From positions 1 through 35,271 of the forward strand of contig JARFNK010000037.1 in assembly GCA_029167225.1 (NCBI GenBank): a DNA stretch of 35,271 nt. Direction: 5' to 3'. Below the pieces are notes generated by a model that had not been told where the DNA came from, searched no databases, and saw nothing but the letters and a program-made list of their open reading frames with translations. This stretch comes from Sphingobium arseniciresistens. Lineage in GTDB: Bacteria; Pseudomonadota; Alphaproteobacteria; Sphingomonadales; Sphingomonadaceae. Position 1 is the stretch's first letter. Each line of letters starts with the position of its first letter. The position numbers were made by a program, and so were the translations under genes. Below are positions 1 to 35,271 of the stretch, one piece after another.

Positions 1-142
1 TTGCTCGGGTTTGCCTGACAGCAAACCATCTTGGCACCTAGATGCCGTGAGCGGGAGCCATCCACCCTATCCGCTTTGAACGCGAAATTCCTTGTTGCCG
101 GCATGGCTCTTCGCTCTGATAATTTTGCTCTTACGCAGACGC

Positions 143-1330
143 CTAAGCCGCCCGCTTCTCTTCCAGGCGTTGCTCGATCAGCGCCATCAGCGCTTCCGCC
201 GCACGCTCGACATGGAAGCGTTCGAGGAAGCTCTCGCGCGCTCTCGTGCCCATCGCAGCGCATTCCTCGTCGCCGAGCATGGCGAAGCGCGCCAGCAGCG
301 CCTTCGCGCCCTCCAGCGTGTCGGGTTCCACCATGCCCGCGCCATCCGCCACCACCTCGCGCCAGATGTTCACCTTGTCGCTGATGAGGACGGGAATGCC
401 GCAGGCCATCGCCTCGGCCACGACGATGCCGAAATTCTCCTGATGCGATGTCAGCACGAAGGCGTCGGCGCCGCGAAACGCGCCGGTCTTGACGTCGCCC
501 TTCAGCATCCCGGGAAAATGCAGCCGCGCGCCGATGCCCAGCGCCTGCGCCCGGGCCTTCAGCTCCGCCACCAGCCCCACCTGATCCGGCCCGGCGATCA
601 CCAGGTCGAGGTCCGGGCTGCCCGCCGCGATCCCTGCGAACGCCTCCACCAGCAGGTCGCAGCCCTTCTTAGGATGGATGCGACTGAGGAACAGCAGGTA
701 GCGCCGCCCAGCCAGCGCGGGCAGGGCATCGCGAAACGCCACCTTCTGCGCATCCGGGTCGCCGCCCACATCGGTCGTGCCATAGCCCACCGACACGCCG
801 TCCACCTTGTAGGGCCAGAAGGCGTCCTGCGCGAGGATACCCTCCTCCTCGCAGGTGAAGAGCACATGGCGCGCATGGCGCAGCAGCGGCCCCTCGGCGA
901 ACCACCAGGACAGCTGCTTGCCCATATGCTTGAGCTTCTGCGACTCCTTGAAATAGGGGTCCAGCATCCCGTGGGTATAGACGAAATAAGGCGTCGGCCC
1001 GCCCGCCAGCGCCTTGTGCGCGGCGCGCGCCATATAGCGCCACAGCCCGCCGACGATCACCGCGTCATAATCGCCCGCATGCGCCTTCAGCCACGGCACC
1101 ACCTGCGGCGAATAGCGATAGCGGTGCAGCAGCTTGCCGTCGCGCGGCGGCCCCATCGCGAAGATCTCGCCGGGATAGTCGGTCAGGTGGGTCTCGCCCG
1201 GCGGATCGAGCGTGAGCAAGTCCTGCCGATGCCCATTGCGCGCCCAGGCCTCGGCAAAGCGGCGCGCGGATTCCACCGGGCCGCCATAATGCGGGTTGGA
1301 CGTCTCGATAAAGCGAAGGATGCGCGTCAT
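143..1330 (-). CDS. GT4-type glycosyltransferase
   Basis: Predicted cytoplasmic retaining glycosyltransferase that adds a sugar to a lipid-linked exopolysaccharide unit. The 395-aa protein has an N-terminal acceptor-side domain with HYGGPVESARRF near residue 14. The C-terminal nucleotide-sugar domain has LSRIHPKKGCDLLVEAF at about 215-231 and the family E-x7-E motif as ENFGIVVAE at 298-306. The start at 1330 (MTRILRF) was chosen because homology begins there; the open frame runs further upstream but that part is arginine-rich, out-of-frame-like sequence. It is the last gene seen of the minus-strand polysaccharide run, 43 bp after the acetyltransferase. Donor and acceptor sugars cannot be told from sequence. 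Confidence 0.9.
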   Translation of the reverse strand: MTRILRFIETSNPHYGGPVESARRFAEAWARNGHRQDLLTLDPPGETHLTDYPGEIFAMGPPRDGKLLHRYRYSPQVVPWLKAHAGDYDAVIVGGLWRYMARAAHKALAGGPTPYFVYTHGMLDPYFKESQKLKHMGKQLSWWFAEGPLLRHARHVLFTCEEEGILAQDAFWPYKVDGVSVGYGTTDVGGDPDAQKVAFRDALPALAGRRYLLFLSRIHPKKGCDLLVEAFAGIAAGSPDLDLVIAGPDQVGLVAELKARAQALGIGARLHFPGMLKGDVKTGAFRGADAFVLTSHQENFGIVVAEAMACGIPVLISDKVNIWREVVADGAGMVEPDTLEGAKALLARFAMLGDEECAAMGTRARESFLERFHVERAAEALMALIEQRLEEKRAA

Positions 1331-1373
1331 CTGTTTCCCCCCAAGCCACTCTTCCCACGGCGGCCCGCAGCGC

Positions 1374-1991
1374 TCATCCCGCCGCCACCGACAGCGCCGG
1401 CGCCTCGCCGGTCCCATGCTCGGCAAAGCGCCGCCGCGGCTTGATCGGCTGGGCCGGATTGCCGCCATAGATCGTCCAGGGCTCCAGATCCTTGAACGTC
1501 ACCGCCGCGCCGCCCAGCACCGCGCCCTCGCCGATCGTCACCCCCGGCCCCACGAACGCGGCGGCCGCCACCCAGGCATGGGCACAGATGCGGATGGGCT
1601 TGGTATAGAGCTGGAAATTCTCCGAATCCGGGTCATGGGTGCCGGTAATCAGCCGCGAGAATTGCGAGACGATGGCATAATCCTCGATCACGATAGGCCC
1701 CTGCGTATAGGCATAGGCCTGCCAACCCAGCACCGATCCCTTGCCCATCGTCAGGTTCGGCGGATACCACACCCGCGCGCTGCCATAGACGCGCGCGCCC
1801 TTCGCCATCTTCGCGCCGAACGCGACCAGCAGCAGCCGGCGCCAGGCGTAGAGTTGCGGCGGCGTCCATGCGGCGAAGAGCAGCCACACGATGTTCCACA
1901 CCAGCCGCAAGAGGATATGCGACCACACAAAGCTGCGCTCGCGGCCCCTCGTCCCATATCGGGTGCCGGTCAGGATCGGGCTGTCGGTCAT
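1374..1991 (-). CDS. WcaF-like hexapeptide-repeat O-acetyltransferase
   Basis: Predicted acyl (probably acetyl) transferase that decorates the exopolysaccharide repeat unit. The 205-aa protein has the left-handed beta-helix style of the LbetaH family, with hexads such as ARVYGSARVWYPPNL and the C-terminal VGPGVTIGEGAVLGGAAV. The histidine of TGTHDP is the likely catalytic base, as in related acetyltransferases. The ending NPAQPIKPRRR resembles the NPA-x-x-IK end common in this family and in colanic-acid WcaF-type enzymes. Its ATG overlaps the TGA of the upstream polymerase gene (ATGA), so the two are probably translationally coupled; this also fixes the start at 1991. Confidence 0.88.
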   Translation of the reverse strand: MTDSPILTGTRYGTRGRERSFVWSHILLRLVWNIVWLLFAAWTPPQLYAWRRLLLVAFGAKMAKGARVYGSARVWYPPNLTMGKGSVLGWQAYAYTQGPIVIEDYAIVSQFSRLITGTHDPDSENFQLYTKPIRICAHAWVAAAAFVGPGVTIGEGAVLGGAAVTFKDLEPWTIYGGNPAQPIKPRRRFAEHGTGEAPALSVAAG

Positions 1992-3289
1992 TGCGGCTCC
2001 CTGTTGTCGATACGGAATGTGGCGATCGGCGCGGCCGTTGCTGCCACGCCCTCGGCCGGCTGCCATGTGATCGCGCGCACGCCGCGCCTTCTGCCGGCAT
2101 GATAGCAATAGCTGCCGACCAGCACGACCAGCGGCAGCATCCAGATATAGCGCCCGTCATGCGCCACCTCGAACAGCGAGTTGAATGCGAAGACGTCCAG
2201 CAGGTACAGCGCCAGCGCGATGGCGAAGATCCGCACCGCCCGGTCGCGCAATCGCAGCGCCAGCAGCGGCGAGGCGATCATCAGCAGCACCACCGAGAAG
2301 TAGATCCAGCCATATTTGGCGGCCAGCCGCAACCCGCTCTCGCTCATCGCCATCTTCACGCCGTTGCGGATCAGCCCATCTTGAAGCAGGCTGATATTCG
2401 TGCCGGCGCCGGTCAGCGGATAGTCGTTGGCGACGGACTGCAGTTCGGAATTGAGCAGCGCCCGCCCTGCCGTCAGATCCTGCCTGGGGGCCTGCGTTTC
2501 CGTCAGCGTACCGCCCGACTGGAAGTTGCGCAGGGTGAAGATCAGGTCGTCCGACATGGTGGTGGCGACGAACATGCCCGCAGCGACAGCCAGCACATGC
2601 ACGCCGTTGCGCGCGCCGCTGCGCAGCGGCAGATGCTCGACCAGCGCAACGCCCAGCACGCAGCCCACGCCAATATAGCCGATCGACGTGCGCGCGACCG
2701 ACAGCAGCGCCAGCGAGAGTACCACCATCACCGCGCGGAAGCTGCGTTTCTCCGCCGCGATGTTGCTCACCGCCATGATCAGCATCAGCATGGCGAAGTC
2801 GATCAGCGCGGAATGGCCGAAATTCTGGGAGAAGATGCGGACACGCTTGCCGTTCAGGAAATCGCTGATCGGGTCGTCCAGCCCAAAGGCGGACGCGAGC
2901 ACAGGCCCTGCCCCGATTCCCACGACGATGAGCAGCAACCCCATCTGCCGCACCCGCACCAGCAACCGGCGCAGCGTCGCCAGGTCCGTGCCCTGCGTCA
3001 TCACGAACAGGCCGATCGTGATGTCGGCGAACGCCACTGACCCCAGGTTGACAATCGTGCGATGACTGTCGCTGTGCGCCGCCAGAAGCAGCAGCATGAA
3101 GACGATCTTGAAGAGGATCAGCAACGGAAAGCGTTGCTGCTTCCCTCCCCGCCCCAGCGCAACCAGCGCCGCCACGCCCAGCACCACATACAGCGCATAG
3201 ACCAGCGGCCATGCGGTCACGCTGAGCAGTGGCACGAGGGCGGAAAGCGCCAGCCAGATGGCCAGCATCACATTGGGGATGCTCAGCAC
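1988..3289 (-). CDS. O-antigen polymerase/ligase-like integral membrane protein (Wzy candidate)
   Basis: A 433-aa polytopic inner-membrane protein with about ten hydrophobic segments and a long periplasmic-type loop around residues 240-320, the layout of Wzy polymerases and WaaL ligases. The loop has LTAGRALLNSELQSVANDYPLTGAG, which matches the 'R-x-x-x-W/L ... P-x-x-G-x-G' arrangement of the Wzy_C region, and then SESGLRLAAKYGW where many relatives have HN-x-x-L. The likely role is polymerising the repeat unit on the periplasmic face. Translation appears to start at GTG 3289, with GGGAG about 8 nt upstream. It sits 27 bp after the GH16 gene and overlaps the acetyltransferase by 4 bp. Polymerase versus ligase cannot be settled from sequence. 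Confidence 0.8.
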   Translation of the reverse strand: MLSIPNVMLAIWLALSALVPLLSVTAWPLVYALYVVLGVAALVALGRGGKQQRFPLLILFKIVFMLLLLAAHSDSHRTIVNLGSVAFADITIGLFVMTQGTDLATLRRLLVRVRQMGLLLIVVGIGAGPVLASAFGLDDPISDFLNGKRVRIFSQNFGHSALIDFAMLMLIMAVSNIAAEKRSFRAVMVVLSLALLSVARTSIGYIGVGCVLGVALVEHLPLRSGARNGVHVLAVAAGMFVATTMSDDLIFTLRNFQSGGTLTETQAPRQDLTAGRALLNSELQSVANDYPLTGAGTNISLLQDGLIRNGVKMAMSESGLRLAAKYGWIYFSVVLLMIASPLLALRLRDRAVRIFAIALALYLLDVFAFNSLFEVAHDGRYIWMLPLVVLVGSYCYHAGRRRGVRAITWQPAEGVAATAAPIATFRIDNREPQ

Positions 3290-3316
3290 GGCCCGCTCCC
3301 ATGGTGAAGGGATGCG

Positions 3317-4135
3317 CTATCTATACACATGCACCCAGTCCACATCCACAGAGGTTGGCTGCGGCCCGCCGGCCCGTTTCTGCGCGCCGACGATCAGGAA
3401 CAGCTTCTGGTCGTCGCACACCTTCGGGCTCGGCGCGGATCCCATCAGAGCGCCGTTGAAATACCAGGAAATTCGCCCCGGCTGCCACAATGCGCCGACC
3501 GTGTTCCACTGCGTCATGTCCGCACCCTGGGGCAGCGGCATGAAGGCATTGTCGTTGGTCCTGCTCTTGTTCGTCTTGCCGTTCCAGTGATGCACGGTGC
3601 CCCAGAAGATGTGCGGGCGACCGCCTTCGAAGATGTCGATCTCGCACCACTCGCCCTTGCCGCCCTCGCCGCCGGATTTCGTGCGGTCGCGGCTCAGCAG
3701 CCAGAAGGCCGGCCAGTTGAACCGGTCCGGCGCAAAGCGCAGCCGGGTCTCGAAAAAGCCATAGTGGAACACTCTGGGCTTCGCGCCGGCCTTGCGCGGC
3801 CATGTGGAGAGAAAGGCCATGCTGGTGACGGACTGCGGCATGACATCGGCCCTCGCCCGCACATAGCCGTCCTGGATCGTGAAATTGCCCGGCGCCACCG
3901 GCGCGCGATACCACAGGTTGTTGTACCAGCGATGCGTGCCGCCGCCGTCGGGGCTCAGGTCGAGATCGGAAAATTCGTCCGCGAAGACCAGCCGGTCATA
4001 TCCTGCGGCCGCAGCAGCGGCGGGCACCTGCGACCGCGCCCCGGCCGCCATCGCGGCCGAGCCAGCGCCACCGGCATACGCAGCCGCCATGACCGTCATG
4101 GCCGTCACCATCGCCGGGATCATCCTTCGCGTCAT
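3317..4135 (-). CDS. Secreted glycoside hydrolase family 16 protein
   Basis: Predicted extracytoplasmic endo-glycanase. The 272-aa protein begins with a basic, alanine-rich signal peptide (about residues 1-31) and then a concanavalin-A-like GH16 domain. The catalytic motif E-x-D-x-x-E is visible as EWCEIDIFE, with E165 as probable nucleophile, D167 as helper and E170 as acid/base. Aromatic residues typical of the substrate cleft (WPAFWLL, WYFNGAL) are present. It lies inside the polysaccharide operon; GH16 enzymes such as ExoK and ExsH trim succinoglycan in Sinorhizobium, so processing of this locus's own polymer is a reasonable inference. Its start overlaps the stop of the upstream glycosyltransferase (ATGA). 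Confidence 0.9.
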   Translation of the reverse strand: MTRRMIPAMVTAMTVMAAAYAGGAGSAAMAAGARSQVPAAAAAAGYDRLVFADEFSDLDLSPDGGGTHRWYNNLWYRAPVAPGNFTIQDGYVRARADVMPQSVTSMAFLSTWPRKAGAKPRVFHYGFFETRLRFAPDRFNWPAFWLLSRDRTKSGGEGGKGEWCEIDIFEGGRPHIFWGTVHHWNGKTNKSRTNDNAFMPLPQGADMTQWNTVGALWQPGRISWYFNGALMGSAPSPKVCDDQKLFLIVGAQKRAGGPQPTSVDVDWVHVYR

Positions 4136-5277
4136 GCCAGCACCAATGCCTCCAGGTTCCTCTGGAAGGCTTGCGCCGAATACAGCTGCTCCACCTTGGC
4201 GCGCCCGGCGGCGGCAAAGCGCCGGGCCTTTTCCCGGTCGCGCAGCAGGTCGATCATCGCGCGCGCCATCGCGTCGATATCGGCCGGATCGACGGCAAAG
4301 CCATCCACCCCGTCGGCCACCACTTCCCCGCCCGCGCCATAGCGCGACGCAATCACCGGCAATCCGCGCAACCAGGCTTCCAGATAGACGATGCCGAAGC
4401 CTTCCTTGGAGGATGGCAGGGCAAACAGCGCCGCCCCGGCATAGGCCTGCGCCAGTTCCTCCTCGGTCACGAAGCCGGCGAAATCGACATAGCCCTCCAC
4501 GCCCAAAGCCTGCGCCAGCGCTTCCAGTTCCTCGCGCAGCGCGCCATCGCCGATGATGGTGAGGCGAGCGGCCGGCACCGCCTCCAGCACCTGCGGCAGC
4601 GCGCGGATCAGCGCATCGACATGCTTTTCCCGCTCGGTCGCCGCCAGCCGGGAAACCGCCAGCACCTGCGCGCCGGGCATGTCGCGCGCCGGCGTCTCGG
4701 TCACGTCTACGGCATTGGGGAACAGCGAGAATTTGTCCATCGGCACCCCGAACGCCCTGGCCATCAGGCTGCGGGAATAAGCGCTGACGATGGCGATTTG
4801 ATCCACGGCGAGCCGAAAGAACCGCGGCTCCCAGCTTTTTGGCTGGCGATAGAGGGGGTCGCCCCACACCTCTACCCCATGCGCGAACAGGATGACCCGC
4901 CCGCGCGGCCGCAACAGCCGGAACAGCATAGCGAAGGGCAACAGGTTGATATGCCCGAGCAACAACAGATCAGCGCGCCACCCGGCCTTCAAGAACGCCA
5001 GCGCAAAGCGGGCGCGCGATCCGCCCGCTCCCATGCTCCGCGCCGGACCGATGGTGCCGGTGCCGCCACGCTGCGCCATGGCATCGGCGGGATCGGCCAG
5101 CATCAGCACAGAGAGCCTGGCCGGCCTGTCGCTCCCCGGCGCCAAGTGCGGCCCGGCAGCGATCCGCTCCAATGTCTCGATCACGCGGCGATTGAACCGC
5201 TGGATACCGCCATGCGCGCCATAGGCGGAAAGCCCCGCAAACAGGATCGTCGGCATGGCACGATCATCCGGCATCAT
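4132..5277 (-). CDS. GT4-type glycosyltransferase
   Basis: Predicted retaining glycosyltransferase for repeat-unit assembly at the inner face of the membrane. The 381-aa protein has the N-terminal GAHGGIQRFNRRVIETL loop, and in the C-terminal GT-B domain VSRLAATEREKHVDALIRALP followed by the E-x7-E motif in KEGFGIVYLEAWLRGLPVI. A hydrophobic patch (LLLLGHINLLPFAMLF) may help membrane association. The start at 5277 is supported by a GGAGG ribosome site 3-6 nt upstream of tandem ATGs; an internal ATG at 5256 is possible. It overlaps the GH16 gene by 4 bp and follows the fucose-synthase gene after 136 bp in which no further gene is seen. Confidence 0.9.
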   Translation of the reverse strand: MMPDDRAMPTILFAGLSAYGAHGGIQRFNRRVIETLERIAAGPHLAPGSDRPARLSVLMLADPADAMAQRGGTGTIGPARSMGAGGSRARFALAFLKAGWRADLLLLGHINLLPFAMLFRLLRPRGRVILFAHGVEVWGDPLYRQPKSWEPRFFRLAVDQIAIVSAYSRSLMARAFGVPMDKFSLFPNAVDVTETPARDMPGAQVLAVSRLAATEREKHVDALIRALPQVLEAVPAARLTIIGDGALREELEALAQALGVEGYVDFAGFVTEEELAQAYAGAALFALPSSKEGFGIVYLEAWLRGLPVIASRYGAGGEVVADGVDGFAVDPADIDAMARAMIDLLRDREKARRFAAAGRAKVEQLYSAQAFQRNLEALVLA

Positions 5278-5413
5278 AGCCCTCCGCTTCGGCCCACAGC
5301 TCGCTCCGGTCGCCCGGCCATCAAATGCCTTCTCCCCGGACCATCCGGCGAAAAGGCCGCAATCGGCGCGCCGTCACCAGCGCGCCATTATCGGCATCAG
5401 TCGCGCCGCATCC

Positions 5414-6367
5414 TCAGGCGACAAGCCGCTCCTGCTTCAGGAACCAGTCGTACACACCGGCTATCCCTTCCTGAAGACCGATCGACGGCGACCAGCCCAG
5501 AGCGTGCAATTTCTCGGACGACATCAACTTGCGCGGCGTCCCGTCAGGCTTGCTCGTGTCGCGCACGATCTCCCCGGCAAAGCCCACCGCCTGCGTCACC
5601 ATCTGCGTCAGTTCCAGGATCGTCACGTCGCTGCCCGATCCCACATTCACATGCTCGTCGCCCGAATAGGTCTTCATCAGGAACACGCAGGCATCGGCCA
5701 GGTCGTCGACATGCAGAAACTCGCGGCGCGGCGTGCCCGTGCCCCAGATCTCGATGCTTGCCGCACCCTTCTGCCGCGCGTCATGCGCCTTGCGGATCAG
5801 CGCGGGCAGCACATGGCTCGACTGCAGGTCGAAATTGTCGCCGGGGCCATAGAGGTTCGTCGGCATAGCGGAGATATAGTCACGGCCATGCTGGCGCCTG
5901 TACGCCTGGCACAGCTTGATGCCGGCGATCTTGGCGACCGCATACCATTCGTTGGTCGGCTCCAGCGCGCCGGTCAGCAGCGCGCCTTCCTCGATCGGCT
6001 GGGGCGCGAACTTGGGATAGATGCACGATGAGCCAAGGAACAGCAGCTTGGCCACGTCCACCCGGTGCGCCGCCTCGATGATGTTCGCCTCGATCATCAG
6101 ATTGTCGTAGAGGAAATCCGCCGGGAAGCTGTCGTTCGCCAGGATGCCGCCGACCTTCGCCGCCGCCAGGAACACCGCGTCGGGCCGCTCCGCCTCGAAC
6201 CAGCCCCGCACCGCGGCCTGGTCCTTCAGGTCCAGGTCCGCACGCGCCGCCGTCAGGATCTCGCAATCCTCACGCGCGAGCCGCCGCACGATGGCGGAGC
6301 CCACCATGCCGCGATGCCCCGCCACGAACACGCGCTTGCCCGCGAGTGCAAAGGGTTCTCCGATCAT
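5414..6367 (-). CDS. fcl: GDP-L-fucose synthase
   Basis: Catalyses the last step to GDP-L-fucose: epimerisation at C3 and C5 and NADPH reduction of GDP-4-keto-6-deoxy-mannose made by Gmd. The 317-aa protein is of normal length. It has the N-terminal Rossmann motif [11 protein letters not shown] (residues 15-25), the SDR active-site serine region GSSCIYP (112-118), the Y-x3-K pair as Y142 and K146, and H185 in the [15 protein letters not shown] stretch. Most relatives have a proline before the catalytic tyrosine (NEPYAIAK); here it is tryptophan (NEWYAVAK). It follows gmd by 18 bp, the usual pairing for fucose-containing polysaccharides. Confidence 0.96.
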
Positions 6368-6385
6368 GCCGTCATCCTCCGCATG

Positions 6386-7453
6386 TCAGGCATCCTTCGC
6401 GATCGGCGCGTCGCGCATCTCGACAAGGTCCGCCTGCACCATCTCGCGCGCCAGTTCGCGCACGGAGATTTCGTGGGTCCAGCCCAGCTTGGTGCGCGCC
6501 TTGGTCGGGTCGCCGATCAGCAGGTCGACCTCGGTCGGGCGGAAATAGCGGGGATCGACCTCGACCAGGCACTTGCCGCTTTCCGTGCAATAGCCCTTCT
6601 CCTCCTCGCCCTCGCCTTCCCAGCGCAGCGTGATGCCGACATCCTCGAACGCCCATTCGACAAAGCCACGCACCGGCGTCGTCTGGCCGGTCGCCAGCAC
6701 ATAGTCGTCGGGTTCGTCCTGCTGCAGCATCATCCACATGCCGCGCACATATTCACGCGCATGGCCCCAGTCGCGCTTGGCGTCCAGATTGCCCAGCCAC
6801 AGCTTCTCCTGCCGCCCCAGCTTGATCGCCGCCGCCGCCCGCGTGATCTTGCGCGTCACGAAGGTCTCGCCGCGCAGCGGGCTCTCATGGTTGAACAAGA
6901 TGCCGTTGGAGGCGTGCATGCCATAGGCCTCGCGATAGTTCACCACGATCCAGTAGCCATAGAGCTTCGCCACGCCATAGGGCGATCGCGGATAGAAGGG
7001 CGTCTTCTCGCTCTGCGGCACTTCCTGCACCAGCCCGTAAAGTTCCGACGTCGACGCCTGGTAGAAGCGCGTCTCCTTCTCCATCCCCAGGATGCGGATC
7101 GCCTCCAGCAGCCGCAACGTGCCCACCGCATCGGCATTGGCGGTATATTCGGGCGTTTCGAAGCTAACGGCGACGTGGCTCTGCGCCGCGAGGTTATAAA
7201 TCTCCGTCGGGCGCGTTTCCTGCACGATACGGATCAGATTGGTGGCGTCCGTCAGGTCGCCATAGTGCAAGTGGAACTTCGCCCCTTCGACATGGGGATC
7301 CTGATAGATATGCTCGATACGCCCGGTGTTGAAGGACGAGGAACGCCGCTTCACACCATGCACCTCATAGCCCTTCGAAAGGAGCAGTTCGGAGAGATAC
7401 GCTCCGTCCTGGCCAGTGGCGCCCGTGATCAAGGCTACTTTACGATCAGCCAC
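6386..7453 (-). CDS. gmd: GDP-mannose 4,6-dehydratase
   Basis: Converts GDP-D-mannose to GDP-4-keto-6-deoxy-D-mannose using a bound NADP cofactor, the first committed step to GDP-L-fucose. The extended-SDR features are clear: nucleotide-binding GATGQDG (residues 11-17), catalytic T135, E137 in STSELYG, Y159 and K163 in YGVAK, and the [16 protein letters not shown] signature. A GTG start at 7453 is preferred: it is preceded by AAGGGA at good spacing and gives 355 aa with the Rossmann fold at the very N-terminus. The open frame continues upstream, but those residues are unlike the family. It is the first gene of the minus-strand polysaccharide run. Confidence 0.96.
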
Positions 7454-7739
7454 TTGGTCCCTTTCGAAATGGATAAGGATGTTCAAATTCGCAAATGCAC
7501 AAACACAAGGCAAGAGGGATCCATCGCGTAAATCCAAGTGTTAGACGCAGGATCACGGCTCGTCGCGAGAAAAGGGCAACCCTTGGAGAATATCGTGCAA
7601 CTCTCTAGAATCGGTCCATAAACTTCTTATGAGCGCTACGGAATAGTATATTGCCCCGGCGGTCAGACTGCACGATACGTATCGCGCCACCGGGCAAAAT
7701 TTCGCACTCGCAGCAAATTCACCATTGCGGAGAATTGTG
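7454..7739. promoter_or_regulatory. Divergent promoter region of the polysaccharide locus
   Basis: This stretch separates gmd (minus) from the WcaI-like gene (plus) and must hold promoters for both arms. It is visibly richer in A/T than the genes around it. A perfect 12-bp palindrome, CGATACGTATCG, lies at 7673-7684 and is a candidate operator. No RNA gene or convincing coding frame was seen here, and no clear sigma-70 box pair could be assigned. Confidence 0.45.
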
Positions 7740-7838
7740 ATGAACGAGCCGCCGAAGCTCCTATCGAATGCCTCCCGCGCGGCGCCGCGCGCGACCAGTG
7801 CTGCCAAGGATTTTGCGCGATCGGAGCACGGATTTTGA
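7740..7838 (+). CDS. Possible 32-aa upstream ORF coupled to the WcaI-like gene
   Basis: A small frame starts at ATG 7740, with GGAG 7 nt upstream, and ends in TGA at 7836-7838. The stop overlaps the TTG start of the next gene (TTTGA). The peptide is basic and alanine/serine-rich with no recognised domain. It could be a leader that couples translation to the weak TTG start, or chance. It has no independent support. Confidence 0.3.
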   Translation: MNEPPKLLSNASRAAPRATSAAKDFARSEHGF

Positions 7839-9094
7839 AATTGCTGCTGATCGGCGTGAATTATCATCCCGAACCGGTCGGCATCGGCCCGTTCAGCGCG
7901 CGCATGGCCGACAGTTTCGCCGAGTCCGGCTCTCAGGTTAAGGCGATCACCGCGCCCCCTTCCTATCCCGACTGGCAGATCGCCAGGGGCTATGCCAATC
8001 GCTGGCGCAGCGAGATGCGCAACGGCGTTTCGGTCACGCGCTGCCCGGTCTACATCCCGTCGAACCCCACCGGCCTGCGCCGCCTGGTCCATCTGGCGAG
8101 CTTCAGCCTGTCGAGCCTGTTTCCGGCACTGTCATCCGCCCTGCGGATGCGCCCGCATGTGGTGATGTGCATCGCGCCTTCGATCATGGCCGTGCCGATC
8201 GCATGGATCGCCGCGCGGCTGAGCGGCGCGCGGCTTTGGATCCACATCCAGGATTTCGAGGTGGAGGCCGCCACCGCGACCGGGCTGCTCAAGGAAGGCG
8301 GTATCATTTCGCGCATCGCCGCGACGGTCGAGCGCTGGCTGCTGGGCCGCGCCGACGTGGTGAGCACGATCTCGGCCGCCATGTGCCGGCGGCTCAAGCG
8401 CAAGGGCGTAGAGGAGCATCGCATCGTCGAGTTTCGCAACTGGGCGGAAATCGACGCGATAGGCCCGCTCGACCACCCGTCGCGCTATCGCGAGGAATGG
8501 TCGCTCTCCGCTCCCCATGTCGCGCTCTATTCCGGCAATATCGCCAACAAGCAGGGCATCGAGATCATCGTCGAGGCGGCCGCGCGGCTGAAGCACCGGC
8601 GCGACCTGCAATTCGTGATCTGCGGCAATGGCGCCAACCGCGCCAACCTGGAGGAAGCCGCGACCGAGGCGGGATGCAGCAACATCCTGTTCCAGGATCT
8701 CCAGCCACGCGATGCACTCAACGAGTTGCTGGGGGCAGCCACCGTGCATCTGCTGCCGCAGATCGCCGGCGCGGCGGACCTCGTCCTTCCCTCGAAGCTG
8801 GCCAACATGCTTGCGTCCGGTCGCCCGGTGATCGCCACGGCCGATCCGGGTACCGGCCTTGCCGAAGAGGTTTCGGGATGCGGTCTCGTCGTGCCACCGG
8901 GAGACGGGAGCGCGCTGGCCGACGCGATCGAGACCCTGATCGAGGATCCCGGCGCCTGCGCGGCCTATGGCGCATCTGCCCGGCGGCGCGCGCAGGAGCG
9001 CTGGAGCGAGGGCATGATCCTCGACCGCCTCAAGGGACAGGTCGACACGCTCGTCGCGACCGAGCGTCCCCGCGCCCGTTCCCCCGTGCTGTAA
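7835..9094 (+). CDS. WcaI-like GT4 glycosyltransferase
   Basis: Predicted cytoplasmic glycosyltransferase of the WcaI type; in colanic acid synthesis WcaI is usually assigned as a fucosyltransferase. The 419-aa protein starts directly with the family opening (MKLLLIGVNYHPEPVGIG), then APPSYPDWQ, a central IHIQDFEVEAA, and YSGNIANKQGIEIIVEAAARL in the C-terminal domain. LPSKLANMLASGRPVIA takes the place of the usual E-x7-E region, as in WcaI relatives. The start codon is TTG at 7835, chosen from homology, with a weak GGAG about 9 nt upstream. Its divergence from gmd and fcl fits a fucose-transferring role, but donor identity is inference. Confidence 0.88.
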   Translation: MKLLLIGVNYHPEPVGIGPFSARMADSFAESGSQVKAITAPPSYPDWQIARGYANRWRSEMRNGVSVTRCPVYIPSNPTGLRRLVHLASFSLSSLFPALSSALRMRPHVVMCIAPSIMAVPIAWIAARLSGARLWIHIQDFEVEAATATGLLKEGGIISRIAATVERWLLGRADVVSTISAAMCRRLKRKGVEEHRIVEFRNWAEIDAIGPLDHPSRYREEWSLSAPHVALYSGNIANKQGIEIIVEAAARLKHRRDLQFVICGNGANRANLEEAATEAGCSNILFQDLQPRDALNELLGAATVHLLPQIAGAADLVLPSKLANMLASGRPVIATADPGTGLAEEVSGCGLVVPPGDGSALADAIETLIEDPGACAAYGASARRRAQERWSEGMILDRLKGQVDTLVATERPRARSPVL

Positions 9095-9158
9095 GGCACG
9101 CCCATGCCCTGACGGCTATGTCCCTCTACCGATTCCGACCCACCGGAACGGCCCCATG

Positions 9159-9174
9159 ATCCCGGGATTTTTTT
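9159..9174 (+). terminator. Palindrome plus T-run after the WcaI-like gene
   Basis: A 10-bp palindrome ATCCCGGGAT runs straight into seven T residues (9168-9174). With no loop it would form only a short stem, so it is a weak terminator candidate; it could equally be an operator ahead of the next gene. Confidence 0.25.
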
Positions 9175-9259
9175 CCTCGATCCCCGCAGCTATAGAAAGA
9201 CAGGAATGGCGTCAGGAAAAGCACCTGCCTCGTTCGCGATAACAGGCATGGAGAGCAAT

Positions 9260-10600
9260 ATGGCGGGCCTATCTGCCACAGACCTGGTTTCCCGCAAGAA
9301 ATTGCTGATCGCCGCCCTCGCTGCCATCTTCGCCCTGTCGGTCCTCGGCCCAGCCATGACATTCACCGGCGCGCTCGGCACCGGCGACGGCACGCAGGGG
9401 CGGCAGATCGGCTATGCCGCCATCCTGCTGCTGACGGTCGTAGCGCTGCGTCCTGTTGCCCATCCCCGACGGCTGCTGGTCGTCCCGATCTCCATCATCG
9501 TCGCGCTCGCCTGGTACTGGCTGAGCGTCCTGTGGGCGATCGCGCCGGAAATCGCGCTGCGCCGCATTGCGCTGACCACCATCATCATCTGGTCGATCTT
9601 CGCGCTGGTCCGTAACATCGGCTACACGCTCTCGCTCAACACCGTGCGGGTGGTGATGCTGGTGCTGCTCGTCGCCAATTATATCGCGGTGTTCTTCTTC
9701 CCCGATGTCGGCATGCACCCCAAGTCGATCTCCCCCGGCGATGGCGAGATCCTCACCCGCCTGTGGCGCGGGATCATGACGCACAAGAATTTCGCGGGGT
9801 CCGCCTGTGCCTATACCGTGCTGCTCTTCGCCTTCGACCGGCAAAAGATCCCGCTGTGGGTCTGCGGCCTGATCGTCGCGGCGGCGGGCTATTTCCTGAT
9901 AGAGAGCGGGTCGAAGACATCCGCCGGCCTGTGCGTGTTCGCCATCGCCATCGGCGCGGTCTTCACGCTGTGGCCCGCCGGCAAGGGCCGCCCGGTGGCG
10001 ATCCTGATGCTTCTGATCCTGGGCATGGCCGGCGCGATCATGGGGCTGGTGTTCAAAGACCCGCTCAACGCCAGCTTCACAGACGCCAAGTCCTTCACCG
10101 GCCGCCCCCTCATCTGGAAGGCGCTCTACGCCTTCTGGGAGGATCATCCCTGGCTGGGCTCGGGCTTCGGCTCCTTCTGGAATGTCGGCCCGAACGGCCC
10201 GGTCTACCGCTACGCCTCCGACTGGGTGGTGAAGATCGAGGTCGGCCATAACGGCTTCCTCGATCTGCTGGCGCAGACCGGGATCATCGGCCTCGCCCTC
10301 GCCATCGCCGCCGGCGTGGTGATCCCGATCTACAAGCTGCTCTCGCGCAACGAAGACAACAGCGCGCGCGGCGCGATGCTGGCGGCGCTGCTCTCCTTCT
10401 CGATCGCGCACAACGCTACCGAGACCAGCCTGTTCGATCGCGACCAGATCCCGCAGATGTTCCTGATGCTGACGATCGCCGCGATCAGCCTGATGCGCGA
10501 CCGCGAAGCTGGACCCAGGACGGCAAAGCTACCGGCGGGGCTCCAGCCCAGCCGCAGCCTGTTCGGCCTCAACGACAGCAAGCCCGGCAAGCGGCGATAG
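9260..10600 (+). CDS. O-antigen ligase/polymerase family protein (Wzy_C domain)
   Basis: Polytopic inner-membrane protein that should polymerise or transfer undecaprenyl-linked glycan on the periplasmic side. About ten hydrophobic segments surround a large loop with the Wzy_C signature: GRPLIWKALYAFWEDHPWLG, then GHNGFLDLLAQTGIIG, where the histidine of HN-x-x-L is the family's key residue. ATG 9260 is preferred because GGAG sits 6 nt upstream, giving 446 aa; in-frame ATGs at 9206 and 9248 would add 18 or 4 residues. It stands 165 bp after the WcaI-like gene. It is unrelated in detail to the polymerase-like protein at 1988-3289, so the locus has two such enzymes. Confidence 0.85.
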   Translation: MAGLSATDLVSRKKLLIAALAAIFALSVLGPAMTFTGALGTGDGTQGRQIGYAAILLLTVVALRPVAHPRRLLVVPISIIVALAWYWLSVLWAIAPEIALRRIALTTIIIWSIFALVRNIGYTLSLNTVRVVMLVLLVANYIAVFFFPDVGMHPKSISPGDGEILTRLWRGIMTHKNFAGSACAYTVLLFAFDRQKIPLWVCGLIVAAAGYFLIESGSKTSAGLCVFAIAIGAVFTLWPAGKGRPVAILMLLILGMAGAIMGLVFKDPLNASFTDAKSFTGRPLIWKALYAFWEDHPWLGSGFGSFWNVGPNGPVYRYASDWVVKIEVGHNGFLDLLAQTGIIGLALAIAAGVVIPIYKLLSRNEDNSARGAMLAALLSFSIAHNATETSLFDRDQIPQMFLMLTIAAISLMRDREAGPRTAKLPAGLQPSRSLFGLNDSKPGKRR

Positions 10601-10621
10601 CCCCGCCACGCCTGCCACCCC

Positions 10622-11737
10622 TCAGCCGATCGCCTCGGCGGCCGGGACATAGTCCAGCCCCAGTTCGCGGGCCACGGCTTCATATGTCACCTTGCCACCG
10701 CACACATTGAGCCCGGCAAGCAGGTGCGGATCGCTGCGCAGCGCATCCTTCCAGCCCATGTCGGCGATCCGCAGGGCGTGGGGCAGCGTCACATTGTTGA
10801 GCGCGTAGGTGCTAGTGCGCGCCACCGCACCCGGCATGTTGGCGACGCAATAATGCACGACGCCCTCGACGATATAGGTGGGCGCGTCATGGGTGGTCGC
10901 GTGGCTGGTTTCAAAGCAGCCGCCCTGGTCGATGGCGACATCGACCAGCACCGATCCCTTCTTCATCGTCTTCAGCATCTGCGCGCTGACCAGCTTGGGG
11001 GCGGCGGCGCCGGGGATCAACACGGCACCGATCACCAGATCGGCATGGGCGATCTCGTCGGCGAGGTTGGCGCGGTTGGAAAAGCGCGTCTTCGCCCGCG
11101 CCTCGAAATAGATGCCCAGCCGCTCCAGCACTTCCGGGCTGCGGTCGAGGATGGTGACGTCCGCGCCGAGCCCGGCCGCCATCTGCGCCGCGTTGAAGCC
11201 GACCACGCCGCCGCCGATCACCACGACCTTGGCCGGCAGCACACCCGGCACTCCGCCCAGCAGCACGCCGCGCCCGCCATGCGCTTTTTCCAACGCCGTC
11301 GCGCCCGCCTGAACCGACATGCGACCGGCGACCTGGCTCATGGGCTTGAGCAGCGGCAGGCCGCCATTGGCGTCCGTCACCGTTTCATAGGCGATGCAGA
11401 CCGCGCCGGATGCCATCAGGTCGCGGGTTTGCTCCGGGTCGGGCGCCAGATGCAGATAGGTGTAGAGGATCTGCCCGGCACGCAGCATCGCGCGCTCTTC
11501 CGGCTGCGGCTCCTTCACCTTGACGATCATGTCCGCGCGGGCGAACACCTCGGCGGCGGTCGCGGCGATCTCCGCGCCCGCCTGTCGATAGGCCGCATCA
11601 TCTGCGCCCATGCCTTCGCCCGCACCGGTCTCCACCAGCACGTCATGGCCATGGGTGCTCAGTTCATGAACGCTCTCCGGGGTCAGGCCGACGCGATACT
11701 CATGGTTCTTGATCTCCCGGACCGTACCGACAATCAT
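10622..11737 (-). CDS. ald: Alanine dehydrogenase
   Basis: NAD-dependent oxidative deamination of L-alanine to pyruvate and ammonia, and the reverse. The protein is 371 aa, the standard family length. It opens with the conserved [19 protein letters not shown], has KVKEPQPEE (substrate-binding lysine region) and the NAD-binding fold [21 protein letters not shown] near the middle, followed by [18 protein letters not shown] 11737 is chosen over GTG 11743 because AGGAG lies 8 nt upstream of the ATG and too close to the GTG. It is transcribed alone and convergent with the polymerase gene (21-bp gap). No Lrp/AsnC regulator gene is adjacent. Confidence 0.96.
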
Positions 11738-12051
11738 GCGCACCTCTCCTTATTCTTCTATTTCTCCATGCCTATGCTGATATGCCGGGCATTACTTGCC
11801 TAAATTCATCAATGACACGATAAAAATGGACAAATTATTCCACGATCCGTGCGGTTGTGGAATCTGATTTCCAGCCCTTCACACGCGCCGGGCGCCATCC
11901 GCCATTGCCCGAAAATGCGAATCCTTTCCCGGAAAGGCAGCAGAGCATCGGCGGAACGGTCACGGAATTCATGCCGTGAAATCCCGTCGCGGCCGCCGAT
12001 GCTTCATGCTAGAATGATTCTGCGGCGGAAGACCGCGACAGGAGAGATGCT
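11738..12051. other. Upstream region of ald; no gene seen
   Basis: This 314-bp stretch must carry the ald promoter (minus strand). The first 120 bp next to ald are A/T-rich relative to the rest. Two frames that cross it have none of the neighbouring genes' codon bias. I see no RNA gene, strong hairpin or recognisable operator. Confidence 0.4.
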
Positions 12052-12144
12052 ATGCCGTGGTATGATCGGTTGGGCGACAGGATGTGTATGGCGCTGGCTT
12101 ATGCCGGCATCGCCTACATCATTTGCTGGCACCTGATGAACTAG
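12052..12144 (+). CDS. Putative 30-aa small membrane protein
   Basis: A short frame starts at ATG 12052 with AGGAG about 8 nt upstream and ends with TAG 12142-12144. The peptide has a polar start with two arginines and an aspartate pair (MPWYDRLGDR), then a hydrophobic stretch from about residue 11 to 27 (MALAYAGIAYIICW) that could span the membrane. It stands alone between ald and the efflux channel gene. No homologue or function is recognised; the good ribosome site and amphipathic layout are the only support. Confidence 0.45.
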   Translation: MPWYDRLGDRMCMALAYAGIAYIICWHLMN

Positions 12145-12189
12145 AACCAATCGACATGCCGCCATGCAATCCGGCTGCGGCATGGGCGC

Positions 12190-13635
12190 TCATTTCAGGC
12201 CGCCGCCAAGCGCGCGATACAGTTCCACGGCATTGCTTTCCCGCACCAGACGCGCCGCCAGCAGGCTTTGCTGGGCGGCATAGAAGGATCGCTGCGAATC
12301 GAGCGTCGTCAGGAACGGGTCGATCCCGGACTTGAAGCGCGCTTCCGACAGGCGATAGGCCCCCTGCGCATTGTCGCGCAGAGAGGTCTGCGCCGCGATC
12401 TGCTGGTCGATGGTACCACGCCGCGCGAGGCCATCGGCGACTTCGCGGAAGGCGGACTGCACCGCCTTCTCATATTGCGCGACCATCGCATCACGCGTCG
12501 CCTTGGCATAGCGCAAATTGCCCGCGTTCCGCCCGAAGTCGAAGATCGGCAAGGTGGCCGAGGGCGCCACCGACCAGTAATCGCTGCCACTGCCGAACAG
12601 GTTGGACAGGCCAAGGCTCATCCTCCCGAAGGCTGCCGTCAGCGAGATCCTGGGGAAGAAGGCCGCCCGCGCCGCGCCGATATTGGCGTTGGCCGCGATC
12701 AGTTGATGCTCGGCCGCGATCACGTCGGGCCGGCGCAGCAGCACGTCGGAGGGCAGGTTTGCCGGCAGCGCGTTCAGCGTCACGCCTCCGTCGGCCAGGC
12801 TCGTCGGCAGGAGGGATGCATCCAGCGTCGTCCCCGCCAGCAGGTTGAGCGCGTTCTGGTCTTGCGCCACCTGCGTCGTAGCATCGGCGATGTCGGACAG
12901 CGCCTGGTCGCGGCTGGTGCGCGCCTGGCGCACGTCCAGTTCCGACGCGACACCGGCGGCGAGCCGTGCCTCGGTCAGCTTCACCGTCTCGGCATAGGCG
13001 GCCAGCGTATCGCGGGCGATGCCCAGCTTTTCCTGGTCCGCCGCCAGCGTCAGCCAGGCCGTCGCGATTTCTGCGACCAGGGCCGTCTGCGCGGCATCCC
13101 GATTGGCCTGCGCGGTAAAGAACTGTTCCTGCGCCGCCTTGCTCAGGTTGCGCACCCGCCCGAACAGGTCGATTTCCCAGGCCGACACGCCCACCGATGC
13201 GGTGTAGATATCTGTCCGCCCGGATGCGGCGCCAGCGCCGCCTCCCGCTCCGCCTGCGGCCGCCGCGAAGGGCTGGTCCTGATAGGTCGCGCCGCCGTTC
13301 GCGCCCAGCGTCGGGAAGATATCCGCCCGCTGCACGCGATATTGCGCGCGGGCCTGCTCGACATTGGCGAGGGAGACGCGCAGGTCGCGGTTGTTCTGCA
13401 GCGCCGTGCGGATCACCTGCTGCAGCCGCGGCTCGGGGAAGAAATCGGCCCAGGCGGTGTCGGCCGGAAGCGTGGCCGCCGCCGCACCTGCCGCGCCCAC
13501 CCCCGCCGCATAGGCGGGGCCGGCCGGCGTCTCCTTCGGCACCGGCATGTCCGGCCGCACATATTTGGGCGCCATGTTGCAGGCCGACAGGCTGGTACCG
13601 GCCAGCAGCAGCAACGCTATCGCATGTTTCGTCAT
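12190..13635 (-). CDS. RND efflux outer-membrane channel lipoprotein (NodT/OprM family)
   Basis: Trimeric outer-membrane exit duct for the tripartite pump encoded just upstream. The 481-aa protein has a lipoprotein signal with lipobox LSAC (lipidated Cys19), then the two tandem outer-membrane-efflux repeats: VSLANVEQARAQYRVQRADIFP in the first and LRRPDVIAAEHQLIAANANIGAARAAFFPRISL-type sequence in the second, typical of OprM, NodT and AdeK. Heptad-rich alpha-barrel segments (KLTEARLAAGVASELDVRQA, YRLSEARFKSGIDPFLTTLD) are plain. It begins 3 bp after the pump gene stops and ends the operon. Confidence 0.95.
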   Translation of the reverse strand: MTKHAIALLLLAGTSLSACNMAPKYVRPDMPVPKETPAGPAYAAGVGAAGAAAATLPADTAWADFFPEPRLQQVIRTALQNNRDLRVSLANVEQARAQYRVQRADIFPTLGANGGATYQDQPFAAAAGGAGGGAGAASGRTDIYTASVGVSAWEIDLFGRVRNLSKAAQEQFFTAQANRDAAQTALVAEIATAWLTLAADQEKLGIARDTLAAYAETVKLTEARLAAGVASELDVRQARTSRDQALSDIADATTQVAQDQNALNLLAGTTLDASLLPTSLADGGVTLNALPANLPSDVLLRRPDVIAAEHQLIAANANIGAARAAFFPRISLTAAFGRMSLGLSNLFGSGSDYWSVAPSATLPIFDFGRNAGNLRYAKATRDAMVAQYEKAVQSAFREVADGLARRGTIDQQIAAQTSLRDNAQGAYRLSEARFKSGIDPFLTTLDSQRSFYAAQQSLLAARLVRESNAVELYRALGGGLK

Positions 13636-13638
13636 CGC

Positions 13639-16806
<3,168 letters not shown>

Positions 16807-16811
16807 GAGCG

Positions 16812-17984
16812 TCAGTTCCCCCTGCCAGCGGAAGTCGCTGCGGCGGGCGCCGGCGATCCGGCGGCAACCTGCTGCGGCGCGACCGGTTTCACGACCGTGC
16901 CGGGCCGAAGGTTGAGCAGCCCTTCCACGATCATGCGATCACCCGGCTTCAGGCCGCCGGTGACGACCCACTTGTCACCCACCGAACGATCGGTGGTGAC
17001 GTCCCGCTGCTCGACCTTGTCCTGCGCGCCGACGACCAGTGCCGTCGCGCGGCCACGCGGATCACGGGTGATGCCCTGTTGCGGCACCAGCAGGGCCTGC
17101 TGGCGTACCCCTTCCACCAGCCGCGCCCGTACATACATGCCCGGCAGCAGCAGGCCATCCGGATTGGCGAAGGTCGCACGCAACGTGACGCCGCCGGTCG
17201 CGGGGTCAACGGTCACTTCGGAGAACTGCAGCCGTCCCTGCGTGGGATAAGTCTTGCCGTTGGGCAGCAACAGCGCGACGCGGGCACTGTCGCTGCCCCC
17301 GTTGCTGAGCCCGCCGGCGCGCAGCGCTTCCTTGAGGTCAAGCACCTGGGCGGCGGACTGGCTGACATCGACATAAACCTGTTCGGTCCGCTGGATCGTT
17401 GCCAGCGCATCGGCCTGCCCGGTCTGAACCAACGCGCCCGGCGTGAACAGCGACCGCCCGATGCGGCCGGAAATGGGCGCGCGGATGCGCGTGAAGCCCA
17501 GGTTGACGCGCGCCGACTCGACCGCGGCCTTTTGCGCTGCAACATCGGCGACGGCCTGCTGCGCGGCGGCGTCCGCATTGTCCGCATCCTGCCGGCTCAC
17601 CGCATTGATGCCCACGAGGCCGCGATAGCGCTGCGCCTGCAACCGGGTGGAGTTGATCGCTGCCTGCGCGCGGGCAAGGCCGCCCTGTGCGCTGCCCAGC
17701 GCGGCGCGATAGGGCGCGTCCTCGATCTCGTACAGCACCTGCCCGGCGCGCACATAGGCACCCTCGCTGAACAGGCGGCGGCGGATTATCCCACTGATTT
17801 GGGGCCGGACTTCCGACGTTTCCACGGCGACGATGCGACCCGGAAGCTCGTTGGTGAGCGTCACGGCTTCCGTCTTCAGCGTTACCACGCCCACGGTCGG
17901 AGTCGGAGTCGGCGGCGGCGATTCGCTCCCGCACGCGCTCAACAGCGTGAACGTCAACAACCCCGAAAAGCCAAGCTTCCGCAT
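16812..17984 (-). CDS. RND efflux periplasmic adaptor lipoprotein (AcrA/MexA family)
   Basis: Membrane-fusion protein that links the pump and the channel across the periplasm. The 390-aa protein has a short signal and lipobox LSAC with Cys18 ([18 protein letters not shown]), then a lipoyl half-motif ([18 protein letters not shown]), an alpha-helical hairpin with alanine-rich heptads, the second lipoyl half ([17 protein letters not shown]), and beta-barrel and membrane-proximal domains ([13 protein letters not shown]). ATG 17984 is chosen because the signal peptide starts there and GGAA lies 7 nt upstream. It is the first gene of the efflux operon, directly below the TetR-type palindrome. Confidence 0.95.
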
Positions 17985-18016
17985 AGATATTTCCAATGAT
18001 GCTAATCTGAACAGAC

Positions 18017-18036
18017 CGGAATGAACGTTCATTCCG
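18017..18036. promoter_or_regulatory. Perfect 20-bp palindrome, likely TetR operator
   Basis: The palindrome CGGAATGAACGTTCATTCCG sits between the efflux adaptor (start 17984, minus) and the TetR gene (plus). A core of this kind (TGAACGTTCA) is characteristic of operators bound by AcrR/TetR dimers. A TTGACC box at 18070-18075 on the minus strand would place an efflux promoter so that the palindrome covers the start of transcription, though its -10 partner is poor. Binding would repress the pump and probably the regulator itself. Confidence 0.8.
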
Positions 18037-18099
18037 CTTGCGGTCCCCCTAGGAGATGTGCCAAGCCAAGGTCAACTAAAAAGAGGGACAAGACTGAGG

Positions 18100-18717
18100 A
18101 TGACGGTTGCAGTGCAACATGAAACTGGCACCCGGCCCCGCGTAGTGCAGGCCGCCCGGCACCTGTTCTCAACGCGCGGTTTTCACCGGACGGCGATGGC
18201 CGATCTTGCGGATACCGCCGGCGTCAGCGTCGGCGCGATCTATCGCCTGTTCAAGGGCAAGGCCGACATCATCCAGGCCATTGTCGAGGAAGACGCGCGG
18301 CTCCAGCTTCACCAATTCGCGATGCTTGTCGAGCAGGTGAAGGGGGGAACCAAGCCGGTCGAGGCGGCCTTGACCGAAGTGATGATGCTGTGGCTGTCTG
18401 AATCGACAGAGGACGAGGCCCTCTCCTTCGAGATCCTCGCGGAGGCGCATCGCAACGAGAGCGTCGCGCACACCATCGCGGACCTGTGCCTGGCCTTCCG
18501 CGCGATGTTCAGGGATCTTGCCCGCGCCGTCAATCCACGCCTGCCCTCGCCCGATCTGGATGCGGCCGAGGAATTGCTGCTCGCTTGCGCCTTCGGCCTT
18601 GGCCATCGCACGCTTTCCGCGCCGCGCCTGGGCATCGTCGAAACCGCCGAGCATGCAGCAAAAATGATCTTCCACGCTCTCAACCCCGAGATCGCCTGTC
18701 GCATTAAAGATCGATAA
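18100..18717 (+). CDS. TetR/AcrR family transcriptional repressor
   Basis: One-component repressor of the divergent efflux operon. The N-terminal HTH domain is standard: VVQAARHLFSTRGFHRTAMADLADTAGVSVGAIYRLFKGKADIIQAIV, with recognition helix around VGAIYRLF. The C-terminal domain is alpha-helical and variable, as expected for the ligand pocket. ATG 18100 gives 205 aa, usual for the family, with GAGGGA 10 nt upstream; a GTG at 18058 would add 14 residues but its ribosome site is too close. The ligand is unknown but is probably a pump substrate. Confidence 0.92.
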   Translation: MTVAVQHETGTRPRVVQAARHLFSTRGFHRTAMADLADTAGVSVGAIYRLFKGKADIIQAIVEEDARLQLHQFAMLVEQVKGGTKPVEAALTEVMMLWLSESTEDEALSFEILAEAHRNESVAHTIADLCLAFRAMFRDLARAVNPRLPSPDLDAAEELLLACAFGLGHRTLSAPRLGIVETAEHAAKMIFHALNPEIACRIKDR

Positions 18718-18883
18718 AGATACCGATCGAAATCATGATGAGGCTGTCATCCCGACCTGGTGCGACTGGGGCGGGCAATACGCTTTTTCTTGCATCGCAG
18801 CGCGCTTTCGACATCAGGGGGCAAGACATCAAAGGTACGCGCCTGCCGATCGCAGGCACGGATCCGCATCGAGAAGGAACGGC

Positions 18884-19639
18884 ATGATGACGAAGACGGC
18901 TTTCATCACGGGCGCAACGGCGGGCATCGGCGCCGCGACCGCACGGCGCTTCGTCGATGCAGGCTGGCGCGTGGTCGCCACCGGCCGCCGCCAGGAAAGG
19001 CTGGCGGCGCTCGTCGATGAACTTGGCGCAGACAATGTCCACCCCGTCGCCTTCGACATGCGCGACGAAGCCGCGATCGACGCGGCGCTGGCCAGCCTGC
19101 CGGCAGGCTTTGGCGAGATCGACGCGCTGGTCAACAATGCCGGGCTGGCGCTGGGCACGGCGCCTGCGCAGTCGGCCGATCTCGCCCAGTGGCGGCAGAT
19201 GATCGACACCAACGTCACCGGCCTCGTCACCATCACCCACAAGTTGCTGCCCCGCCTGATCGCGCGCAAGGGCGTGATCCTGAACCTCAGTTCGGTCGCC
19301 GCGACCTATCCCTATACCGGGGGCAACGCCTATGGCGGCACCAAGGCCTTCGTCCGCCAGTTTTCCCTCGGCCTGCGCTCCGACCTGCATGGCACCGGGG
19401 TCCGCGTGACCTCGATCGAGCCGGGCATGGTGGAAACCGAGTTCACGCTGGTCCGCACCGGCGGCAACCAGCAGGCATCGGACACGCTCTATGGCGGCGC
19501 CAATCCGATGACGGCGGAGGACATCGCCGAAACATTGTTCTGGGTCGCCACCCAGCCCGCACATGTCAATTTCAACAGCATCGAGTTGATGCCGGTCACG
19601 CAGTCCTTCGCGGGCTTCCAGGTCGCGCGCGAGGGCTGA
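18884..19639 (+). CDS. Short-chain dehydrogenase/reductase (YdfG-like)
   Basis: Cytoplasmic NAD(P)-dependent oxidoreductase of the classical SDR type. The 251-aa protein has the cofactor motif TGATAGIGAAT near residue 9, NNAG at about 85-88, catalytic serine in NLSSVAATYPYTGGNAYGGTKAF with the Y-x3-K pair (Y-G-G-T-K), and IEPGMVETEF. Overall it most resembles YdfG-type enzymes that act on 3-hydroxy acids such as L-allo-threonine and serine. AAGGA 6 nt upstream supports the start at 18884 (a second ATG follows at 18887). It runs convergently with the LOV-HTH gene, with a MITE-like element between them. Confidence 0.9.
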   Translation: MMTKTAFITGATAGIGAATARRFVDAGWRVVATGRRQERLAALVDELGADNVHPVAFDMRDEAAIDAALASLPAGFGEIDALVNNAGLALGTAPAQSADLAQWRQMIDTNVTGLVTITHKLLPRLIARKGVILNLSSVAATYPYTGGNAYGGTKAFVRQFSLGLRSDLHGTGVRVTSIEPGMVETEFTLVRTGGNQQASDTLYGGANPMTAEDIAETLFWVATQPAHVNFNSIELMPVTQSFAGFQVAREG

Positions 19640-19761
19640 TCGGCCGCACAGCGCCGCCGCGCGCAGACAAGAGGCACCGGGTCGCATCGTAATTCAGGCC
19701 CGGCCTGGCTGTCGGGACGCCGCGTTTCCCGCGTATCAATTTCTCGCGCGGGGATCCGGCG

Positions 19762-19906
19762 TAGCGCCGATCGACATTCAGATGATGACGTGCCGAAATG
19801 GTGGTTTTTCGTGAGCTGGAGCGCAGCATACTAACAGTAGGCAAGCACCAGAAGCGCGGAAAATTGCCATTTGCAGGCCGTCAGGGCTGAATGTCGATCG
19901 GCGCTA
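19762..19906. mobile_element. MITE-like palindromic element with TA flanks
   Basis: Perfect terminal inverted repeats (GCGCCGATCGACATTCAG, 18 bp) lie at 19764-19781 and 19887-19904, each flanked by TA at 19762-19763 and 19905-19906. The pairing continues imperfectly inwards (TGACG, AAATGG, TTTTCG, CTGG, TACT blocks) to a 3-nt loop near the middle, so the whole 141-bp unit is one long hairpin. There is no coding frame inside. TA flanks are the target duplication of IS630/Tc1-mariner-type transposases, which suggests a non-autonomous element moved by such an enzyme elsewhere. The right TA is part of the stop codon of the LOV-HTH gene. Confidence 0.78.
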
Positions 19907-20527
19907 ATGCCCCGCCTCGATCGCGATGCGGATCGCTTCGGCCGTCGTGTCGACCTCAAGCCCGCGCAGCAGTGCCGATCGGTGCATCTTGATGGTGCGC
20001 TCCGTCAGCCCCAGGGCAAAGGCGATATGCTTGTTACGATGGCCCGCCGCCATCAGCGCCAGCACTTCTTGCTGGCGCCGCGACAGGGCCGCTATGCGCG
20101 CCCGCGCGCCGTTCCGTCGCGCTGGAGCCGCAACGGCCGCATCCCTGACCTCCATTTGCGATCCGAGGAAATATTCCAGCGTCCCCTCGGTATCGAAAAT
20201 GGGCGCTACGAGCACCGCGTTGCGGAACGGCGTGCCGTCCTTTTTGTAGTTCAGGATGTCGACAAGCACCGGCTCCCGCTCCGCGATCGCCGTGCGCATG
20301 CGCTGCGTCAGCACTGGCTCGGTATCCGGACCGGCCAGGAAACGGCAGTTCCTGCCGATGATCTCATCGCGCGCATAGCCAGTCAGCGCCAAGAACGCAT
20401 CATTGCATTCGACGATCGGATTGTCCGGCAGCCGAGGGTTGCAGATGATCGCGGCGATCGGGCTGCCCGCGATCAAATCAGACAAGGACATATGCCGTAT
20501 CGATTCCCATATTGTTCCATGGTCCAT
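19904..20527 (-). CDS. LOV-HTH blue-light-responsive transcription factor (EL222-like)
   Basis: Predicted flavin photoreceptor that binds DNA when lit. The 207-aa protein has a LOV (PAS) domain at about 23-128 with the diagnostic GRNCRFLAG, where Cys61 would form the FMN adduct. Gln124 in LGSQMEV is the flipping glutamine, and NYKKDGTPFRN is also typical. A LuxR/GerE HTH domain follows at about 146-207 (LSRRQQEVLALMAAG, ERTIKMHRSALL). This is the architecture of Erythrobacter litoralis EL222. ATG 20527 is chosen from the AAGGG site upstream; ATG 20491 or 20626 are alternatives. The stop is built from the edge of the MITE-like element. It is divergent from a FolE-like gene, a likely target. 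Confidence 0.93.
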   Translation of the reverse strand: MDHGTIWESIRHMSLSDLIAGSPIAAIICNPRLPDNPIVECNDAFLALTGYARDEIIGRNCRFLAGPDTEPVLTQRMRTAIAEREPVLVDILNYKKDGTPFRNAVLVAPIFDTEGTLEYFLGSQMEVRDAAVAAPARRNGARARIAALSRRQQEVLALMAAGHRNKHIAFALGLTERTIKMHRSALLRGLEVDTTAEAIRIAIEAGH

Positions 20528-20677
20528 ATGACCCTTTGGACATGTTGCGACAGGACTGCCGCGGAGCGCAAGACTGGATAAATCCGGCTTACCATAGACC
20601 GTTGGGAACGCATGCGCGTGCGACACGGACTTTGCGCAATCTACAGTTCAACGCTGAAATGAAGGAAGGAAGGCCGC
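20528..20677. promoter_or_regulatory. Divergent LOV-HTH / FolE-like promoter region
   Basis: These 150 bp separate the photoreceptor and FolE-like starts. A near-palindrome GCATGCGCGTGC lies in the middle (about 20610-20621). No certain promoter boxes were assigned. By analogy with other one-component regulators, the LOV-HTH protein may act here, which is inference. Confidence 0.4.
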
Positions 20678-21157
20678 GTGACGGACGAGAGCATGGAGTC
20701 CGTCCAGGCCTTTCCGAACAGCTTGGACGGCATGGCCTTTGGAAAACGGCGCTCCATTCCGCCGGCCCGCGCCGGAGCCGCCGATCAGGTCCTCCTGCTC
20801 CGGGGCATCCCCTTTCAGGCGCAATGCGACGACCCGCAGATCGCGATCACGGGCAAGGCATCCATCGCCTATGTGCCAAGCGACCGGGTCGCCGGGATTT
20901 CGACGCTGGCGCAGGTGGTGGAGGGCAGCGCCCATACCGTCTGCACGCTGGAAGGCATGGCGGCGAAGATCGCCCAGTTCATCTGGGACCATCTGGCCCC
21001 GCATGGCGTCGCCGTGGTCATCGAGACGGAACATGGCGGCATCAGCAACCGTGACAGGCCCTTGCCGGGCGTGCCGATGGTGACGAACCGGATGCTCGGC
21101 TGCTTCCTGGAAGAACCGGGCGGCGGCCGCAAACTGCTCTCCATGCTCGGCTACTGA
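20678..21157 (+). CDS. GTP cyclohydrolase I-like protein lacking zinc ligands
   Basis: A 159-aa protein with the FolE fold (T-fold) sequence: LLLRGIPFQAQC, TGKASIAYVPSDRVAGISTLAQVVE, HLAPHGVAVVIETEHGGIS and the C-terminal TNRMLGCF. In active enzymes the zinc site is C-E-H-H plus a later H-x-C. Here these read C50-D-D-P and H119-G-G, so one Cys stays while the second Cys and both histidines of C-E-H-H are lost. The guanine-binding glutamate (E92) is kept, but its preceding Gln is Leu. The first helices of normal FolE are also missing. It is unlikely to make dihydroneopterin triphosphate; it may bind a purine or pterin. GTG 20678 has GGAAGG upstream. Confidence 0.82.
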   Translation: MTDESMESVQAFPNSLDGMAFGKRRSIPPARAGAADQVLLLRGIPFQAQCDDPQIAITGKASIAYVPSDRVAGISTLAQVVEGSAHTVCTLEGMAAKIAQFIWDHLAPHGVAVVIETEHGGISNRDRPLPGVPMVTNRMLGCFLEEPGGGRKLLSMLGY

Positions 21158-21210
21158 CGTCCCAGATCAGGACAGTCCGGCACGGATGTGCAGCACATAA
21201 CCGCAATTTT

Positions 21211-21231
21211 ATGTTCGATTTTATCGAACAT
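21211..21231 (+). terminator. AT-rich hairpin after the FolE-like gene
   Basis: A perfect 9-bp inverted repeat (ATGTTCGAT / ATCGAACAT) with a TTT loop lies 53 bp after the FolE-like stop and is followed by TTTTC. It could be a weak intrinsic terminator. Its AT-rich stem and position 100 bp before the next start also suit an operator. Confidence 0.45.
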
Positions 21232-21330
21232 TTTCTTCGATCTTATTCGGCTATTTTAGCCCCTCGTCCCGTGACACACAGGCATTGTCGCGGCGCGCTC
21301 CCTTGGCGCCGCTGAAGCAAGGACGTCATC

Positions 21331-21576
21331 ATGTCACAGGCTCTGGCACTGATATTGGGATCGTGCAGGTCACGGGCAGACATGCTCCAGATCATGGAGC
21401 GCTTCCCGCGGCTGCTTCCCCTGGCCCTCTATGGCGCCGCCGCACTGGCGGCGATCGTCTTGCTGTTCCTGTGGGTCGAGAGCGCCCTTGGCGACGCCCT
21501 GCCAGCCGCACTCGTGACGATGATGATCGCGCTCGCCTTCATATCGCTGACACAACTCGGCGAGGGCAGGCGCTGA
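21331..21576 (+). CDS. Small membrane protein of unknown function (81 aa)
   Basis: An 81-aa frame with two strongly hydrophobic segments, roughly residues 29-47 (LPLALYGAAALAAIVLLFLW) and 57-74 (LPAALVTMMIALAFISL), joined by a short acidic turn. The N-terminus is mildly basic. ATG 21331 has AAGGA about 8 nt upstream; ATG 21382 would give a shorter form. No family is recognised. It follows the FolE-like gene after 173 bp and converges on the ATP12 gene. Confidence 0.6.
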   Translation: MSQALALILGSCRSRADMLQIMERFPRLLPLALYGAAALAAIVLLFLWVESALGDALPAALVTMMIALAFISLTQLGEGRR

Positions 21577-21613
21577 TCCGGCCAACAGGCCACGGCCGGC
21601 ATCTCAGGAACGA

Positions 21614-22312
21614 TCAGTCCCTGGCGACCATGCGACAGAAGCGGGCGGCATCGGCAAATTCGCGGGCGCGCAAGGCGGCGCGGGCGGTCGCCTCGGCATC
21701 CTCGCCCCATTGCTCGGCCTGCCAGCGCTCGTCGATGTCGGCCGCCTGCCAGACGGCATCGGCATCCAGCGCGCCTTCCGCAACCGCCAGCCCGCAGACC
21801 AGCGATCCGCTGAGCGTCACCAGCGTCGACAGCCCCGCCAGCGTAAACTCGTCCAGCACCGTGACGGCGGCGGCGAGGCGCGCGAGCGTTTCGGGCGGCT
21901 GGGCGACATGGATGATCCCGGCGGTCACCTCGAAATGAATGTCATAGCGCCCGCGGGCCCAGTCGAGCAGCGGATCCCATGCCGCCGCCTGCCGCATGAC
22001 GAGCTTTTCCGGGCCATCGGCACGGTAGCACAGCAGGTCGCTTTCGCCATAGGCGGCGATCCCTTCGGCAAAGGCCCGTGCATTGGGTCGCACCTGGTCG
22101 ATGGCGGCGTTGGCAAGGCCGGTCATCGGCATGGAGCGCGGGTCGATCTCATCGCCCTGGCCCGCCCATTCGGCGACGATCGCATCGGCCAGCGCAGCAT
22201 TGGGCACCAGCAGCGGTGCGCGCGCCGGGGTCCGCACCGGCCGCCCGTCCAGCGCGACGCCATGCCCGCCCGCTTCGGAGAGAATGGCGACATCCTTGTA
22301 GAAACGCTTCAC
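21614..22312 (-). CDS. ATP12-family F1-ATPase assembly chaperone
   Basis: Predicted chaperone for assembly of the alpha subunit into F1-ATPase, a family shared by mitochondria and alphaproteobacteria. The 232-aa protein has the family opening MKRFYKDVAI and LDGRPVRTPARAPLLVP, the central LLCYRADGPEKLVMRQAAAWDPLLDWA, and the C-terminal WQAADIDERWQAEQWGED with acidic residues typical of the group. The start is GTG at 22312 with AGGGAAG upstream. It is the last gene of a coupled minus-strand operon, 4 bp after the small membrane protein. Confidence 0.92.
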   Translation of the reverse strand: MKRFYKDVAILSEAGGHGVALDGRPVRTPARAPLLVPNAALADAIVAEWAGQGDEIDPRSMPMTGLANAAIDQVRPNARAFAEGIAAYGESDLLCYRADGPEKLVMRQAAAWDPLLDWARGRYDIHFEVTAGIIHVAQPPETLARLAAAVTVLDEFTLAGLSTLVTLSGSLVCGLAVAEGALDADAVWQAADIDERWQAEQWGEDAEATARAALRAREFADAARFCRMVARD

Positions 22313-22316
22313 GCCG

Positions 22317-22616
22317 TCACTTCCCTGGCTTGCTGCTGCTACTGATCGCGGCGAGCAGCAGGCGCGGGATCACCAGCGTCTGGACAAGCCCCACGACCGA
22401 GAGGATCGCGCCCATCATCTTCGCCTTGTCGCCCTGAACCCAGGAAAAGCGCTGCATGATGATGAGGAAACCGAACATCAGCACGAACACGCCCGACAGG
22501 CGAAACAGGCCGATCGCGAAATAGCGTTGCCGCGCGATCCGCTCCTTCTGCTCCGGGGTCAGCGGCGGCGCCGGCACGATCGGGGCGTCCTCTTCCTGCA
22601 TATCGTTATTTTTCAT
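22317..22616 (-). CDS. Small two-helix membrane protein, function unknown
   Basis: A 99-aa protein with a polar, acidic and proline-rich start (MKNNDMQEEDAPIVPAPP), then a charged RIARQRYF segment and two hydrophobic helices at about 34-53 and 66-90. The tail is serine- and lysine-rich. The ATG overlaps the stop of the HAD phosphatase gene (ATGA), so coupled translation fixes the start. It sits immediately before the ATP12 chaperone gene, which hints at a membrane role near ATP-synthase assembly, but no family is recognised and the function is open. Confidence 0.8.
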   Translation of the reverse strand: MKNNDMQEEDAPIVPAPPLTPEQKERIARQRYFAIGLFRLSGVFVLMFGFLIIMQRFSWVQGDKAKMMGAILSVVGLVQTLVIPRLLLAAISSSSKPGK

Positions 22617-23272
22617 AGCGCAGCGATATGGCCGTGCAGCGCCGCGCTGTCCATAACCACGACATGCGCGCCCGCCGCCGTCAGTTCCTCCGGCCGGTGA
22701 TAGCCCCAGCCGACGCCGATGCCGCGCACGTCCGCCGCCACCGCCATCGCGATGTCGAAGCTGGTGTCGCCGATCATCACCGTCGTTTCGGGCACAGCGC
22801 CGGCATCCGCCATCGCCTGATGCAGCATCGAGGGATGCGGTTTCGACGGGTGGCGGTCGGCAGTCTGCAGGGTGACGAAGTGGTCCAGCAGGCCATGATG
22901 GGTGAGGCACAGGTTGAGCCCGCGATCCGACTTGCCGGTCGCCACGCCCAGCAGCCAGCCCGCCTCGTCCAGCGCCACGATCAACTCCGCGATGCCGGGA
23001 TAGAGCGGCTCCGCCACGCCATGGTCGCGGCGCATCGCCTGGAAAGCGAGCTTGTAGCGATCCGAGAGATGATGATGGAAATCGGCCTCCGCCTCGGGCA
23101 GCAGCCGCGCCATCGCATGGGGCAGCGAAAGCCCCACGACCGAGAGGATCGCCGCCCGCGAGGGCGCCTCCATCCGCACATCCTCGAAGGCGCGGACCAT
23201 GGCCGTACAGATGCTGTGCTGGCTGTCGACCAGCGTGCCGTCGCAATCGAACACGGCGAGACGGTTACTCAT
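22613..23272 (-). CDS. HAD-superfamily hydrolase (phosphoglycolate phosphatase-like)
   Basis: Predicted Mg-dependent small-molecule phosphatase. The 219-aa protein has all HAD motifs: I as VFDCDGTLVDS with nucleophile D9 and D11, II as GVATGK, III at the lysine of HPSKPHPSML, and IV as MIGDTSFDIAMA. A helical cap lies between motifs I and II. Phosphoglycolate phosphatase or pyrophosphatase-like activity is the usual assignment for this subgroup, but the substrate is not certain. ATG 23272 overlaps the PaiB-like stop (ATGA), which fixes the start. Confidence 0.93.
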   Translation of the reverse strand: MSNRLAVFDCDGTLVDSQHSICTAMVRAFEDVRMEAPSRAAILSVVGLSLPHAMARLLPEAEADFHHHLSDRYKLAFQAMRRDHGVAEPLYPGIAELIVALDEAGWLLGVATGKSDRGLNLCLTHHGLLDHFVTLQTADRHPSKPHPSMLHQAMADAGAVPETTVMIGDTSFDIAMAVAADVRGIGVGWGYHRPEELTAAGAHVVVMDSAALHGHIAAL

Positions 23273-23871
23273 CGCGTGCCCTCCCGCATCGTGGCGGCGG
23301 TTGGCGCATTGCCTACGCCCTCCAGCGCATCGGCGACGGCAAGGCGGGCGGCGGCGGGCTTGTCCTGCCCGAACTTGGCGGTGCCGCGCCATTGGGTGAC
23401 GGTCAGCGCGAAGCCGGTGATCGCGCCCAGCATCCGCTCGAACTTGCCCGGCGTCATCTTCGCACGGGTCCATGCGGGCTTGGGCGACAGCCGCGCCTCC
23501 CGATCGGCAGAGAGCCGGTCGAGCAGGCCGGCGGTCTCCGCCCCGTCCAGCGGCGCGACGGTGCCGGAAAGCTCGACCGCGCGATAGTTCCAGGTCGGCA
23601 CCTGATCGTCCAGGCCGTACCAGTCCGGGCTGACATAGCCATCCTCGCCCTGCGCCACGAACAGCGCCTGCGCGCCATGCAGGGCGGGCGTCAGCGCATT
23701 GGCGTTCGCGAGGTGGAAGCCGAGGCGATCCTCATCCAGCCACACCGCCGCGACATGGGCGACGCGCGACCCCTGCGGCGTTCCGGCGAAGACCATGCCG
23801 AACCCCCGCGCCGCCACGAAGGCGCGCATGGCGTCGCGGTCCTTCCAGTGGAAACGCGGGTCCGGGTGCAT
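23269..23871 (-). CDS. PaiB-family FMN-binding protein
   Basis: A 200-aa protein of the PaiB (FMN-binding negative transcriptional regulator) family. The split-barrel flavin fold is indicated by the opening MHPDPRFHWKDRDAMRAFV, then GFGMVFAG, and the diagnostic YVSPDWYGLDDQVPTWNYRAVEL at about 80-102. The C-terminal KFERMLGAITGFALTVTQWRGTAKFGQDKP matches the 'K-x-x-QN/Q-x-R' region. Bacillus PaiB was named as a regulator of sporulation and protease genes; biochemical function in proteobacteria is poorly known. It overlaps the pseudouridine synthase stop by one base (TGATG) and the HAD gene by four. Confidence 0.9.
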   Translation of the reverse strand: MHPDPRFHWKDRDAMRAFVAARGFGMVFAGTPQGSRVAHVAAVWLDEDRLGFHLANANALTPALHGAQALFVAQGEDGYVSPDWYGLDDQVPTWNYRAVELSGTVAPLDGAETAGLLDRLSADREARLSPKPAWTRAKMTPGKFERMLGAITGFALTVTQWRGTAKFGQDKPAAARLAVADALEGVGNAPTAATMREGTR

Positions 23872-25397
23872 CAGCGCGAGCCGCGCCCGCGCCGTTCGCC
23901 GCGGCGCTCCTTGCGGATCAGCTTGGCGTGCTGGCGCGCCAGCTTCTTGTCGTCCTCTCGCGTGGGGCGCAAGTCCAGATCCTCGACCAGCGGCATGTCG
24001 CCCAGCGTCATGTCGAAGCCCAAATCCTTCAGGCTCTCGTCGAAATGCCGGGGCAGGTCCGCCTTCACGTCGACCACGCCGCCCTCGGGCGAATCGATGC
24101 GGATGCGGCGGGCGTGCAGATGCATCTTCCGGCTGATCGTGCCGGAGAGGAAGGCTTCCTTGCCGCCATATTTGCCGTCGCCCACGATCGGATGGCCGAT
24201 GGCCGCCATATGGACGCGCAGCTGGTGGGTGCGCCCGGTATAGGGCTGCAGCTCGACCCAGGCGGCGCGGTTGCCGGCGCGCTCGATGATGCGATAGCGG
24301 GTGCGGGCGGGCAGCCCCTCTTCCTCGTCAACATGCATCTTCTCGCCGCCGGTGCCCGGCTGCTTGGCGAGCGGCAGTTCGATCATGCCGTCGGCGATGC
24401 TCGGCACGCCCATCACCAGCGCCCAATAGACCTTGCGCGCGGTGCGGCTGGAAAAAGCCTTGGCGAAATGCCCGGCCGAGCGGGAGGTACGGGCGAGCAG
24501 CAGCGCGCCCGACGTGTCCTTGTCCAGCCGATGGACCAGCTTGGGCCGCTGGTCGAGATCATACATCAGCGCGTCGAGCAGCCCGTCGACATGATGCTCC
24601 GTCTTCGTGCCGCCCTGCGTCGCAAGGCCCGGCGGCTTGTTGATGACGATCGCCTGCGCGTCGATATGGATGACCATGCCCTGCGCATGGGCCAGTTCCT
24701 CGTCGCTCAGGACGGGGCGTTCCTTGACCTTCTTCACCCGCACGGTTTCACTGGCGGCGGGCTTTGGGTCGGCGGGGGGCACGCGAATGCCCTGCCCTTC
24801 CGTCACCCGGTCGCCCGGCGTGGCACGCGCGCCGTCGACGCGCAGCTGGCCGGTCCGCGCCCAGCGCGAGACCTGCGCGAAGCTGATGTCGGGCAGATGT
24901 CGCTTGAACCAGCGGTCGAGGCGGATCCCATCGTCATCGGCGGCGACACGGAACTGCCGAACGTCGAGCGTGGCCGTCGAAACGGCGGTTGCAGGCTTGC
25001 GGACTTCGGCGACCTTCGGTGTCGCGGGCGCGCTGGCGGCAGCGCGGGGCGAGCGGGACGCCCCCTCGCCAGCCTTGCGCGCGCTCGCGGCCTTGGCGCC
25101 GCCACGGGCGAAACCCTTGCCGGCGGGCTTGTCTCCACCCCTGCCGAAACCCTTGCCCGGTCCCTTGCCGGCACCGCCTTCGGCGCGCCTGTCGGAACGC
25201 TTGTCCGGCGCCCATTCGGACCGCTTGGACGGCCCGTTGGCAGCAGCGCCCTTGCCCGTCGCACCCTTGGCCGGCGGCTTGCCAGCGGCGCCCTTGCCTG
25301 GCCCGGCGCCACGCGGCGGTCGGCTTCCCGGAGCCTTGCCGCCGGGAGCCTTGCCACCTGTAGGTCTGCCGCCCGCGCCCTTGCCACGATCGTTCAT
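23871..25397 (-). CDS. RluA-family 23S rRNA pseudouridine synthase with disordered N-terminal extension
   Basis: Predicted to isomerise uridines in large-subunit rRNA (RluC/RluD type). The 508-aa protein has an S4 RNA-binding domain at about 146-208 (IRLDRWFKRHLPDISFAQVS) and a catalytic domain with HRLDKDTSGALLLA, D292 being the nucleophile, and GRTHQLRVHMAAIGHPIVGD. Residues 1-140 are a low-complexity stretch of G, K, A, P and R, and the C-terminus is also very basic (KERRGERRGRGSR). Usual family members are about 310-330 aa, so the extension is unusual. The ATG overlaps the crcB stop (ATGA), which supports this full-length start. Confidence 0.93.
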   Translation of the reverse strand: MNDRGKGAGGRPTGGKAPGGKAPGSRPPRGAGPGKGAAGKPPAKGATGKGAAANGPSKRSEWAPDKRSDRRAEGGAGKGPGKGFGRGGDKPAGKGFARGGAKAASARKAGEGASRSPRAAASAPATPKVAEVRKPATAVSTATLDVRQFRVAADDDGIRLDRWFKRHLPDISFAQVSRWARTGQLRVDGARATPGDRVTEGQGIRVPPADPKPAASETVRVKKVKERPVLSDEELAHAQGMVIHIDAQAIVINKPPGLATQGGTKTEHHVDGLLDALMYDLDQRPKLVHRLDKDTSGALLLARTSRSAGHFAKAFSSRTARKVYWALVMGVPSIADGMIELPLAKQPGTGGEKMHVDEEEGLPARTRYRIIERAGNRAAWVELQPYTGRTHQLRVHMAAIGHPIVGDGKYGGKEAFLSGTISRKMHLHARRIRIDSPEGGVVDVKADLPRHFDESLKDLGFDMTLGDMPLVEDLDLRPTREDDKKLARQHAKLIRKERRGERRGRGSR

Positions 25398-25771
25398 GCA
25401 AAGCTCCGTATGGCCGCAAGGCCAAGTGCGAGTGCGCCCAGCGCGCCGAGGACGGACAGCAGCACATAGCCGATCGCGAGGCCGGGCTGGCCGCGCTCGA
25501 TCATCAGTACCGTCTCAAGGCTGAAGGCGGAAAAGGTGGTGAAGCCGCCCAGCACGCCCACCGCCAGCAGCAGGCGCATCTGCTCGCCGCCAAGGTTGAA
25601 GCGCGCGAGCGCGCCGGCCAGAACGCCCATGGCGAAGCCGCCGGCGACATTGGCGATCAGCGTCGCCCAGGGCAGAGCCGTACCGAGCAGCGGCGGGGCA
25701 ATGCGGCCAAGATGATAGCGCAGCGCCGCCCCGACGGCGCCGCCCGCCATGACGAGGAGGGTGTTGTTCAT
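25394..25771 (-). CDS. crcB: Fluoride ion transporter CrcB/Fluc
   Basis: Small inner-membrane fluoride channel that works as a dual-topology dimer to expel F-. The 125-aa protein has four hydrophobic helices, the N-terminal GGAVGAALRYHLGR, the pore motif TLIANVAGGFAMG (asparagine in the family's N-x-x-G) and GGFTTFSAFSLE with the phenylalanine-box threonine/serine track. ATG 25771 is chosen as the family start. It is the first gene of the crcB-rluC-paiB-HAD-atp12 operon. I looked for a fluoride riboswitch upstream and did not recognise one. Confidence 0.94.
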   Translation of the reverse strand: MNNTLLVMAGGAVGAALRYHLGRIAPPLLGTALPWATLIANVAGGFAMGVLAGALARFNLGGEQMRLLLAVGVLGGFTTFSAFSLETVLMIERGQPGLAIGYVLLSVLGALGALALGLAAIRSFA

Positions 25772-25894
25772 GGCCCAGCCTCTAGAGATAAATGGCCATA
25801 AAGGAAATGGCGCGTTTTTATTGGCGGCGTCGGGCGTGCCCATGCCAGATCGCGCCAGTCATATCGACACCCCATATCAGCCAAGGCAGCCATG

Positions 25895-25924
25895 CCTCCT
25901 GACGTGCCCACTCACGTCATGAGG
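25895..25924. repeat. Hairpin 1 in the crcB upstream spacer
   Basis: Arms 25895-25906 and 25913-25924 pair over 12 bp with one mismatch around a 6-nt loop. It lies between the beta-lactamase stop and crcB and directly precedes a second hairpin. Function is unknown; no T-run follows on either strand. Confidence 0.5.
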
Positions 25925-25925
25925 A

Positions 25926-25951
25926 CCGGTCGGCGCGGGGACGCCGACCGG
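25926..25951. terminator. Perfect GC hairpin after the beta-lactamase gene
   Basis: CCGGTCGGCG (25926-25935) pairs perfectly with CGCCGACCGG (25942-25951) around a 6-nt loop. On the minus strand it is downstream of the beta-lactamase gene and upstream of crcB, so it may stop or slow transcription between them. It lacks a U-tract, so termination is not certain. Confidence 0.5.
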
Positions 25952-25955
25952 CCCG

Positions 25956-26052
25956 CCGCATGTGTGCATCCATGATCCGGCCGAGCGAAGGGCGTCGCGC
26001 GTCCGGATCATGTGGCGAAGATCATGTGACATGACCTCCGCCACACATGCGG
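25956..26052. repeat. Nested inverted-repeat block
   Basis: Outer arms CCGCATGTGTG (25956-25966) and CACACATGCGG (26042-26052) enclose inner arms CATGATCCGG (25971-25980) and CCGGATCATG (26003-26012). The direct repeat GATCATGTG occurs at 26006-26014 and 26020-26028. The block ends 10 bp from the beta-lactamase stop. It could be a palindromic repeat unit or a structured 3' end; no function is assigned. Confidence 0.55.
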
Positions 26053-26062
26053 GGTGAGCCCG

Positions 26063-26977
26063 TCATCGCGTCGCGCGCTGCCCGGCCTCTTCGCGGGCGA
26101 AGGCGCGTTGCGCGACTGTCAGCCGCCGGGCCAGCTCGCCCGGATCGACAAAGGCGTTCGCCACCCCCGCCTGCTGCCGCGCACGCTTCTTCTGCATGTC
26201 GAACTGCTGGTCGTGGAAGCTCAGGAACACATCCGCCTTCATCGCCCGCAGCTTGGCGAAGGTCGCGCGGAAATCAGCGTCGGCGCGGGGATAATGGGGA
26301 TCGCGGAACAGCTTCTGCCCGGCGACGCTCAGGCTGGAGGCGAACAGCACCGTGCGCGCGCGCGCGCCCTGCCCCGTTCGCATGGTCCAGCTGGTCGCCC
26401 CGCGCGTATGGCCCGGCGTCAGATGCGCGGTCAGTGCGATCGGGCCGAGGCGCAGCACATAGCCGTCGGTAATCACCCGGTCGACGCTGACCGGCGGCGC
26501 ATCCGGCAGTTCGGGGCGCCCCGCGACCTTGCCGGATTCCAGATCGGCCTTGTCGCCTATGCTCGCCACCAGCTGCGCGCCCGTCAGCCGCTTCAGCTCG
26601 GCAAGGCCGCCGCTATGGTCGAAATGCGCGTGGTTGATGAGGATGTAGCGCACATCCTTCAGGCGAAAGCCCAGCGCCTTGATGTTGGTAGCGATCAGCG
26701 GCGCACTTTCCGGCAAGCCGCCGTCGATCAGCACATGGCCCTGCGGACCGGTGATGAGATAGGAGGCAAGCCCGCGCGTGCCGACATAATGGACATTGCC
26801 GATGATGCGGAACGGCGCGAAGGGTGCGTTCCATTCCGCCCGCTGCGCGGCATCCTGCGCCACGGCGACCGGCATCGGTGCCAGCATCGCCGCCCCAAGG
26901 ATAATTCCGGCCAGAGGCGCGAGCAGTCCATGACGGCAACGCGCTCCAAAGCGCACGACTGGCGTGCCAGGCTTCAT
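26063..26977 (-). CDS. Subclass B3 metallo-beta-lactamase
   Basis: Predicted periplasmic zinc enzyme that opens beta-lactam rings. The 304-aa precursor has a signal peptide to about residue 40 (...MPVAVA). The mature part has the B3 zinc ligands: HAHFDH (His116, His118, Asp120, His121), His190 in TPGHTRGATS, and His255 in LSFHDQQFD. The serine of ASSLSVAG takes the B3 Ser221 position in place of the B1/B2 cysteine. GVGTRG-like HYVGTRGLASYLI and LIDGGL are usual for B3. GGAGG lies 6-10 nt upstream of ATG 26977. It is divergent from an AmpR-like regulator. Spectrum cannot be read from sequence. Confidence 0.94.
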   Translation of the reverse strand: MKPGTPVVRFGARCRHGLLAPLAGIILGAAMLAPMPVAVAQDAAQRAEWNAPFAPFRIIGNVHYVGTRGLASYLITGPQGHVLIDGGLPESAPLIATNIKALGFRLKDVRYILINHAHFDHSGGLAELKRLTGAQLVASIGDKADLESGKVAGRPELPDAPPVSVDRVITDGYVLRLGPIALTAHLTPGHTRGATSWTMRTGQGARARTVLFASSLSVAGQKLFRDPHYPRADADFRATFAKLRAMKADVFLSFHDQQFDMQKKRARQQAGVANAFVDPGELARRLTVAQRAFAREEAGQRATR

Positions 26978-27085
26978 AAATTTCCTCCGGTTCCGGCTGA
27001 TGATGACGCGAAGCTAGGGCCGGAACGGACACCCCGACAAATGATGTTCCGTCGCATGAGCCATTAGATTATCTATGGGGTAGAC
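26978..27085. promoter_or_regulatory. bla/ampR-like intergenic region with inverted repeat
   Basis: This 108-bp divergent region contains the inverted repeat CGGAAC (27021-27026) and GTTCCG (27046-27051), 19 bp apart. The position suits a LysR-type regulator site that controls both genes, but the spacing is longer than the common T-N11-A core, so it remains a candidate. Confidence 0.4.
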
Positions 27086-27958
27086 ATGGTCCGCCCGCAT
27101 CTTCCCCTGAACGCCCTGCGTGCCTTCGAGGCCTCTGCCCGGCACCTGTCTTTCACCCGCGCCGCGATAGAGCTGTGCGTCACGCAGGCGGCGGTCAGCC
27201 ATCAGGTGAAGGCGCTGGAGGCGCGGATGGGCGTGCCGCTGTTCCGCCGCCTGCCGCGCGGGCTGGCGCTCACCGACGAGGGGCTCGCGCTGCTCCCCGC
27301 GCTGGCCGACAGCTTCGACAGGATCGGCGATCTCATCGAGCAGATCGGCGGGGGCAAGGTGCGACAGGTGCTGTCGGTCGCCAGCGTCGGCACCTTCGCT
27401 ACCGGCTGGTTGCTGCCGCGCCTGCCCGATTTCCTCGCCGCGCAGCCATGGGTGGACCTGCGGCTGTTCACCAACAACAACCGGGTCGACCTTGCCGGCG
27501 AGGGGCTCGACATGGCGATCCGCTTCGGCGACGGCGCATGGCACGGCACGCAGGCGAGCCTGCTGATGGAAAGTGCGCTCACCCCCGTCTGCACGCCCGC
27601 GCTGGCCGCCGCGCTCGGCGATCCGCGCGACCTGCTGCGCCTGCCGCTGCTCCGCTCCTATCGCGCCGACGAATGGCCGCGCTGGTTCGCCGCCGCCGGC
27701 ATCGACGCGCCGCCGGTGCGCGGGATCGTGTTCGACAGTTCGATCACCATGGCGCAGGCAGCGATGCAGGGGGCGGGCGTCGCGCTGCTCCCCGCCGCGA
27801 TGTTCGCGCGGGAGCTAGAACGCGGCGCGCTCGTCCGCCCCTTCGCGCCGGAGGCCCGCACCGGCGCCTATTGGCTGACCCGGCTCAAGTCGCGTCTGCC
27901 GACGGCGGCGATGGAGGCGTTCGCGGCATGGCTGGAGGGCGAGGCGGCGGGTGGTTAG
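27086..27958 (+). CDS. AmpR-like LysR-family regulator
   Basis: Predicted activator/repressor of the divergent beta-lactamase gene. The 290-aa protein has the LTTR HTH domain with AmpR-like wording: LPLNALRAFEASARHLSFTRAAIELCVTQAAVSHQVKALE, then LFRRLPRGLALTDEGLALLPALADSFDRI. The effector domain follows (VASVGTFATGWLLPRLPDF, GLDMAIRFGDG). In enterobacteria and Pseudomonas AmpR senses cell-wall muropeptides, and this protein shares length and N-terminal motifs with it; the same control is inferred. GGGGTAGAC precedes ATG 27086. Confidence 0.93.
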   Translation: MVRPHLPLNALRAFEASARHLSFTRAAIELCVTQAAVSHQVKALEARMGVPLFRRLPRGLALTDEGLALLPALADSFDRIGDLIEQIGGGKVRQVLSVASVGTFATGWLLPRLPDFLAAQPWVDLRLFTNNNRVDLAGEGLDMAIRFGDGAWHGTQASLLMESALTPVCTPALAAALGDPRDLLRLPLLRSYRADEWPRWFAAAGIDAPPVRGIVFDSSITMAQAAMQGAGVALLPAAMFARELERGALVRPFAPEARTGAYWLTRLKSRLPTAAMEAFAAWLEGEAAGG

Positions 27959-28042
27959 GCGCGAAGAGACCAGGCACATACCCGATGGGCGGGCGATCAA
28001 CGGCAAAAGCGAGGGAGCAGGCAAGGGCTAAAGCCCAACTAT

Positions 28043-28131
28043 CGTCATCCTGAACCTGTTTCAGGATCCATTCTGCCTCTTGGCATTGTCGCCTGGGGAG
28101 GGAGGGATGCTGAAACATATTCAGCATGACG
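28043..28131. repeat. REP-like inverted repeat pair
   Basis: Two 25-bp arms at 28043-28067 and 28107-28131 are reverse complements with about four mismatches, and each arm is itself near-palindromic (TCCTGAAC..GTTTCAGGA; GCTGAAAC..ATTCAGC). This 'CGTCATCCTGAA..TTCAGGAT' form is a dispersed repeat familiar from sphingomonad-type genomes. It lies between two convergent genes and may act as a bidirectional transcription stop. Confidence 0.6.
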
Positions 28132-28209
28132 AACATGACGAAGACGAGTGGCGACAAAAAAAGCGCCAGATCAGACGAAACGGCCGACCTTCGCCGGAAC
28201 CGTCCCCGC

Positions 28210-28932
28210 TCAGTTCACGACGATGCAGCTTTCGCCCGCGACCTTCAGCTTGCCGCAGATCGCCGGCGCCTGTCCACCGGCGGTCGCGCGCAGGCGGTGC
28301 AGGGTGGTGCCGCCCACCTCGACGCTTTCCACCGACATGGCGAGCGGGGCGAGATAGGTGAAGCGGGCCGAGAGCTTCTTCCACGCATCCTTCGCGCCCG
28401 CCGCGCTGCCATAGGCGCCAAGCTGGATCATCGCGCCGGCGGACGAAGCCGTCGCGGCCTTGGGCGTGGCGGCGGCCTTGCGGGTGGCGTCGGCCACGGG
28501 CGCGCTCACCTTGCTCGCGGGCTTGGCGACGGCAGCGGCATCAGCCGCCTTGGTCGAGGCCGCCTTGCCCACCACCGGCGCTTCCGGCACGCGGGAGGGG
28601 TCGATGCGGATGTCGCGCTCCACGCCTTCGCTGGCGGCGAAACTGGCATCGCCCTCACCCGCGAATTTCTTCGCGTCCGCCTCGTTCGCCGGGATCTTGT
28701 AGTCGCCCTGCGGCGCCGCGATCAGTTCGCCCGCGCCGTCGCCCCCGCCGGCGCGCTGCTTGAACCACCACACGGCGCCGCCCACGAACCCGATCACCGC
28801 CAGAACGACAAGCAGGATGGCCAGCAGCTTGATCGGCGACACGCCTTCCGTCTCATATGCGGTCTCCGCGGGTTCAAGCCAGGGGAGACGATCGTCGTCC
28901 TCCAGATCCAGCCCGCGCGCATATTCCGACAT
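28210..28932 (-). CDS. SPOR-domain membrane protein
   Basis: Predicted inner-membrane protein that binds denuded peptidoglycan at the division site through a C-terminal SPOR domain. The 240-aa protein has an acidic cytoplasmic start (about 1-30), one transmembrane helix at about 35-56 (LLAILLVVLAVIGFVGGAVWWF), a long alanine/lysine/proline-rich periplasmic linker and a SPOR domain at about 165-240 (AMIQLGAYGSAAGAKDAWKKL ... HRLRATAGGQ, ending in AICGKLK). It follows argS by 13 bp on the same strand, a pairing often seen in sphingomonads. Confidence 0.88.
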   Translation of the reverse strand: MSEYARGLDLEDDDRLPWLEPAETAYETEGVSPIKLLAILLVVLAVIGFVGGAVWWFKQRAGGGDGAGELIAAPQGDYKIPANEADAKKFAGEGDASFAASEGVERDIRIDPSRVPEAPVVGKAASTKAADAAAVAKPASKVSAPVADATRKAAATPKAATASSAGAMIQLGAYGSAAGAKDAWKKLSARFTYLAPLAMSVESVEVGGTTLHRLRATAGGQAPAICGKLKVAGESCIVVN

Positions 28933-28945
28933 TAACTCGCTCCGA

Positions 28946-30673
28946 TCATTGCATCTCGGTCAGTGCTGTGACCCCCATCAGCGCCAGTCCGTTGCGGATG
29001 ATCTGCCCGATTCCACGGCTTAAGAAAAGGCGTGCAGAAGTGGTATCCGGATCGTTAACCACGATGACACGCAGCTCCGGCCTGTCGTTTCCCATGTTCC
29101 ACCAGCCATGGAAATCAGCAGCCAAGTCATTGAGATAAAAGGCGATACGGTGGGGTTCACGGCTCTGCGCAGCAGCCTCTACGATACGGGGGAACTGGGC
29201 TGCCCGCTTGACCAGTTCCAGCTCCACCGTCCCAAGCAGGGACAGGTCCGGCGCAGGAAGATCGATCCCCGCCTCTTCCGCGCGCCGACCGAGCGAGGAA
29301 ATCCGCGCATTGGCATACTGCACATAGAAGACCGGATTGTCCTTCGAGGCTTCCACGACCTTGGCGAAGTCGAAATCCATCTGCGCGTCGGCCTTGCGCG
29401 TGAGCATGGTGAAACGCACGACATCCTTGCCCACTTCGCGCACGACATCTGCGAGCGTGACGAAATTGCCCGCCCGCTTCGACATCTTCACCGGCTCGCC
29501 ATCGCGCAGTAGGCGGACCATCTGGATCAGCTTCACGTCGAAACGCGCCTTGCCCTCGGTCAGCGCGGCGACGGCTGCCTGGATGCGCTTGACGGTGCCG
29601 GCATGGTCGGCGCCCCAGATGTCGATCAGTTGGTCGGCGGTCTGCGCCTTCTGGTAATGATAGGCCATGTCGGCGCCGAAATAGGTCCAGCCGCCGTTCG
29701 ACTTCTTGATCGGCCGGTCCTGGTCGTCACCGAACTTCGTCGAGCGGAACAGCGGCAGCTCCACCGGCTCCCAGTCGTCGGGCACTTCGCCCTTGGGCGC
29801 TTCCAGCACACCGTCATAGACGAGATCGTGCGCGCGCAGCCAAGCCTCGGCCGCCTCCGGCTTGCCCGCCGCCTGCAGCTCCGCTTCCGACGAGAAGATG
29901 TCGTGATGGATGCCCAGCAGGGCAAGATCCTCGCGGATCATCTCCATCATCTTGGCGACGGCCTTGCCCCGGAACAGCGCCAGCCATTCGCTCTCCGGCG
30001 CACCGACATAGCGGTCGCCAAACTCCGTCGCGAGCGCCTGCCCTACCGGCACCAGATAGTCGCCCGGATACAGCCCCTCGGGGATCGCGCCAACATCCTC
30101 GCCCAGCGCCTCGCGGTAGCGCAGGTGCGCCGACCGGGCGAGCACGTCCACCTGACCGCCCGCGTCGTTGATATAATATTCGCGGATCACCTTGTGCCCG
30201 ACATATTCGAGCAGCGTCGCCAGCGCGTCGCCCACAACCGCACCCCGGCAATGGCCCATATGCATGGGGCCGGTGGGGTTGGCGGAGACATATTCGACAT
30301 TGACGGTGGTGCCGGCGCCGATGTCCGACCGGCCGTAATCGTCGCCCTCGGCATGGATGGCGGCCAGTTCCGCGCGCCAGGTCGAATCCGTCAGGGTCAT
30401 GTTGATGAAGCCGGGGCCGGCGATCGCGACCGATTCCACCTCGGGCAATGCCTGCAGCCCGGCGGCGAGCTTTTCGGCGAGCGCGCGCGGATTGGTGCCG
30501 GCGGGCTTGGCCAGCACCATCGCGGCGTTGGTGGCCAGGTCGCCATGACTGGGGTCGCGGGGCGGCTCCACCGTCACCGCCTTGCGCGCGAGCCCGGCAG
30601 GCAGGTCGCCGGCCGCGACAAGCTGGTCGAGCACCGTATCGAGATGAGCCGCAAAGCTGGCGTAAAGAGTCAC
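28946..30673 (-). CDS. argS: Arginyl-tRNA synthetase
   Basis: Charges tRNA-Arg with arginine in the cytoplasm (class I synthetase). The 575-aa protein has the N-terminal Add-1 domain, the HIGH-type signature as HMGH within VSANPTGPMHMGHCRGA (about 131-147), YINDAGGQ, the arginine-site WTYFGADMAYH, and KMSKRAG as the KMSKS loop near residue 398. The C-terminal anticodon-binding domain ends with LALMGVTALTEMQ, close to the family LG(V/L)x-x-x-x-xM ending. It leads a two-gene unit with the SPOR protein. Confidence 0.97.
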   Translation of the reverse strand: MTLYASFAAHLDTVLDQLVAAGDLPAGLARKAVTVEPPRDPSHGDLATNAAMVLAKPAGTNPRALAEKLAAGLQALPEVESVAIAGPGFINMTLTDSTWRAELAAIHAEGDDYGRSDIGAGTTVNVEYVSANPTGPMHMGHCRGAVVGDALATLLEYVGHKVIREYYINDAGGQVDVLARSAHLRYREALGEDVGAIPEGLYPGDYLVPVGQALATEFGDRYVGAPESEWLALFRGKAVAKMMEMIREDLALLGIHHDIFSSEAELQAAGKPEAAEAWLRAHDLVYDGVLEAPKGEVPDDWEPVELPLFRSTKFGDDQDRPIKKSNGGWTYFGADMAYHYQKAQTADQLIDIWGADHAGTVKRIQAAVAALTEGKARFDVKLIQMVRLLRDGEPVKMSKRAGNFVTLADVVREVGKDVVRFTMLTRKADAQMDFDFAKVVEASKDNPVFYVQYANARISSLGRRAEEAGIDLPAPDLSLLGTVELELVKRAAQFPRIVEAAAQSREPHRIAFYLNDLAADFHGWWNMGNDRPELRVIVVNDPDTTSARLFLSRGIGQIIRNGLALMGVTALTEMQ

Positions 30674-30806
30674 TGGTCAGTCCCCAAGGTCATGCAGAAA
30701 AGGCGGCACGCAGCCGCGCGTGACGAAGGCCCTTAGCGCCTTCCCATGCAAAAGTGCAGTCCTGATACGCATGCCCGCCCCACAGGGTCAGGGCATCACG
30801 CGGCCA

Positions 30807-31469
30807 TCAGCGCGTGGCGTTATACTTCAGCTGGTCCTGCGTCAGGTTGAAGCCGACGAGCAGTTCGAAGCTGGTCCGCTGCAGCGCGGCTTTCACCTCC
30901 GGCTCCGCGAACGGATCGACGGCGGCATCGGCATCGCCCGGCTTGCGCTTGCGGTTGAGGCGCTGGAGCAGTTCGGGCGGCAGCGATGCGACGTCGCGAT
31001 CGACATAGGACGCGGCCTTCGCCGTCGCCGATGCGCGCAGTTCGCCCGGCGCGAAATTCAGCGTCACCTGGCCGATCCGCTTCGCGACGACGCTGGTGCC
31101 GCCACGAACGACGGTGGAGAAGAAGGGCAGCGTCACCTGGCGCGCGGCGGTGGCGTCGGTACGGCGGGCCTGCACCTCGAAGGTCGCCTCGGTATAGAAT
31201 TGCGGGCCGCTTTCGGCGCAGGTGGAGCGCAGTTTCGTCATGTTGGCGACCACGTCCAGCGCGGCGGCATCGGTGCGGCCGGGCGCGGTGAACAGCGTGA
31301 CATCGCCGGTATAGGCGGGAATCGCCGCCGTCGGGCAGGAGGAACGCACGGCCACGATGCCGCCGGTCGCATCGATCTCACCCTTGCGCGAGCAACCGGC
31401 GAGCGCAGCGAGAATGGCGAGGGCGAGAAGAGGCTTGGCAGCGGTCGAAGTGGTGATCGGCACGGGCAT
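30807..31469 (-). CDS. Predicted lipoprotein, function unknown
   Basis: A 220-aa protein with a type II signal peptide: hydrophobic LLALAILAALAGC with Cys26 as the lipidation site. The rest looks like a periplasmic beta-rich domain (VTLFTAPGRTDAAALDVVANM, ATFEVQARRTDATAARQVTLPFFSTVVRGG) followed by a basic helix (LNRKRKPGD). No catalytic motif is seen and no named family is claimed, although proteins of this kind are widespread in sphingomonads. It is divergent from ispH and follows argS, from which it is separated by 133 bp on the same strand. Confidence 0.82.
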   Translation of the reverse strand: MPVPITTSTAAKPLLALAILAALAGCSRKGEIDATGGIVAVRSSCPTAAIPAYTGDVTLFTAPGRTDAAALDVVANMTKLRSTCAESGPQFYTEATFEVQARRTDATAARQVTLPFFSTVVRGGTSVVAKRIGQVTLNFAPGELRASATAKAASYVDRDVASLPPELLQRLNRKRKPGDADAAVDPFAEPEVKAALQRTSFELLVGFNLTQDQLKYNATR

Positions 31470-31659
31470 TCCTTGAAAACAGGTCCGCGCTTCTTATCCC
31501 TCCCCTCCGGAAGGCGCAACCGAAAGCGCGGCGGGGGGATTTGGACTACGGCGAAGGCCGCCGCCCAGCCGCTTTTCGCCACCCGCCTCGCCCCAAATCT
31601 CGCCGCGCATGTTCACCCCATCTTGTGGTCGCCGCCATTGGTCCGTAGAGCATCAGCCC

Positions 31660-32646
31660 ATGACCGACGCCCCCGAAAAACCGCCGCTCACCCTTTTGAT
31701 CGCCGCCCCGCGCGGCTTTTGCGCTGGGGTGGACCGTGCCATCGTGATCGTCGAGCGCGCGATCGAGCGCTATGGCGCGCCGGTCTATGTCCGCCATGAA
31801 ATCGTCCACAACAAATATGTGGTCGACACGCTGCGCGCCAAGGGCGCGGTATTCGTGGAGGAACTGGACCAGGTTCCGGACGGCGTGCCAGTGGTCTTTT
31901 CCGCCCATGGCGTGCCCAAGGCGGTGCCGCACAAGGCGGCCGAGCGCGGCCTTTCCTATCTGGACGCGACCTGCCCGCTGGTGTCGAAGGTCCATCGCCA
32001 GGCCGAACGGCAGGTCGAGGCCGGGCGCCATATCGCCTTCATCGGCCACCGGGGCCATCCCGAGGTGATCGGCACCTTCGGCCAGGTGCCCGAAGGCACG
32101 ATCAGCCTGATCGAGACAGTCGAGGATGTGGAGGCGTTCACACCCGCCGACCCGGAAAATCTCGCCTTCCTTACCCAGACCACATTGTCGGTCGACGATA
32201 CCGCCGCCGTGGTCGCCGCGCTGCAACAGCGCTTCCCCAGCATCGTCGCACCCAAGGGCGAGGACATCTGCTACGCCACGTCCAACCGGCAGGCGGCGGT
32301 CAAGGCGATCGCGGCCTCCTGCGACGCGATGCTGGTGATCGGCGCGCCCAACAGCTCCAACTCGCTGCGATTGGTGGAAGTCGCCGCGCGCGCGGGAACA
32401 GCCGCCCGGCTCATCCAGCGCGCCGATGACATCGACCTCGGGTGGCTCGCAGGCGTCACGACGCTTGGCATCACCGCCGGGGCGTCTGCCCCCGAAGTGC
32501 TGGTCCGCGAAGTCGTGGCCCGCCTGGGCGAAGTCTATGCCATTGAAGAGCGCGAGGTAGAGACGGCCCGCGAAACTGTATCCTTCAAGCTTCCGCGCGA
32601 GCTGGAACATGGATTGGGGCAGGCCCGCGAGATGGAACAGGGCTGA
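31660..32646 (+). CDS. ispH: 4-hydroxy-3-methylbut-2-enyl diphosphate reductase
   Basis: Last enzyme of the MEP pathway: reduces HMBPP to IPP and DMAPP with a [4Fe-4S] cluster. The 328-aa protein has the three cluster cysteines in [11 protein letters not shown] (C21), [12 protein letters not shown] and [11 protein letters not shown]. The substrate histidines are in [18 protein letters not shown] and GHRGHPEV, and [11 protein letters not shown] and [11 protein letters not shown] are standard. ATG 31660 is chosen as the family start. It is 4 bp before thrB, in the common alphaproteobacterial ispH-thrB-rnhA order. Confidence 0.96.
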
Positions 32647-32650
32647 TCCC

Positions 32651-33628
32651 ATGGCCGTCTATACGCATGTGCCGGCGGAAGAGATCGCCGCGTTTCTCGC
32701 GCGCTATGGCGTTGGCGATCTCGTGTCGGCCAAGGGCATTGCCGAGGGGGTGGAGAACAGTAATTACCTGCTCACCACGACCGGCGCCGATGGCAATGGC
32801 GCACGCTTCATCCTGACGCTGTACGAAAAACGGGTGGACGTGGGCGACCTGCCCTTCTTCATGGACCTGCTCGATCATCTGGGCGCGCGCGGGTGCCGGG
32901 TGCCCCGCTTCATCCCCGACCTTGCCGGCACCCGCCTGCAGGAACTGAGTGGCCGCCCCGCCTGCCTGATCGAGTTTCTCACCGGCATTTCGGTGACGGA
33001 ACCGACCCCGGCGCAGACCCGCGCCGCCGGCGAGGCGCTGGGCGAACTGCATCGCGCGTCTACGGATTTCAAAGGCGTGCGCCCCAATGCGCTGGACTTT
33101 GCCGGCTGGCATGGGCTGGCGGCGAAATGCGGCGACGGGCTGGACGAGATCGCGCCGGGCCTGGCCGCCCGTGTCACCGATGAGCTGGCCTGGCTGGACG
33201 CGCACTGGCCCGCCGACCTGCCGGTCGCGACCATCCATGCGGACCTGTTCCCCGACAATGTGCTGATGCTGGGCGACAGCGTGACCGGCCTGATCGACTT
33301 TTATTTCAGCTGCACGGACATCCGCGCCTATGACCTTGCCGTCACCCATACGGCATGGTGCTTCACCAATGACGGCAGCGCCTATCATGCCGACCGCGCC
33401 GCCGCGCTGGTCGCGGGCTATGACAGCGCCTTCGGGCTGGGCGATGCCGAGCGGGCGGGCTTTCAGGCTCTGTGCCGTGGGGCGGCGCTGCGCTTCCTGC
33501 TGACCCGCGCCTATGACTGGATCAACACGCCCGCCGACGCGCTGGTGACGCGCAAGGATCCCCTCGCCTTCCTGCGCCGGCTGGATTTCTATGCCGCCGC
33601 CCGGCCCGTGGAGCTGCTCGGCGCATGA
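32651..33628 (+). CDS. thrB: Homoserine kinase (APH-fold type)
   Basis: Phosphorylates L-homoserine with ATP on the threonine pathway. The 325-aa protein is of the aminoglycoside-phosphotransferase-like class found in alphaproteobacteria and Pseudomonas, not the GHMP class. Motifs include the start [32 protein letters not shown], the ATP lysine region [10 protein letters not shown], Brenner-type [13 protein letters not shown] with catalytic Asp, and metal-binding IDFYFSC. It overlaps rnhA by 4 bp (ATGA) and follows ispH by 4 bp. Confidence 0.95.
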
Positions 33629-34071
33629 GCGAGCTCACGACGGTAGAGATTTTCACAGACGGCGCATGCAAGGGCAATCCCGGACCCGGCGGCTGGGGCG
33701 CGGTGATCCGTTCGGGCGAGCATGAGAAGGAGCTTTCCGGCGGCGAGGCGCAGACGACCAATAACCGCATGGAGCTGAAGGCCGCGATCGAGGGGCTGAA
33801 TGCGCTGAAGCGCCCCTGTCACGTCATCCTGTCCACCGACAGCAATTATGTGAAGGACGGCATCACCAAGTGGATCTTCGGCTGGCAGAAGAACGGCTGG
33901 AAGACGGCGGACAAGAAGCCCGTGAAGAATGCCGAACTGTGGCAGGCGCTGCTGGCGGCGGTGAAGCCCCATCGCATCGAGTGGAAATGGGTGAAGGGCC
34001 ATTCGGGCCACCCGGAAAACGACCGCGCCGACGCACTCGCGAGCAATGCGGCGGAGAGCTTCCGGCGATAG
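33625..34071 (+). CDS. rnhA: Ribonuclease HI
   Basis: Cuts the RNA strand of RNA-DNA hybrids. The 148-aa protein has the family length and the DEDD metal-binding residues: D12 in [17 protein letters not shown], Glu in [13 protein letters not shown], Asp in [12 protein letters not shown] and Asp in NDRADALA. The basic handle ([16 protein letters not shown]) and KGHSGHPEN loop are present. It is the third gene of ispH-thrB-rnhA with an ATGA overlap at its start. Confidence 0.97.
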
Positions 34072-34211
34072 GTTTTTGCAGAGGCTGGAACGACTTGCCG
34101 GCCCAAGGCAGCGCCGAAAATCAAAATCGTGCGCGCCGGCGGTTGCCTGTTGCGCTCGCAATATCCCACGTTATGACACCCAATTCCAGTAAGTGCTTGG
34201 GACTTTTTGAG

Positions 34212-35135
34212 ATGACAGCGATTGCTTTGGGTCTGGTGGGCATCGGCAAGATCGCGCTCGACCAGCATGTGCCGGCGCTGGCCCGCAGCGAAGATTTTTC
34301 CCTGGCGGCGACCGCCAGCCGCTCCCACAGCATCGAGGGAATCACGGCGTACAAGAGCGTCGAGGAACTGCTCGCAGCAGAACCCGGCATCACCGCCATC
34401 TCGCTCTGCATGCCGCCCGAGCCGCGCTATGCCGCCGCCTGCGCCGCGATCGCCGCGGGCCGCCATGTGATGCTCGAAAAGCCGCCCGGCGCGACGCTGA
34501 GCGAAGTGGAAGATCTGGCGCAGCGCGCGGCCCAACGTGGTGTCACGCTGTTCACGACCTGGCATTCGCGCGAGGCACCCGGCGTCGCCACCGCAAAGGC
34601 CTGGCTGGCCAGCCGCCGGATCGGCAAGGTGCATATCACCTGGAAGGAAGACATCCGCAAATGGCATCCCGGCCAGGAGTGGATCCTGGAGGCCGGCGGC
34701 TTCGGCGTCTTCGATCCCGGCATCAACGCCCTGTCGATCCTGACCGCTATCCTGCCCCGCGGCCCCATCCTGCGGGCTGCCAGGCTCGAAATCCCCGAAG
34801 GCCGCGCCTGCCCGATCGCGGCGCAGCTTTCCATGCAGATGGACGATTGCGCGATCACCGCCGATTTCGATTTCCTCCAGACCGGCCCGCAAAGCTGGGA
34901 CATCGATGTCGAGACCGACGACGGCACGCTGCGCCTCAGCCACGGCGGCGCGACCCTGTTGATCGACGGCGTGCAGCAGGAACTGGAGGCCGAGCGCGAA
35001 TATGGCCGGCTGTACGACCGCTTCGCCGCACTCGTCCGCCAAGGTGAGAGCGATGTGGATGTCGCCCCGCTGCGCCTGATCGCCGACGCCATGATGCTGG
35101 GCGAGCGGACGGTCGTGGAGCCGTTCGCCTTCTAG
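34212..35135 (+). CDS. Gfo/Idh/MocA-family oxidoreductase, probably D-galactose 1-dehydrogenase
   Basis: NAD(P)-dependent dehydrogenase. The 307-aa protein has an N-terminal Rossmann domain (LGLVGIGKIALDQHVPAL), the family EKPPG motif (MLEKPPGATLSEVEDLAQ) near residue 95, and a C-terminal alpha/beta domain with WKEDIRKWHPGQEWI and GGFGVFDPGINALSI, where the Asp and Asn are near the usual catalytic region. This wording matches L-arabinose / D-galactose 1-dehydrogenases of oxidative sugar pathways (De Ley-Doudoroff). Substrate assignment is by resemblance only. ATG 34212 is chosen; ATG 34173 in frame would add 13 residues. Confidence 0.82.
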   Translation: MTAIALGLVGIGKIALDQHVPALARSEDFSLAATASRSHSIEGITAYKSVEELLAAEPGITAISLCMPPEPRYAAACAAIAAGRHVMLEKPPGATLSEVEDLAQRAAQRGVTLFTTWHSREAPGVATAKAWLASRRIGKVHITWKEDIRKWHPGQEWILEAGGFGVFDPGINALSILTAILPRGPILRAARLEIPEGRACPIAAQLSMQMDDCAITADFDFLQTGPQSWDIDVETDDGTLRLSHGGATLLIDGVQQELEAEREYGRLYDRFAALVRQGESDVDVAPLRLIADAMMLGERTVVEPFAF

Positions 35136-35138
35136 AGC

Positions 35139-35178
35139 ATTTTCCAAGCAGACGGAATCAGCCGCTGGCTCGGAAAAT
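35139..35178. terminator. Hairpin repeat after the Gfo/Idh/MocA gene
   Basis: Arms ATTTTCCAAGC (35139-35149) and GCTCGGAAAAT (35168-35178) pair over 11 bp with one G-U type mismatch. The form 'AGAGCATTTTCC...GGAAAAT' right after a stop codon is a dispersed repeat of alphaproteobacteria and likely marks the transcript end. Confidence 0.5.
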
Positions 35179-35271
35179 ACGGTAAACCAAAAGCTTAGAC
35201 TCATATCCGATCAGGCCTGCACATATCCGGAATGTCGTAGGTAATTTGAGTATTCGGTAGGCTTGAACTTT

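Follow-up and report, generated by a model that had tools for sequence, protein, structure and literature searches.

The window analyzed here, a stretch of 35,271 nt from Sphingobium arseniciresistens (assembly GCA_029167225.1, contig JARFNK010000037.1), carries two divergent genes, one for a LOV-HTH photoreceptor and one for a homolog of GTP cyclohydrolase I (FolE), with a short block between them that recurs at related loci [Table 1]. Both reading frames lie head to head, where an earlier sequence-only reading had placed them. Elsewhere in the window (13639-18717), RND efflux pump-like genes and an adaptor, recognized from sequence, are followed by a TetR-type regulator (TetR_N 55.4 bits).

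Table 1. Features of the divergent gene pair, with positions in the window.
Feature	Position	Strand	Basis or remark
LOV-HTH (EL222-type) blue-light regulator	19904..20491	(-)	195 codons plus stop, ATG at 20491; PAS_9, GerE and EL222 matches
Operator-like block GACCCTTTGGACATGTTGCG	20530..20549	(+)	Aligned block in 18 LOV-folE gaps
Ribosome-binding-like AAGGAAGGAAGG	20662..20673	(+)	4 nt ahead of the GTG that starts the FolE-like frame; read from sequence
FolE (GTP cyclohydrolase I) homolog, T-fold core only, zinc site lost	20678..21157	(+)	159 aa; Pfam, NCBIfam
C-D-D-P replacing C-E-H-H, codons 50-53	20825..20836	(+)	Alignments
Kept guanine-binding Glu, codon 92	20951..20953	(+)	Alignment; role from the available text of PMC4005822
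H-G-G replacing H-x-C, codons 119-121	21032..21040	(+)	Alignments
Terminator-like hairpin 3′ of the FolE-like gene	21211..21231	(+)	Near chance: 1 found against 0.7 expected

The photoreceptor gene and its FolE-like neighbor

In a Pfam profile search, the LOV-HTH protein scores 63.4 bits for PAS_9 and 54.2 bits for GerE (cut-off 23.5), and EL222 is its best PDB match (E 5.5e-65, residues 49-239 of the longer reading frame). As noticed previously, the LOV domain carries the NCRFLAG motif with its Cys together with the Gln, and a LuxR-type HTH makes up the C-terminal part. The adduct residue C49 and Q112, numbered from the ATG at 20491, are invariant in all 12 rows of alignment A1. The same residues had been named Cys61 and Gln124; the residues stand, while that numbering counts from the ATG at 20527, which is not the start we favor. 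GC3 is 0.49 in codons 1-45 of the longer frame and 0.80 in the remainder, and nearly all relatives looked at have an ATG at the position equivalent to 20491. The gene therefore most likely starts at ATG 20491, not at 20626.

EL222 of Erythrobacter litoralis (PDB 3p7n, 8a5r) has the same domain order and length, and the same adduct Cys, Gln, and LuxR HTH. In sequence, however, the two have diverged: the window protein shares 64 to 70% with its 12 relatives in A1, a set that does not include EL222. By its domains the window protein is of the EL222 type, and it would accordingly be expected to dimerize and bind DNA in response to light. A second LOV-HTH-type match in the window genome, 45% identical to the one discussed here, is located on contig C23, 177050-177592 (-).

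The divergent gene encodes a protein that matches the Pfam GTP_cyclohydroI profile (PF01227) with 82.6 bits (cut-off 27), residues 33-148 covering positions 54-169 of the 179 in the profile. All its best PDB matches are FolE (lowest E 2.4e-15), and from residue 35 on it aligns without gaps with the Thermus FolE 1wm9. These matches put the homology to FolE far above chance. On the NCBIfam folE equivalog TIGR00063, it reaches 65.8 bits and falls below the cut-off of 181.6, which is passed by the LOV-paired FolE of locus L118 (204.6) and by the housekeeping FolE of the window genome (209.8). The latter, complete and canonical, is encoded on contig C33 and is the one other FolE above the Pfam cut-off in the window genome.

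According to the available text of PMC4005822, Cys108, His111, and Cys179 are the zinc ligands of Thermus FolE and Glu150 binds the guanine. In the 1wm9 alignment, Cys108 corresponds to C50 and is kept, whereas P53 and G121 take the places of His111 and Cys179, which leaves C50 as the only residue of the two-Cys-one-His zinc site; Glu150 corresponds to E92. The replacement of C-E-H-H by C-D-D-P and of H-x-C by H-G-G, and the retention of the guanine-binding Glu, had been read from the sequence and are borne out by the alignments. The His next to the zinc site, which we take to have a catalytic role, is also lost and has become D52. Pocket Lys, Arg, and Gln residues, which presumably contact the substrate, are replaced by T, Q, and L, respectively. 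Of 11 pocket columns picked by such presumed roles, five are kept, and E92, a Ser, and a His belong to these. The N-terminal helices had been described as absent, and a search of all six frames of 20301-21200 revealed no remnant of the N-terminal FolE domain above noise, frameshifted or otherwise.

Relative to GTP cyclohydrolase I (TIGR00063, PF01227), the window protein hence shares the T-fold core and the guanine Glu, but not the N-terminal domain, two of the three zinc ligands, the neighboring His, or the pocket Lys, Arg, and Gln. In plants, GTP cyclohydrolase I is a tandem protein: its two fused FolE-like domains are needed together and are inactive once separated, as stated in the available text of PMC5372827, whereas the window gene encodes one short stand-alone core.

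A conserved LOV-HTH, folE, and FAD-oxidoreductase module

A scan of named genomes gave 346 LOV-HTH loci, of which the best 80 (L109-L188) were taken; as gene calling was rough, the module counts rest on tblastn. In 55 of these 80 loci, folE is divergent from, and less than 500 nt away from, the LOV-HTH gene. The pairing is found in Sphingobium, Novosphingobium, Sphingomonas, Sphingopyxis, Rhizorhabdus, and Tsuneonella. C-E-H-H is present in 55/55 paired FolEs and H-x-C in 54/55, the remaining one being cut by a contig end. Behind folE, on the same strand, a gene for an FAD-dependent oxidoreductase of the amine-oxidase family follows in every paired locus with room for it (53/53). In the 25 loci lacking an adjacent folE, this oxidoreductase gene is itself divergent from the LOV gene in 17 but not in the other eight; it may be a more constant partner of LOV-HTH genes than folE. 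A photolyase or photolyase-related gene accompanies 13 of the 55 paired and 11 of the 25 unpaired loci and is therefore not a fixed part of the module.

Other collections gave a similar arrangement; they overlap with each other (e.g., G350 and L110 are one contig), such that the counts are not additive, and the zinc motif was read in the fetched loci. A second folE lies head to head with LOV-HTH in at least nine of 93 other Sphingobium genomes, with C-E-H-H in 9/9. Across the family, 68 of 298 sampled genomes have a LOV-HTH match at E<=1e-60. Among 28 newly fetched family loci (L081-L108), eight have the divergent folE arrangement, one (L105) has a co-directional folE downstream of LOV-HTH, and in 19 the 1.5 kb flanks contain no folE.

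These data show that the LOV-HTH/folE pairing is a conserved module of Sphingomonadaceae; in searches of the open-licence literature, we found no earlier description of the pairing or of a zinc-dead FolE. In the window as well, the folE-like gene is divergent from the LOV-HTH gene with the conserved block in between. The sequence-only reading had paired the photoreceptor with a zinc-dead FolE and named a survey of LOV-HTH neighborhoods as one check. The head-to-head link was found, and it is wider than the window itself shows. The zinc-dead nature of the partner was not supported by the same survey: from the motifs, the link conserved across loci is to a FolE with a complete zinc site, and the zinc-dead form is a derivative of single lineages.

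The LitR/short-LOV light regulon of Pseudomonas putida and P. mendocina, in which folE, photolyase, SDR, and FAD oxidoreductase genes are light-inducible (PMC9758184), resembles the LOV-folE loci in gene content. Its regulator, however, is LitR with a separate short LOV protein and not a one-piece LOV-HTH, and loss of zinc ligands is not among the features described for its FolE in the available text of that paper. Sphingomonads also carry a second folE away from any LOV gene: on the Sphingomonas parapaucimobilis plasmid NZ_CP155750.1 (L258) its neighbors are genes for an SDR, dihydroneopterin aldolase, and formyltetrahydrofolate deformylase as well as formaldehyde genes. The LOV link is thus not universal for second folEs in this group.

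The block between the two genes (CCCTTTGGACATGTTG in the window) recurs in the gaps of LOV-folE pairs and also precedes LOV genes that lack folE (G118 was left out of the block alignment). A loose match, 10 of 13 bases, is present in 54 of 81 LOV loci; four of these overlap the start codon and do not represent the block. In 50 of the 81 loci the block is positioned 42-73 nt before the LOV start, and the others have variants below the cut. Since it reads AAAGGG on the strand of the LOV gene, the block was considered as a ribosome-binding site for LOV; this was rejected, because it lies some 40-75 nt from the conserved LOV start, also in loci that have in-frame stops in the interval. The available text of PMC10521638 quotes the sequence of C120, an operator of EL222. 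The block resembles C120, which adds to the likeness between EL222 and the LOV proteins discussed here, but it fails the 12-bp EL222 consensus; that consensus matches 29 times in the window against 26.5 expected by chance. Control by light through this candidate operator is conceivable on these grounds.

In the window genome, TTTGGNCATGTTG has two exact and 33 one-mismatch sites, against six for the reversed control pattern. Thirty of these 35 sites were checked with a rough gene caller: one is the window's own, 22 are inside called genes, and seven are intergenic. The excess over the reversed control is unexplained and mostly within genes, and no regulon is claimed from it. The second exact site is on contig C55, 270065-270077 (+), in locus L190.

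Loss of the zinc site in the window lineage and in Sphingopyxis

Searches of 397 family genomes for an orthologue of the zinc-dead FolE gave no match at E<=1e-40, a cut-off placed just below the best intact FolE, and 289 genomes of the class gave none at E<=1e-41. None was found in 94 Sphingobium genomes, where the best other match is 52% identical, or among named genomes when the FolE-like protein was the sole query; 158 plasmid records matched it, all at less than 60% identity. The FAD oxidoreductase has no match in the whole window genome, whereas the same query matches in seven of nine other genomes tested. Where relatives carry it, the window has an ORF of 81 aa, 21331-21576 (+), which contains a hydrophobic stretch and matches no Pfam family. 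With its FolE copy changed and the FAD oxidoreductase missing, the window thus holds a changed or dismantled version of the conserved module. The neighboring ATP12 gene is closest to those of the Sphingobium genomes searched, with at most 71% identity in this genus-only comparison; the window species lies deep in the genus.

In a tree of 42 rows, covering 22 of the 29 family folE loci L004-L032 with three more present as pairs, the window FolE groups with the LOV-paired FolEs of Sphingobium, but its branch is 5.76 changes per site long and the support is 5/0, which leaves this placement unsure. Rows oth_G177, oth_G035, and oth_G118 of the tree are wrongly cut ORFs, and the FolE gene of pair_G118 does not lie divergent to the LOV gene.

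A second zinc-dead FolE, of full length, is encoded in Sphingopyxis sp. H073 (L143, 3207-3902 (-)) and S. soli BL03 (L146, 1548-2234 (-)). Here, C-E-H-H has become R-E-T-D and H-x-C has become H-V-D. A distance of 4.6-6 kb separates the gene from that for LOV-HTH, and it shares its strand with the FAD oxidoreductase gene and with photolyase and photolyase-related genes. In L133 and L142, two further LOV loci, an intact FolE is encoded some 7.6 kb from the LOV gene, and the zinc loss in Sphingopyxis therefore looks derived. At E<=1e-45, the Sphingopyxis form has a single match in 397 family genomes, a canonical FolE with 48% identity. Like the window protein, it has lost zinc ligands in the neighborhood of a LOV-HTH gene and has kept the guanine Glu, the pocket Ser, and the His, although by a hand count these three shared residues are within chance (about 0.2). 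Unlike the window protein, it has an N-terminal domain and other substitutions. With only 30-31% identity between the two and this difference in architecture, the Sphingopyxis loss seems to have occurred separately. Between the two Sphingopyxis species, dN/dS is 0.31-0.46 for the zinc-dead FolE compared with 0.05-0.09 for LOV, FAD oxidoreductase, and photolyase, which suggests that constraint on the zinc-dead copy is relaxed, though not absent.

For the window gene, several lines of evidence bear on whether it is kept or decaying. Its 125-codon core has no indel relative to its relatives, GC3 is 0.86 in the core and 0.84 in the new N-terminus, and the ribosome-binding-like AAGGAAGGAAGG at its GTG start likewise speaks for a live gene. 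A branch codon model, with 15 of the 42 tree rows (wrongly cut rows and pair_G118 excluded) and the topology fixed from the tree, gave an omega of 0.12 for the window branch, a rough value since the branch is very long, synonymous sites are saturated, and time before and after the loss is mixed. Omega = 1 is rejected (lnL -2732.37 versus -2718.56) and the background value of 0.048 is not (lnL -2718.78). Moreover, of the 72 columns that are invariant in the 25 of the 55 paired FolEs in alignment A2, the window protein keeps 26/39 hydrophobic and 9/11 Gly/Pro, but 6/22 polar ones (Fisher p 0.004). When neutral evolution was simulated to the same identity, hydrophobic retention this high occurred in <=0.7% of the runs and polar loss this large in <=1.4%. 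Neutral decay therefore fits poorly, and the gene looks to be under selection and not dead. Since only one sequence of the zinc-dead, core-only form is known, selection on the present form is not measurable. We consider it somewhat more likely than not that the gene product is a folded non-enzyme that is being kept.

Late decay is the main alternative, possible if somewhat unlikely. In this scenario, the second FolE became dispensable after loss of the FAD oxidoreductase, and the ORF is a functionless remnant that has not yet acquired a stop. The missing partner gene, the remaining housekeeping FolE, the truncated N-terminus, and the lack of an orthologue in the Sphingobium, family, and class samples would all be expected, and between 8.5 and 43% of the neutral runs likewise end with an open frame. 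In addition, 25 of the best 80 LOV loci have no adjacent folE, so folE is often gained or lost, and the relaxed dN/dS of the zinc-dead Sphingopyxis copy points in the same direction. Decay fits less easily with a core free of indels, high GC3, an omega below 1, and the preferential retention of hydrophobic invariants.

A probable light-linked FolE without catalysis

The best reading of the window FolE is that a second, light-linked FolE has become a folded protein without enzymatic activity, one that may be in the process of being lost. In the proposed mechanism, blue light would generate a flavin-Cys adduct and thereby a LOV-HTH dimer, which would bind the block between the genes and activate both the LOV-HTH gene and the folE side. 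In the relatives, the output would be an extra zinc-dependent GTP cyclohydrolase I that produces dihydroneopterin triphosphate for folate or pterin synthesis. In the window lineage, the FAD oxidoreductase is missing, and FolE has been stripped of its N-terminal domain, two of three zinc ligands, the neighboring His, and several substrate-binding side chains, with its hydrophobic core and reading frame kept. Because of these losses, the switch would most likely drive a non-catalytic T-fold protein. Via E92, this protein may hold a purine or pterin, or it may associate with the housekeeping FolE; binding of such a ligand is possible, and little beyond the kept E92 points to it. On balance, we slightly favor the gene pair being a derived copy of the conserved light-linked module that now drives a folded non-enzyme.

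The FolE core might instead have been re-purposed as a new, metal-independent T-fold enzyme. FolB and FolX are zinc-free T-fold enzymes that act on pterins with an anchoring Glu, and the FolE-like protein has the size of such single T-fold enzymes; E92, the pocket Ser, and the His are kept. We nevertheless regard this as improbable: no new conserved catalytic set is visible, with one sequence only; the best matches are all FolE; and the three residues shared with the Sphingopyxis protein are no more than chance could give. That the contig is misassembled or a contaminant is very improbable, despite an assembly of 6.6 Mb in 120 contigs with 6.02% reported contamination, as the changes are substitutions spread across the core with no indels, the ATP12 neighbor is closest to Sphingobium, and composition is even along the window.

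Returning to the folded non-enzyme, one tentative and rather doubtful extension is that second FolEs in LOV-HTH loci became zinc-free T-fold pseudoenzymes more than once, core-only in Sphingobium and full-length in Sphingopyxis, and that in the light these bind pterins or purines or modulate FolE instead of working as enzymes.

EL222 serves as a tool in optogenetics. Among the matches listed in our literature search for its natural regulon, tool papers and reviews predominated. In this context, the conserved module with its steadily placed block is a testable candidate for the natural output of EL222-type photoreceptors, and that output may be a light-boosted supply of pterin or folate. The known part of the locus is the EL222-type switch; what it is linked to is an enzyme gene that, in one lineage, has apparently turned into a gene for a non-enzyme. 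As the zinc site was lost in two different ways, in the window and in two Sphingopyxis, these loci may provide a system for understanding what a FolE core can do without catalysis.
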